Shown here piece by piece: positions 1 through 64,000 of a stretch of DNA of 64,000 nucleotides. The stretch covers positions 4,402,001 to 4,466,000 of the forward strand of contig NZ_PYFT01000001.1 in the NCBI RefSeq assembly GCF_003023845.1, given 5' to 3'. The stretch's first letter is position 1, and each line of letters begins with the position of its first letter. The position numbers and the translations under genes are program-made. Source of the stretch: Adhaeribacter arboris. Lineage in GTDB: Bacteria > Bacteroidota > Bacteroidia > Cytophagales > Hymenobacteraceae. The notes under the pieces were generated by a model. That model did no database searches. It saw nothing but the letters and a program-made list of their open reading frames with translations, and was not told the origin of the DNA.

Positions 1-242
1 CTCTAATCCTAAGAAAAATTTTGACTTAATCGAAAGTTTTTCAGCTCAGGTAATGATTTTACCTATCCTGAATGCCATCTACATTTATGGTAGAGTAAAA
101 GGCGCGACTTAGAGCTTTGGGTAAAATGATCAGCGATTTTGATCTCTTAATCGGTAGCACAGCCGTTGAAAAAGATTTAATAATGGTAACAGAAAATGTT
201 CCGGAATTCGAGCGAATTGCAGGAATTAAGATTGAGAATTAG
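1..242 (+). pseudogene. VapC-type PIN-domain toxin remnant, frameshifted and cut by the window edge
   Basis: Codons read from base 2 give the middle of a PIN-domain ribonuclease (NPKKNFDLIESF, then AIYIYGRVK). The frame then meets a stop at 110-112. Skipping one A in the run 97-100 restores a frame that continues ARLRALGKMISDFDLLIG, then VTENVPEFERI, and ends at 240-242. The order matches the C-terminal half of VapC toxins: a helix before YGR, the acidic SDFDLLIG motif, the T-x-N strand, and a closing G-x-K-x-E-N. VapC enzymes cleave RNA and pair with a VapB antitoxin, normally encoded just upstream, here outside the window. The single-base excess suggests a dead gene, although a sequencing error in the A-run is possible. 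The 5' part is not visible. Confidence 0.72.
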
Positions 243-447
243 ATAATAAGATAAAAATGGCACCTCCCTAATACTGTATTTAGCTTAGTTTAGCAACATT
301 CAGAATCTCAGTTTATTAATTATTACTATTCAGGCTATTCTATACTAAAGCTACCATAAGCTAAATACTTAATTGATAAGATAAATCCGAAAATTTAATT
401 ACTCCTATTTGCGTTATCTTTTTCGTTTACTTTTGATTACTAACTAC

Positions 448-1677
448 ATGGTCTCATTCCGCTTTCTGTTGTTTAAGTGGTTGCTTTTAGTTTTACTTCT
501 TTGGGGCTTGGGTAACCAGCCGACGGTAGCGCAAAATTTATCTCCGCAGGCCCGTATTAGCTTAATTACCTGTTCACCCGGCGACGAATTGTATTCGATG
601 TACGGACACAGCGCTATCCGGGTAGCCGATCCCGCTTACGGCATCGATTACGTTTTTAACTACGGCACTTTTGACTTTAGCACCCCTAACTTTTACCCCA
701 AATTTGTAATGGGTAAACTTAAGTACAAACTAGCAGTATCTAATTTTTCAGATTTTCTGGCGGCTTACCAATATTATAACCGGTTGGTTTACGAGCAAGT
801 ACTAAACTTAACCGCTCCTCAAAAAAACAATGTATTCCGGTTTTTACAAACCAACTATTTGCCCGAAAACCGCGAATATTATTATGATTTCTTCTTTGAT
901 AACTGTGCTACCCGCATCCGGGATGTATTTCAAAAAACATTGGGTGATACCTTAAAATTTAATCCTGCATTAAATCAGAAAAAGCAAAGTTTCCGGCAGA
1001 TTGTGGGTATTTACCAAAACCCTTTTCCGTGGGCTGATTTTGGCGTAGACCTAGCGATGGGGGAAGCCAGTGACCGGCAAGCAACGGCATCGGAATATAT
1101 GTTTATCCCGGATTACCTGCAAGAAGGATTCGCGAAAGCTACGGTACAAAATAAGAATGATAAAGCTCCGTTCGCCCAACCTGTTACTACTCTTTTCAAG
1201 GCTAATTCGCCGGTTTCTGTACTTGGGCCTCTCCGGCCGGGTATTGTTTGCTGGGCTTTATTTAGTTTAGGCGCGTTTCTTACTTGGTGGCAATGGCGGC
1301 AGAAATACGCAGATTATAGCTTTGATGCGGTATTTTTCGGTGTAATTGGTGTATTAGGCTTTGTTTTATTATTTCTAACTACGAGCAGCGAGTATAAAGC
1401 TTTTGCCAAAAACTTAAATTTACTCTGGGCCATTCCGCTGCATTTGCCGGTAGCCTTTTTATTGCTGCGCCAAAAGCCGTGGAGATTTATAAAAATCTAC
1501 TTTTTGATTACCGCCATTTTAATGGCGGCAATACTTATTTTTTGGCGGTTGTTACCGCAGGAGTATCATCCGGCCTTCTTCCCGGTTGTATTGCTGTTAG
1601 GCTTACGGGCGGGTTATATTTATTTCACGCAAAAGTTTTCCATTCATAAGCGCGCTCCACAACGAGTAAGCTATTAG
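448..1677 (+). CDS. DUF4105 (Lnb N-terminal-like) membrane protein
   Basis: The exported N-terminal part carries the DUF4105 signature: a YSMYGHSAIRV segment soon after the signal peptide, then FNYGTFDF, and an FFFDNCATRIRD segment with conserved Cys and Arg. This domain resembles the periplasmic N-terminal domain of lacto-N-biosidase-type proteins, is papain-like in fold, and its substrate is unknown. The C-terminal third has about five hydrophobic segments, so the protein is probably anchored in the inner membrane with the domain outside. I chose ATG 448 because it directly opens a signal peptide (MVSFRFLLFKW, ending near TVAQ); an in-frame TTG at 409 would add 13 residues. It stands alone, about 100 bases before the next gene. 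Confidence 0.82.
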   Translation: MVSFRFLLFKWLLLVLLLWGLGNQPTVAQNLSPQARISLITCSPGDELYSMYGHSAIRVADPAYGIDYVFNYGTFDFSTPNFYPKFVMGKLKYKLAVSNFSDFLAAYQYYNRLVYEQVLNLTAPQKNNVFRFLQTNYLPENREYYYDFFFDNCATRIRDVFQKTLGDTLKFNPALNQKKQSFRQIVGIYQNPFPWADFGVDLAMGEASDRQATASEYMFIPDYLQEGFAKATVQNKNDKAPFAQPVTTLFKANSPVSVLGPLRPGIVCWALFSLGAFLTWWQWRQKYADYSFDAVFFGVIGVLGFVLLFLTTSSEYKAFAKNLNLLWAIPLHLPVAFLLLRQKPWRFIKIYFLITAILMAAILIFWRLLPQEYHPAFFPVVLLLGLRAGYIYFTQKFSIHKRAPQRVSY

Positions 1678-1784
1678 TATTAAATTTAAAAATCGATACC
1701 TGTTTTTCCGTTAGTATTTGTCATCTTTGCGGCATTTAGCTTAAGTTGCCGCCATAATTTGTTTTCCGTTTAAATAATTACGTT

Positions 1785-2582
1785 ATGCTGCTTTCTGAAC
1801 TTTGTCAAAAAGTAATTGCCATCACTAAAAGTACCGGCGCTTTTATTCGCACCGAAGCCCAATCGTTCGACCGTAACCGGATTGAGCATAAAGGATTAAA
1901 TGATTTGGTTTCGTACGTGGATAAACAAGCCGAAGAACAACTGGTAAAAGGGTTGCAGCAACTATTACCGGAAGCCGGTTTTATTACCGAAGAAGGCACC
2001 GTTACCGAAAAAGCCACCGAGTATAACTGGATTATCGATCCGCTGGACGGCACTACTAATTTTATTCATGGCCTGCCGCTTTTTTCTATTAGTATCGCCT
2101 TAATGCAACACACCGAAATTGTTTTGGGAGTAGTGTACGAAATAAACCGCGACGAATGTTTTTACGCGACTAAAGGCAACGGGGCATTTTGTAATGATCG
2201 GCCCATCCGGGTGTCAGGTACTGAGAAGCTGGCTGATGCTTTAATTGTAACCGGTTACCCGTACACTGATTTTGGAAAAACCGATATTTACCTGCAAATT
2301 TTAAAAAGTTATATGCAGAAATCGCACGGCGTACGGCGCTTAGGTTCGGCCGCCGTGGATCTGGCTTACGTGGCGAATGGTATTTTCGAAGGCTTTTTTG
2401 AGTTTAACTTGAATTCGTACGACGTTGCTGCCGGGGTTATTCTGGTAAAAGAAGCGGGTGGCTACGTAAGCATGTTCACGGATAATAACGGCAACCCGGT
2501 ATTTGACCGCGAAATTGTAGCCAGCAATGGGCAGGTGCACGCCGAAATGCTGCAAGTTATCGGCGAATACTGGCAAGGGTAA
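1785..2582 (+). CDS. Inositol monophosphatase family protein
   Basis: This 265-residue protein has the usual length of the magnesium-dependent inositol monophosphatase/SuhB family. Residues 85-92 form the metal-binding motif DPLDGTTN, preceded by the ITEEG glutamate motif, and the second site is YDVAAG around D213, where most members have Trp before the Asp. The family hydrolyses phosphate monoesters such as inositol-1-phosphate, and some members act on 3'-phosphoadenosine nucleotides or fructose bisphosphate, so the exact substrate is open. It has no signal peptide and should be cytoplasmic. The next gene starts 90 bases downstream on the same strand. Confidence 0.9.
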   Translation: MLLSELCQKVIAITKSTGAFIRTEAQSFDRNRIEHKGLNDLVSYVDKQAEEQLVKGLQQLLPEAGFITEEGTVTEKATEYNWIIDPLDGTTNFIHGLPLFSISIALMQHTEIVLGVVYEINRDECFYATKGNGAFCNDRPIRVSGTEKLADALIVTGYPYTDFGKTDIYLQILKSYMQKSHGVRRLGSAAVDLAYVANGIFEGFFEFNLNSYDVAAGVILVKEAGGYVSMFTDNNGNPVFDREIVASNGQVHAEMLQVIGEYWQG

Positions 2583-2671
2583 AACTTCGTTGTAATAAAA
2601 TAACTACTTAGTGATTCGCTAAACTTTTTTGATTAGGTAAGAGTTATAAAATAACCAAAGCCTCTCCCCTT

Positions 2672-2857
2672 ATGGTACAGGAAATTATTATTTTCATCAT
2701 TTTTGCCTTAGCCGCCGCGTACGTTATTCGTTTGCTGATTGCCAACTTTCGGCCCAAAAATGGCGCTGGCTGCGCGAAAGGCTGCGGGGGTGCCTGCTCC
2801 ACCATTGATTTTGATAAGATCAAGAAAGATTTAGAAGCAAAATCTGCTTCTTTTTAA
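2672..2857 (+). CDS. FeoB-associated-type Cys-rich small membrane protein
   Basis: A 61-residue protein with one N-terminal membrane segment (residues 3-23) followed by a short cysteine cluster, C-x3-C-x3-C (CAKGCGGAC), and a charged tail. This matches the FeoB-associated Cys-rich membrane protein family, often found at the end of ferrous-iron transport operons. No feoA or feoB is visible in the window, so a link to iron uptake is only by family. The cysteines could bind a metal or iron-sulfur cofactor at the membrane surface. It probably shares a transcript with the phosphatase gene 90 bases upstream. Confidence 0.72.
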   Translation: MVQEIIIFIIFALAAAYVIRLLIANFRPKNGAGCAKGCGGACSTIDFDKIKKDLEAKSASF

Positions 2858-2873
2858 TCCTCCGTTTATTCTT

Positions 2874-3323
2874 TTAATATTGGGTAGTTTGGTCCCGCAC
2901 AATTTGCCAGCCGTTCTTAAATTTACGGAACTTTAAAGTAAATTCTCCGTGCGGATGATCGTTGGCTCGCGTTAACGCCCAGTTTCCTAAAACAATGGCA
3001 GAATCTTTTGCTAGAGCGCTAACTTGTAAATTTGAAAATTTTAAAGTCCCCATTTTGGCCCGCGAACTATATGTTTTTTGGTACCGCTCCAGAGTTGGTT
3101 GCCAGCCTTTGGTGCTAGTAGTGCCCGATACAAAAACTAAATCCGGCGAATTCCAGTAACCAGCCATAAAACTGGTAATATCCCCTTGGTTCCAAGCCTG
3201 AACTTGTTTGTTTAATACCTGTAGAATGGCCGCAGTACCAGCAGTATCCGTTTTTGCTTTTTGCGCGAACGCATTACCCAGAAGCAGCCAGAAAAGTAAA
3301 AAGAAGAGTATTTTATTTTTCAT
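2874..3323 (-). CDS. Exported NTF2-like (DUF4440/SgcJ-type) protein
   Basis: A 149-residue protein with a signal peptide (residues 1-20, ending ANAFAQ). The rest fits the small alpha-beta cone fold of the DUF4440/SgcJ group: a first helix with LNKQVQAWNQGD, then FMAGYW, and final strands ending in WQIVRDQTTQY. Such domains bind small hydrophobic ligands or act in isomerisation and dehydration, but no catalytic residue can be assigned here. It converges on the small Cys-rich gene, with 16 bases between the two stops. Confidence 0.72.
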   Translation of the reverse strand: MKNKILFFLLFWLLLGNAFAQKAKTDTAGTAAILQVLNKQVQAWNQGDITSFMAGYWNSPDLVFVSGTTSTKGWQPTLERYQKTYSSRAKMGTLKFSNLQVSALAKDSAIVLGNWALTRANDHPHGEFTLKFRKFKNGWQIVRDQTTQY

Positions 3324-3552
3324 AAGAATTAATTATTTTCTCTTTTTTAGGTACGAATTACGTATAACAAAAAGCTAATTGCACGTAAGTAGCAAATGTA
3401 GGTTCTTGTTGTTTAATTAGAAGACTGTATTCATTAACTTATACCATTAATATCAAAAAAATGAAAGGCGCGTTAGAACAAATTATTGTTTTTGCGTATA
3501 GCCTCTATACTATTTTTTTATTAGTCCTATAAAATCGAAAAACTATAAAGCT

Positions 3553-3885
3553 ATGCAAGATAAAGAAGAATTAACAACCATGGTTAAGGTGGAAAACCGC
3601 TTAACGAATGATGGTTTCACCGAAGACTTTCGGGTATCAGAAGGTCGCCTTTGTTCCCTGAACAGTGATAAAACCTACGGCGTAGAAGACGTAAGGATTG
3701 TCAATTTTTACCGTTTCGAAGGCGAAACCGACCCGGACGATATGTCGATTCTGTACGCTATTGAATGCACCGATGGCACAAAAGGCACCATCAGTAATTC
3801 GTATGGCCCTACCGCCGATACCGAAGTAGACCAATTTCTGGTAGAAGTAGAGAACTTGGGAAAAAACCTGGAAAAACGAAGCTAG
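3553..3885 (+). CDS. Small conserved Bacteroidota protein, often labelled 'phosphoribosylpyrophosphate synthetase'
   Basis: A 110-residue cytoplasmic protein. It shows the pattern of a widespread small family in this phylum: an N-terminal LTNDGFTEDFRV, a central VNFYRFEGETDPDD, then ILYAIECTDGTKGTISNSYG. Databases often carry the PRPP synthetase label for this family, but the protein lacks the length, the PRPP loop and the ATP-binding regions of a real synthetase, so the label is very likely a propagated error. The function is unknown. It is monocistronic and is followed by a short intergenic stretch with phrases like those behind fumC. Confidence 0.7.
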   Translation: MQDKEELTTMVKVENRLTNDGFTEDFRVSEGRLCSLNSDKTYGVEDVRIVNFYRFEGETDPDDMSILYAIECTDGTKGTISNSYGPTADTEVDQFLVEVENLGKNLEKRS

Positions 3886-4028
3886 TGTTTAGTCCATAGT
3901 CGACAAACGATAGTCTATAATTTTTATTTATGGCAGGTCATCCTGTTGGAGGTAAAGCCACCCGCCAATTTGCCGTTGACGGAGTGCTAGGCTAGTTGTT
4001 AAAAAATATTGCAAGAGCGGCAGAATTT
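3886..4028. repeat. Intergenic 'gtccatag/gatagtc' low-complexity spacer
   Basis: After the stop at 3885 the sequence contains tagtccatagtcgacaaac followed by gatagtctata, a small vocabulary of gtccatag and gatagtc units. Related phrases occur at 14750-14820 behind fumC and at 17470-17500. I see no coding capacity here. Function is unknown; it may be a degenerate dispersed spacer repeat. Confidence 0.4.
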
Positions 4029-4970
4029 TTATTCTTCCGCTTCTTTTTTGCCATTTTGCGAGGAATTCTTTCTGGCTTTTTCTAAGGTTTCCCTTAGTTG
4101 CTGATTCAGCGATTCGCCCCCTTTAATAGCAAAGTCCAAAGTCCGAATGGGAAACGGAATCTGAATATTGCCGTTATCGAAAGCTTTTTTTATTTTAATA
4201 ATTGCCGCGCTTTTCGCGTATACGTAATCGGTTTGGCGTTTATACTGAATCCAGAACCGCACCAGAAAGTTAATCGAGCTATCCCCAAACTCGTCGTAAA
4301 CTACTTCTACTTCGCGGTTTTCCACCATTCCTTTTATTCCGGTTACGGCATCTTTTACAATGCTTTGCACCCGCTCCAGATCTTCGGCGTACGATACGCC
4401 CATACGTAAATCAATGCGCCGGATACCGTAGTGGGAATAATTAACCATGGGGCTTTCAAATACTTTGCGGTTGGGCACTTTTACCAATTCACCGGTTACT
4501 CGCCGCAAATCAATGGTGCGCATGTTGATGCGCTCAATGGTACCAAAAAAATCATTTGTTTCAATTACATCGCCTACCCCAAAGGGTTTACGCACGGCAA
4601 TGATTACCCCCGAAATAAAGTTGGCCGCAATATCCTGAAAAGCAAAACCTAAAGCCAAGCCAATAATACCTACCCCCGCCAGCATGGTAGTTACCGTTTT
4701 ATCCAGCTTAAGAATAGTGAGGACAAAGAAAATTCCTAACAGCAAGGTTCCCGTTTGCACGAGCGTAGCAAAAAGATTATTAAGAGCGGCACTATGCGAT
4801 ATACGGGGTAATAACTTCTCGGTGAACCGACGAACCTGTTTGGCTACGTAATACGTGATAAACAATAAAATAAGGGCAATTACCATATTGGGCAGCATCA
4901 GCACAAACTGCCGCATCCATATCTCTAGTTTTTTAATTAGTAAACCTAAGGCCGCTTCTAATTCGCTCAT
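4029..4970 (-). CDS. Small-conductance mechanosensitive channel, MscS family
   Basis: A 313-residue inner-membrane channel with three hydrophobic segments: residues about 20-42, 68-88 and the pore-lining TM3 around 95-125. TM3 has the Gly/Ala-rich pattern LAGVGIIGLALGFAFQDIAANFISG, quoted here as its parts AGVGIIGLALGFAFQD and ANFISG. The MscS beta domain follows with PFGVGDVIE and VPNRKVFESPMVNYS, and the C-terminal alpha-beta domain ends near RTLDFAI. These channels open under membrane tension to release solutes during osmotic downshock. It starts 4 bases after the DUF2007 gene stop, so the two form an operon. Confidence 0.92.
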   Translation of the reverse strand: MSELEAALGLLIKKLEIWMRQFVLMLPNMVIALILLFITYYVAKQVRRFTEKLLPRISHSAALNNLFATLVQTGTLLLGIFFVLTILKLDKTVTTMLAGVGIIGLALGFAFQDIAANFISGVIIAVRKPFGVGDVIETNDFFGTIERINMRTIDLRRVTGELVKVPNRKVFESPMVNYSHYGIRRIDLRMGVSYAEDLERVQSIVKDAVTGIKGMVENREVEVVYDEFGDSSINFLVRFWIQYKRQTDYVYAKSAAIIKIKKAFDNGNIQIPFPIRTLDFAIKGGESLNQQLRETLEKARKNSSQNGKKEAEE

Positions 4971-4974
4971 ATAT

Positions 4975-5394
4975 TTATAATTCCATTATCCAGTTATAGC
5001 CGCAATTCCGGCAGTTAAACCGCCGTACTTTTATGCCGGTTGTTCCCGAGGTGAATAGATTACGCAGAAAAGTTAGAATCGATTGATTTGGGGTTTTTAC
5101 TTCTTCTACCTGACGGGAATGACAGTTGGGACATTGATCGGCTTGTAAATCGGGCGATGTTGCTAAGTCGGTAAAGGGCTCGCGGGTTTGGATAATGGCT
5201 AAAGCCCGCTCCTGATCGGTTTCCATTACTTGTAAGCGCACGCCCCCGTAAGCCATATACAAATAAGGCTGATTAGTAAGGGTATGTTCATCGGCAATAA
5301 AAGCCGGAATACCTTCCGCTTCCAGGCGGCCTCGCATGATTTGCGCTTTTACCGCATCCGGGAAAGTGGCAATCGTCATTAGTTTATTTGCCAT
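4975..5394 (-). CDS. DUF2007 protein with C-terminal zinc ribbon
   Basis: A 139-residue cytoplasmic protein. The first 65 residues match DUF2007, a putative signal-transducing domain: MTIATFPDAVKAQIMRGRLE, then GIPAFIADEHT and GGVRLQV. The C-terminal half has two Cys pairs, CPNC near residue 98 and CRNCGY near 131, that would form a zinc ribbon. Partners and ligand are unknown. It is the first gene of a two-gene operon with the MscS channel, 4 bases apart, which suggests but does not prove a role connected with the channel. Confidence 0.8.
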   Translation of the reverse strand: MANKLMTIATFPDAVKAQIMRGRLEAEGIPAFIADEHTLTNQPYLYMAYGGVRLQVMETDQERALAIIQTREPFTDLATSPDLQADQCPNCHSRQVEEVKTPNQSILTFLRNLFTSGTTGIKVRRFNCRNCGYNWIMEL

Positions 5395-5489
5395 ATAGCG
5401 CGTGGATAAACCTCTTCAGCTAACCAAGTAGTAAGGAAGTAAATATTTAATAATCAGAATTGTACTACAGAATATAAGGTAAAAATATT

Positions 5490-6512
5490 TTATCCCCATA
5501 CCTTAGTGCCTTCCGTACAGTTTTTGCACATCTCTACCTGGCTTCTGGATTGTAAAACCGCCTGCCGGAATGTAGTGTAATGAGCCCCTCGCCATAACGA
5601 ATGGAAAGCTTCTTTTTTTAAATCGCCCATCCGGTAATCCGCGTCTTTATCAAAACAACACGGAACCACTAAGCCGTCCCAAGTAATAACGCAGGAATGC
5701 CACATGCGCCAGCAATGATTTAATAATTTATTTTTTATCTGGTAACTACCATCCCCGTTGTTCTGGTAACGCGAATAATAATCAATGGTAGGAATAAGGG
5801 GAGAGCCTTGGGTGTAATTATAGATTTGAGCCGTTTTGAACCAGACACCATCTACTTCTAATTCTTTTGCTAATTGTTTAATGTCTTTTACTTGATGTTC
5901 GTTGGGCCGCACTACCAAAAACTGGAAAACCACAAAAGGCGTTTTCGATTTTAATTGTTTCTTCCATTTCATCAGGTTATGGGTGCCTTCCAGTACTTTT
6001 TCTAAGCTGCCGCCTACCCGGTAAGCCTGGTACGTTTCCTGGGTAGTGCCATCGATGGAGATAATAAGCCGGTCCAGACCGGATTCTACCGTTTTCCGGG
6101 CGTTTTCATCGGTTAAATAATGTGCGTTAGTAGAAGTAGCCGTGTATATTTTTTTTCGGGCAGCATACTTCACTAATTCTAAAAACCGGGGATGCAGGTA
6201 AGGCTCCCCCTGAAAATAAAAAATTAAATAAAGTAAATTCTGGTGTAGTTGATCAAGAGTGTTTTTAAATAAATCGTCGGGTAACATACCAGTTGGGCGG
6301 GTAAAAGACCGCAAACCACTGGGGCACTCCGGACAGCGTAAATTACAGGAAGTAGTAGGCTCAAACGAAATACTTATCGGGCTACCCCAGTGCCTTGCTT
6401 TTTTTGTCCATTTAGAAAGTACATAGCTACCGGCTACCCGCCCCATATTACCTAACCGTCGCCAGGTTAGTTTAGATAGTAAATTCAGAGTGTCCGTTAA
6501 TTTTCCGGTCAT
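5490..6512 (-). CDS. Radical SAM enzyme with SPASM domain
   Basis: The radical SAM cluster motif C-x3-C-x2-C is at C56, C60 and C63 (CNLRCPECPSG). The barrel follows with GEPYLHPRF and TSTNAHYL. The C-terminal SPASM-type cysteines are visible in CWRMWHSC, PCCFDKD and CKNC near residues 278, 293 and 330, which would hold one or two extra iron-sulfur clusters. SPASM enzymes mature peptides or modify proteins and small molecules. No precursor peptide is evident nearby and the gene stands alone, so the substrate is unknown. A 1 kb gap lies upstream. Confidence 0.88.
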   Translation of the reverse strand: MTGKLTDTLNLLSKLTWRRLGNMGRVAGSYVLSKWTKKARHWGSPISISFEPTTSCNLRCPECPSGLRSFTRPTGMLPDDLFKNTLDQLHQNLLYLIFYFQGEPYLHPRFLELVKYAARKKIYTATSTNAHYLTDENARKTVESGLDRLIISIDGTTQETYQAYRVGGSLEKVLEGTHNLMKWKKQLKSKTPFVVFQFLVVRPNEHQVKDIKQLAKELEVDGVWFKTAQIYNYTQGSPLIPTIDYYSRYQNNGDGSYQIKNKLLNHCWRMWHSCVITWDGLVVPCCFDKDADYRMGDLKKEAFHSLWRGAHYTTFRQAVLQSRSQVEMCKNCTEGTKVWG

Positions 6513-6892
6513 GGTAATTGAGCCGCCAAGTTTAATCTAAACAAAGTAACGAGTTTAAGCGGCAACTTGGCAAAATGTACCTTACAAACTTATAATCTCC
6601 CTAGAAAATAAGTAAACGGACTTATACGAATCAAGTAAATGGATTGCTAGGATAACGCCGACGGCTAAATTTGATTTACCGATATTGCGGCGATACACTG
6701 AATTAAAAAGTAGGGAAAAATTAGATGCTTTAAATGAAATGCCTAAGCTCTAAATAGAAGGTGGGCTTGCATTACTAATGAACCACTATATACTCTATTA
6801 TATACTTAAGTGCTATACAATAAATGTCAAAAATAAAAGTCGCCGGAATCTAAGTAGGTAAAGGAACCAACCAAGAAGCAGAACAAATACTA
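6513..6892. other. Intergenic region, nothing assigned
   Basis: This AT-rich stretch upstream of the radical SAM gene has no reading frame with a recognisable product and no clear hairpin. It probably holds the promoter of the minus-strand gene that ends at 5490. Confidence 0.4.
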
Positions 6893-7012
6893 CTAAAAAG
6901 GTTTATTCCGCCTTCTGTTTCTCGGGCTTCCTCCTTTATTGATGTTTCTCATTATAATAAAGTAAATGCCCGCTAGAATAACGGCGTAAGCAAGCCATTC
7001 ATACCATTCCAT
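6893..7012 (-). CDS. 39-residue single-pass membrane protein
   Basis: Reading the minus strand from ATG at 7012 to TAG at 6893 gives 39 residues: MEWYEWLAYAVILAGIYF, then IIMRNINKGG and a basic tail SPRNRRRNKPF. The design is a Trp/Tyr-rich start, one membrane helix (residues about 6-21) and a strongly positive cytoplasmic tail, as seen in many genuine bacterial small membrane proteins. I do not recognise the family. It lies in a 1 kb gap between the radical SAM gene and radA, both on the same strand. Lack of a known relative is the main doubt; the ordered layout is unlikely in random DNA. Confidence 0.5.
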   Translation of the reverse strand: MEWYEWLAYAVILAGIYFIIMRNINKGGSPRNRRRNKPF

Positions 7013-7546
7013 AATACGTTACATTTTATTGTTTGTAAACATTTTACTACGATTAAAATCCTGGCGTGTTAAAGTATTTTATTAGAAGAAATAGTCTATT
7101 TATTTATCTAATAGCACCATTAATCTTTCTTAATTTAAGATTAAGTTTTGTTGCGCTTAAAAGCAAGCCGATAGCTTTGTACGACTTTAGAAGAATAAGA
7201 TTGAAACGTATTGACCTATTTATAAATTAGAGGGAGTGAATGGCTATTCTTTAATGGAAGAGAAGGTACTAAATTTAAATAAGGCGGAAACCTGAATACA
7301 TAAAATAGCCCTGATTTCACGTATTGGAAACCAGGGCTTCGTTCGGATTGGATTAATTATTTATGTATAAAAATTTCCTAATTAAAATAGGACGCTAAAT
7401 CAATTCTGCTGTTCAAGCCACTTGAACGAACAGTAACTCCATCTGTCCCGAATATATGAAATCTCTATAGAAGATTTACGCCATAATCCAAAATATTTAC
7501 AGATAAAGCTTTTATTTAGAGATAAAATTATCTGCTTATCCTGTAA
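7013..7546. other. Intergenic region with one hairpin
   Basis: This 530-base AT-rich region lies downstream of radA. Apart from the hairpin at 7307-7338 I see no reading frame or repeat that can be named. Confidence 0.4.
7307..7338. terminator. Hairpin downstream of radA
   Basis: agccctg and tttc at 7307-7317 pair with gaaa and cagggct at 7327-7338 around an 8-base loop, with one unpaired base per arm. There is no strong T-run on either side, so it may be a weak terminator for the leftward radA transcript or a folded RNA element. Confidence 0.4.
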
Positions 7547-8923
7547 TTATCCAAATAAAGAGCTTAAAACTTCTTCGAGTTTACTAACGGCGTTTACTTT
7601 AATACCCAAACGATTTAGATTAATCCCTTTTAAATTAAACTTAGAAATATAAATTTCCTGGAAGCCTAACTTTTCCGCTTCGGTGATTCGGTTTTCAATG
7701 CGGTTTACGGCCCGTATTTCGCCACTTAAACCAACTTCAGCGGCAAAACAAGTGGTATGCGGTATGGCCAAATCTTCGAACGACGATAATATAGAAGCGC
7801 ACACGGCTAAATCAATGGCCGGATCTTCTACTTTTATGCCCCCGGCAATATTTAAAAACACGTCTTGCGCCCCTAATTTAAATCCGCCGCGTTTTTCCAG
7901 AACGGCCAGCAGCATATTTAATCGTTTAGCATCGTAGCCGGTGCTAGACCGTTGCGGGGTACCATACGTAGCCGGGCTCACGAGGCTCTGTACCTCAATG
8001 AGTAAAGGCCGATTACCTTCTAACGTAGCGCTAATAGTAATACCACTAAAATTTTCTTCGCGCTGCGAGATTAATATTTCCGAAGGATTACTTACCTGGC
8101 GCAAACCCGTACCCAGCATTTCGTAAATACCCAACTCGGAAGTAGAGCCGAAACGGTTTTTAGTGGTGCGTAAAATGCGGTAGGTCATGTGCCGGTCGCC
8201 TTCAAACTGCAGCACGGTATCTACCATGTGCTCCAGAATTTTTGGTCCGGCCAGGTTCCCTTCTTTGGTAATATGCCCAATCAGAAATACCGGGGTGCCG
8301 CTTTCTTTGGCGTATTTTAACAATTCGGCGGTACACTCCCGTACCTGCGAAATACTACCCGCGCCGCTTTCAATAAAAGCCGAATGCAGCGTTTGAATAG
8401 AATCTACAATTAATACTTCGGGTTGTAACTGCTCGATTTGTTTAAAGATATTTTGGGTAGCGGTTTCGGTTAAAATAAAACAGTTAGGATGCTGCACGCC
8501 TAAGCGCTCCGCCCGCATTTTAATTTGTTGTTCGCTTTCCTCGCCGGATATATATAATACCCGTTGGTTTTTCAGGTTTAAGGCAATTTGCAGCATCAGC
8601 GTGGATTTACCAATGCCGGGTTCACCGCCAATTAAAACCATGGACCCGGGCACAATGCCACTACCCAGCACCCGGTTTAATTCCTGGTCGTGGGTATCAA
8701 TCCGTGATTCTTCGGAATAGCTGATTTCGGCAATGGGCCGGGGTTTATTCGCAATTTGCAGCGACGAGGAAGATTTCCAGGAGGCCGGACCAGCCGCTTC
8801 TTCGCGCTGTATTACTTCTTCCACGTAGGTATTCCATTCGCCGCACGCCGGGCACCGGCCAATCCATTTCGCTGATTGCGCCCCGCAGTTTTGGCAGAAG
8901 TAAGAGGTTTTTATTTTTGCCAT
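7547..8923 (-). CDS. radA: DNA repair ATPase RadA
   Basis: A full-length 458-residue RadA (Sms). An N-terminal zinc finger has C10-x2-C13 and CPAC around residue 27. The RecA-like core has Walker A GGEPGIGKST near residue 98 and the RadA-specific KNRFG motif (TTKNRFGSTSELG). The C-terminal Lon-like domain includes LNMLLAVLEKRGG and VFLNIAGG. RadA is a hexameric helicase that drives branch migration during recombination and repair. The predicted start MAKIKTSYFC gives the expected distance to the zinc finger. It is apparently monocistronic. Confidence 0.97.
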   Translation of the reverse strand: MAKIKTSYFCQNCGAQSAKWIGRCPACGEWNTYVEEVIQREEAAGPASWKSSSSLQIANKPRPIAEISYSEESRIDTHDQELNRVLGSGIVPGSMVLIGGEPGIGKSTLMLQIALNLKNQRVLYISGEESEQQIKMRAERLGVQHPNCFILTETATQNIFKQIEQLQPEVLIVDSIQTLHSAFIESGAGSISQVRECTAELLKYAKESGTPVFLIGHITKEGNLAGPKILEHMVDTVLQFEGDRHMTYRILRTTKNRFGSTSELGIYEMLGTGLRQVSNPSEILISQREENFSGITISATLEGNRPLLIEVQSLVSPATYGTPQRSSTGYDAKRLNMLLAVLEKRGGFKLGAQDVFLNIAGGIKVEDPAIDLAVCASILSSFEDLAIPHTTCFAAEVGLSGEIRAVNRIENRITEAEKLGFQEIYISKFNLKGINLNRLGIKVNAVSKLEEVLSSLFG

Positions 8924-9191
8924 TTACTAATTTCTGAGTGAATAAAGGTAGCGGAAAACTCTGGGAATGCAGGAAAGTTAAGTGCTCCTATTCAAGTAAA
9001 TCCGTCTTTATAGAACAAAATTTTGGAGGTTTTCCGTCAAATGATTACGATAAATATAGCAGGATTTCGGGCAATTATTGCCCGAGATAAAACAGGCAGA
9101 ACTAACTCAGTTTGGTGTGACTCAAACAGCAGTAGCTCCACAAAACGGACAGAAGTTTAAATTATATGTTTAGGTAAATGGATAAAAGCTA

Positions 9192-9803
9192 CTATTTCTG
9201 GGGTGGAAATAAAGCTAAAAGAACTATCAATGGCAATACTATTAAGATGGAAATAATCAGTGCCCGCCAAATAGGTTTTGCTTCGTAAGCTCGCTGAACC
9301 CCCACGTATTTCGGCCAAAAGTAATAGTTTAAAATAAAGGCACCGGCCATGTTAAGCGCCGCCCATAAACTTAAACTGTGTTTTGCCTGGTACAAGGTTA
9401 CCGCTAAAAACATAAAAAACAGGCTGAAACCAATTACTACCCAGCTGCCTCTACGGTTGCCAATTTGCCGCAGGTTAGTAGCTAGCAACAAAGCCCCGAA
9501 TAAAAAATTGAAAATTATAGAAAAGCCTAAAATAGCGGTAGGGGAGTATAACTGAGGTAATTCTTCAGCTTCTTCCTCCGATCCGGCATTCTGGGCAATT
9601 TCTTCCAGGACGGCTTTCCTAACTGCTTGCCGCTCCGGTTCTAAAGTAGCTAATTCGGTGTCGGTAAAGGTGCGACCCCGTTTTTGTAATTCGTTAACGG
9701 CAGCCAGTACAGCGGCCGGCACATATTTCTCGTGATTATAAAAATATTCCAGTAACTCCCCCTCCGTTTTAGCCGCCATTTTATTGACGTAGTATGCATC
9801 CAT
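9192..9803 (-). CDS. Membrane protein of unknown function
   Basis: 203 residues. The N-terminal half is soluble and acidic-helical (MDAYYVNKMAAKTEGELLEY, later EEIAQNAGSEEEAEELPQ). The second half has four hydrophobic segments at about residues 90-110, 120-138, 145-160 and 182-200. The start resembles the short helical region of proteins that count or sense division of residues between membranes, but no family can be named. It has no close operon partner; the MFS gene lies 134 bases upstream. Confidence 0.7.
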   Translation of the reverse strand: MDAYYVNKMAAKTEGELLEYFYNHEKYVPAAVLAAVNELQKRGRTFTDTELATLEPERQAVRKAVLEEIAQNAGSEEEAEELPQLYSPTAILGFSIIFNFLFGALLLATNLRQIGNRRGSWVVIGFSLFFMFLAVTLYQAKHSLSLWAALNMAGAFILNYYFWPKYVGVQRAYEAKPIWRALIISILIVLPLIVLLALFPPQK

Positions 9804-9937
9804 ATACCGGATATTAAAAAATTTAAAATTCGCCGAATCTTTTTCTTAAACTGCGTACTTTTCGGCGAAATTACCGTCTATTTCTAAATAAGTACTCCGA
9901 ATAACCGTAAATGTTGCCTGATTAAAGGGAGGAGGCT

Positions 9938-11185
9938 TTAGTGCTTTTCAATAAAATCCAGATCCTTACCAAAAGTTTCGGACATACCCCAAAGCGCAAC
10001 TAAGGCAATAATAAAGGTGAGGCTCCCAACAATTAAGCCGCTTTGCATCAGACCGGCATGCGTTTTAAAATAATCAAATAACCAGATTACCGGAATTAAA
10101 CTGCCCCGCACAAAATTGGGAACCGTAGTGGCTACCGTAGCTCTAATATTAGTACCAAACTGCTCGGCCGCAATAGTGACGAATAAAGCCCAATAACCAA
10201 TTGAAAAGCCTAAAGCCATACAAACAAAATAAACAACTTCGGCGCTGGGTAAATCAACCAGCAAATATCCCAACACGCACCCGATACTTAGCAGAATAAA
10301 GCCCAACACAACTTTTCTCCGGCTCCGTAAATACTGACTAATTAAACCGGAACTTAAATCCCCTGCCGATAACCCCAGGTACGCAAACATGACGGATTTA
10401 CCCGCTTGTACCGGCTCGGCAATGCCCATTGCTACCGCAAATTCCGGCGAAAACGTAACCAGCACACCAATTACAAACCAAATGGGTAAACCAATAAGAA
10501 TGCAGCGCAGGTATTTCATGAAAGTACTACCCGAAGAAAATAATTGAAAAAAGTTGCCCCGCTTTACTTCTTGCTCCTTTACGTTCGTAAACATTCCGGA
10601 TTCAAAAACGCTGAACCGCAGCACCAGCAGCAACAAGCCCAAACCACCGCCAATGAAAAAAGCAACGCGCCAGTCGAACAAATCCGCCATAAAATAAGCC
10701 AGCACCGCCCCTAAAATTCCGACCGATGCTACCAGCGAAGTACCGTAGCCGCGTATTTCTTTCGGCAGAATTTCAGCTACTAAGGTAATGCCGGCGCCTA
10801 ATTCGCCGGCCAGGCCCACACCGGCAATAAAGCGCAGCAAAGCGTACTGGGTAACATTGGTGGCAAAACCGTTGGCAATATTGGCCAGCGAGTACAGCAA
10901 TATAGAGCCAAACAACACCGATAATCTACCCTTTTTATCCCCCAGAATGCCCCACAAGACCCCGCCTACCAACATGCCGGCCATTTGAGTATTAATGAGA
11001 AAAAAACCATCTTCGAGCAGTTGATCGCCGCTTAGTCCCATGTCTTTTAAACTGGGTACCCGCACAATGCTAAACAACAGCAAATCGTAAATATCCACGA
11101 AATAACCTAAGGCAGCTACAATTACCGGTATCTGCAACAATTGTTTTATTTTAGAAGGTTGAGTAGGAGAGGAAGTTGTTATCAT
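9938..11185 (-). CDS. MFS transporter
   Basis: 415 residues with about 12 membrane segments. The loop between segments 2 and 3 has the MFS signature variant GGVLWGILGDKKGRLSVLFGS, quoted in part as GILGDKKGR, and segment 4-5 shows RFIAGVGLAGELGAGITLVAE, quoted in part as GVGLAGELGAG. The pattern resembles the sugar/aromatic-acid symporter branch. The substrate is not certain. The neighbouring upstream gene, 60 bases away on the same strand, encodes a Tat-exported sugar-isomerase-like protein, so a sugar derivative is a reasonable guess. Confidence 0.88.
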   Translation of the reverse strand: MITTSSPTQPSKIKQLLQIPVIVAALGYFVDIYDLLLFSIVRVPSLKDMGLSGDQLLEDGFFLINTQMAGMLVGGVLWGILGDKKGRLSVLFGSILLYSLANIANGFATNVTQYALLRFIAGVGLAGELGAGITLVAEILPKEIRGYGTSLVASVGILGAVLAYFMADLFDWRVAFFIGGGLGLLLLVLRFSVFESGMFTNVKEQEVKRGNFFQLFSSGSTFMKYLRCILIGLPIWFVIGVLVTFSPEFAVAMGIAEPVQAGKSVMFAYLGLSAGDLSSGLISQYLRSRRKVVLGFILLSIGCVLGYLLVDLPSAEVVYFVCMALGFSIGYWALFVTIAAEQFGTNIRATVATTVPNFVRGSLIPVIWLFDYFKTHAGLMQSGLIVGSLTFIIALVALWGMSETFGKDLDFIEKH

Positions 11186-11202
11186 ACACTAAAAACGCGA
11201 AA

Positions 11203-11222
11203 ACCAGTCCTGCCGGGCTGGT
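11203..11222 (-). terminator. Weak hairpin between the isomerase-like and MFS genes
   Basis: accag and ctggt flank a G/C-rich centre, and on the minus strand the hairpin is followed by tttt then a gttttt run. It could partly end the upstream transcript before the MFS gene. Confidence 0.4.
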
Positions 11223-11245
11223 CTCCTTTTTAATTTATAAAACTT

Positions 11246-12106
11246 TTAAGCAAGTTGTTTCTGACAATAATCAAAGCATTTTTTTACTTCGGTTACCGTA
11301 TCAGCCCCTTTGTATTCGTACTCAATATTAGCCGGAATATTCCATTTATTATCGCGCAGTAAGGTTAATACCGCTTTAATAGGAGTATCGCCCTCCCCGA
11401 AAGGCAAGTTGGCGCCATGGTCGCGCTTGCGGTCTTTTATGTGCAGGCACAAAATTTTAGCGTGATGCTGCTTAATGTATTCTACTGCGTCAAAATTAGC
11501 GGCCGTAAAGTGACCAATATCTAAATTCATCTGCACATAATTAGATTTACTACCTTCCATACCTTTCTCAAAACTTTCGGGAGTCGAGAACTCATTCGGG
11601 TCTTCGGTGTGGTCGTGGTTGTGCATGCCCACTTTAATTTTATACTGATTGGCGTATTTACCCACCCGGGGCATAACTTTTACCGTGGAGGAACAGGTAA
11701 TGGTATCGGTACCTAAAGCTTGGGCCATTTTAAAACCTTGTTCTATTTCGGCATCCGAAAAATCTTCCCGGAACGAGTAATTAAACGCCTGAATTTTAAT
11801 TTTGGATTGGGCAAACTTCTGCTTTACCTCCTGGCAAAAGGAATTGGCTTTTGTGGTTCGCCACGTGGCAAGTTCCTCCCGCGAAAGACCTTTAGGTTCC
11901 AGGTGTCCGCTCCAGAGTTCGCAGCTTTTCAGCCCAATTTCCTGCATGGCCGTTAAAGCTTCGTCCAGCGAACGATCACGGAAGCTATAACTTTGCACCC
12001 CAATAATTACGCCCGGTTTAGCGGCCCGTAATCCACGGGGAATTAATAATCCAGTTACTCCGGCTACAGCCAAAGCAGTAAAATCCCGACGGCTTATTTT
12101 TGTCAT
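11246..12106 (-). CDS. Tat-exported sugar phosphate isomerase/epimerase-like (xylose isomerase-like TIM barrel)
   Basis: 286 residues from ATG at 12106. The N-terminus MTKISRRDFTALAVAGVTGL is a twin-arginine signal (SRRDF), so the protein is folded before export. The body is an AP endonuclease 2/xylose isomerase-like barrel: IGVQSYSFRDRS, then MHNHDHTEDP, NLDIGHFTA, CLHIKDRKRD and IEYEY, with His, Asp and Glu spaced as metal ligands. Members isomerise or epimerise sugars or inositols. An in-frame ATG at 12127 would add 7 residues before the Tat signal and is less likely. It lies upstream of, and probably shares transcription with, the MFS gene. Confidence 0.85.
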   Translation of the reverse strand: MTKISRRDFTALAVAGVTGLLIPRGLRAAKPGVIIGVQSYSFRDRSLDEALTAMQEIGLKSCELWSGHLEPKGLSREELATWRTTKANSFCQEVKQKFAQSKIKIQAFNYSFREDFSDAEIEQGFKMAQALGTDTITCSSTVKVMPRVGKYANQYKIKVGMHNHDHTEDPNEFSTPESFEKGMEGSKSNYVQMNLDIGHFTAANFDAVEYIKQHHAKILCLHIKDRKRDHGANLPFGEGDTPIKAVLTLLRDNKWNIPANIEYEYKGADTVTEVKKCFDYCQKQLA

Positions 12107-12421
12107 AAAGTATTTGGGTTTGAACAAATGAAATCATTTTTCGCCATAATTCCGCTTTTTAATTCAGATTTTTTAAGCGAGAAAAGCATCGTTAAAATTA
12201 GCTAATTAAAGGCACGTTTCCGGTACATGATCCATTTTTACAAGTCTATACTTTTCCTTTAACAGCTACTAAAATTTAATCCGGTGAATGGGTTAGCTCC
12301 ATATTTAGTTGCTTGAATTTAACTTTGTTCCACGGGAAACACTTTCTGGAAAGGCAAAAAATAAATCCTTTTTATTCAAGCAACAGTATATTAGGGTTAA
12401 ATTATTTAATCCGCTATTCTC

Positions 12422-13006
12422 ATGAAAAACTTTATCTTTCTTTTTGCCCGTCCGGTTAATTTTTTTGGCGCCGTTCTTTTAGCCTTTCTGGTTAGCTCCT
12501 GCACCCGCGAGCCGCAGCGCCTTTTATTTTCTAATCATCCAACGGAATATAAAAAAACAGCAGAACCCGTTAAAGTAGCTGGTACTACCCATGCGTCAGC
12601 TAATTCTATTACGGTCAGCGCAGCTTCCGAAGCTGCTGCCATTGCAGCGGAAAACATTGCTGCACCCGCCGAAATCAATGCAAAAACCTTAGCAACTGAA
12701 TTAACAAAATCTTCCCGCACAGTATCGGCTCCGGAAACAAAAACCATTACCCGGAAAGAAAAAATAACGGCTCTGAAAACGGCTTTTAAAGAAGTAAAAA
12801 AAGCAAAAAAAGAAATAAAACAATTAAAGAAAGCGGACACTAAAAAAGTACAGGCCGCTGGACCCGTGACCAATGATGTCGCCATTAAAATAATAGTAAT
12901 TGGTTTAATTCTGGTTCTGTTGGGCCTGGTAGTTCCGTTCTTGTATGGTTTAGGCGGCTTAGTAGTAGTAATTGGTTTAGTTTTACTATTACTGAACTAC
13001 TTATAA
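12422..13006 (+). CDS. Alanine/lysine-rich lipoprotein with C-terminal membrane hairpin
   Basis: 194 residues. A lipobox LVSSC ends a signal peptide near residue 27, so the N-terminus should be lipid-anchored. The middle is rich in Ala, Glu and Thr and then strongly basic (KKAKKEIKQLKKADTKK), suggesting a flexible or coiled segment. The C-terminus has two adjacent hydrophobic stretches (about 151-171 and 173-192). I do not recognise the family, and a lipoprotein with an additional membrane hairpin is unusual. A terminator-like hairpin lies 90 bases downstream. Confidence 0.65.
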   Translation: MKNFIFLFARPVNFFGAVLLAFLVSSCTREPQRLLFSNHPTEYKKTAEPVKVAGTTHASANSITVSAASEAAAIAAENIAAPAEINAKTLATELTKSSRTVSAPETKTITRKEKITALKTAFKEVKKAKKEIKQLKKADTKKVQAAGPVTNDVAIKIIVIGLILVLLGLVVPFLYGLGGLVVVIGLVLLLLNYL

Positions 13007-13092
13007 AGTAAAACCTTAAAACTTTGTTGATAAGAACTTAATACACTTCTATTGGCTTATGTTACTATAAACAATCAAAATTTAAATTTAAG

Positions 13093-13126
13093 AGCCCGTT
13101 TCAACTTTAACTGAATCGGGCTTTTA
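13093..13126 (+). terminator. Terminator after the lipoprotein gene
   Basis: agcccg with tttca pairs with tgaat and cgggct across an 8-base loop, followed by tttta. It fits a rho-independent terminator for the gene ending at 13006. Confidence 0.6.
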
Positions 13127-13345
13127 TATTTTGCTTGGTATTATCGGATTACTTTCTTTAAGAATACAGCGTATATTTAACTAAGAGGCTAAAACATAAT
13201 TTTTTACATTCACCACCTTTACCAGGCAAAAAGATGTAAACAGAATCTTTTCGTATCGTATTATTTTACTAGTGAGGCGTAAGGCTTTCAAAAATTATTT
13301 TTTACTTTCGAGCCGTTTTGCAGAAACTAACCTTTAAAGAAAAAT

Positions 13346-14746
13346 ATGGAATTTCGCGTAGAAAAAGATACCATGGGGCCGGTAAACGTGCCCGCCGATA
13401 AATATTGGGGCGCGCAAACCGAGCGTTCGCGCAATAATTTTAAAATTGGTCCGGAAGGCAGCATGCCCAAAGAAATTGTGTACGCGTTTGCTTACCTGAA
13501 AAAAGCCGCCGCGCACGCTAACCTGGAACTGGGCGTATTGCCGCAAGATAAATGCGATATCATCAGCCAGGTGTGCGACGAAATTTTAACCGGTCAGCAC
13601 GACCATGAATTTCCGCTGGTAATCTGGCAAACCGGCTCGGGTACGCAAAGCAACATGAACGTAAACGAGGTAATTGCCAACCGGGCGCACGTGTTACTGG
13701 GCGGTTCTTTAAACGACGAAAAAAAGCAAATCAATCCCAACGACGACGTAAATAAATCGCAGTCGTCGAACGATACTTTCCCAACTGCGATGCACATTGC
13801 AGCTTACAAGCAAGTAGCCGAAATTACTTTACCCGGTCTGCAAACCCTGCGCGATTCGCTGCAACGCAAAGTAGCGGAATTTAAAGACGTCGTAAAAACC
13901 GGCCGCACGCACTTTATGGATGCTACCCCGCTTACCCTGGGTCAGGAATTTTCGGGATACGTGCAGCAAATAGATAACAGTATGCGGGCGGTTAAAAATG
14001 CCTTGGAAGTAGTAAAAGAGTTAGCGTTGGGTGGAACCGCTGTAGGTACCGGCCTGAATACGCCGCAAGGTTACGATGTATTGGTAGCGCAAAAAATTGC
14101 CGATTTTACCGGTTATCCGTTTGTAACTGCACCTAACAAATTCGAAGCTTTAGCTGCCCACGATGCTATGGTAGAATTATCGGGCGCTTTAAAACGTACT
14201 GCCGTTTCCCTGATGAAAGTAGGAAACGATATCCGGATGCTTTCTTCGGGCCCGCGTAGCGGCATCGGCGAAATTATTATTCCGGATAACGAGCCGGGTT
14301 CCTCCATTATGCCGGGTAAAGTGAATCCCACCCAGCCGGAAGCTTTAACCATGGTTTGTGCTCAGGTAATGGGGAACGATGTAGCCGTATCGATTGGTGG
14401 CTCGATGGGTCATTTTGAATTGAACGTGTTTAAACCTTTAATTGCAGCCAATGTACTGCAATCGGCCCGGTTATTAGGCGATGCTTGCGTATCGTTTACT
14501 CAAAAATGTTCTGATGGCATCCAGGCCAACCACGAAATTATTCAGCGCCACTTAGAAAATTCGTTAATGCTGGTAACCGCCTTAAATCCGCACATTGGTT
14601 ACTACAAAGCCGCCGAAATCGCCAAAAAAGCGCACAAAGAAGGCACTACCTTGCGTCAGGCCGCTATCTCAACCGGCTACGTCACCGATGAGCAGTTTAC
14701 CGAGTGGGTGCGCCCGGAAGATATGACGGGCAGTTTGAAAGGTTAG
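13346..14746 (+). CDS. fumC: Class II fumarate hydratase
   Basis: A full-length 466-residue fumarase C, which interconverts fumarate and malate in the citric acid cycle as a tetramer without an iron-sulfur cluster. Seen: [12 protein letters not shown] near the start, [14 protein letters not shown] near residue 97, [10 protein letters not shown] with the catalytic His, and the signature [13 protein letters not shown] near residue 317. The C-terminus ends [11 protein letters not shown]. It is monocistronic, with a terminator 86 bases after the stop. A displaced copy of its last ten codons and of the terminator region is found 2.7 kb downstream. Confidence 0.98.
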
Positions 14747-14863
14747 ACCATAGACGACAATCCATAGTCCACAGAAGAAGGATTCAGATAGACGATGGGC
14801 GATAGTCCATAGAAAAAATAGAAGTAACAATAAAAAAGCGGCCTTTATGGAGGCTGCTTTTTT
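14717..14863. repeat. fumC 3' end and terminator, repeat copy 1
   Basis: The last 30 bases of fumC, the gtccatag-rich spacer and the terminator form a unit that recurs at 17437-17547. The coding 30 bases match at 26 positions, and both units end in a hairpin built on aaaaaagcggcct. Confidence 0.65.
14832..14863. terminator. Terminator after fumC
   Basis: aaaaaagcggcct pairs with aggctgctttttt around a short loop (ttatgg), with A-runs and T-runs on the two sides, so it can serve both fumC and the converging LytTR regulator gene. Confidence 0.8.
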
Positions 14864-14930
14864 AATTACTAAAAGCTTATTTATCTAACAACGAACAACG
14901 AACAACTAACAATCAATAACCAACACCTAC

Positions 14931-15635
14931 TTACACCCCAATACTTTTCTCCACGTCTTCCCGGTAATTTCGGCCGATGGGAATCTGGTAAGTGCCTATG
15001 ACAATCCGATTCCGTTCGATGCGCTTAATGGTTTTAGTTGCTACGAGAAAGGATTTGTGCACCCGGATGAAAAGAGCTGACGGAAACATTTCCTGCACCA
15101 TTTTTATGGACCCTTTAATAACAATTTTTCCTTGTGCGGTATGAATAATCGCATAATCTTTTAGTCCTTGAATATGGGTTACCTCACTAAAGTAAAGTTT
15201 AATTTTGTTTACCCCGCTTTTTACGAAAATAAATTCCGGAGCAGGGTCCCCCGAATCCAATTGAGTGTCTTTGTTTTTAAGGGAAAGAAAGTCTTGCACC
15301 TTATCCATTGCAATGGAAAACCGCTGAAAGGAAATCGGCTTTAATAAAAAGTCAATGACTCCTAGCTCAAATCCTTCAAAAGCGTAATTACGGTAGGCGG
15401 TTGTAAAAATCGTGAGAGGCGGATCGGACAGCTTCTCCAGGAACTCAATTCCGGTTATTTCCGGCATTTCTATATCCAGTAATAATACATCCGCTTTTTG
15501 ATTTTCTAAATAATGTAAAGCCTCACGGGCTTTGCTAAATAAGGTTATGGACTGAATACCACTCATTTTTTTTAAGTAGTTCTCCAGTACTTCCAAAGCG
15601 AGCGGTTCATCATCCACCACCACCATACGTAACAT
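14931..15635 (-). CDS. LytTR-family response regulator
   Basis: 234 residues. The receiver domain (1-120) has the acidic pair D8 D9, the phospho-acceptor D54 in LLLDIEMPEITG, and the conserved T and K (FTTAY, LLKPIS). Residues about 135-230 are a LytTR DNA-binding domain: FVKSGVNKIKLYFSEV, then IHTAQGKIVIKGSIK and FIRVHKSFLV. Such regulators bind pairs of direct repeats. The sensor kinase gene ends 23 bases upstream, so the two are one operon. A possible target site lies in the intergenic region beyond the kinase. Confidence 0.95.
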   Translation of the reverse strand: MLRMVVVDDEPLALEVLENYLKKMSGIQSITLFSKAREALHYLENQKADVLLLDIEMPEITGIEFLEKLSDPPLTIFTTAYRNYAFEGFELGVIDFLLKPISFQRFSIAMDKVQDFLSLKNKDTQLDSGDPAPEFIFVKSGVNKIKLYFSEVTHIQGLKDYAIIHTAQGKIVIKGSIKMVQEMFPSALFIRVHKSFLVATKTIKRIERNRIVIGTYQIPIGRNYREDVEKSIGV

Positions 15636-15657
15636 AGCTTTTATTTCTTAATCTTAT

Positions 15658-16722
15658 TTATGCGAGTTCGATTACCAGCCTGGCCAGAAAGCTGTCTGTT
15701 TTATTTTCCAGGTTTAGGCTATGCCGCGCCGGATAGAGCAGTTCCAGACGCTTTCGTAAGTTGCCGAGCCCTATTCCGCCTTTACTTTTCCGGCTAACTG
15801 CAGGTGCTATTGCATTCTCGACCACCACCGTCAGGGTTGATTGATGCAGGTCGATATTCACGTTTAACCAGCCATTTTCATTTTGGGTGCTAAGCCCGTG
15901 TTTAGACGCATTTTCTACCAGAGGCAGCAATAGCAAGGGGGCAATTTCCTGCCCGTTGCAGTTTGCATTAATGTTCAAATGCATGGCTGAGTGGCCATTA
16001 AACCGGAGTTGTTCCAGTTCGAAGTAGTGGCGCAGATAAGCGACTTCTTTCTCCAGCAGCACCTTTTCAGCGGTACTATCATACAACATGTATTCCATCA
16101 GGTCGGCTAGCTTGAGCACCACCTCCGGAGCCATCTCGGATTTTTTAAGCGTTAGCGCATACAGGTTATTCAGGATATTAAACAAGAAATGCGGGTTGAT
16201 TTGGGCACGCAGAAAATCAACCTCCGCGTTTAATTTTTCTACCGTAATTTTCTGAATGAGGAGTTGCTGCCCGTACCAGTCCAGGCTTAATTTAAGGGCG
16301 AGCATTAAACCGAGATACCATAAGGTGCTAAAAAAATTGTAGGATAAAGTTCCCAGCAAACGGCTATCGCGTAGCGGGCCTACTACGTACCCGTACAAAT
16401 AATAATCAAACAAACTTTGCACGATTAAATACCCGAGCACGGAAAAAATAACCGCTGCAAAATAGACTCCATAACGCTTTTTTAAAAGAAACCGGGGTAA
16501 AAAGTACTGGAGGTTCAGGTAAGCAATCCCGATCAGGAGGCCCACCCGGCCGGCCACGCAGATAATAAAATAAGGCAAATTAGCTTTCTGAATCAGGTAC
16601 TTTTTCTCATAGATAAAGAATCCGGTAATCAGTACCCAATAGGCGCCATGAACCAAGGCGTATTTCAGCGAAACGCCGCGATTTGAAAACGGTAGTTTAA
16701 AGGTTCTATCCAGCAAATCCAT
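15658..16722 (-). CDS. LytS-type (His_kinase) sensor kinase
   Basis: 354 residues. Four hydrophobic segments span about residues 20-150, with no long periplasmic domain, so the signal is probably sensed within the membrane. The cytoplasmic part starts with a coiled region and the phospho-acceptor motif QINPHFLFNILNNLYAL, the signature of the LytS/YehU His_kinase family. The ATPase domain has the N-box PLVENASKHGL and a G-box GIGLGNLRKRL. It partners the LytTR regulator downstream. The small exported protein gene at 16959 is transcribed away from it. Confidence 0.95.
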   Translation of the reverse strand: MDLLDRTFKLPFSNRGVSLKYALVHGAYWVLITGFFIYEKKYLIQKANLPYFIICVAGRVGLLIGIAYLNLQYFLPRFLLKKRYGVYFAAVIFSVLGYLIVQSLFDYYLYGYVVGPLRDSRLLGTLSYNFFSTLWYLGLMLALKLSLDWYGQQLLIQKITVEKLNAEVDFLRAQINPHFLFNILNNLYALTLKKSEMAPEVVLKLADLMEYMLYDSTAEKVLLEKEVAYLRHYFELEQLRFNGHSAMHLNINANCNGQEIAPLLLLPLVENASKHGLSTQNENGWLNVNIDLHQSTLTVVVENAIAPAVSRKSKGGIGLGNLRKRLELLYPARHSLNLENKTDSFLARLVIELA

Positions 16723-16860
16723 CAGGATGGCGTAAAGAAGCGGTATGGGTACTAAGTACAGTATTGCTTTATTGTAAAAGAAACGAAAAGCAGGCAGGCC
16801 GCGAAATTAGATCGACCAACTACTTAAAAAGTAGATGAATATAAATAGAAGCAGCCAATA

Positions 16861-16891
16861 TCTACTATTTTGGTTGTTGGTCTACTATTTT
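16861..16891 (+). promoter_or_regulatory. Candidate LytTR operator: two 11-base direct repeats
   Basis: tctactatttt occurs at 16861-16871 and again at 16881-16891, 20 bases apart start to start, or about two helical turns. LytTR regulators typically bind two direct repeats on one face of DNA with a comparable spacing. The site lies 68 bases before the gene at 16959 and about 140 bases before the kinase gene, so it could control either or both. A palindrome ctacttaaaaagtag at 16820-16834 carries a related ctact core. Confidence 0.5.
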
Positions 16892-16958
16892 TTTGATTGC
16901 CAACGCTTTAGGTTAATTTAGGATAAGAAATTTAAAAATTTACTTAAAAATTAACCTT

Positions 16959-17417
16959 ATGAAAAAGATTAAAATGAATCAGGCGTTTATCAAGCTATTT
17001 ACGCTGCTAATTTTAGGCTTCACGGCCTTTAGTTTCACTCCTAAGTTTGGGCTGGACAGTTACTCGATTTATTTGAATGATAAACTCATTTTAAAACAAT
17101 GGGTAAACCAACCTTTAGACTTAAGGGTGCTCGCGCTGCGGTCGGCCCAGGAAACCGATCAACTCCGCATCCATTATAACCATTGTACTATCAAAAACGG
17201 CGCGGGCACGAGCCGGAGCGTAGCGCTGCAGGATAAGAAAGGGAAAGTAGTAAAAAAATGGGAATTTGCCGATGCTACCGGCTCGAATTTAACCATGACC
17301 ATCGCCGTAAAAGAACTACTGCAACTAGAAAAAAAACACGCCAACCAGGAACTTAGTCTGGTCTATACCGCCCGGGAATTGCCAAAAGGAGAAATGCTTT
17401 CTATGCTTCGGTTTTAA
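16959..17417 (+). CDS. Small exported protein beside the LytTR/LytS pair
   Basis: 152 residues with a signal-like hydrophobic start (residues 10-28, ending near TAFSF). The mature part is rich in beta-strand residues (GLDSYSIYLNDKLILKQW, DQLRIHYNHCTIKNG, LSLVYTARELPKG), with one Cys in HCTIKNG. I do not recognise a family; similar short exported proteins next to LytTR pairs occur in this phylum. It is divergent from the kinase gene and has the direct-repeat site in its upstream region, so regulation by the pair is a reasonable inference. Confidence 0.7.
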   Translation: MKKIKMNQAFIKLFTLLILGFTAFSFTPKFGLDSYSIYLNDKLILKQWVNQPLDLRVLALRSAQETDQLRIHYNHCTIKNGAGTSRSVALQDKKGKVVKKWEFADATGSNLTMTIAVKELLQLEKKHANQELSLVYTARELPKGEMLSMLRF

Positions 17418-17436
17418 TGGCATTGCTTGTTGTCGA

Positions 17437-17466
17437 GAAGATATGACCGGAAGTTTGCAGGGTTAG
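17437..17466 (+). pseudogene. fumC 3'-end relic
   Basis: Thirty bases encode EDMTGSLQG and a stop, against EDMTGSLKG at the end of fumC, with 26 of 30 bases identical. Two of the four differences are silent third-position changes (Thr and Gly codons) and two fall in one Lys-to-Gln codon, so the relic looks like a diverged fumC rather than a fresh copy. Upstream of it no further fumC sequence is found; it begins 19 bases after the stop of the preceding gene. Confidence 0.65.
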
Positions 17467-17515
17467 TTATTAGTCGATAGTCCATGGTTGATAGCCCACA
17501 GAATAGAATTATTTA

Positions 17516-17547
17516 AAAAAAGCGGCCTTCGAGAAGGCCGCTTTTTG
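17516..17547. terminator. Strong terminator
   Basis: aaaaaagcggcctt pairs with aaggccgctttttt-like sequence across the loop cgag, giving a 9-base perfect stem flanked by an A-run and a T-run. It can end transcripts from both sides, here those of the exported protein gene and the DUF416 gene. Confidence 0.85.
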
Positions 17548-17631
17548 TTGTTAAGCTGGTTATCTCCTTTATATAACTGAAAGTTTTATAATAGCGTTAG
17601 AATAGATTACTATAAACTTTGTTAAGATTCT

Positions 17632-18120
17632 TTATCTTTTTGTTACTTCTAGTTGCCGAGTCAATTCGTTTATTAGCACTGGGTGATTGATTAACTCTTC
17701 ATTTGTTAAAGTTAAATCTTGCTCAGTTAATTCAAAGTCAATTGTATCAGTAATACAAGTGCTAATGTTGAGGATATGTTCTAGTTTATAATCAGTTAAA
17801 TATTCTAGTAACTCAAGTACAGCAACACTAGCATTTAACGCGTAACTGCCATCATAATCTCCGAAGTCTTCTGTATCCGGAGTAACGGCATCAACTTTGT
17901 GAATTAACTCCTTTATTTGGGTAGGCTTTAGTATTCGATTTTGAACTGTTGAAATAACTTCTTTCAGCAGTTCAAAATCTCCCCAACCATATTTATCATT
18001 AAAGTTTTTGTAGTACGGTAATAAACGTTCACAAATATTTTTTGCAAAGTCAATAACTCGATCCCTAGGTAACTTCTGCAAATTAGCAAGTAGGTAATTT
18101 TGGAATTCAGAAGTAATCAT
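17632..18120 (-). CDS. DUF416 family protein
   Basis: 162 residues, cytoplasmic and mainly helical. Features of the DUF416 (YjaG-like) family: FAKNICERLLPYYKNF, then YGWGDFELLKEVISTV, and an acidic turn DTEDFGDYDGSYALNASVAVLELLEYL. The biochemical role of the family is unknown. It converges on the exported protein gene, with a strong terminator between them. It is alone in its transcript as far as can be seen. Confidence 0.75.
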   Translation of the reverse strand: MITSEFQNYLLANLQKLPRDRVIDFAKNICERLLPYYKNFNDKYGWGDFELLKEVISTVQNRILKPTQIKELIHKVDAVTPDTEDFGDYDGSYALNASVAVLELLEYLTDYKLEHILNISTCITDTIDFELTEQDLTLTNEELINHPVLINELTRQLEVTKR

Positions 18121-18199
18121 ACTACTCTAGTAAGTTATTAATATTTAATGCTAAGTTGTCGCTGTAAAAATCTTAGGAATAGCCACCAATTCAACAACT

Positions 18200-19750
18200 C
18201 TAATCTAAACCACCTTTACGGGTAGGCTGCCGTGGCTCCGGCCAGGTACCCGGTTGCCCGGTTTGCGGATTTATAGGTAAAACACTTTTATCCCGTGGTG
18301 TTTTATTCGGGTCTTCGCTCGCCATATACGCCAGAATAGCCGTTAAAATGGCGTTGCTGCGCACATCGTCAAAAACAATTTTATCGTAAGTGTCGCGGTT
18401 GGTGTGCCAGGTGTAGGTGCCGTACGACCAGTTTAAAGAACTCAAAGAAAACGCGGGTACTCCCGCCGCCACAAACGAAGCAAAATCCGAACCGCCGGTG
18501 CCCGGCGCACCCGGAAAACTGGTTTGAATGGGCGAGCGGATTTCTTCGGGCACTTGGGTTAACCAACGACCCAAATATTCATACGAATGTAGAAATCCTT
18601 GTCCCGCTAAGTTTACCACGCGGCCGGTGCCATTGTCCTGGTTAAACACCGCTTGCACGTTCGGCACAATTTCCGGGTGATCGGCCACGAAAGCGCGCGA
18701 ACCGTTTAAGCCTTGTTCTTCGCTGCCCCAGTGTCCTACCAGAATGGTGCGTTTCGGGCTCGGGTACACTTTCTTTAAAATGCGCATGGCTTCCATCATG
18801 GTTAAGGTGCCGGTGCCATTATCGGTGGCGCCGGTGCCGCCGTCCCAGGAATCAAAATGCGCCGACAGAATAACGTATTCGTTGGGTTTTTCGGAGCCTT
18901 TTATTTCGGCAATGGTGTTAAAAGTGGGTACTATGCCCTTTTCTTTCGCCTCGGTTTGTACCCGGATTTTTGGTTTGTGGCCGGATTCGGTGAGGCGGTA
19001 AAGCAAGCCGTAATCTTCCAGCGAAATATCGATGGTGGGTATTTTTTTGGTGTAAGCCGAAAATATTTTATTCACGCCAAAGCCATTCGACCAGTTACAG
19101 GTAACTACGCCGGCTGCCCCGGCTTTTTCCAGAGCTACGGATAAACTACGTGCTGTGCGACCGGTTTTATTAATGCGGTTTCGCCAAGCCTCGGTTTGGG
19201 CCGCACGGTCGGCTTTCATTTTCTCGAAAGATTCTTTTCTGGCAAACTCCTGCCAGTTGTAATCCGGCCGGCCCGTGGGTTGGTTCATCGAAATCAATAC
19301 GAATTTACCTTTTACGGTCGGCAACCATTTTTTAAATTCTACAGAATCGGCGATGTCCGGAATAATAACCAGCTCGGCGGTAACCGCTTTTTTCATGCCG
19401 GGGCTCCAGGCTAGTTGCATGCCTTCCAGCGATTCGGTCCGCGGATATACCAAGTCGATGTGCGAAATACCCCGTTGCCAGCCGCGCCATTCGCCCCATT
19501 TTTCGTTATGCGCGTTTATGTTCCACTCTTTGTATTTGGCTACTGCCCAATCGTTGGCTTGTTGCATTTGCGGTGTACCCACTAACCTCGGACCAATCAC
19601 ATCTACTAATTCGTGCGCCAGCTTTTCTAATTGTGAATTTTCGTTTGCTTCTTTCACGATAGCTTCTACTACGGGGTCTTTGGTTTGTGCCACCGCAAAG
19701 CTGCCCCAAAAAAGGAAAGGCAGATAAAATAAAATAACTCTTTTTTTCAT
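18200..19750 (-). CDS. M28-family zinc peptidase
   Basis: 516 residues from ATG at 19750, which opens a signal peptide (MKKRVILFYLPFLFWGSFAVAQ, ending at AVAQ); an ATG 63 bases further upstream would put a long extension before it. A PA-like insert (about residues 120-260) is followed by the catalytic domain with zinc ligands in AHFDSWDGGTGATDNGTG and WGSEEQGLNGSRAF, then NQDNG, GGSDFASF and WHTNRDTYD. Such enzymes are exported aminopeptidases or carboxypeptidases with two zinc ions. It is monocistronic. Confidence 0.93.
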   Translation of the reverse strand: MKKRVILFYLPFLFWGSFAVAQTKDPVVEAIVKEANENSQLEKLAHELVDVIGPRLVGTPQMQQANDWAVAKYKEWNINAHNEKWGEWRGWQRGISHIDLVYPRTESLEGMQLAWSPGMKKAVTAELVIIPDIADSVEFKKWLPTVKGKFVLISMNQPTGRPDYNWQEFARKESFEKMKADRAAQTEAWRNRINKTGRTARSLSVALEKAGAAGVVTCNWSNGFGVNKIFSAYTKKIPTIDISLEDYGLLYRLTESGHKPKIRVQTEAKEKGIVPTFNTIAEIKGSEKPNEYVILSAHFDSWDGGTGATDNGTGTLTMMEAMRILKKVYPSPKRTILVGHWGSEEQGLNGSRAFVADHPEIVPNVQAVFNQDNGTGRVVNLAGQGFLHSYEYLGRWLTQVPEEIRSPIQTSFPGAPGTGGSDFASFVAAGVPAFSLSSLNWSYGTYTWHTNRDTYDKIVFDDVRSNAILTAILAYMASEDPNKTPRDKSVLPINPQTGQPGTWPEPRQPTRKGGLD

Positions 19751-20140
19751 GTAAATAACCTGAATTATACGCGAACAGATAAAAGCCGAAGGTACAGAAT
19801 TAATTAAAACCAATTTTCATCTGCCTTTATTCAACTGAGTACAATTATTCTTGCGCAGCGCTTTCGATATGTAACCCCTACCGTAAATTGAGTGCGTTCT
19901 AATTAACTCCGGATGCTTCTTAGCAACAGTTTTTCACCACTTCCTTAAATCTAAAAAAGCGCCTATCAAAGAAATATAATGTAGCGCTTAAAGTGTAAAA
20001 TCCTTATCTTGTTTTTTTAAAAAGAACCCTTTTGTTAAGTTTGCCCAAAGAAACACATGTTTTTTTAAGGCTGCTTTAGGTTAAGGAAGAAAAGTATTCA
20101 TTTAGGTCATTTGCTACTAGCTACTTAAACTTTTAAAACT
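19751..20140. other. Divergent intergenic region, nothing further assigned
   Basis: This 390-base region separates the leftward peptidase gene and the rightward oxidoreductase gene, so it should contain both promoters. I cannot pick out a convincing promoter box or operator by eye. Confidence 0.4.
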
Positions 20141-21247
20141 ATGTCATTAACTTCTCGCCGCGGCGTCCTTAAAATTCTGGCTTTAAGTAGCGCCACCGCC
20201 TTGTTTTCACCAAATACTTTGCTGGCCGCTACCTATCCGCAGAAAACCCGTTTGGGAGTAGCCTTGGTTGGTTTGGGTTATTACAGCACCGATTTGTTGG
20301 CTCCGGCTTTGCAGCAAACGAAACATTGTTACCTGGCGGGTATTGTAACCGGCTCGCCGGATAAAGCCGAAACCTGGAAGAAAAAGTATAATATTCCGGA
20401 TAAGAATATCTATAATTATCAAAATTTCGACACTATTGCCAATAATCCGGCTATTGACGTGGTGTACGTAGTATTGCCCCCTTCTATGCACCGGGAGTAC
20501 GTGGTTCGGGCGGCCAATGCGGGTAAAGCGGTGTGGTGCGAAAAACCCATGGCTGTCACCTCCGAAGAATGCCAGGCCATGATTGATGCTTGCCGGAAAA
20601 ATAAGCAGCCATTGGCTATTGGGTACCGTTTGCAGCACGAACCCAACACGCAAGAATACCGCCGCATCGTAAAGCAGCAATTATTAGGCAAAGTGCAGTC
20701 GTTAAAATGCGCGGCCGGTTATCGCGATGACCGAACCACTCACTGGAAACAGCAAAAAGAAATGGGCGGCGGGGTAATGCACGATATGGGGGTATATGCT
20801 ATTCAAGGAGCCCGACTGGGTACGGGTATGGAGCCTACGGCGGTAGTAATGGCAAAAACCTCTACCACTCGCCCCGAAATCTATAAAAATGGTTTGGCCG
20901 AAACCGCAGTAGCTACTTTAGAATTTCCGGGTGGTGTATTAGCCGACATAAAAAGCAGCTTTGGAGAGAACGTAAACTTTATGAACATTAACTGCGAAAA
21001 AGGAGAAATCAGAATGGCGCCTTACTCGGCCTACGATGGGGTAAAGGGCAGCAGCCCGCTCGGAGAGATTAATCATCCTTATAAGAATCCTTGGCAGCAG
21101 GCCAAACAAATGGACGACGATGCGCAATCTATTATGCAACGCAAGCCCCTCCTGGTGCCTGGGGAAGAAGGTTTACGCGATGTAAGAATTGTGGAAGCTA
21201 TTTATAAGTCGGCAGCTACTGGTAAGCAGGTAAATTTAACCGCTTAA
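20141..21247 (+). CDS. Gfo/Idh/MocA family oxidoreductase with Tat-like signal
   Basis: 368 residues. The N-terminus MSLTSRRGVLKILALSSATAL looks like a twin-arginine signal (SRRGVLK). A Rossmann NAD(P)-binding region follows: LGVALVGLGYYSTDLLAPAL, then the substrate-site motif CEKPMAV near residue 134 (the EKP motif) and the HDMGVYAIQGAR region with the catalytic His area. The C-terminal domain is the typical beta-sheet. The family oxidises or epimerises sugars, inositols and related compounds. It stands alone; the substrate is unknown. Confidence 0.9.
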   Translation: MSLTSRRGVLKILALSSATALFSPNTLLAATYPQKTRLGVALVGLGYYSTDLLAPALQQTKHCYLAGIVTGSPDKAETWKKKYNIPDKNIYNYQNFDTIANNPAIDVVYVVLPPSMHREYVVRAANAGKAVWCEKPMAVTSEECQAMIDACRKNKQPLAIGYRLQHEPNTQEYRRIVKQQLLGKVQSLKCAAGYRDDRTTHWKQQKEMGGGVMHDMGVYAIQGARLGTGMEPTAVVMAKTSTTRPEIYKNGLAETAVATLEFPGGVLADIKSSFGENVNFMNINCEKGEIRMAPYSAYDGVKGSSPLGEINHPYKNPWQQAKQMDDDAQSIMQRKPLLVPGEEGLRDVRIVEAIYKSAATGKQVNLTA

Positions 21248-21693
21248 TTTGTGGTTACAGGCGGAAAGGTTGAAAAGTTGCTACAAATAAAAAAAGATAC
21301 TGGCGCGAGCGTCTTCGCTCGTGGCTACTATCCGGGAGGCCTCCGGCCGGGCGAAACGGAAAGCTCTCTCCACTTATCAATTTCCAATTACCATTTTAAA
21401 GTCAGCTCTGCAACAAACAGCCTTAGCCCAATGCAAGTTATAACTCTAGCCTGTTCGAGCGTTCAGCGAGTTGAAAATCGTCTTGTTTTTAAGTATGAGA
21501 GCAGGAGTCCTATTACTTTGTATTCAGATAAAAAGAATAGAACCTGAGCGATGAAACAACTTTATTAGAAAACACGGCAATAGCCGTAGCTATGGGAACA
21601 AGTAAACTCTTATGCTGAATTACTCTAATTTCAGCTAGCAATTAAAACAGTTTTGTCTATTTAATTTTAAAATTTAACCTAATTTCTGCTTCT
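21248..21693. other. Intergenic region with a half palindromic element
   Basis: Besides the 50-base half element at 21301-21350, no credible gene is seen. The frame at 21251-21547 runs straight through the half element and is not likely to be translated. Confidence 0.45.
21301..21350. repeat. Half copy of palindromic element
   Basis: tggcgcgagcgtcttcgctcgtgg, read in parts as gcgcgagcg, tctt and cgctcgtg, followed by ctactatc and ggcctccggcc, matches the left arm of the 47403-47548 element: gcgcgagcg, tcca, cgctcgtg, ttactatc and ggcctctggcc. The gagcg/cgctc pairs give a small hairpin. No matching right arm is seen. Confidence 0.65.
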
Positions 21694-22200
21694 ATGAAAC
21701 GCATGTATGCATTGCTTTTAGTATCTGTTTTTGCGGGATTTTTATCGCACGTTTATGGTCAAACCCAGCCAAAAGGAGGCTCCGTTGCGGATGTTAGCTT
21801 TATTCAGGGCAACTGGAAAGCTACTACTGCCGACGGCAGAACAATTGATGGCGTGTGGCTGGCTCCGGAAAACGGTAACATTCTAGGTTTTATGCGCATG
21901 ATGAAAGGCGGCAAAGCAGATTTGTACGAAATCCTCGCTTACGAACAATCACCGCAGGGCCTGGTTTCGTTGGTGAAACACTTTCAACCGGGCTTAGTTG
22001 GGACCGAAGAAAAAGATAAACAAGACCGGTACAATTTTGTGGAAGCGAGTAAAGACAAAGCTATTTTTCAGAAAGAAGGGGAAGATCTGCGAATTTTGTA
22101 CGAAAAGCGCTCACCTAACCAGTTTGTAATTGCTCGCGGCAACCAACAAGATGGTAAGTGGGTATTTAAGGACTTGTTTGTGTTTAATCGCGCTAAATAA
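21694..22200 (+). CDS. Exported DUF6265 protein
   Basis: 168 residues with a signal peptide (residues 1-22, ending HVYGQ). The mature part matches DUF6265: FIQGNWKATTADGRTIDGVWL, then ILGFMRMMKGGKADLYEIL and YEKRSPNQFVIARG. The function is unknown; these small secreted beta-rich proteins are common in Bacteroidota. The gene is followed by a clear terminator and then by the 200-base repeat. Confidence 0.82.
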   Translation: MKRMYALLLVSVFAGFLSHVYGQTQPKGGSVADVSFIQGNWKATTADGRTIDGVWLAPENGNILGFMRMMKGGKADLYEILAYEQSPQGLVSLVKHFQPGLVGTEEKDKQDRYNFVEASKDKAIFQKEGEDLRILYEKRSPNQFVIARGNQQDGKWVFKDLFVFNRAK

Positions 22201-22235
22201 TTTTTTAATACTATATTTTCTTCTTTCAGACTCAA

Positions 22236-22276
22236 ACGCCTAATCACCTTAAAAAGTGGTTAGGCGTATTTTTTTA
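22236..22276 (+). terminator. Terminator after the DUF6265 gene
   Basis: acgcctaatcac pairs with gtggttaggcgt (one wobble) around a short A-rich loop and is followed by a T-run (attttttta). Confidence 0.8.
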
Positions 22277-22302
22277 TTATTACAGTAGAGAAGAGTTTGT
22301 CT

Positions 22303-22505
22303 TTGGAGACTTTCCAAGTCTCCAGACAGCGGTGCTAATGCGGTTTGAACAGCCTAAGTCTGCCTCATAGCCGGCGGGCCTCGCTTGGCTCTCTCAGACG
22401 GTTTAGCGAACCTTGGCTCACTTCGTTGCGCCATGCCTCGTTCCTCGGCACCGGAACGCTAAAAGGTCCTCGACAGCCAAACTGGTGTCAGTTTTTCTTA
22501 GCTGC
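22303..22505 (+). repeat. ~200 bp intergenic repeat, copy A
   Basis: Starts with a hairpin (ggagact, ttcca, agtctcc), continues with agcggtgctaatgcggttt, a gccggcgggcctcg core and caccggaacg, and ends in agccaaactggtgtca and tttcttagct. The same blocks occur in order at 55576-55763 and, reversed, at 23377-23574. Confidence 0.8.
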
Positions 22506-22687
22506 TTTTTTTACCATATAGAAGGAATGAAAATAGAATTCAATATTATCTCTCCTTTTATTTTCCTTTAGTATAGATGTACCAGTTGAACATATTTCAA
22601 ATATTCTTTCTGATTTAAAAACACACTGCCATAGGGTTGTCAGTGGGGGTTATTTACTTTGTAGCATACCACTAAAACTTAAAAGCT

Positions 22688-23203
22688 ATGCCTGAAATTC
22701 AAACTTTGTCTGTCCTCGATTTGCTGCCGAAAGAATTGGCCCAGGAAGCGGAAACTACCCGCAAAATGTTATCCCGTATTCCGGATGATAAATACGACTG
22801 GCAACCGCACCCCAAAAGCATGACCATAAAGCAGTTGGCTACGCATATCGCCGATTTACCGTCGTGGATAACTATGGCCCTGAACACCGACGAACTGGAT
22901 TTCAGCGCGCAGCCTTATACGCCTACGGAGGTAAAAAATACGGCTGAATTGCTGCAAATTTTAGAAAAGTCTATTGCCTCCGGCACCGAATCTCTCAGCA
23001 AAGCTACCGAAGAAGATTTATTACCTACCTGGACTTTACGCGACGGGGAGCAGGTTTACGCGGTTTATACCAAATACGAAGTTATCCGCCATGCCCTAAG
23101 CCAGCTTATTCATCACCGGGCGCAATTAGGCGTTTACCTACGATTATTAAATATTCCTATTCCGGGCAGCTACGGACCTAGCGCCGACGAAATGAATTTC
23201 TAG
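22688..23203 (+). CDS. DinB family protein
   Basis: 171 residues of the DinB/YfiT-like four-helix bundle. Metal-ligand positions are visible as H in KQLATHIADLPSW and the pair in SQLIHHRAQLGVYLRL, giving the usual three-His pattern. The family is metal-dependent and includes thiol-S-transferases and stress-induced proteins; the substrate is unknown. Despite the name it is unrelated to the DinB polymerase. A strong hairpin terminator follows 23 bases after the stop. The gene lies between inverted copies A and B of the 200-base repeat. Confidence 0.86.
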   Translation: MPEIQTLSVLDLLPKELAQEAETTRKMLSRIPDDKYDWQPHPKSMTIKQLATHIADLPSWITMALNTDELDFSAQPYTPTEVKNTAELLQILEKSIASGTESLSKATEEDLLPTWTLRDGEQVYAVYTKYEVIRHALSQLIHHRAQLGVYLRLLNIPIPGSYGPSADEMNF

Positions 23204-23226
23204 CCGAATATTAATATCAAGTAAAA

Positions 23227-23263
23227 GCAAAGGGCTGTTTCTTACTACGAAACAGCCCTTTGC
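23227..23263 (+). terminator. Terminator after the first dinB gene
   Basis: gcaaagggctgtttc pairs perfectly with gaaacagccctttgc across a 7-base loop, a 15-base stem. The T-run is short, so it may act through the stable stem. Confidence 0.75.
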
Positions 23264-23376
23264 TTTGCCAAAATTTAAAAACTCACCCTTTTAAAAGGTT
23301 AACTTATTTCCTCTATTACCAAATGAAATAAGGATACGTATTTACGGCTTCCATTTTCGTTATGTGCCATAACCAG

Positions 23377-23574
23377 GTAGCTAAAAAGAAATGACACCAG
23401 TTTGGCTGTGGAGGGCCTTCTAAGGTTCTGGTTCTGCGTAGCAGAATTCCGAGGCACGAGGAAAGGAAGCTTAGACCAGCCCGGAAGAGCCAAACGAGGC
23501 CCGCCGGCCACGAGGCAAACACGGACTTACAAAACCGCATCAGCACCGCTAAATGGAGACTTGAAAAGGCTCCA
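23377..23574 (-). repeat. ~200 bp intergenic repeat, copy B (inverted)
   Basis: Reverse-complement arrangement of copy A: it starts with agctaaaaag, then tgacaccagtttggctgt, ggttctg, gaggcccgccggccacgaggc, cgcatcagcaccgct and ends at gagacttgaaaaggctcca. It is closer to copy C in gene-sized blocks such as gtggccgg. Two overlapping minus-strand frames inside it are not considered genes. Confidence 0.8.
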
Positions 23575-23885
23575 CAGAAAAACTTTTATTAACCTGTTGA
23601 TTTATATTCTTAACGTTATAAGCTATTATATCAGGCTACATTGCTATCTGTAGCTTTATCCTTCTTCTATCTAAAACCTTATGCAAACCTATATTACTTT
23701 ACTGGCGGCAGCAATAGTTGTTCTATAAACCGGTTTATAATGGCACTAATGGAAGTTGCGCTTAATCAAATCCCTTCCATCCAGACAAAAAATTACTTTA
23801 CTATTCTCTTTATAAGTAACTCCTGGCAGCGCTCCCGAACACCACACGGATAATTGCGTTACTTAGAGCAAACGTACGGTAAAGC
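23575..23885. other. Intergenic region before the GH15 gene, nothing assigned
   Basis: The 310 bases between repeat copy B and the GH15 start hold no recognisable gene. A 70-codon frame at 23641-23853 has no family features and is ignored. Confidence 0.4.
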
Positions 23886-25717
23886 ATGAGTTATCAACCA
23901 ATAGAAAACTACGGGATTATAGGAGATTTAAATACGGTTGCCCTGGTGGGCTTAAATGGCTCCATCGATTTTATGTGTTTTCCTGATTTTGATTCGCCTA
24001 GCATCTTTGCCGCTTTGTTGGATGAAGGAAAAGGGGGAAGCTTTTGGATAAAACCGGAGTTTGCCCAAATGAAAACGAAACAGATTTACTTACCCGATAC
24101 CAACGTATTGCTTACCCGTTTTTTATCGCCGGATGGAGTAGGAGAAGTAACCGACTTTATGCCAGTCGAAGAACTCTACAACGGAAAAGAATTAATCAGA
24201 CGAGTAACTACCGTGCGCGGAGAAGTAAGGTACACCATGCGCTGCCAGCCCCGATTTAATTATGCTCGCAGCAGCCATACGGTAGAAGCTACATCCGAAA
24301 CGGAAGTAATATTTACCAGCAATGGTCCCGATAAAACCATTCTAAAATTAATGAGTTCGGTGCCGCTCAGAATTGAAAAAGGCGATGTAGTAGCCGAATT
24401 TACTTTATCGCCCAGCCAAACCGCCGATTTTCTTTTAGAGCATATCGATAAAATCAGGTTCAGGAAAAGAATTTTGAAGATTTTATTACGGAAAGCCTTT
24501 TCAGAACGGTTAATTACTGGAAAGATTGGATTGCCCAATCTAATTATAAAGGCAGATGGCTGGATACCGTGAATCGCTCGGCCTTAGTTTTAAAACTGCT
24601 TACGTCTTATAAGTACGGTTCCATCATTGCCGCTCCCACTTTTAGTTTACCCGAAAGTATTAGAGGTAAAAGAAACTGGGATTACCGCTACACCTGGATT
24701 CGTGATGCCTCTTTTACGGTATATGCTTTTATCCGGCTGGGTTATACGAAAGAAGCTGGGGCGTTTATGAACTGGATAGAAAAGCTCTGCCAGAATGTGA
24801 AAGGTAAAAACCGGCTGGGCATTATGTACTCCATCGACGGCAAGCGACAGCTAAAAGAAACCATCCTGGAAAATCTGGAAGGATATCAGCAATCGGCACC
24901 GATCCGGATTGGCAATAATGCTTACAGCCAACTGCAACTGGATATCTACGGCGAGCTCATGGACTCCGTTTACCTGTATAATAAATACGGTGACCCCATC
25001 TCGTACGATTTCTGGAGAAATCTGGAAGAACATATTAACTGGCTCAGCCAAAACTGGAACCAACCCGACGAAGGTATTTGGGAAGTAAGAGGTGGGCAGA
25101 AAAGTTTTCTTTACTCCCGTTTATTGTGCTGGGTAGCGCTGGACCGCGCCATTAAAATTGCTGAAACCCGCTCTTTCCCTTTAAACGAAAACTGGCGCAA
25201 AGAAAGAGATACTATTTTCAACAGCATTTTCACTGATTTTTGGAACCCGGAAAAAGCAGCATTTATGCAGTATCCCGGCTCGGCTACCGTAGATGCCTCT
25301 TCGCTGTTAATGCCTCTTATCCGGTTTATCAGCCCCAAAGACCCTAAATGGTTATCCACGTTAAAAAGAATTGAACAGGAACTCGTTTCGGATTCGCTGG
25401 TTTACCGGTATAATCCGGAATCGGCCGCTCCCGATGGATTAATCAGCAGAGAGGGAACATTTTCGATGTGTACTTTTTGGTACGTAGAGTGCTTATCCCG
25501 GGCCGGTGAACTAGAAAAAGCCCGGTTTTACTTTGAAAAAATGCTGGGCTATGCCAATCACCTGGGGCTATATTCTGAGCAATTAGGCTTTCAGGGCGAA
25601 CATTTGGGCAACTTTCCGCAAGCTTTTACCCACATGGGCTTAATCAGTGCCGCCTATAATCTGGACCGGCAATTAAACAACAGTAGAAACAAAGATAACC
25701 GTCGTTACTCAGGCTAG
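23886..25717 (+). pseudogene. GH15 glucoamylase-like hydrolase, broken by a one-base frameshift
   Basis: The N-terminal part (23886 to about 24450) is the GH15 beta-sandwich domain: [29 protein letters not shown] and [15 protein letters not shown]. From about 24450 the (alpha/alpha)6 catalytic barrel continues in another frame: [54 protein letters not shown], and PQAFTHMGLISAA at the end. An extra A in the run 24450-24453 would restore [13 protein letters not shown]. Intact members hydrolyse alpha-glucans or trehalose and are about 600 residues, as the joined length here would be. The rest looks unspoiled, so this is a recent mutation or a sequencing error. The second frame could start at GTG 24569. 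Confidence 0.85.
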
Positions 25718-25738
25718 GCGTTAAAGCTGAATTTTTAA

Positions 25739-25775
25739 TGATAAGCTTTATTAAAGCTACTAACGAAGCTTATCA
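25739..25775 (+). terminator. Hairpin after GH15
   Basis: tgataagctt pairs with aagcttatca, a perfect 10-base stem around a 17-base loop. There is little T-run (aaaaatcc follows), so termination is only possible. Confidence 0.45.
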
Positions 25776-25862
25776 AAAATCCTTAAATTTATTTGTACCG
25801 CCTATCTTCTCTCTATAATTCATCTTATCTTTCAGATTAAATAATTAACCGGTTTAAATTTA

Positions 25863-26888
25863 ATGATGAGAATAAGAACTACTCTACAGATTACTCTGCT
25901 TTGTCTACTGTTTTTAACCGCTAGAATTTCTTTTGCTCAAACACCCTCTTCTTTACCGTTGATAAGCGTGCAGGGAAATAAGTTTGTAACTACCGGAGGT
26001 AAAACTATTGTTTTTAGAGGCTTGGATACCAGCGACCCGGATAAACTGCAGCGCGATGGTCACTGGAACAAAGAATATTTTGAAGTGATGAAAAGCTGGG
26101 GTGCTAACGTTGTGCGGTTCCCGGTTCACCCGAATGCCTGGCGCAAGCAAGGTCCGGAGAATTATATTAAACTACTCGACCAAGGCGTACAATGGGCCAC
26201 CGAATTAGGTTTGTACGTGATTATTGACTGGCACAGCATCGGCAATCTGCGCTCCGAGTTGTACCAGAACCAGATGTACGAAACTACCAAAAAAGAAACT
26301 TTAGAATTCTGGCGCATCCTAGCCAAGCATTATAAAGGAAATACCACTGTAGCTATGTTTGAGTTGTTTAACGAACCTACCGTTATGGGCGGACAAGCCG
26401 GTACCTGCACCTGGCCGCAATGGAAAGAACTCGTAGAAGAAATGATTGTGGTAATAAGAGCGAACGGTTCGCAGGCCGTACCGCTGGTAGCTGGTTTTAA
26501 CTGGGCTTACGACCTTACGCCGGTAAACCAAGACCCCATTAATGCTCCAGGAATTGCCTACGTTAGCCATCCGTATCCTATGAAGCGTGAAAAGCCATGG
26601 GAACCACAATGGGCCTTGGATTGGGGCAACGTAGCTAAAAAATACCCGGTAATTTTAACCGAAATTGGCTTCTGCGGTCCCGATGACAAAGGCGCCCACG
26701 TGCCCGTTATTAGCGATGAATCGTACGGCGATGCCATAACCAAATACGCCGATGCCAATGGTATTTCCTACACTGTCTGGGTGTTCGATCCACAGTGGGC
26801 GCCCATGCTATTCAGCGATTGGAAATTTACTCCTACCCGCCAAGGCCGCTACTTTAAAGCGGCTTTACAGAAATACAGGAAGCAATAG
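25863..26888 (+). CDS. Exported GH5 glycoside hydrolase (cellulase-like)
   Basis: 341 residues with a signal peptide (residues 1-25, ending ISFAQ). A GH5 TIM barrel follows: FRGLDTSDPDKLQ, WGANVVRFPVHP, IDWHSIG, ELFNEPTV with the acid/base E171, and ILTEIGFCG with the nucleophile E267, then YTVWVFDPQW. Activity on beta-glucan, mannan or similar chains is likely; the exact chain cannot be told. It follows the broken GH15 gene by 145 bases on the same strand, both being glycan enzymes. It converges on the esterase gene. Confidence 0.93.
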   Translation: MMRIRTTLQITLLCLLFLTARISFAQTPSSLPLISVQGNKFVTTGGKTIVFRGLDTSDPDKLQRDGHWNKEYFEVMKSWGANVVRFPVHPNAWRKQGPENYIKLLDQGVQWATELGLYVIIDWHSIGNLRSELYQNQMYETTKKETLEFWRILAKHYKGNTTVAMFELFNEPTVMGGQAGTCTWPQWKELVEEMIVVIRANGSQAVPLVAGFNWAYDLTPVNQDPINAPGIAYVSHPYPMKREKPWEPQWALDWGNVAKKYPVILTEIGFCGPDDKGAHVPVISDESYGDAITKYADANGISYTVWVFDPQWAPMLFSDWKFTPTRQGRYFKAALQKYRKQ

Positions 26889-27004
26889 TTTTTCTGGTAA
26901 GTGGAAGTGAAGGCAGTAATCTGGTGGAATTAGTAAAAAGCTATCCTGATTAGCGTTTTTTTATCTATTCTGCCTAAATCTAACAATTGGGAAATGTAAT
27001 GTCC

Positions 27005-27040
27005 AAAAAAGGGTAGAGTTTGCGTTACCGGACTCTACCC
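27005..27040 (-). terminator. Terminator of the esterase gene
   Basis: gggtagagt pairs with actctaccc across a 12-base loop. On the minus strand the stem is followed by a T6 run, so it ends the leftward esterase transcript. Confidence 0.8.
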
Positions 27041-27076
27041 TCAACCAGAAATAAATACTTCTTAATTCTAAATATA

Positions 27077-28741
27077 CTACGCTAAAGCTTTACGGGCTTC
27101 GCGGTCCGGGTCGTTTTTAATCACCGGCGTATCGTCCAGGAACATGGTTTCGCCGTTTTCGGGGGTGTATTTAGGCCAGGTGGGCAGACCGCCGCCGTTC
27201 GGGTTACCGGTGCGTGCAAATTTTAAGAAAGAATCCGCCATTTTTGCCGATAATTTCCGGGGTCGTGAACCACCACCGGTATGGGTATACATTAAATCGG
27301 TATTATAAAACCAGAAACTGATATCGCTGCAATGGAAAGCGCGCATCCGGTTATCGAATAATGGCGGCTGCCAGCCAAACCAGGCCACATACACCGGCGC
27401 TTTTTGCTTGGACTTAGCATTGGCCAATGCCACTACATTCTGTCGGTTACTCACGGCCATCGACCAGATTTCAATGGGTTTTCTTTCGGGGAAAGCTTTG
27501 GCGTAAGAGTCGATTACTTTGCCAGCATTATCGCCGAAGCGTTCTTTCACTTTTTCTTTTACGGCATCCAGAGTAATATTTTCCAGAGAAGCATCGGAGC
27601 GGCTTGGCGAGGACTCATTCAGCGTAGAGCACAAAATTAACGGAACGTCGGCTGACAGGGGAGAGGCTACCGGATCGAAAGGATGCTGTGGTAGAAAATT
27701 ACCATCGGCCACTGGCGCCCAGTTACCGCCCCGTTTACCAGCAGCTTTCATCTCATCGGCTAACTTTTTACTCGCCCGGGTAGCTATTTCGTAGTATTCT
27801 TTCCAGGGTAAAGTTTGCAGTTTATCAACCTGGTCCTTAGTTAAACCGGCTTCCTGCAAAATATAAGAACCTAGCTTTTCGGAAGTTTCTTTTTCCGTAA
27901 CTTTTAAAGTAGCTCCACTTAATGCTACTCCTTTATGAAATAAGCCTTTTGCCGAAGGCATGGCCATTAAGGTACAAACTTTACCGCCACCTCCGGATTG
28001 GCCAATAATAGTTACGCTACCTGGGTCGCCACCGAAGTTGGTGATATTCGCTTTTACCCATTCCAGAGCCGCTACACAATCCAACATACCAACGTTACCC
28101 GAAGCCGCGTACTTGGTGGCATTGGCACCGGCAAAATTGGCGAATCCCATGGGTCCTAAACGGTGATTAATCGAAACATACACCACATCGCCGCGCCGGC
28201 TGATATTTTCGCCGTGGTAACCGTCCTGCTCAATGGCATTGCCGTTGGTATAACCACCGCCGTGCAACCACACAATTACCGGCCGTTTTTTGCCGTCCGC
28301 AATAGCAGGTGTCCACACGTTCAGGCGCAAACAATCTTCGCTCACATCGTCGTAATTCCAGTGGTCGATAAAAGAGCTTATGGGGTCGGCATACCTTTTC
28401 TCCATGTTTTGCGGGGCGGTGTTTCCCCACCAGATAGTAGGTTTTACATCGGTCCAGGGAGTTGGTTTTTTCGGCGGCATAAACCGGTTTTCGCCGGAAG
28501 TATCCGCGCCGTACGGAATGCCCAGGTACGTATAAATGCCTCTTAACTTAAAACCTCTTACTTTTCCATAAGCGGTATTAGCTATTGCTATTTTCTCGCC
28601 AATAAAGAGTATTTGATCCTCTTCTTCCTTTTTTACTTTAGTGGAACCAGCTAGCGAGGGCAACGAAAAAGCAGTGCTCAGACCAAAGGCAGTAGTACCT
28701 AAACCAAGCTTTTGCAGAAAACTTCTACGGTTATTTACCAT
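27077..28741 (-). CDS. Type B carboxylesterase (para-nitrobenzyl esterase-like)
   Basis: 554 residues with an export signal that looks twin-arginine (NRRSFLQKLGLG). The alpha/beta hydrolase fold of family COesterase is clear: YLGIPYG, EDCLRLNVWTP, VIVWLHGGGYTNG with the oxyanion HGGG, and IIGQSGGGGKV with the nucleophilic Ser. It hydrolyses carboxylic esters, and close relatives act on acetylated or feruloylated sugars, which would fit the surrounding glycan genes, but the substrate is not known. The signal and terminator show a monocistronic leftward gene. Confidence 0.92.
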   Translation of the reverse strand: MVNNRRSFLQKLGLGTTAFGLSTAFSLPSLAGSTKVKKEEEDQILFIGEKIAIANTAYGKVRGFKLRGIYTYLGIPYGADTSGENRFMPPKKPTPWTDVKPTIWWGNTAPQNMEKRYADPISSFIDHWNYDDVSEDCLRLNVWTPAIADGKKRPVIVWLHGGGYTNGNAIEQDGYHGENISRRGDVVYVSINHRLGPMGFANFAGANATKYAASGNVGMLDCVAALEWVKANITNFGGDPGSVTIIGQSGGGGKVCTLMAMPSAKGLFHKGVALSGATLKVTEKETSEKLGSYILQEAGLTKDQVDKLQTLPWKEYYEIATRASKKLADEMKAAGKRGGNWAPVADGNFLPQHPFDPVASPLSADVPLILCSTLNESSPSRSDASLENITLDAVKEKVKERFGDNAGKVIDSYAKAFPERKPIEIWSMAVSNRQNVVALANAKSKQKAPVYVAWFGWQPPLFDNRMRAFHCSDISFWFYNTDLMYTHTGGGSRPRKLSAKMADSFLKFARTGNPNGGGLPTWPKYTPENGETMFLDDTPVIKNDPDREARKALA

Positions 28742-28894
28742 TAAATTTAAAATTAAATGCGTTATAGGGTATACTCAAGATAAAATCAGAAGAATAGAAA
28801 GTACTCGCCGCAACAATTCCGTTTTTTATAACCCCCAATTTAAGTAAATTACCGACAGAAAAAATAACTTACCCTTTATTTTAAATCTGATTTT

Positions 28895-28902
28895 TACCTT
28901 TG
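28895..28902 (+). promoter_or_regulatory. Candidate Bacteroidota -7 box
   Basis: taccTTTG fits the TAnnTTTG consensus of the primary sigma factor in this phylum, and lies 126 bases before the ABC transporter start. A cttt at about -33 is only a weak match to the TTTG element. Confidence 0.4.
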
Positions 28903-29027
28903 AAAGCCAATTAATTAACTGTTATTTTTAATTACTCCGCCATTAAGTATTTTTCAGAGGTCGATAACAATTTACAGTTCGTGCTGGTTACTTTTAATCA
29001 ATGCTTCTTTTGCCTTAATCTTTCCGT

Positions 29028-30806
29028 ATGAAATTGCTCTTTGAATATTTAAAACAATATAAATGGCTGGTTTTCCTGGCCTTGTTACTAGCCGCCATCA
29101 ACCAAACTTTTTCGCTCTTAGACCCGCTCATTCTCCGGAAAATAATCGACGATTATGCCACCGCGGCGGTTACCAAAAAGTTGCAATTAACTACCGTTGA
29201 GTTCTTTAAAGGTGCGGGCACCTTAATTTTACTAGCTATGGGCGTAGCCATGGTGTCGCGTATTGCCAAAGCATTTCAGGATTATTACGTGAACGTCATC
29301 ACGCAGCGGCTCGGCGCCCAAATTTACTCCGACGGTTTGCGCCATTCCCTGGATTTACCTTATTCGGTGTTCGAAGACCAGCGCAGCGGGGAAACTTTAG
29401 GCAAGCTGCAAAAAGTACGGATTGATGTGGAAAAGCTTATTTCCAACTTTATCAACGTCCTTTTTACTTCTTTAATCGGGATTATTTTCGTGGTGGTGTA
29501 TGCCATTAACGTGTACTGGGTGATTGCACCGGTTTATTTTTCGGCAGTGCCTATCCTGGGGATTTTAAGCTCGGTACTAAGCAAAAAAATTAAAGTAATT
29601 CAGAAAACCATTGTGGCCGAAACAACTGCATTGGCTGGGGCTACTACCGAATCATTACGCAATATTGAGCTGGTAAAAAGCTTGGGCTTAGCGCAGCAGG
29701 AAACGGTACGGTTAAACAACACTACCGACAAAATTTTAAAATTAGAACTAAAAAAAGTAAAGTACATCCGTAGTTTGAGCTTTGTGCAAGGTACCTGCGT
29801 GAACTTACTGCGCAACGTTATTCTGCTGTTGATGCTTTACCTGGTGTTTACCAACCGGATTACCGTAGGCGATTTTATTTCGATGTTTATTTACTCGTTC
29901 TTTATATTTGGGCCACTGCAGGAGTTGGGTAACATAATTAATATTTACCGCGAAACAGAAGTCTCGTTAGACAACTTCCAGAAAATATTAAACACTCCCA
30001 AAGAAGCTAAGCCTGCGCATCCGGTTCCGCTTGAAACTATTCAAACCCTGGCTTTCGAAAAGGTTAATTTTAAGCACCAAACGGCTACTAACCGGGCTTT
30101 AGATGGCATTTCTTTTAAAACCCGGTTAGGCGAAACCATTGCTTTTGTGGGTCCATCGGGTTCGGGTAAAACTACCCTGGTGAAATTGCTGGTGGGCTTG
30201 TACAAACCCGAGCAAGGCCGCATTTTGTACAATGGTACTCCGGGCAATGAACTGGATTTAGATAATTTGCGTGAACAGATTGGCTTTGTTACTCAGGATA
30301 CCCAGTTATTTGCCGGTACTATTCGAGAAAATTTACTATTTGTGGCTCCTCAGGCTACCGACGCCGATTGCCTGGACGCGCTTCGGAAAGCCGCCTGCCA
30401 TACTTTACTGGCCCGCGCCGATAAAGGCTTAGATACTGTAATCGGCGAAGGCGGAGTAAAAGTTTCGGGCGGGGAAAAGCAACGCCTAAGTATTGCCCGG
30501 GCTTTATTGCGGAACCCTACTTTGCTGGTTTTCGACGAAGCTACTTCGTCTCTGGATTCCTTAACCGAAGAAGAAATAAGTAAAACCGTGCGCGATGTTT
30601 CTTTAAGTGCCCACCACATGACTATTTTAATTGCGCACCGCCTTTCTACGGTACTGCACGCCGATTGCATTTACGTACTGGAACGTGGTAAAATTGCCGA
30701 ATCGGGTAAACACCTGGAGTTACTCGAGCAAAAGGGTTTGTATTACGCCATGTGGCGTCAGCAAATTGGCGAACGCCATGTAGAAGAAAAACCTGCTTTA
30801 GTGTAG
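29028..30806 (+). CDS. ABC exporter, fused permease and ATPase
   Basis: 592 residues. The first 320 hold six membrane helices of the ABC exporter type 1 domain. The ATPase shows Walker A GPSGSGKTT, Q-loop VTQDTQLFAG, signature VSGGEKQRL, Walker B LLVFDEATSSLD and H-loop AHRLST. It works as a homodimer or with a partner to export lipid, peptide or drug. There is no second half-transporter next to it, so a homodimer is the simplest view. Directly after it a short intergenic region contains two dispersed repeats. Confidence 0.95.
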   Translation: MKLLFEYLKQYKWLVFLALLLAAINQTFSLLDPLILRKIIDDYATAAVTKKLQLTTVEFFKGAGTLILLAMGVAMVSRIAKAFQDYYVNVITQRLGAQIYSDGLRHSLDLPYSVFEDQRSGETLGKLQKVRIDVEKLISNFINVLFTSLIGIIFVVVYAINVYWVIAPVYFSAVPILGILSSVLSKKIKVIQKTIVAETTALAGATTESLRNIELVKSLGLAQQETVRLNNTTDKILKLELKKVKYIRSLSFVQGTCVNLLRNVILLLMLYLVFTNRITVGDFISMFIYSFFIFGPLQELGNIINIYRETEVSLDNFQKILNTPKEAKPAHPVPLETIQTLAFEKVNFKHQTATNRALDGISFKTRLGETIAFVGPSGSGKTTLVKLLVGLYKPEQGRILYNGTPGNELDLDNLREQIGFVTQDTQLFAGTIRENLLFVAPQATDADCLDALRKAACHTLLARADKGLDTVIGEGGVKVSGGEKQRLSIARALLRNPTLLVFDEATSSLDSLTEEEISKTVRDVSLSAHHMTILIAHRLSTVLHADCIYVLERGKIAESGKHLELLEQKGLYYAMWRQQIGERHVEEKPALV

Positions 30807-31114
30807 CTGTCGGAGCCTTGATTATGTCTGAATCGCAGATTTCCGCGGATTACACGGATGACGCAGATTATAAATTGTTATAATTCTCAGATAAAGCTTG
30901 AAGAGTATTGGTAAAAAACTCTCCTCCTAAGCTTAGGAGGGGCAGGGGTGATTGATTTCTTGGAAGTAGCATTTTATAAAAGCATGATAACTATTTCAAG
31001 TTCGTCTTAACACTTCTCAATCCTTTTCTTTATGATTCAAGCCTAATCCAGGTAATCCTTAAATCATGTAAATCGTGGTACAAATATTTTAATTCAGACA
31101 AAAAATAAATTCGG
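30807..31114. other. Intergenic region with short repeats
   Basis: About 300 bases between the ABC gene and the PHP-type gene hold the spacer repeat at 30829-30870 and a palindrome cctcctaagcttaggagg near 30926, followed by ggcaggggtg. No coding region is evident. Confidence 0.45.
30829..30870. repeat. Dispersed 'cgcagatt...gcggatta' spacer, copy 1
   Basis: aatcgcagatttccgcggattacacgg, quoted as tcgcagatt, gcggatta and cacgg plus acgcagatt, recurs in degenerate form at 45991-46026. Similar phrases are frequent between genes in this phylum (recollection, not checked). Confidence 0.5.
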
Positions 31115-32728
31115 ATGCCCCTATTTGGCTCAAAAGCAGGGCTATTATTTTGTAGCCTCAGCCTATTGGTGTTACTGATACAACCCAGCATTCTATCCGC
31201 GCAACAATCAGAAACCGGTCGCCTGGAAGTACAAGTAACCGATGCTGCTACAAATCAATTAACGCCAGTTCGGGTGCGATTGAGCCGACACGGCTGGGTT
31301 ATAAAAAAATTACCAAAAGAAGCGGTGCCGGTTATGTATGGCGTATGGGACCATGCCGATGGCTATGAGTATCAACCCGATAGTTCTTTTTATGTAGCCG
31401 GTAAATTTAGCCTAAATTTGGCACTAGGCACGTATCACCTTTCGCTGGCTAAAGGGCCGGAATTCTTGGAACAACAATACGACTTACAAATTAAGGCGGG
31501 GCAGGTTAACCAGCAGAATTACCAATTAAAGCGCTGGATAAATATGCCTGAGAAAGGCTGGTATTCTGCGGATGACCATATCCATATCCGGCGCTCGCCG
31601 CGCGAAGATTCTTTGCTACTCACCTGGACCCAGGCCGAAGATGTGCACGTAGGCGTAATGCTGCGCATGGGCGATTTTTGGGAAACGTATTACCCGCAAT
31701 ATGCCTGGGGCGAAAAAGGAGTTTACCAGAAAAAAGATTATTTACTTACTTCCGGCCAGGAAGACCCGCGCACGCCTGAACTAGGCCATGCTTTAGGAAT
31801 AGGTGCCTCCGATAAGGTACGGTATTCCAAAGAATATTATTACTACGATAAGGTTTTTGATAAGCTTCATGAATTAGGTGGAGTAAGCGGCTACGCGCAC
31901 CAAGCTGAAACATTTCACGGGTACCGGGGCCTTACTTTAGATGGTTTACGCGGGAAAATAGACGTATTGGAATTGCTGCAATTCTGCGCCTCGGATAAAC
32001 CTTTACTTACCGCACATTACTACCACTTGCTCGATTTAGGAATACCTATTACGGCAGTAGCTGGTTCCGATTTTCCGTGGTGCGGCAAAGACCACGACAA
32101 AGGACCACCGGAACGTTCGGCTCGCTTGGGTAATGTTCGTTTCTATACCTACGTAGACGAGCCATTTAATTATAATACCTGGAAAGCCAGTTTAGCAGCC
32201 GGACATACCTTTGTTTCCAGCGGCCCCATGCTCAATTTTGAAGTAAATGGACAACTACCCGGCAGCAAGCTAGAAGTAAGTAAAGGAACAACTTTGCATA
32301 TTACAGCGCATGCATACGGCCATTCCAGTCAGGTACCTTTACAAGCCCTAGAGATTGTGGGACATGGCCAGGTTTTAGGCCGAATTACAATTAAAGAATC
32401 GGGGCAATCGGCAGAGCATCTTTCTTTAACTTTGGATGTTCCGGCGGAACAAGGTATTTGGTTAGCGGCCCGCGCTTACGGCAATTCCAGCCAAGCGGCT
32501 CATACTACGCCGGTATACGTGCAGGTTGACGGAAAAAACTTTTACAATCCTGCCACTGCTCCTCACTATTTAAAATTAAGCGAAAAATACCTGGGGGAAC
32601 TCCGAAGAGAATTAAAAAAACGACGAGCTGACCCGCAATACCAAGCCTGGCACTACCGCGCGGGTCTGGAAAGGCGCATTGCCGAAACGCGCTCGCTGAT
32701 AAAAGAGATGAAGAAAACGTTAAAGTAA
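31115..32728 (+). CDS. Exported CehA/McbA-like PHP-type metallohydrolase
   Basis: 537 residues with a signal peptide (about residues 1-29, ending ILSAQ). The metal-binding start of a PHP-like domain is at GWYSADDHIHIRRS, and later ligands are in GYAHQAETFHGYR and TAVAGSDFPWCGKDHD. This is the CehA/McbA branch, which includes carbaryl hydrolases, but most members have unknown substrates. The N-terminal part is a beta-rich domain (GRLEVQVTDAATNQLTPVRV) and the C-terminus has a basic helical tail. It is alone in its transcript. Confidence 0.82.
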   Translation: MPLFGSKAGLLFCSLSLLVLLIQPSILSAQQSETGRLEVQVTDAATNQLTPVRVRLSRHGWVIKKLPKEAVPVMYGVWDHADGYEYQPDSSFYVAGKFSLNLALGTYHLSLAKGPEFLEQQYDLQIKAGQVNQQNYQLKRWINMPEKGWYSADDHIHIRRSPREDSLLLTWTQAEDVHVGVMLRMGDFWETYYPQYAWGEKGVYQKKDYLLTSGQEDPRTPELGHALGIGASDKVRYSKEYYYYDKVFDKLHELGGVSGYAHQAETFHGYRGLTLDGLRGKIDVLELLQFCASDKPLLTAHYYHLLDLGIPITAVAGSDFPWCGKDHDKGPPERSARLGNVRFYTYVDEPFNYNTWKASLAAGHTFVSSGPMLNFEVNGQLPGSKLEVSKGTTLHITAHAYGHSSQVPLQALEIVGHGQVLGRITIKESGQSAEHLSLTLDVPAEQGIWLAARAYGNSSQAAHTTPVYVQVDGKNFYNPATAPHYLKLSEKYLGELRRELKKRRADPQYQAWHYRAGLERRIAETRSLIKEMKKTLK

Positions 32729-32927
32729 AAATCCTTTTACCGCCCTACCAATTTTGCTCAAAGTCCACAATAGCAAACTACTCGGATTACAAGTTCTCCC
32801 TCTTTTTTGCGTTATCTGAAAAATCAACATTTTGCTAAAGCTTTCCCTGGCTATTTATAACGATATAAGGAAACTAAGCAAATTTTGACCATTTACGAAT
32901 AATGCTTACATTCAGAAAATCCTGATT

Positions 32928-32935
32928 TACTTTTG
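32928..32935 (+). promoter_or_regulatory. Candidate Bacteroidota -7 box before the POT gene
   Basis: TActTTTG fits TAnnTTTG, 15 bases before ATG 32951. If used, the leader would be very short. It overlaps an in-frame TTG at 32933, which argues against that TTG as the start. Confidence 0.4.
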
Positions 32936-32950
32936 TCATACTTCTTTTTT

Positions 32951-34447
32951 ATGGACCTCACGGAAACCCAAATTGCCGAAGCCCCTCCTGCAACTACCCG
33001 TCACCCGAAGCAACTGTATTTATTATTTTTTACTGAAATGTGGGAGCGGTTTTCTTTCTATGGCATGAAAGCTTTGCTGCTGGCGTATATGGTTACCCAA
33101 CTAAAATTTCCGGAGCCGAAAGGTTACGCCATTCTGGGTTCGTATGCCGCTCTGGTGTATACCATGCCGCTGTTTGGCGGCCTGATGGCCGACCGGTTTT
33201 TAGGTTACCGCAAAGCCATCTTGTTCGGAGGAGTTTTAATGTCCATCGGACATTTAGTAATGGCGGTACCGCAGGGTTGGAGTTTCTTTTACGGAATGGC
33301 TTTTATTATTTGCGGCAATGGCTTTTTTAAACCAAATATATCCAGCATAGTAGGCACTTTATACGCCGACAACGACCCTCGAAAAGATAGTGCTTTCTCG
33401 CTTTTTTACATGGGAATAAATATTGGGGCGGCACTAGGCGGTTTGTTGTGCGGCTACGTAGGGCAACGCATCAACTGGCACTATGGTTTCGGGTTGGCGG
33501 GTATCTTCATGATTTTAGGATTAGTCGTGTTTTACTTTGGGCAGAAATCCTTGCAGCACCGGGGTCTACCTCCCGATTCCGCCGAATTAAAAAGACCGGT
33601 ATTTGCCGGTGTTTCCACCGAATTACTAATTTATATTGCTTCGCTCTTAGTTGTGCCTGCGGTTGTAGCGCTCTTTAATCGGTACGAACTAATGGATTAC
33701 ATTATGTTTGGGTTAGGAATTTTATCGCTGGTTTACATAGTATACACAGCCTTTCAGTTAGATGGAGCCGCCCGAAGTAAATTACTCGCCGCGCTGGTAT
33801 TAATTGTATTTTCTAGCTTGTTTTGGGCTTTCTACGAGCAAAATTCGGGTTCGCTTAATTTATTTGCCATGCGCAACGTAGATATGCACGTGGCCGGTAT
33901 AGAGTTACCTGCCTTATCGGTTAATAATTTTTTACCGCCCGCCTGGGTAATTATTCTCAGTTTCTTTTTTGCCTGGCTTTGGCCTGTGCTTAACCGGAAA
34001 AAGCTGGAGCCCTCCACGCCGGTAAAATTTGGGCTTTCGTTTATTTTTGTGGGTTCGGGGTTTTACGTATTTTATGTTGCCTGCCAGGTGGGAGCTGCTA
34101 CGGGGTTAATTTCTTTACCCGCTTTTATTCTCGGATACTGCCTTATTATTTGCGGCGAGTTGTGTCTTTCCCCTATTGGCCTGAGCATGGTTACCAAACT
34201 GGCTCCTACGCGCATGGTAGCCTTAATGATGGGTATTTTCTTTTTTGCTTCTGCCATTGGGGAATTCCTGGCGGGTAAAATAGGGGCTTTAATGAGCGTG
34301 CCGGTAGATGTAGTGAATAACCCTATATTATCATTGCCCTATTATGCGGTTATTTTAAGTAAAATCGGCATGTGGTCGATTGGTACCGGAATAGTGTTAA
34401 CCTGCTTAAGTCCCGTTATTCGAAAGTGGATGAAGGATGTACGGTAG
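32951..34447 (+). CDS. POT-family proton-coupled peptide transporter
   Basis: 498 residues from ATG 32951, with 12-14 membrane segments. The family motif E-x-x-E-R-F is at FTEMWERFSFYGMKALLL, and the PTR2 motif GNGFFKPNISSIVG follows the fourth segment. It imports di- and tripeptides with protons. A TTG at 32933 would add six residues but overlaps the candidate promoter, so the ATG is preferred. It is followed 11 bases later by a small membrane protein gene. Confidence 0.93.
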   Translation: MDLTETQIAEAPPATTRHPKQLYLLFFTEMWERFSFYGMKALLLAYMVTQLKFPEPKGYAILGSYAALVYTMPLFGGLMADRFLGYRKAILFGGVLMSIGHLVMAVPQGWSFFYGMAFIICGNGFFKPNISSIVGTLYADNDPRKDSAFSLFYMGINIGAALGGLLCGYVGQRINWHYGFGLAGIFMILGLVVFYFGQKSLQHRGLPPDSAELKRPVFAGVSTELLIYIASLLVVPAVVALFNRYELMDYIMFGLGILSLVYIVYTAFQLDGAARSKLLAALVLIVFSSLFWAFYEQNSGSLNLFAMRNVDMHVAGIELPALSVNNFLPPAWVIILSFFFAWLWPVLNRKKLEPSTPVKFGLSFIFVGSGFYVFYVACQVGAATGLISLPAFILGYCLIICGELCLSPIGLSMVTKLAPTRMVALMMGIFFFASAIGEFLAGKIGALMSVPVDVVNNPILSLPYYAVILSKIGMWSIGTGIVLTCLSPVIRKWMKDVR

Positions 34448-34458
34448 TTGGTGGTAAA

Positions 34459-34725
34459 ATGAAAGGGGAAAGCAATTACAATTCAGGTCTTACCAAAAGG
34501 ATTATCTTGTATTTAGTTGGCTTAATCTTAACCAGTATAGGCCACTTATTTTCTAAAGGTAATTCGCACACCGCTCCTTTAAGTTTCCCTATTATCGTTT
34601 TATTTATTATACCGGGTACAATATGGTTAATAGCCGATTACTTACATTATAAACCCCAAAATCTAATTTCTATTCATGTAATTGGCCTGCTGACTAACTT
34701 CTTGATAATTATTTTAATTACTTGA
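34459..34725 (+). CDS. Small membrane protein of unknown function
   Basis: 88 residues from ATG 34459. Three hydrophobic segments are seen: IILYLVGLILTSIGHLF, LSFPIIVLFIIPGTIWLIADYL and the C-terminal IHVIGLLTNFLIIILIT. The N-terminus is soluble and polar (MKGESNYNSGLTKR). An upstream start at 34372 would overlap the POT gene in another frame and is less likely. The 11-base gap suggests a bicistronic unit with the POT gene. No family is recognised. Confidence 0.62.
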   Translation: MKGESNYNSGLTKRIILYLVGLILTSIGHLFSKGNSHTAPLSFPIIVLFIIPGTIWLIADYLHYKPQNLISIHVIGLLTNFLIIILIT

Positions 34726-34838
34726 AAACTACTCTAACTAAATGCAAACCGCTATAAGTTAGAGATTTTGAATTTATAAGTTTACTTAATATTTACATCT
34801 AACAACTAACAAATAGACCAAGTACTAAACACCTTATT

Positions 34839-35996
34839 ATGCGAAAACTTACTACTCCTTTTAAAAGATTAAACGGCACTTATTTCTTCCTTTGTTTTTC
34901 GTTAATTTTTTCTGCTACCCTGTCCTTGCTGGCCCAAACTGTACCGGTAACCAACAAGCCGGTTATAATCGGGTACGTAGGTGGTTTCCGGGGACTGATT
35001 AATACCGAAACTATCAGCGCGAATAAGTTAACGCACATTAATTATGCCTTCGTAGATGTAAAAGGAAACCGGGCTTTTCTCACGAACCTGGCGACCGATT
35101 CTACCAACTTCCGGAAACTCAACCTGCTAAAAAAGCAAAATCCCGAGCTTAAAATATTAATTTCTCTGGGCGGCTGGTCCTGGAGCGAAAATTTCTCGGA
35201 TGCGGTACTTTCCGATACGTCGCGGCAAGCATTTGCCGCCAGTGCGGCTCAAATAGTCCAGCAATACCAGTTAGATGGCGTCGACATAGATTGGGAATAT
35301 CCAGCGATAAAAGGCGAAGAAGGCAATATTTTCCGGCCCGAAGACACGCAAAACTTCACGCTCATGTTTGCCGCACTTCGGCAGGAACTGGATAAACTAC
35401 AAGCCCAAACCGGCAAAAAATATTTACTTACAACGGCCATTCCCACGTTCACGGATTTTATCAACCACACCGAAATGGGCAAGGCGCAGCAATACTTGGA
35501 CTACGTAAACCTGATGACCTACGATTATTCCGGCGGACCGGTAGCCGGGCACCATAGTAATTTATACGCTTCTAAAAAATACGATACCAAAGACTACGCC
35601 GCCAAAGCTGTAAAAGACTATGCTGCTTTGGGAGTACCCACTTCTAAAATGATAATTGGGCTGGCTTTTTACGGCAAAGGTTTTAACCTGGCCGAAGCCA
35701 AGGGGAAAGGCATCGGTCAGAAAACGACGGGCACCACCCGGGGCGGAGGTTACTCTGACCTAAAAGACAATCAAATAAATAAAAACGGCAATAAAGCTTT
35801 CCGCGACCGAAAAGCAAAAGCGCCTTATTTATATAATGCCGCCGAAAAGAAGTTTATCACCTACGAAGACGAATGGTCCGTCCGGCATAAATGTAAATTC
35901 GTGCTCGCCAATAAGCTCGCCGGGGTAATGTTCTGGGAATACAACTCCGACCCAAAGGAATACTTACTCGATGAAGTTAACCGTCAACTGAAATAA
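34839..35996 (+). CDS. GH18 chitinase-like glycoside hydrolase
   Basis: 385 residues with a signal-like start (hydrophobic stretch about residues 13-30). GH18 motifs: ILISLGGWSWSENFSD near residue 105 and the catalytic motif D-x-x-D-x-D-x-E at D146, D149, D151 and E153 (DGVDIDWEYP). Later, YVNLMTYDYSG and MFWEYNSD complete the barrel. It hydrolyses beta-1,4 bonds of N-acetylglucosamine chains (chitin, or possibly peptidoglycan). It lacks a carbohydrate-binding module and a type IX sorting tail. It is monocistronic. Confidence 0.95.
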   Translation: MRKLTTPFKRLNGTYFFLCFSLIFSATLSLLAQTVPVTNKPVIIGYVGGFRGLINTETISANKLTHINYAFVDVKGNRAFLTNLATDSTNFRKLNLLKKQNPELKILISLGGWSWSENFSDAVLSDTSRQAFAASAAQIVQQYQLDGVDIDWEYPAIKGEEGNIFRPEDTQNFTLMFAALRQELDKLQAQTGKKYLLTTAIPTFTDFINHTEMGKAQQYLDYVNLMTYDYSGGPVAGHHSNLYASKKYDTKDYAAKAVKDYAALGVPTSKMIIGLAFYGKGFNLAEAKGKGIGQKTTGTTRGGGYSDLKDNQINKNGNKAFRDRKAKAPYLYNAAEKKFITYEDEWSVRHKCKFVLANKLAGVMFWEYNSDPKEYLLDEVNRQLK

Positions 35997-36133
35997 TTAT
36001 TTCTTTAGGGTAAAATCCTTTATTTTAATTACTTATTTCTATTCCTTCTTTTTTATAACGGCTTTTTTAATATATTGTCCTATTAAATAGTAAACGCTTC
36101 AAATTTCTAACTGCTAAACGAAAAGAGACACTT

Positions 36134-36565
36134 ATGAGCCACGTAAAAAATATTTTACTAAAGAAGGGGTATGCTACTATTACCATAGAATCTTACTCTA
36201 CGGTTTACAATGCCTTAGAAATGATGATGAAGAAAAACGTAGGGGCTCTGCTGGTAATGGACGGAGAAAAATTTATCGGCATTTTCACCGAAAGGGATTA
36301 CGCGCGCAAAGTTATTTTGGAAGGAAAAGCCTCGAAAAAAACGCTCATCAAAGAAATCATGAACGACCATCCGGTTACGGTAACTCCCACCACCACCATA
36401 AAAGAATGCATGAACCTGATGACCGATAAAGTAATCCGGTATTTACCCGTGTTGGAAGAAGATAAAGTAGTAGGAATTATTTCGATGAGCGATATTGTAA
36501 AACACCTGATGGAAGAGCAGAAATTTATTATTGATAGTCTCCAGAATTACATTTCTAATCAATAA
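36134..36565 (+). CDS. CBS-domain pair protein
   Basis: 143 residues, all of it two CBS domains: VKNILLKKGYATITIES with GIFTERDYARKV, then VTPTTTIKECMNLM with VVGIISMSDIVKHLM. This tandem fold binds adenosine nucleotides and changes partners by energy state. The gene has no neighbour on the same strand close by, so a target is not evident. It has the usual length for stand-alone CBS proteins. Confidence 0.92.
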   Translation: MSHVKNILLKKGYATITIESYSTVYNALEMMMKKNVGALLVMDGEKFIGIFTERDYARKVILEGKASKKTLIKEIMNDHPVTVTPTTTIKECMNLMTDKVIRYLPVLEEDKVVGIISMSDIVKHLMEEQKFIIDSLQNYISNQ

Positions 36566-36726
36566 AAATGACGCTTTTCACTCCCGAGCCGAATCAAACA
36601 GCGCGAGAAAGAGAATAAGTTTTTCTAAAATTTACTTTATTCTTTCATCCTGCGCCTAAAAGTAAATAGAAGGTTATGTTAACTGGATTCGTTAACAGCC
36701 TATATTTTACAAATGGTACAACTTGC

Positions 36727-38628
36727 TTATTCCCTTATCATTTTACCAGTAACTGTTTGCGTTCCGGCATTTAATCGGTACAGGTATACGCCTTTAGGTA
36801 AATTGGTCGCGTTAAGTGCAACCGTATACGTACCGGCTGCTTCAATTTTATTGACTATTGTTTTTACTTTTTGTCCTTGCAGGTTGTATACTACTAAGGT
36901 AACGGCCGCTTTTTCGGGTAAAGAGTAAACAATAGTAGTATTTTTTTCAAAAGGGTTAGGATATACCGTTGCGGATAATTTATTGCGGGCCGAAGCACTT
37001 TCAAGAGTAACCGGGGCATTTCTGGAATACCGGCCGGGAACAACTTCTGCGCGGGAGTGGGAGTCATAGCCTAAGCTGATATGATCTAAATTAGGTCCGC
37101 TCGTGCCTATAGCGGTTGCCCTAATTTTATGCGTACCTCTCGTTAAGTATACCTTTGTTCCGGAATACTGCGCCCAAGTACCCCAACTGCCTAGCGGGCT
37201 AAAAGAAACGGTATCCGCGCTCGTTCCATCCGCGGTAATAGCGAGCGAACGCTCCGTGGGGCCGCCGTTAGCAAATGTATAACTTACTAAATACGTGCCG
37301 GGCACCTGGGTTTGTATTGTCCATTCCACGTAATCATTTTTTTTATGAATAAAATCAACAAACCCGGTACCGCTGTAACCCGGGTGGTTGTGATCAATAG
37401 TGGCGTCTGCTACCTTTGCTTCCTCGGCTTCTAAAATTTGACCATTAGGCTTTTCTACGGCCATTACTAGATATTGGGCGCGCGCATTCGCCGCCGGGCT
37501 CGCTAGGTTTCCGCCTAATTGAAAAGGCCCGAAAAATCCTTGGTAAGGATTCGGTAATATACTGTAAACTTCCAGGTAATTTGTTCCGGGGTCGGTCGTA
37601 CGAATAACCTCATTGGTTTTTTGCCAATCTTGCAGCCAGACCGGACGCTTGGAGGCCCGCGGATCGTAAGCTACGTAAATAATGGCGTATTTATTAAAAA
37701 ACAAGTTCAGGTAAGATTCTCCTACATTGTACTTGTCCGCCATATTTGTGCGGACAAAAGAGGCATCCTGCAAATAGGTAGGAACAGTTGTAATGGTATA
37801 ATCCCGATCGGTGTAGGCTCGAACCCCTTTCTTTAGCTTGGTAATTTCGTAAGATTTTCCGCTATTATTCACCGCCAGAGCAATCAGATTATCGTTGGCG
37901 GGTTTTTCCCGGATGGCTGGTTTCTCCGTGAGAGGCGTCCGGACCTCTATCCAATCCAAAGAAAATCCTTCGGGAGCAGTTTCCGTGGTTATTGTCCAAC
38001 CTAAATGTCCTAATGGGGGATAAGTCGTATCAATAGTTTCCAGGATGGGTACGGAGCCGTAGCCGGGTCCTTTATCCAGAAATACCTGAATCAGCCCACT
38101 TTTATATTTGGCAATTTTAAATTTGTACCATCTGGAAGTAGCTAAGGGCGGGTAGAGGATAGCGCCATCCAGTAAAGTATCCGGGTAATAAATATTATCC
38201 GTCGCGCGCGATAACGACAGATAATCTCCGCCAAAAGGAGAGTACTTTAAAACATACGTTGGGCTTTCCGGGCCGGCGGCACCTGCTTGCCCAAAAGTAA
38301 ATAAAAACTGACGGTAATACGCATTAGAAAATCCTTGCACCGTAGTTTCAATAACGTACGACTCCGCGGAGAAACTTTGCGAGGTAAGCAGCGAGCCGTA
38401 ATCTTCCCTATTGTAGGCTACGCCCCCGGCAATAGACCAGAACGGCGTGAATTGCCACTTACTTTTTATGGTATTCTTACTAAAATCATCTTTAAAAATA
38501 AGCTTATCCGGTTGAGCCAGCAAATAGAGGGAGCTTTGCCACAAGAATAAAGTAAAAAAAAGATTTCTTAGATGCTGCCCGCATAAAACCTTCTGTGACC
38601 GTAAATTAGTTTTCATAAATAGTAGCAT
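36727..38628 (-). CDS. Secreted type IX cargo protein with carbohydrate-binding module
   Basis: 633 residues. A signal-like start (ATG 38628 or 38616) is followed by a concanavalin-like N-terminal part: IFKDDFSKNTIKSKWQF, then YVIETTVQG. A CBM35/CBM6-type module appears at about residues 410-530 (ILEAEEAKVADATIDHNH, YVEWTIQTQVPGTYLVSY, LDHISLGYDS). The last 80 residues are a type IX sorting domain: YPNPFEKNTTIVYSLPE, YNLQGQKVKTI, NLPKGVYLYRL and TGKMIRE. The protein is thus secreted and attached to the cell surface. No hydrolase domain is seen, so it may be a polysaccharide-binding protein. Confidence 0.85.
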   Translation of the reverse strand: MLLFMKTNLRSQKVLCGQHLRNLFFTLFLWQSSLYLLAQPDKLIFKDDFSKNTIKSKWQFTPFWSIAGGVAYNREDYGSLLTSQSFSAESYVIETTVQGFSNAYYRQFLFTFGQAGAAGPESPTYVLKYSPFGGDYLSLSRATDNIYYPDTLLDGAILYPPLATSRWYKFKIAKYKSGLIQVFLDKGPGYGSVPILETIDTTYPPLGHLGWTITTETAPEGFSLDWIEVRTPLTEKPAIREKPANDNLIALAVNNSGKSYEITKLKKGVRAYTDRDYTITTVPTYLQDASFVRTNMADKYNVGESYLNLFFNKYAIIYVAYDPRASKRPVWLQDWQKTNEVIRTTDPGTNYLEVYSILPNPYQGFFGPFQLGGNLASPAANARAQYLVMAVEKPNGQILEAEEAKVADATIDHNHPGYSGTGFVDFIHKKNDYVEWTIQTQVPGTYLVSYTFANGGPTERSLAITADGTSADTVSFSPLGSWGTWAQYSGTKVYLTRGTHKIRATAIGTSGPNLDHISLGYDSHSRAEVVPGRYSRNAPVTLESASARNKLSATVYPNPFEKNTTIVYSLPEKAAVTLVVYNLQGQKVKTIVNKIEAAGTYTVALNATNLPKGVYLYRLNAGTQTVTGKMIRE

Positions 38629-38915
38629 TTAGAATTTAGAAACAAGGTTATTTCTCTCTGAATGTACTATTTAACAACGGTATAAACTATATCCGCCGGG
38701 AAGAATAATAGCCGGTAATTCACTAATTAACACAATATTAATATGGATAAGCCGGTGTAGGGGTTAGGCGAGAAAACGGATGTACATTTAATTTGCCTTT
38801 ATAGTAAAGACTAAACCGCTACCGACCCGAATAATAAAATGCTGGAAACGGCATTTGTAAAAGAATTAGACTATTTTGGCGCCGTTTAAACGGCCTTACG
38901 TTAAAAGCCCCCGAG

Positions 38916-39131
38916 ATGGAAGAACAAAAGAATAATCCTTTGCACGGCAAAACCCTAGAGATGATCCTGACGCACTTAGTAGAGTATTACGGTTGGGACG
39001 AATTGGGCGCCAGAATTAACATCAACAGCTTTACCAGTAATCCAAGTATTAAATCGAGTTTAACTTTTCTCCGGAAAACGCCTTGGGCTCGCAAAAAAGT
39101 AGAAGATCTTTATCTGAAAACCCTGAGTTAA
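38916..39131 (+). CDS. VF530-type small DNA-binding protein
   Basis: 71 residues matching the VF530 family: [25 protein letters not shown], then [30 protein letters not shown]. This fold is a small helical DNA-binding domain found in many bacteria; its role is not settled. The gene lies alone, with a hairpin-forming region downstream. Confidence 0.88.
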
Positions 39132-39221
39132 GGCTATTTACTTGTATTTTACAATCTGAATTGCTAGTAACTTTTGCTTTCCCGCCTAAAAAAGTAGTTC
39201 GTAAATTTTTGGGAGTGAACT

Positions 39222-39280
39222 TATAAAGCAGAATAGCAACTAAAAGTATAAACTACTTTTAGTTGCTATTCTGCTTTATA
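39222..39280. repeat. 27-base perfect inverted repeat
   Basis: The arms at 39222-39248 and 39254-39280 pair perfectly around the loop taaac (core agcaactaaaagta). It lies between the VF530 gene and the converging hypothetical gene. It is longer than an ordinary terminator and has no T-run beyond the arm. Confidence 0.75.
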
Positions 39281-39373
39281 TAATAGATTTAAACTCTTAA
39301 AACTACTTTTTATTAATATCCGATTCAATAAAAAATAGTAGCGAGGAGTATATCGTAAAATTTCTAAATACGT

Positions 39374-39634
39374 TCAGTAAAACAATTGCTTAAAAGCATT
39401 CAGGGTTTCCTGGCTGTTTCTAATGTGGCGGTATACTTGCAGGCAAAACCGCTTGGCGTGACTATCCGTCATATCGCGATTGTACGTTATACCTTCTTGA
39501 TTTTTTGATTTAGTGATTAACAGAAATTCATCTGATTCCATGAGCCGAAGCATTGCCTGAAGCTTTTCCATAACGGTAATTTTAATTGGTTGATTAATTG
39601 GTTCATTTTCGGTCGGTTGTGCTTTAACCTGCAT
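39374..39634 (-). CDS. Hypothetical protein
   Basis: 86 residues from ATG 39634 (a GTG at 39640 would add two). No signal peptide or membrane segment. The middle is SDEFLLITKSKNQEG and the C-terminus is helical (RFCLQVYRHIRNSQETLNAF). I do not recognise it. It could be a small cytoplasmic regulator, but there is no operon context. The start is uncertain. Confidence 0.55.
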   Translation of the reverse strand: MQVKAQPTENEPINQPIKITVMEKLQAMLRLMESDEFLLITKSKNQEGITYNRDMTDSHAKRFCLQVYRHIRNSQETLNAFKQLFY

Positions 39635-39640
39635 GGTCAC

Positions 39641-40003
39641 TTGCCCCTACAGCATTGTGTATTGTTTAGATAAAAAGCACCTTATATAAACCAATTATAA
39701 TAAATAATTATAAATAATAAAAATTTAACAACATTTATTTCTATATAGTATAACTAAATTATATTTTAATCTTCGTTTCCTTCCGCTAAATTTCTCCCGA
39801 TAAGATTCGAAATACTTTCCGGATATTACCCGTGCAACCGCTTATTGAGCTGTTGTATGAATGGCTTCGGCAACATTATGCTATTCTATTTGTTTGCATC
39901 CAAGCAGAATCCCGCGTAAATTCGGAGTTCTCTTATTTCAATTATTTACATATTGCACCTACCTTCTACTGCGTTGATACAGAAGACTGCCGAAGCCATA
40001 AGC
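39641..40003. other. AT-rich divergent intergenic region
   Basis: The stretch 39665-39770 is very AT-rich (many tataa and aataa units) and should carry promoters for the small leftward gene and the DACNV gene. No operator can be named. A frame at 39832-40140 overlaps the DACNV start and is dismissed. Confidence 0.45.
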
Positions 40004-41146
40004 ATGAATCACGAAACCCGATACCAAGCTGCCCAGTTAGTAGCTGCCTCCGTAGAACAACACTTTGCGGAGCATTTGGCGAATGCGCACCAGCACGACG
40101 AGCACAAACTGGCTACTGCCCCAAAGGCATTAACCATTGAAACTATTGTTGATGTGGCCTTTTGGGCCAGCCTTCGGCGCGAAGAAGGTCATTCTACCAA
40201 AATCTCCCTTGCTTTTCTTTCTCCGGAACAGGCCGGGCAGCCGCTTATCTTTGAACAACGCCTGGCACTTAGCCCCAGCAGTCTTACCAAACTGGGGCCA
40301 GCAGTAGAGCGGCCCGGTATTCATTTGGGGGTATGGGGCAACGGGGAAGATTTGTACGTTTGGGGAACTACCCGTATTATTCCTAGTATCTGTTTTGTGC
40401 TGGAAGTAATTGAGCCCGGCTTGCTGGTAATAAAACACCGGGGCCTGGATGGTTTTGGCAAATTCGTGAACGTAGCGGTACTTAAAGGAGACAAGATTAA
40501 AATTATTGATGAACAAAGCGCCAGTTTACCCGATTGTCCGGTCCTATTAACTTCTTTGCTGGGTTTTACCACGCCTTCTTCCTGGAACGGCTCCGTAGAT
40601 GTGCTGGTACAATTAGCGGCTTCTATGCGGGCGCATGGCCGCGGGGGCATTTTGCTGGTAGTTCCGGCTGGTACGCAGGCGTGGCGCGAATCCATCATTC
40701 ACCCTATTTCTTACGCGGTTCAACCGGCCTTTACGGGTTTAGCTACGGTATTACAGCAGGAAGCAGAAGAGAAAAGTTCCCGTAACTGGCTGGCTAACTT
40801 GCGGCTGGCCGTAGAAGGAGTTGCCGGTCTTACCGCCGTAGATGGCGCCACCATTATTAGCGACAAGTACGAATTATTAGCCTTTGGGGCAAAAATCCGG
40901 CGGCCACCCGGTAAAAGTTCGGTAGACCAAATTGTTGTAACGGAACCTATTATCGACCAGGAACCTCTGATTATTCATCCGGCCCAAAATGGGGGTACCC
41001 GGCACTTATCGGCGGCGCAATTCGTCTTCGACCAGCGCGATGCTTATGCTTTGGTAGCCTCGCAGGATGGCCGTTTTACTATTTTCTCCTGGTCGCCTTG
41101 CGAAGGAATGGTGCACGCGCACCGGGTAGATAGCTTGCTGCTGTAA
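40004..41146 (+). CDS. DACNV (DisA-like sensor domain) protein
   Basis: 380 residues from ATG 40004. The N-terminal helices (YQAAQLVAASVEQHFAEHL) and the general pattern match the family called DACNV, a relative of the diadenylate cyclase (DisA_N/CdaA) fold. The C-terminal third carries D280-G281-A282-T283, aligning with the DGA motif, and G331-T332-R333-H334-L335-S336, aligning with GTRHR: the third R of RHR is replaced by L. A cyclic di-AMP synthase is therefore unlikely to be fully active as usual; ligand sensing is the more likely role. The upstream TTG at 39953 would add 17 residues before the conserved start. The next gene, 36 bases on, is an Imm51-like lipoprotein. Confidence 0.75.
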   Translation: MNHETRYQAAQLVAASVEQHFAEHLANAHQHDEHKLATAPKALTIETIVDVAFWASLRREEGHSTKISLAFLSPEQAGQPLIFEQRLALSPSSLTKLGPAVERPGIHLGVWGNGEDLYVWGTTRIIPSICFVLEVIEPGLLVIKHRGLDGFGKFVNVAVLKGDKIKIIDEQSASLPDCPVLLTSLLGFTTPSSWNGSVDVLVQLAASMRAHGRGGILLVVPAGTQAWRESIIHPISYAVQPAFTGLATVLQQEAEEKSSRNWLANLRLAVEGVAGLTAVDGATIISDKYELLAFGAKIRRPPGKSSVDQIVVTEPIIDQEPLIIHPAQNGGTRHLSAAQFVFDQRDAYALVASQDGRFTIFSWSPCEGMVHAHRVDSLLL

Positions 41147-41182
41147 GTTGTACGCTAGTTTATATAGAAATTTCATTATCAC

Positions 41183-41629
41183 ATGAAGCTCCTTTACACA
41201 CTTCTATTCTTATTTATTGTAAGCTGCAGCAGCGGCAATCAAACATCTAAAAACGATAAATTAGTACAAGCGCTAAATAACCCCGACTTAACAATCAGAG
41301 GGAATCTGGTTGAAATAGGCCCAAATGAATACCGAGTTGACTATTATGATATCCACGAGAAAGATAGCCACTTTGCGTTTCTAAATAAAAAAGGTTATCA
41401 AGGAGGCGGACCAAGTTGGCTCGGAATTATATATGGTGCTATCCAAATGTCGGACCCAACTATTGCCGCTAAAATCCGATTCGACGATGAAGCGGAAGGT
41501 CTGGCTATTTGGAGTTCTGATAGAGAAAGCCTAAATAAAGTAGGTAGACTGATTTCCATGGTCAAATCAGATGAGAGTATAATTTTAAAAGCCATTCAGG
41601 TAGCTGAGCAAGCTGGGGAAATGGAGTAA
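41183..41629 (+). CDS. Lipoprotein resembling immunity protein 51 (Imm51)
   Basis: 148 residues. A lipobox FIVSC ends the signal at residue 15, then a short linker follows. The body shows an Imm51-like pattern: FAFLNKKGYQGGGPSWLGIIYGAI, then KIRFDDEAEGLAIWSSDRESLNKVGRLISMV, quoted in part as FDDEAEGLAIWSSD. Imm51 proteins normally protect from polymorphic toxins; a lipid-anchored version would act in the periplasm or at the membrane. No toxin gene is near, so this may be an orphan. It follows the DACNV gene by 36 bases and may be cotranscribed. Confidence 0.6.
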   Translation: MKLLYTLLFLFIVSCSSGNQTSKNDKLVQALNNPDLTIRGNLVEIGPNEYRVDYYDIHEKDSHFAFLNKKGYQGGGPSWLGIIYGAIQMSDPTIAAKIRFDDEAEGLAIWSSDRESLNKVGRLISMVKSDESIILKAIQVAEQAGEME

Positions 41630-41817
41630 GAAAAACCAGCTTACAGCCTTATGTAAACTTTAACCTCGACCGAGAGCCGCTGTTGCCGCTTACATGAGAT
41701 TGTAGTAATTAATAGAGTAACAACTAAGAATTAAGATTAAATTATGGGTCGGTAATTTTAAAATTAGATAAAACCGCTTAAACTACCACGTAAAACTATT
41801 TTATCTGCTTTACTATC

Positions 41818-43227
41818 ATGCTTCTCTCTCGCCGCAATTTTATTAAATCATCAGGTTTGGTTAGCTTGGGCTTTGTGGGCTTAAATAACCTGGCCGCCCG
41901 CATGGCAATGGCCGCCTTTCAGCCGGAACAAACTCTCTCCGTGGGTTATGGGCCTTTAGTAACAAATGCTGGTAGTCCGCTTAGTTTGCCTAAAGGATTC
42001 TCCTGCAAAATTATTTCCCAAAAAGGTAATTCTATGGCCGATGGGCTATTATCGCCGGGGGCCCACGATGGCATGGGAGCCTTTACTTGGAAAAATAACC
42101 GGGTACTCCTTATCCGGAACCACGAGCTATCGCCGGGTACCTTCGGCGATGGACCGTACGGTGTGAATAAAGCGCTGCTAAGTAAGGTTGATAAAAGTAA
42201 AATTTACGACTTCGGGAAAGGGGAACAAATCTGTTTGGGTGGTACTACCACCATGCGGTTTAATGAGGAAAAGCAACAAGTAGAACTGGAATACCTAAGC
42301 TTAACCGGAACCATTCGGAATTGCGCCGGCGGCATTACCCCTTGGCAATCCTGGCTCACCTGCGAAGAAACCCCGCTCCGGAAAAATGAATTAGACGGCT
42401 CCCTGGAAAAGAACCACGGCTACAACTTCGAAGTAAAGGCAACGGATAAAATTAAATTAAACGACCCAATACCGCTCAAAGCCATGGGCCGGTTTGTGCA
42501 CGAGGCAGTAGCCGTTCAACCCGGTACGGGTATTGTTTACCAAACCGAAGACAGCCCCGATAGTATCTTTTACCGCTTTTTGCCTAATGTTTACGGCGAG
42601 CTGCAAAAAGGAGGTAAACTGCAATGCCTGTCCTTAAAAGAGTGGAAAAGCGCAGATACCCGCAACTGGCCCGATCTTACCACGGATAAATTTCCGGCAA
42701 AAAAACAATATACCGTAGAATGGCTGGATCTGAGCGATGTAGAAGCAAAGGAAAGTCCGCTTCGGATTCGTGGTTTTGAACAAGGAGCGGCCCGTTTTGC
42801 CAACACCGAAGGTATTTGGTACGGTAAAAACGAACTCTTTTTTGCTTGTACGTCTGGCGGAGCTATTACCAAAGGCCAAATTTTCCGGTATGTTACCAGT
42901 CCTTACGAAGGAACGGCCCGCGAAAAAGAAATTCCGGGCAAACTGGAATTATTTCTGGAACCCAACAATACGGAGATTTTTCAAAAATGCGATAACCTGA
43001 CTATTTCGCCCTGGGGCGACGTCGTTATTTGCGAAGACACTTCTAACCCCCGGATTATTGGCATAACCCCCAAAGGCGAAACCTATGTTTTAGCCAAAAA
43101 TGTAGGTTTCCCGAAGTCTGAATTTGCCGGTCCGGTTTTCTCGCCCTCTGGTCGTACCATGTTCATCAATATTCAATCGCCGGGCGTAACCATAGCCATT
43201 ACCGGTCCCTGGAAAGAACGGGTTTAA
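41818..43227 (+). CDS. PhoX-like (DUF839) exported protein
   Basis: 469 residues with a twin-arginine signal (SRRNFIKSSGLVSLGF). The beta-propeller pattern of the DUF839/PhoX family is clear: GPHDGM-type segment as SPGAHDGMGAF, then VLLIRNHELSPGTFGDGP, LTCEETPLR, and YQTEDSPDSIFYRF near the end. PhoX proteins are calcium/iron phosphatases, but this length is shorter than classical PhoX, so the enzyme activity is not certain. It is monocistronic. Confidence 0.87.
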   Translation: MLLSRRNFIKSSGLVSLGFVGLNNLAARMAMAAFQPEQTLSVGYGPLVTNAGSPLSLPKGFSCKIISQKGNSMADGLLSPGAHDGMGAFTWKNNRVLLIRNHELSPGTFGDGPYGVNKALLSKVDKSKIYDFGKGEQICLGGTTTMRFNEEKQQVELEYLSLTGTIRNCAGGITPWQSWLTCEETPLRKNELDGSLEKNHGYNFEVKATDKIKLNDPIPLKAMGRFVHEAVAVQPGTGIVYQTEDSPDSIFYRFLPNVYGELQKGGKLQCLSLKEWKSADTRNWPDLTTDKFPAKKQYTVEWLDLSDVEAKESPLRIRGFEQGAARFANTEGIWYGKNELFFACTSGGAITKGQIFRYVTSPYEGTAREKEIPGKLELFLEPNNTEIFQKCDNLTISPWGDVVICEDTSNPRIIGITPKGETYVLAKNVGFPKSEFAGPVFSPSGRTMFINIQSPGVTIAITGPWKERV

Positions 43228-43437
43228 CCTATTCATGTGCCCGTAGTAGCTGTTAGAGGTACGTTTATAAACTGGAGATGAAAAAAATATTGATTGGGCA
43301 CCGTTAAAAAATGAAGATCGTTCAGCTGAAAACCAATAATTTTTTAGTAGTTACATTTTTTACCTCTATTGGCGTAAGCTTAACGTTGGTTAGTCCGACG
43401 CAAATCTTTCAGAAAGAATTCCGACCTTTGCCACTAG

Positions 43438-45984
43438 ATGTTATTCGCTGATTTACTTCCCAACTTACCTGATTTACCCGTTAAAGAAGCGCTTCCCCGT
43501 CTATTAACGGCTTTAGACGAAAACACTCGTACCGTACTGGAAGCGCCACCCGGAGCGGGTAAAACCACGTTGGTGCCTTTGGCTTTATTAAAGGCAGACT
43601 GGCGCAACAACGGTAAAATTATCCTGCTGGAACCACGCCGGTTAGCGGCGAAAGCGGCGGCTCAGCGCATGGCCGATCTACTTGGCGAAGCAGTAGGCCA
43701 AACCGTAGGTTACCGGGTCCGAATGGAAAGGGCTACCTCTGATAAAACTCAAATAGAAGTAGTAACCGAAGGTATTTTAACCCGGTTGCTCCAGGACGAC
43801 CCAGCCTTGGAAGGAATATCCGTTATTATTTTTGACGAATTTCACGAACGCAGTCTGCAAGCTGATTTAGGATTAGCCCTGGCATTGGATGCGCAAGCCG
43901 TATTACGTCCCGATTTGCGCTTGTTAGTAATGAGTGCTACTCTTGATGCAACTGCTATTGGCAATTGGTTGGCTGCTCCCGTTATAAGGAGCGAGGGCCG
44001 CATGTATCCGGTGGCTACGCATTATTTGCCACCCGCCGAAGTAGCCGCAGCCGGAAACCGCCTATCGGAACGGCTGTCGAATTTAGTGCCTAAAGCTATT
44101 CGCCAAGCTCTGACACAGTTTACGGAGGGAGATATTTTAGTTTTTTTACCCGGGTTAGGCGAAATGCGGCAAGTTGCCCAGCACCTGGAAAACAAGTTAC
44201 CTCCTGGCACGCAGTTGCATGTTTTACACGGGGAATTGAGTCTAAGTCAACAACAGGCGGCTATTCAGCCGGTAGCTAAAGGTTACCGGAAAGTAGTGCT
44301 TGCCACCAGTATTGCCGAAACCAGCTTAACCATAGAAGGTGTAACAATAGTAGTAGACGGGGGATTTGCAAGAGTACCTAAATTTGTAGCCCGTACCGGC
44401 TTAACTACTTTAGCTACTATTCCGGTTTCGCGGGCCGCCGCGGATCAGCGTCGGGGTAGGGCAGGCCGTTTAGGACCGGGCACCTGTTACCGTTTATGGT
44501 CGCAGGCCGATCAGTTACAATTACCCGAACGGCAAACGCCGGAAATATGCGAAGCCGATTTAAGTAGCTTAGCTTTGGAATTAGCTATTTGGGGCGTAAA
44601 GGATATTACCTCGTTAAAATGGCTGGATACTCCCCCAACGGCGGCCTTAGCTTTGGCCCGCGATTTATTACGGCGCCTCGAAGCCATTGATGCTAACGGA
44701 AACGCTACGCGCCACGGGAAAGCTTTGGCGGCATTAGGCTTAACGCCCCGCCTAGGTCATTTGGTAAGGCAAGGGCACGAACTGGGTTTTGGCGCTACGG
44801 CTTGCGCTTTAGCGGCCCTACTCGCCGAACGCGATATCCTGAAACCAGTGGAAACTACCCGGATAAATTTGTTACCTGATTTGCACCTGCGCCTGGAGTT
44901 GCTGGCCGGCCAGCGACCGCCTACTCCCGGTTTTGTAGCCGACGAAAATAATTTACGCCGGGTACGCGAACAAGCCCGCCATTTACGCCAACGTCTGCAC
45001 GAACCAGATAGTCAGCTCCAGTCCGATGCGGTGGGTTTACTTACTGCCCTGGCTTACCCCGACCGGCTGGCCCAACGGGAAACTTCCGGGCGGGTACGGC
45101 TGGTTACCGGGCAACGTGCGGCTTTGGCTACCGAGTTATTTTCCGAAGCCGAATTTTACGGCGTGGCGCATCTGGAAACAACTAACCAAACCCGCGTATT
45201 GTTGGCAGCCCCCATTTCTAAAACGGAAATATTGCAGCATTTTAGCCATCAATTAGAACAAAACCAGGAAGTGCGTTGGGATGATTCTACTAACCGCGTT
45301 ATCGCCCGGCAAATTACCCGCTTGGGAGCCCTTATCCTGGAAGAATCTAATCAAACAAAACCAGACCCGGAACTCGTCGCAAATGTACTGCTCCAAGCCT
45401 TACTGGAAAAAGGAGTGGACCGGCTCCCCTGGTCTGATGAGGCGCAACGTACCCGGCAACGATTGGCTTTCCTGCACCAACTAGAGCCCGAAAGCTGGCC
45501 TGATGTTTCAAACGAAACGTTAACTGCTACTGCCAACGAATGGCTGCGCCCGCATTTGTCAGGTTTGCGTTCCCTGGACCAGGTTGCCCGCTTAGATTTT
45601 AACGAACTATTACTTAGTAATCTTTCCTGGGCAAAACGTCAGGAAATGGACCGTTTGGCACCTACCCATTTAACTGTACCCAGTGGTTCGTGCGTTGCCC
45701 TGGATTATTCAGATATATCGGCACCGGTGTTAGCGGTGCGTTTGCAGGAAGTTTTCGGCCTAATGGATACCCCAAAGATTGGCGGCGGAAAAGTGCCCTT
45801 ACTCATTCACTTGCTTTCGCCGGCCTCCCGGCCCGTGCAGGTAACCCGCGACTTACGTAGTTTCTGGAACACCGGTTATTTTGAAGTTCGGAAAGATTTA
45901 CGCGGGCGTTATCCCAAACACCATTGGCCCGAAGACCCGTTATCCGCGCTACCAACTCGCGGCACTAAGAAAAGGCCAGGGTAA
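43438..45984 (+). CDS. hrpB: ATP-dependent helicase HrpB
   Basis: 848 residues, the full HrpB length. DEAH-box motifs: Walker A APPGAGKTT near residue 44, DEFHERSLQADL (motif II, DEFH), MSATLD (III), and QRRGRAGR (VI). The C-terminal HrpB-specific part includes DYSDISAPVLAVRLQEVFG and KDLRGRYPKHHWPEDP, ending near residue 840. These helicases act on RNA and influence ribosome or mRNA processing; the exact target is not known. It is monocistronic. Confidence 0.96.
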   Translation: MLFADLLPNLPDLPVKEALPRLLTALDENTRTVLEAPPGAGKTTLVPLALLKADWRNNGKIILLEPRRLAAKAAAQRMADLLGEAVGQTVGYRVRMERATSDKTQIEVVTEGILTRLLQDDPALEGISVIIFDEFHERSLQADLGLALALDAQAVLRPDLRLLVMSATLDATAIGNWLAAPVIRSEGRMYPVATHYLPPAEVAAAGNRLSERLSNLVPKAIRQALTQFTEGDILVFLPGLGEMRQVAQHLENKLPPGTQLHVLHGELSLSQQQAAIQPVAKGYRKVVLATSIAETSLTIEGVTIVVDGGFARVPKFVARTGLTTLATIPVSRAAADQRRGRAGRLGPGTCYRLWSQADQLQLPERQTPEICEADLSSLALELAIWGVKDITSLKWLDTPPTAALALARDLLRRLEAIDANGNATRHGKALAALGLTPRLGHLVRQGHELGFGATACALAALLAERDILKPVETTRINLLPDLHLRLELLAGQRPPTPGFVADENNLRRVREQARHLRQRLHEPDSQLQSDAVGLLTALAYPDRLAQRETSGRVRLVTGQRAALATELFSEAEFYGVAHLETTNQTRVLLAAPISKTEILQHFSHQLEQNQEVRWDDSTNRVIARQITRLGALILEESNQTKPDPELVANVLLQALLEKGVDRLPWSDEAQRTRQRLAFLHQLEPESWPDVSNETLTATANEWLRPHLSGLRSLDQVARLDFNELLLSNLSWAKRQEMDRLAPTHLTVPSGSCVALDYSDISAPVLAVRLQEVFGLMDTPKIGGGKVPLLIHLLSPASRPVQVTRDLRSFWNTGYFEVRKDLRGRYPKHHWPEDPLSALPTRGTKKRPG

Positions 45985-46482
45985 ATTTCGGAAGCGCAGA
46001 TTTTAGCGGATTACTCAGATTCCGCCAATTTTAAGTATTCGGTGAGTTCTATCTGAATTGAATACTTTTATTTAACAACAGACAGAATTATGCGGCTTGC
46101 ACTACTTGCCTATAAATTCGCCGTTCCATTTAAATATTTTCGTCTAGAATTTAGTTTTAGACTTTCGGGAATTCTGAAAATGGCAGGGTCGATTTACTTT
46201 AAATTTAAATTAATGCTTAAGTAAATAGCAAAATTTATTTTAAGGTGACAAAACACTTCTATTTTTGTCCTTCGATAAGGAGTTTATTTAACCAGATTAT
46301 CAAATGGATTTATTCGGGAGGACAATTACCTTTAGTTGCTTCCGACCATTTACTTTTTATTTTTAAATTTAATCAACTGTTACTGACTTAATATTTACCT
46401 TACCAAGAAGTGAAAACACCGTTTAAAGTTCATTCCCTTTTAATAACCATATAACTACTTCAGAAAGTAAAACGACTAACTA
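45985..46482. other. 500-base intergenic region
   Basis: Downstream of hrpB lies the spacer repeat at 45991-46026, followed by AT-rich DNA without a recognisable gene. The 3' part should hold the promoter of the aldo/keto reductase gene. Confidence 0.45.
45991..46026. repeat. Dispersed 'cgcagatt...gcggatta' spacer, copy 2
   Basis: gcgcagattttagcggatta plus ctcagattccgcca is a degenerate match to 30829-30870, lying just behind hrpB as that one lies behind the ABC gene. Confidence 0.45.
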
Positions 46483-47376
46483 ATGCAGAAAATTTATTTA
46501 AGCGACGCCGGACCCAAAGTATCGCCCGCTGTGTACAGCTTTCACCGCTGGCAAGAAGAAGCCACTACTACTTCTGCCTCCATGGAAAGAATGGTAAATT
46601 TGTGCCTCGAACTGGGTATTAATACTTTCGACCATGCCGATATTTACGGCTCGTATCACGCCGAAGAATTATTTGGTCAGTTAATCAGTCAGAAATCGTT
46701 TAAAAGGGAAGACATTGTTTTATTTACCAAATGCGGCCTGCGCTTGCCGCATCCTAGTCAGCCAGAAGTGCGGGTAAAGCATTACGATACTTCCCGCCAG
46801 CATATTCTGCGCAACGTAGAAGAATCGCTTCGCAAATTAAAAACGGATTACCTGGATATTTTTCTGCTTTACCACCTCGATCCAATCTCCAACCTCGAAG
46901 AAACAGCCATTACTTTGCGGCAACTTAAAGAATCGGGTAAGGTAAAAAATATTGGGGTAGCTAATTTTTCGGTTTTTCAGCACCAGTTACTGGCCGCTTA
47001 CCTGAATATACCTATTGTAACCAACCACATCGAGTTAAATATATTAAATACGCAGGCCCTGGACAACGGCCAAATAGATTACATTAAACAGCGCTACATG
47101 CGGCCATTGGCGTCTGGTCCTTTAGCCGATGGAAGAATTGCCAATGGCACGGATGAAATAGCAGTACGTGTACGCCAGAAATTACAGGAAATTGGCCAGA
47201 AATATAACGTAGACTTAGAATCTATTGCCGTAGCCTGGGTAATTAAATTAGGGGCTTTACCGCTGTTAGGCACCCGTGATGAACAACGACTCCGCAATGC
47301 AGTTAATGCGTTTGATATTGACTTGGAGCATCAGGATTGGTACGAGTTGTACGCTATCTCTCGTGGGGAAATCTAA
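46483..47376 (+). CDS. Aldo/keto reductase
   Basis: 297 residues. The catalytic tetrad is visible: D and Y in NTFDHADIYGSYHAEE, K in LFTKCGLRLP, and H in LLYHLDPISN. The NADPH-binding end has GALPLLGTRDEQRLRNAV. The enzyme reduces carbonyls with NADPH and resembles the YdhF-type group. Substrate unknown. It ends 27 bases before a 146-base palindromic element that separates it from the converging rluF-like gene. Confidence 0.92.
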   Translation: MQKIYLSDAGPKVSPAVYSFHRWQEEATTTSASMERMVNLCLELGINTFDHADIYGSYHAEELFGQLISQKSFKREDIVLFTKCGLRLPHPSQPEVRVKHYDTSRQHILRNVEESLRKLKTDYLDIFLLYHLDPISNLEETAITLRQLKESGKVKNIGVANFSVFQHQLLAAYLNIPIVTNHIELNILNTQALDNGQIDYIKQRYMRPLASGPLADGRIANGTDEIAVRVRQKLQEIGQKYNVDLESIAVAWVIKLGALPLLGTRDEQRLRNAVNAFDIDLEHQDWYELYAISRGEI

Positions 47377-47402
47377 ATTTTATCAAAACATTTAGATATA
47401 GC

Positions 47403-47548
47403 ATGGCGCGAGCGTCCACGCTCGTGTCTTACTATCGTCTGGCCTCTGGCCAATGTAAAACAAACAGATTCGTTCTATTTAGAATTTATCTGTTTACCCG
47501 GCCAGAGGCCTACCAAATTATAGACACGAGCGTGGACGCTCGCGCCAT
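47403..47548. repeat. 146-base palindromic element between convergent genes
   Basis: Left arm 47403-47429 and right arm 47522-47548 pair perfectly over 27 bases. After symmetric 11-base unpaired segments, 47441-47451 and 47500-47510 pair again over 11 bases (ggcctctggcc and its complement). The 48-base centre contains aaacagat and atctgttt. Each outer arm itself folds: gagcg, tcca, cgctc. A half copy is at 21301-21350. It may act as a bidirectional terminator, and it resembles REP/BIME-like or small transposable elements; no transposase is nearby. Confidence 0.8.
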
Positions 47549-47607
47549 TGTTTTTGTTTAATAAATTTATTATCGAATTAAGTAATACAAAGTATTTAAA
47601 CTTGAAG

Positions 47608-48579
47608 CTATCGTTTGGATGTTCCGCCTCTTCTGCCAGTACTTTTTGGGGCTGCATTCCGGCTGGTAGTAGGTTTGCTTTTTCCAATGCGGGGACCTGA
47701 ACCTGGTTTGGCTGCGCTTTTGGGGCGACTTCTGCTCTTTTCATTATTAACCGGAGTTGCTGTACCTGGCCGCTTGCTTCTGCTTTGGGGTTTAGCCGGG
47801 GATTTAGTAGCAAGAAAATCTTCTACGTAAAAATTATCTTCTTTGCCGGTTCCAAAGCTCTTGGTTTTGCCTTTACCAGCTACCACGCTTTTAACTTCAT
47901 TCATTTCAGTTTCCGTTAAGGTGCGCCACATGCCTACTTGTAGTTTACCGGCCGTAAAATTATTAATGCGTACTCTTTGCAAATGCACGATTTTATAGCC
48001 CAAAGCTTCCACTATTCTTTTTACATGGTGGTTGGTATTTGGCTCCAGTACAATCCGGAACCGGTTGGTGCCTAATTTCGTCACAAAGTTCTTCTTGCGA
48101 ATGGCCCCAGGTTCGGGTATTCCGCCTTCACTTACTTTAGTTAAGAAATCACCGCTAATTAATCTGTCAACGGTTACTATGTATTCTTTCTCGTATTTGG
48201 CATCGTTCTTCGTCATTTTACGAACCGCTTCGGTTTCGTTACTCAAGAATAATAATCCCTCGGCTTCGCGGTCCAGGAAACCAATGGGCTGGAGGGCAGC
48301 CGGATAATTTAAGGCCTGGATAATATTATTTTTTACCGAAAGGTCAGTAGTAGTAGCAATACCGGCGGGTTTATTAAATAAAAGAAAAACCGTTTCTTCT
48401 TCGCGCACGTGCAAAATCTCATCATCAATCCGGACTTTATCTTTGGCGGTTACTTTGGTGCCTGGTTCCGGAACTTTACCGTTTACCGTTACCCGGCCTT
48501 GTTCCAATAATTTATCGGCTTCGCGCCGGGAACAAAAACCGGTATCGCTGATAAATTTATTTAATCGTTTCGCTTCCAT
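47608..48579 (-). CDS. rluF: RluF-like 23S rRNA pseudouridine synthase with a basic C-terminal extension
   Basis: 323 residues. An N-terminal S4 domain (RLNKFISDTGFCSRREADKLL) is followed by the RluB/E/F-type catalytic domain: FLLFNKPAGIATTTD and GFLDREAEGLLFLSNE with catalytic D103. Most members have Arg two residues before the Asp (GRLD); here F101 replaces it. FRIVLEPNTNHHVKRIVEALGY completes the domain by residue about 205, quoted as NTNHHVKRIVEALGY. The last 80 residues are rich in Lys, Arg, Ser, Pro and Gly, probably RNA-binding and unstructured. It converts a uridine in 23S rRNA. Confidence 0.85.
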   Translation of the reverse strand: MEAKRLNKFISDTGFCSRREADKLLEQGRVTVNGKVPEPGTKVTAKDKVRIDDEILHVREEETVFLLFNKPAGIATTTDLSVKNNIIQALNYPAALQPIGFLDREAEGLLFLSNETEAVRKMTKNDAKYEKEYIVTVDRLISGDFLTKVSEGGIPEPGAIRKKNFVTKLGTNRFRIVLEPNTNHHVKRIVEALGYKIVHLQRVRINNFTAGKLQVGMWRTLTETEMNEVKSVVAGKGKTKSFGTGKEDNFYVEDFLATKSPAKPQSRSKRPGTATPVNNEKSRSRPKSAAKPGSGPRIGKSKPTTSRNAAPKSTGRRGGTSKR

Positions 48580-48880
48580 ATATTCAGTGTAATTAGCCCA
48601 AATTCTACGTTCAAATAGCTGCTTTTATAAATACCGTGGACCAAATACTGTATACCAAAATAATTAGTAAGCAGTATTATTTTAAGTAATAAGAATTGCT
48701 TAAACCCCAGTAAAGGCAAGTATAACTCAACGAATGCATTTCTACAATTGAATAACTTTATAAAGGTTTACCACTAATTTACTTTTTACCCCCTTTCCGT
48801 AGTACAGAGTTATTTTAATCTATATTTTAGTTTAAAAGTAGAAGATAATTTATCTAAAAGTAAAAATAAGTTTACCCGCC
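48580..48880. other. Divergent intergenic region, nothing assigned
   Basis: 300 AT-rich bases between the leftward rluF-like gene and the rightward Crp/Fnr gene. It should hold both promoters. No box or repeat is convincing by eye. Confidence 0.4.
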
Positions 48881-49465
48881 ATGAACTTGCAGCCACTTCT
48901 TGCTTATATCAAACAGTATATTTTGCTTACCCCGGAAGAAGAATCTGTTTTGCTGGCAAAAATTAAATCCCGCAAATACCTGAAAGGGCAGTTTGTGGTG
49001 CAGAGCGGCGATGTGTGCAAGTTCGAAAACTTTGTGTTAGCAGGCTGCTTGAAAACTTTTTACATCGATCCGGAAGGACAGGAGCACATTGTAATGTTTG
49101 CCGTGGAAAACTGGTGGACCGCCGACCTGGGCAGTTTTATCACGCAAACCCCAGCTGATTTTAATGTGCAATGCCTGGAAAACACGGAACTGGCCCAATT
49201 TGCCTACGAAGACCTGGAACAGCTTTACCGGGAAATTCCTAAGTTTGAACGCTTCTTCCGGATTATTATTCAGAAAGCATTTGTGGCTTCGCAAAAAAGG
49301 GTGGTAAATAGTTTTAGTTTGCCGGCCAAAGAGCGTTATCTGGCTTTCCGAAAGCAATATCCGCAAATCGACCAGCGCGTACCGCAGTACATGATTGCTT
49401 CTTACCTGGGTATTACCAAAGAGTTTTTGAGTAAAATCCGGAATCAGTTAATTCTGGAGCAATAA
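48881..49465 (+). CDS. Crp/Fnr-family transcription regulator (1)
   Basis: 194 residues. The N-terminal cyclic nucleotide-binding-like domain starts YILLTPEEESVLLAKIK and includes FVVQSGDVCKFENFVLAGCLKTFYIDPEGQEHIV, quoted in part as GCLKTFYIDPEGQEHI. The C-terminal helix-turn-helix is MIASYLGITKEFLSKIRNQ. It lacks iron-sulfur cysteines of Fnr. The next gene is 95 bases on and then a DoxX protein gene, so it may control these. Confidence 0.92.
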   Translation: MNLQPLLAYIKQYILLTPEEESVLLAKIKSRKYLKGQFVVQSGDVCKFENFVLAGCLKTFYIDPEGQEHIVMFAVENWWTADLGSFITQTPADFNVQCLENTELAQFAYEDLEQLYREIPKFERFFRIIIQKAFVASQKRVVNSFSLPAKERYLAFRKQYPQIDQRVPQYMIASYLGITKEFLSKIRNQLILEQ

Positions 49466-49560
49466 TTTTATTAAACTAGTTTAACCTTCTTTTTTAATCT
49501 ACTTCATCTTTATTCGCGGGGTTTCTGCGGAGCTTTGCTTAAACTTTAACACCAAAGCTC

Positions 49561-49914
49561 ATGCTAACATTACTAGAAAAAATCAGCGATTTAAACGATT
49601 TGGTTTTACAGGGAAAAGCCCTGGAAGCCTTCGAGAAGTATTACCACGACGAGGTAGTAATGCAGGAAAACGAAAACGTACCCACCCAAGGCAAGGCGGC
49701 TAATCGCCAGCGCGAACAAGAATTCTTCTCGGCCATTACGGAGTTCAGAGGAGCACATCCCTTAAAAGTTACCGTGGGCGAAGGCATTACCATGGTACAA
49801 TGGCACTACGATTATACCCATAAAAATTGGGGCGTGCGCAACTACACCCAAGTATCGGTACAGGAATGGCAGGACGGCAAAATAATAAAAGAGCAATTCT
49901 TTTATGGCAATTAA
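49561..49914 (+). CDS. SnoaL-like NTF2-fold protein
   Basis: 117 residues, cytoplasmic. SnoaL-like pattern: LLEKISDLNDLVLQGKALEAFEKYYHDEVVMQENEN, quoted in part as FEKYYHDEVVMQENE, then VQWHYDYTHKNWGVRNYTQVSVQEWQDGKI. Such proteins bind small ligands; no catalytic residue is certain. It lies between the Crp/Fnr gene and the DoxX gene, 45 bases before the latter, probably in one unit. Confidence 0.78.
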   Translation: MLTLLEKISDLNDLVLQGKALEAFEKYYHDEVVMQENENVPTQGKAANRQREQEFFSAITEFRGAHPLKVTVGEGITMVQWHYDYTHKNWGVRNYTQVSVQEWQDGKIIKEQFFYGN

Positions 49915-49959
49915 TTGTAATCAAGCGCATTATTCAAACCCATTAGTCGAAATAAGATT

Positions 49960-50400
49960 ATGAAAAAGATTTTTGCTGCGGATGATTCTTTGGCACCACT
50001 ATTTTTAAGAATTGGCTTAGGACTGGTTGTATTTGCCCACGGCGCGCAAAAACTGTTCGGCTGGTTTAATGGCTATGGCTTTACCGGCACCATGAAATTC
50101 TTTACCGAAACCGAAGGGCTTCCCTGGATACTTGGCTTTCTGGTTATAATCCTGGAATCAATCGGGGCGCTGGCGCTGGTGGCCGGGTTTGCTACCCGGT
50201 TTTTGGCGGCTTCGCTGGGCTTTTTAGCGCTTGGTATTGTGTTAACTACCCGTATTGAATTTGGCTTTTTCATGAACTGGTTCAACAACCAGGCCGGAGA
50301 AGGATACGAATTTTTTATTTTCTGGATAGCCATGGCCCTCTCGCTTTTCATTACCGGCGGCGGAAAATATGCTGCTGATAATTTGCTACAAAAAAGTTAA
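49960..50400 (+). CDS. DoxX family membrane protein
   Basis: 146 residues with four hydrophobic segments at about 12-35, 57-76, 80-98 and 114-132. The DoxX signature appears early: LFLRIGLGLVVFAHGAQKLFGWFNG, quoted in part as HGAQKLFGWFNGYG. DoxX-type proteins are linked to thiosulfate oxidation or redox stress and are often controlled by redox regulators. Here it is downstream of a Crp/Fnr and a SnoaL-like gene. A clear terminator follows. Confidence 0.9.
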   Translation: MKKIFAADDSLAPLFLRIGLGLVVFAHGAQKLFGWFNGYGFTGTMKFFTETEGLPWILGFLVIILESIGALALVAGFATRFLAASLGFLALGIVLTTRIEFGFFMNWFNNQAGEGYEFFIFWIAMALSLFITGGGKYAADNLLQKS

Positions 50401-50435
50401 GAAAACTATTAATTGATCAATCCAAAAATCAACTA

Positions 50436-50476
50436 AAAAGCCCGGCATTGTATTTTTGTTACAATGCCGGGCTTTT
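50436..50476 (+). terminator. Terminator after the DoxX gene
   Basis: aaaagcccggcattgta pairs perfectly with tacaatgccgggctttt across a 7-base loop, flanked by A-run and T-run. Confidence 0.85.
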
Positions 50477-50676
50477 AATTCTTAAGCCTGAAATAAGTTT
50501 TTGCCAGGGAATTAAGTATTTCCCGTTTATTATGTAAATCTATTAATGGAACTATTGCTTCCTTATTTGCCAGAATACCTTAACTTACCATTAAAAAATA
50601 ATGGTAACCAATAGCTTGTAAATTGGTTATTTAAGATTAAGAATTCGAGTACTACTTTACCTGTAATTCTTTTACT

Positions 50677-51327
50677 ATGGCTACCTTAAATTTTGATATG
50701 TTAAGCCTTTACCGGCAAAGCCTGGAAAACTTTGTTTCTTTCACCGATGAAGAATGGGCAATTTTTACCGAACATCTTTACCTCCGAAATATTAAAAAGC
50801 GCGAGGCTTTTGTTTTAGGTGGCAAAGTTTGCCAGGAAGTTGGATTTATAGTTTCCGGGTCTTTCCGGTTTTTCTTTGTGAAAGAAGGAGGCGGGGAGAT
50901 TAGTAATTACTTTTGCTTCGAAAATGAATTGGTTAGCTCTTACAAAAGCTTCTTGAAAAACGAACCTAGTTTAACGAATATTGAAGCTTTGGAAGATTCG
51001 GAGGTAATCTGCTTTTCCAAGCAAGCTTTGTTGCAATTGAGCGTTAATCCTAAAATTGCTTTTAAACTGGAGCATTTTGGTCGGATGGTAGCCGAATATT
51101 TGATTTGCTGTTACGAAGAACGCGTTGTTTCTTTTGTAACCCAAACTCCCGAAGAACGTTACCGCCAGTTACTCCACCAGCAACCCGATCTGCTGCAACG
51201 CATTCCGCAGCATTATGTCGCCAATTTTTTGGGAATAACGCCGGTATCCCTTTCCCGCATTCGGAAAAGAATTTCCCGGGCTACTACCAGAAGTAAGCAA
51301 AACCTTGCTTTAGCCCAAATAAGCTAG
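50677..51327 (+). CDS. Crp/Fnr-family transcription regulator (2)
   Basis: 216 residues. Sensor domain: LENFVSFTDEEWAIFTEHLYLRNIKKREAFVLGGKVC, quoted in part as KKREAFVLGGKVC, then GEISNYFCFENELVSSYKSF. The HTH is IPQHYVANFLGITPVSLSRIRKR. It has a longer C-terminal tail than the first. The two regulators in this stretch are distant paralogues, not duplicates. The gene is monocistronic, and the following gene starts 260 bases on. Confidence 0.92.
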   Translation: MATLNFDMLSLYRQSLENFVSFTDEEWAIFTEHLYLRNIKKREAFVLGGKVCQEVGFIVSGSFRFFFVKEGGGEISNYFCFENELVSSYKSFLKNEPSLTNIEALEDSEVICFSKQALLQLSVNPKIAFKLEHFGRMVAEYLICCYEERVVSFVTQTPEERYRQLLHQQPDLLQRIPQHYVANFLGITPVSLSRIRKRISRATTRSKQNLALAQIS

Positions 51328-51591
51328 CAGATAGCTTTTAACACCTAAATAAGTTATTACAGTTGTTTTTATACTTGGTAATACCGTTCTTCCGGGCTGT
51401 CGAGGAAACTATTTGCCCCCTGGTAAAACCCTTATTTTATAATTCGTGGCTACCTTCTTTTATATAGCTTGTATTTAGCCGGAATTTAAAGCTACGTTCT
51501 CATTTTTCCCAGGAACTGCTTTATTATCTTTTGTTAACGACTTAAGTGTTTAGCCGCTTCTACCTTGCGGGAGTAAAAACAACATATACTA

Positions 51592-52521
51592 ATGCATACA
51601 ATACTAGGCGCTGGCGGACCCGTCAGCAATGCGCTCGCGCAGGAACTCTTAAAACAAAACCAAGCGGTACGCTTAGTGAGCCGCCGCGAAATAAAAACCT
51701 CCGGTAATGCCACTTGGGTAGCCGCCGATTTAAAAAACTATCAGCAGGTATTACAAGCCGTACAAGGTTCCTCCATAATATACATGTGCGCCGGGCTTCG
51801 CTACGATAAAAAAGTTTGGGCGGCGGAGTGGCCGGTAATCATGCAAAACCTGATAGAGACGACCAAAGCTACCAATGCCCGCCTTATTTTCTTCGATAAC
51901 GTGTACATGTACGGCCACGTACGGGGTGCCATGACTGAAGAAACTCCTTATAACCCCACTAGCGTAAAAGGAGAAATACGGGCCCGGATAGCCGAAAAAT
52001 TAATGGCAGAAGCAAAGTCGGGTAATATACGAGCCTCTATCGCCCGGGCTCCCGATTTTTACGCTGCTGAAAGCCTCAATAGTTTTTACGACTCCATGGT
52101 ATTAGCCAAATATGCCCAAAAAGCCAAAGCCCTGTGGCTGGGCGACCCAGCCACCAAACATTCTTTTATCTATATTCCGGATGCCGGTAAAGCGGTTTGT
52201 TTATTGGGTCAGCATCCGGAATCGGATAACCAGATCTGGCATTTACCCACCGCGCCGGAACTAACGGGTAAGGAATTTATTCAACTGGCGGCCAATACTT
52301 TTCATACCCAACCAAACTACACGAAGGTAAACAAGCTGATGTTACAGACGATAGGTTTATTTAATAAGCTGATTGGCGAAACCGCAGAAATGTATTACCA
52401 ATACGAATACGACTATGTATTTAACTCCGCTAAATTCCAAAAAACATTCCAGGTGCAGCCTACTTCGTATGTTACGGGAATAAAGCAATTTTCGTCTTTT
52501 CTTCTAAAACAAGTTAAATAA
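51592..52521 (+). CDS. NAD-dependent epimerase/dehydratase family protein
   Basis: 309 residues of the extended short-chain dehydrogenase type: ILGAGGPVSNALAQELLKQ is the Rossmann glycine motif (GAGGPVSNAL), RLVSRREIKTSG follows, and the region AYMYG-like is FFDNVYMYGHVRGA with a Tyr near the active site. The substrate is unknown: it could be a sugar nucleotide or another hydroxy compound. It ends 68 bases before the GH130-like gene on the same strand. Confidence 0.87.
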   Translation: MHTILGAGGPVSNALAQELLKQNQAVRLVSRREIKTSGNATWVAADLKNYQQVLQAVQGSSIIYMCAGLRYDKKVWAAEWPVIMQNLIETTKATNARLIFFDNVYMYGHVRGAMTEETPYNPTSVKGEIRARIAEKLMAEAKSGNIRASIARAPDFYAAESLNSFYDSMVLAKYAQKAKALWLGDPATKHSFIYIPDAGKAVCLLGQHPESDNQIWHLPTAPELTGKEFIQLAANTFHTQPNYTKVNKLMLQTIGLFNKLIGETAEMYYQYEYDYVFNSAKFQKTFQVQPTSYVTGIKQFSSFLLKQVK

Positions 52522-52589
52522 GGCAAGTTCCTTGGACAACCGCCAGCATCTTACTATAATTAAGGCGGTTATCTAAAATCTGCCCAGCT

Positions 52590-53786
52590 ATGCTCACCTT
52601 ACGTACTTTTATCCGGTTAAATAATGCCTTATTATGTCTGACTTTCTTTGTTTTATCAACTAGCTGTAACCAGAAATCGGCAAAACAATCCGATTCGGAT
52701 ACGAAGGTAGCTAGCACCCCGCCCGGCTCAGTAACGGAAAGCAACCACCCGGCAACTGCCGCCGAAAACTGGACCTTAGGCCCTTTTCAAAAACAAGATG
52801 CGATTAACCCCATTTTAGGGCCGGATAGTACCACGCAGTTTTACTGTCCGGTTCGTCGCGCTACGGTTAAGTGGGAAGAAAAAGATGTTTTTAACCCGGC
52901 CGCAGTGGTGCGCAATGGCAAAGTTTATTTGCTGTACCGGGCCGAAGATAAAATAGGCAAATTTGCCGGCACCTCCCGGATTGGTTTGGCCATTAGCGAC
53001 GATGGACTAAATTTTAAAAGAATGCCGAAACCGGTATTGTATCCGGATAACGATTTCATGAAAAAGTACGAGTGGGAGGGTGGCTGCGAAGATCCTCGGG
53101 TAGTAGAAACACCGGAAGGTACTTACGTAATGACTTATACTACTTACGACGGTAAAACGGCTCGTTTGTGCGTGGCTACTTCCCCGGATTTACAAACCTG
53201 GAAAAAACACGGCTTAGCGTTCGAAAAAGCTTATCAAGGGAAGTATAAAGATACCTGGTCTAAATCGGGGGCCATTATTTGCCGCCAGAAGGGTAGCCAA
53301 ATAATGGCCACTAAAATTAACGGTAAATACTGGATGTATTGGGGCGATACCGATATGTTTATGGCTACCTCCGACGACTTGCTTAACTGGACACCCGTGG
53401 AGGAAAAAGAGAAATTAGCCGTTGCTTTTGGCCCCCGTCCGGGCCAGTTCGATAGCCGGTTGGTGGAATCCGGTCCACCCGCCATGCTCACCGAGGCCGG
53501 TATTTTACTTATTTACAACAGTATGAACCTGGATAAAGGGGGCACGCCCGCTTTACCGCCGGGCACCTATACTGCCGGCCAAATTCTGCTCGACCCAAAA
53601 AACCCAGCCAAAGTACTGCAGCGCACCGCTAGTTATTTCATGAAACCGGAAAAAGAATACGAAATTACCGGTCAGGTAGGAAATGTCTGCTTCCTGGAAG
53701 GCTTGGTTTATTTGCAGGATAAGTGGTTTTTGTACTACGGCACCGCCGATTCAAAAATTGCCGTAGCGATGCATAAACCAGAGTAG
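52590..53786 (+). CDS. Lipoprotein of the GH130-like glycosidase family
   Basis: 398 residues. The lipobox LSTSC (residue about 28) anchors it. A five-bladed beta-propeller follows, as in GH130 mannoside phosphorylases/hydrolases: VFNPAAVVRNGKVYLLYRAED, quoted in part as FNPAAVVRNGKVYLLYR, then GGCEDPRVVETPEGTYVMTYT with the key Asp in CEDPR, and SPDLQTW, SKSGAII and GPPAML. Intact GH130 members act on beta-mannosides; some exported ones hydrolyse rather than phosphorolyse. Location outside the cytoplasm argues for a hydrolase. Confidence 0.85.
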   Translation: MLTLRTFIRLNNALLCLTFFVLSTSCNQKSAKQSDSDTKVASTPPGSVTESNHPATAAENWTLGPFQKQDAINPILGPDSTTQFYCPVRRATVKWEEKDVFNPAAVVRNGKVYLLYRAEDKIGKFAGTSRIGLAISDDGLNFKRMPKPVLYPDNDFMKKYEWEGGCEDPRVVETPEGTYVMTYTTYDGKTARLCVATSPDLQTWKKHGLAFEKAYQGKYKDTWSKSGAIICRQKGSQIMATKINGKYWMYWGDTDMFMATSDDLLNWTPVEEKEKLAVAFGPRPGQFDSRLVESGPPAMLTEAGILLIYNSMNLDKGGTPALPPGTYTAGQILLDPKNPAKVLQRTASYFMKPEKEYEITGQVGNVCFLEGLVYLQDKWFLYYGTADSKIAVAMHKPE

Positions 53787-53903
53787 AAAATTAAATATTT
53801 ATCATAATCTGTTCATTTCATAAAATTCCTATGAATACGTATGGGTTCTTAGATTACTTACCCGCTGTTTCGTTTAAGCGTTAAAGTAGGAAACAACCAG
53901 AAT

Positions 53904-54347
53904 ATGAAAGATAAATTATTGTTTATTTACGTAATTTTTGTTTTAGATATTCCGGTGCTTTCCGCGCAACCTAATGTTGAGAAGTTAAAAATTTACAAAC
54001 ATTTTTTTAAAGGCGGCTCAACCATGAGGCTCGTAAATGCTTTTAAATATCCGGCCAGTCATGCAGGAATAGTAGATACCACTAACATTAATTTAAATTC
54101 CCTTATTCCTATTCAGGATTGGAACGATATACTCTATTCAGCTAAGAAAAGTAAACACCACCAAATGAAAATAGGAGGAATCGTTTTTGCGGGAGAAATG
54201 AAAATGGCTAACAAAGTTCATTACTTTATTGTGGCTCGCCCGGATTTGATAGTAGATTTAACCGACAGAATGAATTATAGAATGGATAATAAAAGCAAGA
54301 ACCTTTTGGGAAACTCTATTACTCGCTGGATGGATTTAAGAAATTAA
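53904..54347 (+). CDS. Exported hypothetical protein
   Basis: 147 residues with a signal peptide (residues 1-21, ending VLSAQ). The rest is basic and mixed alpha/beta (LKIYKHFFKGGSTMRLVN, KHHQMKIGGIVFAGEMKM, YFIVARPDLIVDLTDRM). I do not recognise it. It stands between the GH130-like gene and the second dinB gene on the same strand, with 60-120 bases between them. Confidence 0.62.
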   Translation: MKDKLLFIYVIFVLDIPVLSAQPNVEKLKIYKHFFKGGSTMRLVNAFKYPASHAGIVDTTNINLNSLIPIQDWNDILYSAKKSKHHQMKIGGIVFAGEMKMANKVHYFIVARPDLIVDLTDRMNYRMDNKSKNLLGNSITRWMDLRN

Positions 54348-54406
54348 TTCACGGGGAACGGAAACGATAGTATTGCATTAAATTTGATTTCATAAATTTT
54401 TGTAAA

Positions 54407-54871
54407 ATGGCGGGTACTACCTTACAAAAACTAGCGGCATATACCAGTTGGGCCAACCAGCGGTTATTAGAAACTTTGGAGAAATTCGGGGAAAAATTAC
54501 CCGCTACTAGTCTGCATTTGTTCAGTCATTTACTAAATGCCGAAATTATTTGGTTAGCCCGGATTCAGCGTCTGGAAAGCCCCGTAACCGTATTCGACGA
54601 ACATACCATAATAGAATGCCGAAAGTTGCAAGAGAGTACATTTGAACGCTTTATAGGCTTAGCTGATTCTTCGCCCGAAGAACTAGAAAATCTTATTACC
54701 TACAAAAACACCAAAGGCGAAACTTTCACCACTTCGCTGGAAGATATTCTGATGCAGGTTTTCAATCATGGCACCTACCATCGGGCCCAAATTGCCCGCG
54801 ACTTGCGCCAGAACGGACTAGAACCGATTAATACCGATTACATTATGTTTGTCCGCGAAACTGAAGGATAA
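54407..54871 (+). CDS. DinB family protein (2)
   Basis: 154 residues. The four-helix DinB pattern has H in HLFSHLLNAEIIWLARI and the pair in MQVFNHGTYHRAQIARDLR, giving the typical metal ligands. It belongs to the short DinB branch. It is not close in sequence to the dinB at 22688. The next gene begins 75 bases later. Confidence 0.87.
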   Translation: MAGTTLQKLAAYTSWANQRLLETLEKFGEKLPATSLHLFSHLLNAEIIWLARIQRLESPVTVFDEHTIIECRKLQESTFERFIGLADSSPEELENLITYKNTKGETFTTSLEDILMQVFNHGTYHRAQIARDLRQNGLEPINTDYIMFVRETEG

Positions 54872-54946
54872 AAGGTAGTAATACATAATCGAACTCGGCG
54901 GGTGCATCCTTCTTAAGAAACAGTTAAAAAAAGAATTAGAGCAAAA

Positions 54947-55516
54947 ATGGTAATAGCCCGGAAAAACTTATTCCTTAAATGGAGTATAGTACTTCTAACA
55001 ACTATTGGAATAGGCCTTTTCCTTCTAACTTTTTCGCATTTTGCAGGGGTAACTTCTGGCCTGTTTAGCTGGACCTTAAACTTTTCCCTGATGTTCTGGA
55101 TTACCGTGGCAGAATCTCAACTTCATCCTTCTTTACATTCTGCTTATTTTAATAACCATGCTTTTGAGAAGAGCGGCAAAATTTACGCCGCTTTAGGGGT
55201 GCATTGGTTTCGATGGCTTCTGGTAATTAGCGGCTGGGAGAAACTAAGCCAGAAAAATAATCCGGTAAGAAAAACGCTACCCGCTTTGCAGCAATTTGAA
55301 AGAGCAACCCGGGTTTCTGAATTTGGGCACTCGGTAATAGCCATTATTATCTTTGCTCTTACGGTATTTGTTTGCATCAAATACTCCGTTAAAGAGGCAT
55401 TTTGGTTAATTTTATTCAACGTACTACTCAATATTTATCCCATACTGGTACAGCGTTATAATCGTCCCCGCCTGCGTCGCCTGGTTCAAAAGCTTCAGCA
55501 ACCATCTGTTGTATAA
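54947..55516 (+). CDS. Membrane protein of unknown function
   Basis: 189 residues with hydrophobic segments at about 13-30, 38-52, 78-95 and 122-160. The C-terminus is basic (YNRPRLRRLVQKLQQ). The pattern FWLILFNVLLNIYPILVQRYNRPRL resembles the end of DUF-type glycosyl-carboxyl membrane families with a conserved NIYPILVQRYNR, quoted here as NIYPILVQRYNR, but a name cannot be given. It is followed by repeat copy C. Confidence 0.65.
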   Translation: MVIARKNLFLKWSIVLLTTIGIGLFLLTFSHFAGVTSGLFSWTLNFSLMFWITVAESQLHPSLHSAYFNNHAFEKSGKIYAALGVHWFRWLLVISGWEKLSQKNNPVRKTLPALQQFERATRVSEFGHSVIAIIIFALTVFVCIKYSVKEAFWLILFNVLLNIYPILVQRYNRPRLRRLVQKLQQPSVV

Positions 55517-55899
55517 GTTATACTAGATCGAAACTTCTAAGACATATTTGTAAAAATAATACTAGCTGTTATTACTTGGAGCCTTTTCGAGTCTCCATTC
55601 ACTGGTGCTATCTTATTTGTACCGTACCCTGTTTGCCTCGTGGCCGGCCGGCCTCGTTTGACTCTTCCGGACTGGTCTAAGCTTCTTTTCCTCCTTACGT
55701 CTTGCGCACCGGAACCTTAGAAGGCCCTGCACCGCCAAACTGATGTCAACTTTTCTTAGCTACTGACTACCTATCATCTAATAAGAGTATGCCAAATACG
55801 TCTTATTTCTTCCAAATTGATATTACTATTCACAAATTAGCTATTAAAAATAAAACCAGACTATTTCATAGCCTGGTTCTAATCAGTGTTAGCTACTTT
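55517..55899. other. Intergenic region with repeat copy C
   Basis: Between the converging membrane protein gene and the AsmA-like gene. It holds repeat copy C at 55576-55763. The remainder is AT-rich; there is a possible hairpin of accaga..tctggt type around 55855-55880 (aaccagactatttcatagcctggtt). Confidence 0.5.
55576..55763 (+). repeat. ~200 bp intergenic repeat, copy C
   Basis: ttggagccttttcgagtctcc, then ctggtgct, ctgtttgcctcgtggccgg, gcctcgtttgactcttccgg, caccggaaccttagaaggccct, gccaaactgatgtca and ttttcttagctac, each quoted in short blocks, follow copy A order. It lacks the perfect first hairpin of copy A. Confidence 0.78.
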
Positions 55900-58800
55900 T
55901 TACTTATTCCTTTTAGTAGTATCCGCCGATGCCTTTCGTTTATTAAATAAATTATTCAGCTTTTCCGAAGCTTGTTGCTTTATTTTTTGCTCGGCTTGCT
56001 GCGTGCGTTTGGCAATTTCGGCTTTGGCCTTAGCCTCGGCTTCCAGGCGTTTCCGGTTTACTTCGGCTCTTAAACTATCTTCGGCCTTTTGCTTTTCTTG
56101 CTCCAGGCGTTGTTTGGCCACATCTACTTTATTCTGCACAATACTTTGTACCACCTGTTTTGCCTGGTTTTTGGCGCTAGCCGCTGATAAGGCTACTTTG
56201 GGGTTGGTAACCGTACCTCCCACATTCAGATTCATGGTAACTCGTTCGGTACCTTTTATGTCTTTTACACCGGTAAGCGAAGCAAGCCGGGCATTTAAAG
56301 CATTGCCTACTTTGCCGGTGGGCACATCCAAGGCTACGGCGTACGTTAAACTGCCATCCATACCGTTGGTTCCCGATACGGTAGTTTTAATATCTCGCAC
56401 GGTAAAATCGAATGGTTTTACCACTAAATTACCCCCCACAATTTCGGCTGAGAAACCTTTATTCTCAATAGAGAAGTTTTGCAGTTCTTTAAAGTTGGTT
56501 ACTTCACTAATCCGGTTCACGATAACATTATTCTGAACCACGGCTTTTACTACTTCAATTAAGCCTTTACCCGTTAGAGTTTTGTAAACCGGCATCATAT
56601 CCGGACCTAATTCGCCGTTAAAATTAAACTTAGTAGAGAACTTACCGTCCAGAAACTGCGCAATAGGAGCCAGTGCTTTTATGGTGTTAAAAGCAGTATA
56701 AGCCGATTTAAAATCGAGATTTTGAATATTTAAGCCAAAAGTAAAGGCTGGATGCTGCAAGTTTTTGGTATTGTACGAACCCGTAGTAACAAAAGAGCCG
56801 CCTAAAGCATTAAATGCTACGCGGTCCAATTTAGCTACCTGGTCGCGGAGCGTAATGGTTCCTTTTAAATTACTCAGGTTCAAATTATCGTAAATTACTT
56901 GGTTGGCCGAAGTGTTTAAAACTACATCCATATTTTCGGGCACCGGAATCACACCACCTTGTGCTTCCGGTGGTACCGGTTCGCCGTTCAGTTCGTCTAC
57001 CATCCACTCATTCACATCAAAACGGGAAGAAGACATAGTAAAATTACCCCGTAAAGGCTGGTTCTTCCCGAACAGATAACCCATGTAATTCGATACGGAT
57101 CCATCCAATTGCACATCGCTTTTCCCGACAAAGCCTTTTAGGTTGTTTACCTGAATTTTCTCGTTATTAAAAATTGTGTTTGCCGTAGTAATTTTCATAC
57201 CCTGCGGCAGGTCGGTACTTTTATAGTTTAGGTTGGTTACCTGCATGTTCCCGCTTGAGGTGATGTTGTCGTATTTACCGGCGTCAATATCGGTCATTTT
57301 GCCTTTGGCGGTAACATCGGCATTAATGCGGCCGGATAGAGTAGTACCTTCAAGCGGGAATATTTTCGTCATTTTAGTTAAATCCAAAATACCTTTTACC
57401 CGAGCATCGAAAGCAGGTTTAGCTATGTTTTGCACCGCTACCCGGCCTTCGAGCGGTTCACCATCCAGCAACATATTAAAGCGCTCTATGAATATTTTAG
57501 TATCATCGGTATTACCGGTAGTGTTGGTAATAGTAGAAATCATGTTCAGATTCTGAATAGGCGCCGGAAATTGTTTTGCTTTTACAAAGCCGTTGGTCAG
57601 GTTCATTTTGGCATTTACTACCGGCATTTGGGTTTTACTGTAAGTACCTTTCGCTACCGCATCCACAAATAACAAACCCCGTAAGGTCATATCTGCTATG
57701 GGGAATACTTTGGTCATTTCCGCCAAATCAATGTTCGCTTTTACGTTACCATCCACTTTCATCGGCTCCAGACCTTGAATGGATGCTTTCGCATCTACCG
57801 GGTTTTTACCTAAATCCAGGTGCATTTTTCGGATGAGCACATTGGTGTTGTTTATCACGCCATCTTTGTTATCCACGTTCATATCAAGGTTGATATTGGT
57901 GGCGGCCTGCGGCAAATCCGGATACTTAAACAGGGCATTAGTAACTTTCAGATCCGTACCAAAACCCGGCAGGGAAGTATCGTTTAACGTACCTTTTACG
58001 TAGCCGTTAAAAGCTACTTTCCCTTCGGTTTTGATATTTTTAAATTTTTCCGTAAAAATCCCCGGCACTACCGACAGAATACTCTTAAAATCGTTATCCG
58101 CCGATTTAAAGGTTAAATCCATGTTAATGTCCTCACCAAGCATTTGTAAGGAGCCATTAAAGCCTAAACCAAACTCGTTTATTTTAATACTATTTTCTTT
58201 AAAGGTGTATTTCGACTGGTTTAAGTCCATGGCTAAGGTGATATCGGCATCTAAGAGAGTACTATCCAGGTAATCGAGGCCAGCATAATTAAAAGTAAAT
58301 CCGTCGGCCGTAGTGCGCGATTTCATATCAAACACGTTTTGCTCAAAATCGCCGCTGCCCGTATGATTCACGTGGAACGCTTCGGTACGAAAGGGAATGC
58401 TTAAATCTTCGTACACTAAAGTTCCGTTGTTTATTTCCCAACCTTTAATGGCCATTTTAAATTGATTAACCGTATCCGCCGGCGCTTCCACCTGCGTTGT
58501 GTCGGTGATAAAAATATCCCAGTTGGCGCGGCCGCTTTTTAGTACTTTTAATTTAAGGCGCGGGTCCTGCAATTTTACCGAACGAACTTTTAATTTATCG
58601 CCGGCAATCACGCTCATTACATCCAGGCCCATACTAAAGTTAGGTAGGATAGCCAAGGTATCGCGCTGAAATGAATCTTGCCCGATTATAGTTAAATCGT
58701 CGATGCTTAACGCCAGGTTTGGGAAGTCGCGGAACAAGCTAATATTTACTTTATCCGTTTGGTATAATACTTTTGCTTTTACATTTTTGGCAATTTGCTT

Positions 58801-58905
58801 ATCCAGTACCTGTTTTATTTTATCTTTAAATAAGTAGGGCGCTAAAGCCGCGGCAGCCAGTAGCACCACAATAAAAATCACAAATCCTATAAATACTTTT
58901 TTCAT
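55900..58905 (-). CDS. AsmA-family envelope protein
   Basis: 1001 residues. One N-terminal membrane helix (FIGFVIFIVVLLAAAALAPYLF, residues 4-25) anchors a long periplasmic repeat-rich beta region, with typical AsmA openings DFPNLALSIDDLTI and, near the end, the AsmA_2-like PTGKVGNALNARLASLTGV and MNLNVGGTVTNPKVALSAAS, each quoted in parts. The final 100 residues are a charged helix (QRLEQEKQKAEDSLRAE). AsmA-type proteins help phospholipid transport or outer-membrane assembly. It is monocistronic. Confidence 0.9.
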   Translation of the reverse strand: MKKVFIGFVIFIVVLLAAAALAPYLFKDKIKQVLDKQIAKNVKAKVLYQTDKVNISLFRDFPNLALSIDDLTIIGQDSFQRDTLAILPNFSMGLDVMSVIAGDKLKVRSVKLQDPRLKLKVLKSGRANWDIFITDTTQVEAPADTVNQFKMAIKGWEINNGTLVYEDLSIPFRTEAFHVNHTGSGDFEQNVFDMKSRTTADGFTFNYAGLDYLDSTLLDADITLAMDLNQSKYTFKENSIKINEFGLGFNGSLQMLGEDINMDLTFKSADNDFKSILSVVPGIFTEKFKNIKTEGKVAFNGYVKGTLNDTSLPGFGTDLKVTNALFKYPDLPQAATNINLDMNVDNKDGVINNTNVLIRKMHLDLGKNPVDAKASIQGLEPMKVDGNVKANIDLAEMTKVFPIADMTLRGLLFVDAVAKGTYSKTQMPVVNAKMNLTNGFVKAKQFPAPIQNLNMISTITNTTGNTDDTKIFIERFNMLLDGEPLEGRVAVQNIAKPAFDARVKGILDLTKMTKIFPLEGTTLSGRINADVTAKGKMTDIDAGKYDNITSSGNMQVTNLNYKSTDLPQGMKITTANTIFNNEKIQVNNLKGFVGKSDVQLDGSVSNYMGYLFGKNQPLRGNFTMSSSRFDVNEWMVDELNGEPVPPEAQGGVIPVPENMDVVLNTSANQVIYDNLNLSNLKGTITLRDQVAKLDRVAFNALGGSFVTTGSYNTKNLQHPAFTFGLNIQNLDFKSAYTAFNTIKALAPIAQFLDGKFSTKFNFNGELGPDMMPVYKTLTGKGLIEVVKAVVQNNVIVNRISEVTNFKELQNFSIENKGFSAEIVGGNLVVKPFDFTVRDIKTTVSGTNGMDGSLTYAVALDVPTGKVGNALNARLASLTGVKDIKGTERVTMNLNVGGTVTNPKVALSAASAKNQAKQVVQSIVQNKVDVAKQRLEQEKQKAEDSLRAEVNRKRLEAEAKAKAEIAKRTQQAEQKIKQQASEKLNNLFNKRKASADTTKRNK

Positions 58906-59087
58906 AAGGCACTTTTATATTAAATAGAGGCTAAAATTACCTAAATGTTTAGGTTTTTTGCTTAGTAATAAAATATTAGACAAGTAAACATACCTGCTGG
59001 TTTAATAGCAACGTTTTCCAGGAGGCCTTCGGTATTTACGAAAATTAAGAAAGAATGTCCGGGGAGGCTTATTCTTTTAAAGAGTTT

Positions 59088-60101
59088 ATGCGGGCTAAAC
59101 AATATTTATTTTTGTGTTTGTTCCTTATTTTCAGCTTCCAGACCTTAGGTCAGGATTTTCAGTTTAGCCAGCAATACACTAATCGGCTGCACCTAAACCC
59201 GGCCTTTGCCGGCCTCCGTTCCGATTATAGTGTAGCAGCTGCTTACCGGAACCAATGGCGTAACTTAGATAATGGCTTTGTTACCCAACAAATCGCCGCT
59301 GATTATAAATTTAAAAATAAAAAAACGGTAGCTGGCTTAATCGCCTCCTTGGATAAAACGGGAAAAGCCGGGTTTACCCGAACACAAGTGGGAGGAATCT
59401 ACGGCTATCAAACCGCTTTAAACGAAAATTTTGCGGTGAGCGTGGCTTTGCAGGCTTCTTACGGTTCCCAACGTTTTAGTTTTTCTAATTTAATTTTTGG
59501 CGACCAGTTAAACGATAATGGTACCATTAACCCTAGTTCCCAAGAAAATTATATCTACGATCCGGTTTCTTACCTGAGCGTGGCAGCGGGAGGAGTGCTT
59601 TATAATAATCAATTCTGGTTTTCGCTGGCGGCGCATCATGCTAACCAGCCCGATATAGGTTTCGGGATAGAATCTAAATTACCGGTAAAATTTACCATGA
59701 ATACGGGTTATAAATTTTACGTGTCAAACTATTACCGCGATGCTTACTTATATGAGTTTAGTGTAACTCCTACCATTACGTATACCCAACAGCAATTTTT
59801 CAAAAAAACTGACCTTGGTTTATACTTTACGTATACGCCTGTTACGTTAGGACTAATATACCGCGGATTGCCTCTGAGCAGTAATTTTACGTATGATCCG
59901 TCAGTTGCCGTAATAACTGGCATTGTTTTAGAACCTTTTCGTTTAGCGTACAGTTATGAGGTAGTTTTTAACGGGGCTGGCAGCCGATCCGGAGGAGCCC
60001 ACGAAATAGCAATATCTTTTGATAAGATCGATTACGATAAAATTTTCAAAAGCCGGGCATCTAAGAAAAATTATAAACATATCGCTTGCCCAGCATTTTA
60101 A
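59088..60101 (+). CDS. Type IX secretion PorP/SprF-family membrane protein
   Basis: 337 residues from ATG 59088, which opens the signal peptide (MRAKQYLFLCLFLIFSFQTLGQ); ATG 59055 would put 11 polar residues before it. Typical of PorP/SprF: DFQFSQQYTNRLHLNPAFAGLRSDYSVAAAYRNQW, quoted in parts as QQYTNRLHLNPAFAG and AAAYRNQW, then an outer-membrane beta-barrel. These proteins work with type IX secretion and with surface adhesins. The GldJ-like gene follows after 60 bases, so they are likely one operon. Confidence 0.9.
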   Translation: MRAKQYLFLCLFLIFSFQTLGQDFQFSQQYTNRLHLNPAFAGLRSDYSVAAAYRNQWRNLDNGFVTQQIAADYKFKNKKTVAGLIASLDKTGKAGFTRTQVGGIYGYQTALNENFAVSVALQASYGSQRFSFSNLIFGDQLNDNGTINPSSQENYIYDPVSYLSVAAGGVLYNNQFWFSLAAHHANQPDIGFGIESKLPVKFTMNTGYKFYVSNYYRDAYLYEFSVTPTITYTQQQFFKKTDLGLYFTYTPVTLGLIYRGLPLSSNFTYDPSVAVITGIVLEPFRLAYSYEVVFNGAGSRSGGAHEIAISFDKIDYDKIFKSRASKKNYKHIACPAF

Positions 60102-60161
60102 ATAGTGTTATTATTGCAATAAATTCGGAAAATTAATATTTTTTAGAAGCCAACAACTTTT

Positions 60162-61403
60162 ATGAATTTGTTTAAATTTTTAGGTTACGCAGCGGCTGGT
60201 GCCGTTATACTTACCTCTTGTAACAGAAATGCGAAGCCTACGAGCACCAATCCGGGCGATATCAGTGCTAAAACTGGAATTGAGTACAACACCGAGGAAG
60301 GCTTTCAGGTAGCTAGCTACGAACCCCTGGCTGAAGGTCCAGGACTTAAGTTTATCGAAGGTGGTCGTACTACTTTAGGTTCTATGGAAGAAGATGTTGC
60401 CATGACTCGCGATAACATCGAGCGCACCGTAACGGTTGCGTCGTTCTTTATGGATGAAACGGAAGTAGCCAACATTCACTGGTTAGAGTATTTATCGCAT
60501 ATCAAAAAAGATTCAGCGGAAGAAGTTTATACTAAAGCTTTACCCGATACTACCGTCTGGGCCAAAGAACTATCCTTTAATGACCCTTACGAACAATATT
60601 ATTTACGTTATCCTGGTTTCCGTTTTTACCCGGTAGTTGGCGTAAGTTGGGAACAAGCCAATGATTATTGCTTGTGGCGGACGGCTAAAGTGAACGAGAA
60701 CATGGCTCGTAATGGTGGTAACACTGGTGGCGGAGGCTTTAAGCTTTTTGGTAAAAAGAAAAAAGGAGGAGCAGCCGAAGCTCCTGCTGAAGGCGGTGCT
60801 TTATCTATTGAATCTGGTTTAGTTTTACCGAACTATCGCCTGCCCACCGAGGCCGAATGGGAATACGCGGCGCAAGCCATGATTGGTACCCAATTAGATC
60901 AAGACGAAAATCAAACGAACAAACGAATTTATCCTTGGGATGGTCACCAGATGCGTAATCCTTATGGCAAACACCAGGGCGAGTTCTTAGCTAACTTCAA
61001 ACGGGGCCGCGGTGACTATGCCGGTATTGCCGGTTCACTGAACGATGGCGCGATGATTACGGAATGGGTGTATGCTTATCCGGCTAACGATTTTGGTTTA
61101 TACAATATGGCCGGCAACGTGAACGAGTGGGTGCAAGATGTATACCGTCCGCTTTCGTTCCAGGATGTGGAAGACCTGAACCCGGTACGTCGGGGAGGTG
61201 GTATCAGCGACCCTGCTGCTAATTACGATGCTGCCGGTTTCCAATCTTTAATTACCGACGAAGTTCGGGTTTTTAAAGGTGGTTCCTGGAAAGATGTAGC
61301 TTATTGGTTATCGCCGGGTACTCGCCGGTTTATGGCTCAAGATTCCGCCACTTCTACTATTGGTTTCCGTTGCGCCATGATTAATACCGGATCCAACAAA
61401 TAA
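60162..61403 (+). CDS. gldJ: GldJ-like lipoprotein with SUMF1/FGE fold
   Basis: 413 residues. The lipobox ILTSC ends the signal near residue 20. A sulfatase-modifying-factor-type fold follows: FIEGGRTTLGS, FFMDETEVANIHWLEYL, VGVSWEQANDYCLWR, YRLPTEAEWEYAA, GNVNEWVQDVYRP and GFRCAM, as in GldJ and GldK of the type IX/gliding machinery. A low-complexity insert at about residues 184-213 (NGGNTGGGG, FGKKKKGG, EAPAEGG) interrupts it. I call it GldJ-like because no gldL follows, as it would after gldK; GldK remains possible. It follows PorP/SprF, probably in one operon. Confidence 0.78.
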   Translation: MNLFKFLGYAAAGAVILTSCNRNAKPTSTNPGDISAKTGIEYNTEEGFQVASYEPLAEGPGLKFIEGGRTTLGSMEEDVAMTRDNIERTVTVASFFMDETEVANIHWLEYLSHIKKDSAEEVYTKALPDTTVWAKELSFNDPYEQYYLRYPGFRFYPVVGVSWEQANDYCLWRTAKVNENMARNGGNTGGGGFKLFGKKKKGGAAEAPAEGGALSIESGLVLPNYRLPTEAEWEYAAQAMIGTQLDQDENQTNKRIYPWDGHQMRNPYGKHQGEFLANFKRGRGDYAGIAGSLNDGAMITEWVYAYPANDFGLYNMAGNVNEWVQDVYRPLSFQDVEDLNPVRRGGGISDPAANYDAAGFQSLITDEVRVFKGGSWKDVAYWLSPGTRRFMAQDSATSTIGFRCAMINTGSNK

Positions 61404-61425
61404 TCAGAAGAAATAATAAAAATAG

Positions 61426-61454
61426 AAAAGCCCGCTGGTTAGTGGGCTTTTTTG
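61426..61454 (+). terminator. Terminator after the GldJ-like gene
   Basis: aaaagcccgct pairs with agtgggctttt (one wobble) across the loop ggtt, followed by a T-run. Confidence 0.8.
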
Positions 61455-61469
61455 TTGCATTTTATTCCT

Positions 61470-62174
61470 TTAAGCAGCGGCAATAGCCGCTACACTTACC
61501 CCGGCTGCTCCAGCCTCTAATAATACTAAAGCACAAGCTTCGAGGGTAGCACCTGTGGTCATTACATCATCCACGAGGAGTATGCGTTTATCAAAAATGA
61601 CATTTGGTTGATGCACGGTAAATAATTGCCCTACGTTTTGCCAGCGTTCCAATCGCGTTTTTTTCGTTTGGGTACTGCTATCGGCTAAACGCTCCAACAC
61701 ATTTGGTTGCCAGGGAATATTTAAAGCCTGACTCAATCCTTTAGCAAATGAATCGGATTGGTTATAACCGCGTTTGCGCAATTTTAAGCGGTGAAGAGGT
61801 ACCGGAATAATTAAATCAAACTGTTCTTGATAATAATGTTCTTTTAGCTCAGCCCCATACCAATTGCCCAGAATCTCCCCAACCTCTTCGTGACCTTTGT
61901 ATTTTAAAGCGTGTAACAATTGCTGCACCCGGCCGGAACGGGTAAAAGTTAAAAAAGCGAAAGCGTGCTTTACCGGCACTTTGTTGTAAAAACGATTCAA
62001 CAATTCGCTTTTGGAACCAGTTAAAAGATGACTATTGGTATAAGGTAAACTCACCCGGCATTGCGTGCAAATAATAGTTTCGCCGCGCGCCAGTAGTTCG
62101 TGGCAGGCCAAGCAATCTTCTGGAAACAGCAAAGAAATAAAATCAGCAACTAAATTGTGAAGCGGGGTAAACAT
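61470..62174 (-). CDS. comF: ComF family phosphoribosyltransferase-like protein
   Basis: 234 residues. The N-terminal zinc-binding pair is visible: CLACHELL near residue 20 and CTQC near 36. The PRPP-binding motif is ILLVDDVMTTGATL near residue 200, and RGYNQSDSFAKGLS is also family-typical. ComF helps DNA uptake and recombination, though the exact role is not certain in this phylum. It is transcribed toward the GldJ-like gene, with the terminator between them. Confidence 0.93.
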   Translation of the reverse strand: MFTPLHNLVADFISLLFPEDCLACHELLARGETIICTQCRVSLPYTNSHLLTGSKSELLNRFYNKVPVKHAFAFLTFTRSGRVQQLLHALKYKGHEEVGEILGNWYGAELKEHYYQEQFDLIIPVPLHRLKLRKRGYNQSDSFAKGLSQALNIPWQPNVLERLADSSTQTKKTRLERWQNVGQLFTVHQPNVIFDKRILLVDDVMTTGATLEACALVLLEAGAAGVSVAAIAAA

Positions 62175-62274
62175 ACCTTAGAGATAAATACTAAATTTTG
62201 TAATTTTATAAACCTTAAATGTAGGATAGCCGGAGTTCCTCTCAGGAAATAAAAATTAATTTACTTAATAGCTA

Positions 62275-62616
62275 ATGAATAAAGTACAAGAATTTAATGA
62301 TTACCGTTCGCGGATGAACGAAAAAATAATGGCGGCGGATAACAAAGTGATTAAACGCTTTTTTAACCTCGACACCAACGCCTACCAGGAAGGTGCTTTA
62401 GATGTAAAAACCAAAGAAATGCTGGGACTGGCTTGTTCCATGGTGTTACGCTGCGACGATTGCGTAAAATATCATTTAGGCAAATGCCAAGAGTGCGGTG
62501 TAACCGACGAAGAAATATACGAAGTTTTTGCTATTGCTAATTTAATAGGCGGTTCTATTGTTATTCCGCACTTCCGGCGGGCGGTAGAGTATTGGGAAGA
62601 GTTAAAACTTAGCTAG
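62275..62616 (+). CDS. Carboxymuconolactone decarboxylase (AhpD-like) family protein
   Basis: 113 residues. The redox motif C-x-x-C followed by His is visible as LRCDDCVKYHLGKC, with conserved Leu-Ala before it (MLGLACSMVL). AhpD-like proteins form helical trimers and act in peroxide defence or similar redox reactions. It abuts the next gene with no gap: the stop at 62614-62616 is followed directly by ATG 62617, so the two are translated from one transcript. Confidence 0.92.
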   Translation: MNKVQEFNDYRSRMNEKIMAADNKVIKRFFNLDTNAYQEGALDVKTKEMLGLACSMVLRCDDCVKYHLGKCQECGVTDEEIYEVFAIANLIGGSIVIPHFRRAVEYWEELKLS

Positions 62617-62973
62617 ATGGTAACAAGGCGAATTGATTACAATGCCGATTTTGAAAATCAGTGGTTGGAACTCTTGCGGAAATTGCGAGAGAAGTTCGGT
62701 AAAACCCTTCATCTAAACGGTATTCTTTTTTTGATCGGCATTCAGGAATTAGGCCAAGGAATTCGGGAGTTTACTAAGGAACAGAAGCAAGACCTCATGC
62801 ACATTGCCACTTGTAAGTTATTTAGCTTATCGGGTTATTACGAATTTACCCACCGCGACGAAGAAGGCTGGCCGCATTATCGTACCGTAAAAACCATACC
62901 TTCGGCCAATTTAAAAGAACAGGAACGTATGCTGAAGTGGCATATTTTAGAATATTTTGACCAAGAAGATTAA
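62617..62973 (+). CDS. Conserved hypothetical protein of the CMD-xth operon
   Basis: 118 residues, cytoplasmic and helical. Parts: DYNADFENQWLELLRKL, GILFLIGIQELGQGIREF, MHIATCKLFSLSGYYEF and KEQERMLKWHILEYFDQ. I do not know a function. It is flanked by the redox protein and by exonuclease III with no bases between stop and start on either side, so a role in stress or DNA repair is possible by association only. Confidence 0.78.
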   Translation: MVTRRIDYNADFENQWLELLRKLREKFGKTLHLNGILFLIGIQELGQGIREFTKEQKQDLMHIATCKLFSLSGYYEFTHRDEEGWPHYRTVKTIPSANLKEQERMLKWHILEYFDQED

Positions 62974-63747
62974 ATGAAAATTATCAGTTACAACGTTAAT
63001 GGAATCCGCTCCGCGGTAAGTAAAGGTTTTATAGATTGGTTACAGGCGGCCGATCCAGATGTTATCTGTTTACAGGAAATTAAATGCGACGAAGAAAAGT
63101 TTGACCGGCAACTTTTTGAATCGTTGGGGTACCACGTGTACATTCATCCGGCGGTAAAAAAAGGGTATAGCGGGGTAGGAATATTTTCAAAAAAAGAACC
63201 GGTTAGTGTAACAGTAGGGTGCAACAACTCGCTATACGATTCTGAAGGCCGGGTATTGCGGGCCGATTTTAATGATTGCTCCGTAGTGAACGTGTATATG
63301 CCTTCTGGTTCAAGTGGCGATACCCGCCAAGACTTTAAAATGCAATGGCTCGATTATTTTCTGCAGTACATTAACCAAGTGCGAACGCAAATTCCTCACC
63401 TGGTTATCTGCGGCGATTATAATATCTGTCATCAACCGGTAGATATCCATAATCCTAAATCTAATGCGAACAGTTCGGGCTTTTTACCGGAAGAACGAGA
63501 GTGGTTTTCGCATTTTCTTAGCCATGGCTACATCGATTCTTTTCGTTATTTTAACCAAGAGCCGCATAATTATACCTGGTGGAGTTACCGGGCCGGAGCA
63601 AGAGGGAAAAATTTAGGTTGGCGGATTGATTATACTATTGTAACCGATTCTTTAACCAATAGGTTACGGCGGGCTGCTATCCTAACGGAAGCCAAACATT
63701 CCGACCATTGCCCGGTTTTACTTGAATTGAGCCCAGAAATAGCGTAA
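62974..63747 (+). CDS. xth: Exodeoxyribonuclease III
   Basis: 257 residues, the usual length. Motifs of the exonuclease III/AP endonuclease family: ISYNVNGIRSAV at the start, CLQEIKCDEEKF with the metal-binding Glu, VYMPSGS, ICGDYNICH with D and N, RIDYTIVTDS and SDHCPVLLEL with the final Asp-His pair. It cleaves DNA at abasic sites and removes 3' blocks in base excision repair. It is the last gene of the gapless trio. Confidence 0.96.
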   Translation: MKIISYNVNGIRSAVSKGFIDWLQAADPDVICLQEIKCDEEKFDRQLFESLGYHVYIHPAVKKGYSGVGIFSKKEPVSVTVGCNNSLYDSEGRVLRADFNDCSVVNVYMPSGSSGDTRQDFKMQWLDYFLQYINQVRTQIPHLVICGDYNICHQPVDIHNPKSNANSSGFLPEEREWFSHFLSHGYIDSFRYFNQEPHNYTWWSYRAGARGKNLGWRIDYTIVTDSLTNRLRRAAILTEAKHSDHCPVLLELSPEIA

Positions 63748-63920
63748 TTGGATTATATCGTATTTAATGGCTTTATCGTTTTAAATTTAGCTTAATTAAG
63801 GTACAAGTATATACTTCGTTTATTTATAAGTTAACTTCCTCTTAAAACTTTAAATTTATTTTTATATTAGTCTGACCAACAATGGCTTAAATAGGTTTGT
63901 ATAATGTTTTGTTTTAGATT

Positions 63921-64000
63921 ATGAATCAGTATGTCACCATGGACGCAGTTCTGCAACATTTGCAGGCCTTCAAGAAGAAATTTTACCTTAATTTACTTAT
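63921..64000 (+). CDS. N-terminal end of a protein, possibly DUF4175 family
   Basis: From ATG 63921 the window ends after 26 codons: MNQYVTMDAVLQHLQAFKKK then FYLNLL. The helical start followed by K-F-Y-L-N-L-L looks like the beginning of Bacteroidota DUF4175-type membrane proteins, but the remaining gene is outside. Low certainty on the name. Confidence 0.4.
   Translation, partial: MNQYVTMDAVLQHLQAFKKKFYLNLL

Follow-up and report, generated by a model that had tools for sequence, protein, structure and literature searches.

How did the 3' end of fumC come to lie twice in one genome, once on the gene itself and once 2.7 kb downstream, with a complete regulatory set between the two? We examined this locus in the genome of Adhaeribacter arboris (7,248,201 bp), within an analysed stretch of 64,000 nt, hereafter the window, whose numbering is used for all positions. 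Eight genomes of the genus were searched, namely that of the window (G000) and seven relatives (G001–G007). The features of the locus are listed below.

13346–14746, plus strand: fumC, class II fumarate hydratase, 466 aa (NCBIfam TIGR00979 above cut-off; Pfam Lyase_1 and FumaraseC_C)
14717–14746, plus strand: tail 1, the final nine codons and stop of fumC (match within the window and genome pattern search)
14747–14831, plus strand: spacer 1, with a dispersed AGTCCATAG-type phrase (genome search; aligns along most of the G007 fumC spacer)
14832–14863, plus strand: terminator 1, a GC-rich hairpin between A and T runs (sequence, RNA fold)
14931–15635, minus strand: LytTR response regulator, 234 aa (Pfam Response_reg and LytTR)
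15658–16722, minus strand: LytS-like sensor kinase, 354 aa (Pfam His_kinase, PF06580)
16861–16891, plus strand: TCTACTATTTT as a direct repeat with a 20-nt period, between the divergent genes (11/11 here)
16959–17417, plus strand: small protein, 152 aa, probably exported, with a hydrophobic N-terminus (sequence reading)
17418–17436, plus strand: 19 nt from the exported-protein stop to tail 2, possibly the left arm of that gene's former own hairpin
17437–17466, plus strand: tail 2, displaced copy of the fumC 3' end, EDMTGSLQG-stop (window match, genome pattern, family pattern)
17467–17514, plus strand: spacer 2 (17437–17553 aligns to the G003 fumC tail, 117 nt, 78.6%)
17515–17547, plus strand: terminator 2, likely positional counterpart of the single fumC terminator of G007 (alignments, RNA fold)
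17632–18120, minus strand: DUF416 gene, between terminator 2 and the M28 gene (Pfam DUF416)
18200–19813, minus strand: M28 peptidase gene, likely the old downstream neighbour of fumC (Pfam PF04389; adjoins fumC in G007, beyond the set in G003)

The 3' end of fumC (GAAGATATGACGGGCAGTTTGAAAGGTTAG) recurs as the original prediction had described: positions 14717–14746 and 17437–17466 agree at 26 of 30 bases, on the same strand and in frame. The ten codons of which the prediction spoke comprise nine sense codons plus the stop. The two silent changes that it reported (ACG/ACC and GGC/GGA) were found, and the other two differences share one codon, in which AAA becomes CAG and Lys becomes Gln. The next best match to either 30-mer on both strands of the window reached only 19/30. 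A joint tail pattern with up to three mismatches fitted these two places alone in the 7,248,201-bp genome, and its reversed control fitted none. About 3.5e-5 matches of at least 26/30 would be expected by chance in the whole genome if bases are assumed independent. Chance recurrence of the 30-base match elsewhere in the genome had been named as a refutation; there was no further match within three mismatches. An exact 18-nt piece of tail 2 does recur elsewhere, at chance level (E 0.065). Across 204 genomes of the family, a degenerate DNA pattern for EDMTGSL(K/Q) hit six places in five genomes, which were five fumC ends and tail 2. No displaced tail beyond that of the window was seen in the 204 genomes, in only five of which the pattern fits the fumC end itself. 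The recurrence of the tail is confirmed as a true feature.

The repetition was also said to include the spacer and the terminator. This part of the claim stood when taken jointly with the tail, as the joint unit is homologous to the fumC tails of relatives; the spacer phrase alone is weak evidence, being a dispersed repeat. A query of 17431–17555 gave 52 matches in the genome, most of them within query positions 31–89. The TTAGTCGATAGTCCATGGTCGATAGTCC-type phrase was seen at 17467–17510, at 14747–14831 and at about 40 further intergenic places. Six of these phrase loci were read; they look intergenic, and the phrase sometimes occurs in both orientations. Both terminators fold as hairpins, and a consensus terminator scan listed neither of them.

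The genes between the tails were as predicted: a Response_reg plus LytTR protein, a His_kinase protein and the 152-aa protein. The set is about 2.5 kb long in both the window and G003. The 152-aa protein is probably exported, judging from its sequence, and had no match in Pfam, NCBIfam or the PDB. Positions 16723–16958 form the divergent promoter region between the kinase and exported-protein genes and carry repeat boxes. The TCTACTATTTT boxes scored 10/11 in G003 and 9/11 in G005 and at locus L191, and were weaker in G001 and at L193; they were not found at L192 or L194–L198. A score of at least 10/11 was reached by 12 of 2000 shuffles. Promoter repeat boxes are common to the genus and two loci of other families. 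The repeat resembles LytTR binding sites and is a candidate for one, and LytS, LytTR and the exported protein together would form a self-contained regulon. Known LytS/LytTR two-component systems likewise combine a kinase and a regulator with direct-repeat boxes in a promoter region shared by divergent genes; unlike in those systems, the partner here is a small protein that the three databases did not recognise.

We then compared the fumC locus among the relatives. Downstream of fumC, G007 has a single tail, spacer and terminator, and the M28 gene comes about 600 bp further. The G007 fumC region shared only chance matches of 14–20 nt with the set. G007 is the only one of the seven relatives with an uninterrupted fumC target, from which the set was either always absent or has been lost. 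In G003, the set and then a second terminator stand between fumC and M28. The distance from fumC to M28 is about 22 kb in G004, in another arrangement, and about 9 kb in G002; the two genes lie on separate contigs in G001 and G005, and the incomplete assembly of G006 gave no close M28 match. Each of the eight genomes carries one close fumC. G006 also has a 19-residue fumC start (G006:C668:3-59) at a contig end of its fragmented assembly, which is probably an assembly edge.

The expectation that DUF416 would directly follow fumC in relatives failed. DUF416 gave no hit in any of the seven fumC regions (7.7–10 kb each) or in wider stretches, and the neighbour in G007 is M28. Because DUF416 is present in the window but has no match in the relatives' fumC regions, the DUF416 gene may have entered the interval from terminator 2 to M28 as a second insert.

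To ask which tail is original, we compared the tails with those of relatives; several of these comparisons, and the tail tree, left out the tails of G001, G005 and G006. BLASTN of 17418–17640 against the fetched stretches aligned 117 nt (17437–17553) with the G003 fumC tail at 78.6%, 56 nt with the second terminator region of G003 at 89.3%, and two pieces with the G007 tail, one of 87 nt at 82.8% and the other of 49 nt at 81.6%. The 3' half of the G007 spacer, together with terminator and flank, scored 87 against tail 2 and 42 against tail 1, compared with 50 and 57 against the two G003 copies and 19–27 against the six phrase loci. When the hairpin and flank were removed, the same half scored 46 against tail 2, 24 against tail 1, and 16 against each G003 copy. 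Because terminator 2 and its downstream flank resemble the single terminator and flank of G007, they look like the counterpart of the uninterrupted locus, that is, the original displaced by 2.7 kb.

The tail 1 unit aligned with the G007 tail over its full 147 nt at 69%. In a search of the eight genomes it matched five, G001, G002 and G006 being the exceptions, and it matched the G003 fumC tail at the terminator only. We took the duplication to span tail, spacer and terminator in full, 110–150 bp. Recent copying of tail 1 was considered but not supported, since tail 2 plus its spacer gave scores against the G003 and G007 fumC tails that equal or exceed its score against tail 1. A mosaic within fumC was also sought; sliding identity showed no clear break. 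The G007 spacer might also be a hybrid formed when the set was lost precisely: its 3' half is tail-2-like, but its 5' half scored 34 against tail 1, compared with 25–43 against six unrelated phrase loci, and the spacer of tail 1 aligns along most of the G007 spacer. In G003, the second terminator is clear though the second coding tail is unrecognisable against fumC tails (shuffle p 0.09–0.96). Its comparison with the window copy was borderline (p 0.006 at 75 nt; 0.28, 0.035 and 0.12 at 26, 40 and 60 nt). Dating both tails by tree, as had been proposed, failed, with bootstrap values of 25–44 on the relevant branches.

The right-hand joint was examined from the side of the set. A strong hairpin lies 3' of the exported-protein gene in G005 (L051, after 9264) and at L191 of another family (after 612); the folds reach −27.7 kcal/mol over 70 nt and −30.8 kcal/mol over 90 nt. 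Its left arm is alike in the two: no shuffle of 1000 was as good at 40 and 60 nt, and p was 0.24 at 26 nt. No such hairpin is present in G001, where 90 nt fold at −8.1 kcal/mol, and G003 has a possible arm remnant, with p 0.008 for 40 nt and close to 0.06 for both 26 and 60 nt. In the window, the 19-nt stretch after the stop showed no significant resemblance to the G005 arm (p 0.09–0.45) and none to that of L191. The post-stop stretch of the window resembled its G001 counterpart, with an overlap into tail 2 (p 0.34 at 26 nt, 0.001 at 40, 0.002 at 60 and 0.004 at 75), so part of it could be native to the set. This resemblance may be chance, as about thirty such comparisons were made, and the match of the same stretch to fumC tails is far stronger (0/500 shuffles). 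That the set gave up a hairpin of its own in favour of the fumC terminator is no more than suggestive.

The explanation we prefer is an old insertion, of which the locus would be the scar and in which the fumC 3' end was duplicated. It starts from the two copies, the uninterrupted order in G007, the occurrence of the set elsewhere, and the resemblance of terminator 2 and its flank to those of G007. Under this explanation, the LytS/LytTR/exported-protein set would have entered the gap between fumC and M28, with the 110–150 bp unit of nine codons, stop, spacer and terminator then flanking it on both sides. A circularised fragment carrying the fumC 3' end and the set may have integrated by one crossover in the fumC tail, and the joint before tail 2 may have been made by end-joining. 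The copy on the fumC side would have kept the gene whole while the original terminator moved 2.7 kb, where it now probably ends the exported-protein transcript. We propose a single crossover with a circle because target end, insert, target end and old flank are its expected product. None of the fumC and set loci in the eight genomes showed the donor order, fumC joined to the set without duplication.

This kind of event has been described for lacZ in Escherichia coli, where 56 of 60 clones gave a duplication PCR product and the 14 sequenced had duplications of 109–950 bp (PMC3240628). They are explained there by molecules missing part of the homologous end, probably linearised, partly degraded and re-circularised (PMC3240628). 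The original prediction of an insertion with tail duplication is supported by the G007 order and the likeness of terminator 2 and its flank, although loss of a tandem fumC, which it also offered, gives an equal end state. We lowered our confidence because of the resemblance to G001 and the conflict among gene trees described below, and now give the insertion about an even chance of being right.

Loss of a tandem fumC would mean that a second copy was deleted save its final codons, spacer and terminator, with the set already between the copies or inserted later. It would leave an identical end state, and a distant lyase paralogue (41% identity) exists elsewhere in the genome, though not in tandem with fumC. 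However, apart from the 19-residue piece in G006, one close fumC per genome is the rule in all eight genomes; the tail follows the exported-protein stop after only 19 nt, and no further fumC sequence was seen in this gap; and duplication, insertion and exact deletion would all be required. We regard this history as unlikely. Template switching during replication is quite unlikely in our view. Here a fork halted at the fumC terminator would have used the set at another place as its template and then resumed at a point further upstream, so that the tail was copied twice. Template switching would require neither mobility genes nor repeats at other loci, and the two terminator hairpins suit it, but the window genome now has one copy of the exported-protein gene, and this history makes no prediction here that would distinguish it from a single crossover.

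Site-specific integration would make the two tails attL and attR at the fumC 3' end, with an integrase lost later. An in-frame duplication that keeps the gene whole is known from islands in gene 3' ends such as trmE (PMC8409611). Against this, homology continues through the spacer and terminator, which rules out a short attachment core, and the duplicated unit of more than 100 bp likewise exceeds a transposon-type target duplication (a few to about 15 bp). In the eight genomes, the contig with fumC gave no tyrosine recombinase match (E 0.001) closer than 200 kb to the gene, though in G001, G005 and G006 it does not extend that far on both sides; the nearest integrase match in the window genome is about 0.5 Mb from fumC. 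Moreover, the set occurs at other loci without a flanking repeat, and the window's tail is the sole displaced one found by the 204-genome pattern, with its fit to the fumC end in only five. We consider site-specific integration very unlikely. Finally, dispersed phrases and a common terminator type might merely stand beside a coincidental 30-base match. The dispersal of the phrase and the similar hairpins that terminate fumC in G004 and G002 speak for coincidence, but the expectation of 3.5e-5 was calculated before strand, frame, order and nearness are considered, and the genome pattern, the 204-genome pattern and the BLASTN matches to relatives' tails all disfavour it. We find this scarcely credible.

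The age of the proposed insertion was approached through gene trees. The sets of the window and G003 are 81.3% identical and grouped with 0.999 support; between the same genomes, M28 is 85.8% and GFO 79.1% identical. A pairing of G000 with G004 and of G003 with G007 is backed by an aspartase-like gene and the GFO gene. For 15 reading frames of the window genome from two regions, the best match was G004 in 11, G007 in four and G003 in none. Against the pairing, purB and its surroundings show their highest similarity between G004 and G007 (82.4%), and the trees of the two genes flanking the insertion disagree: that of fumC pairs G004 with G007, whereas that of M28 pairs G003 with G007 but separates G000 from G004. 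The set is present in one member of each species pair. A correct pairing would therefore mean either one old insertion that was later lost twice, in G004 and in G007, or transfer of the locus.

The exported protein was found in four of the 204 family genomes, each time with adjoining LytS and LytTR genes. The set adjoins fumC in G000 and G003 and lies at unrelated loci in G001 and G005. In G001 and G005 the set is complete, at about 80% identity, and homology stops at its borders; no direct repeat flanking the set was seen in the 700-nt outer flanks of either. A set without a second tail had been named as a refutation. Such sets do exist in G001 and G005, but at other loci. The window genome has a single copy of the exported-protein gene. 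In a wider draw of 390 genomes of the order, nine from four families had the exported protein. Outside the genus, eight loci were read from seven genomes, five of them without a LytS or LytTR match; the L191 locus starts at a contig end. The distribution of the set is patchy. A cassette without mobility genes might move between species, lodge behind genes by capturing their terminators, duplicate 3' ends and give up its own hairpin; we consider this general picture improbable.

The lacZ integrations resemble the fumC case in that the insert is flanked by a duplication of the locus, 109–950 bp there and about 111–147 here. They differ in being a laboratory observation (PMC3240628), whereas the fumC case would be an old diverged scar whose donor was not found in the eight genus genomes. 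Homology-facilitated illegitimate recombination likewise combines one homologous and one illegitimate joint; its products generally lose recipient DNA (PMC3240628), while the fumC locus carries a duplication. Islands at gene 3' ends, such as those at trmE and dusA (PMC8409611), also have the 3' end on both sides of the insert. Unlike at these islands, no integrase was found at the fumC locus, and the duplication reaches through the spacer and terminator. Nothing on this locus stood out in the literature searches made.

The locus looks like a scar of an ordinary kind and not like a new genetic system, and it leaves knowledge of recombination unchanged. If the insertion reading is correct, the locus would preserve in legible form the addition of a regulatory set downstream of a housekeeping gene that stayed intact. 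The duplicated 3' end would have kept fumC and its terminator whole and probably given the newcomer a terminator. Short copies of gene ends can mark old insertions in which no mobility gene remains.

A scan of genome contigs gave 80 loci at up to 82% identity, and records very near the window genome may be absent from it. In the G003 assembly (L030), the LytS and LytTR genes carry frameshifts, that in LytTR at an A-run of 7 versus 8. Decay and sequencing error are both possible, and we did not call these genes pseudogenes. At L194 and L195 (about 4700–6300; another family), the divergent neighbour resembles the membrane part of LytS followed directly by a LytTR domain, an arrangement that is perhaps a one-protein version of the system.
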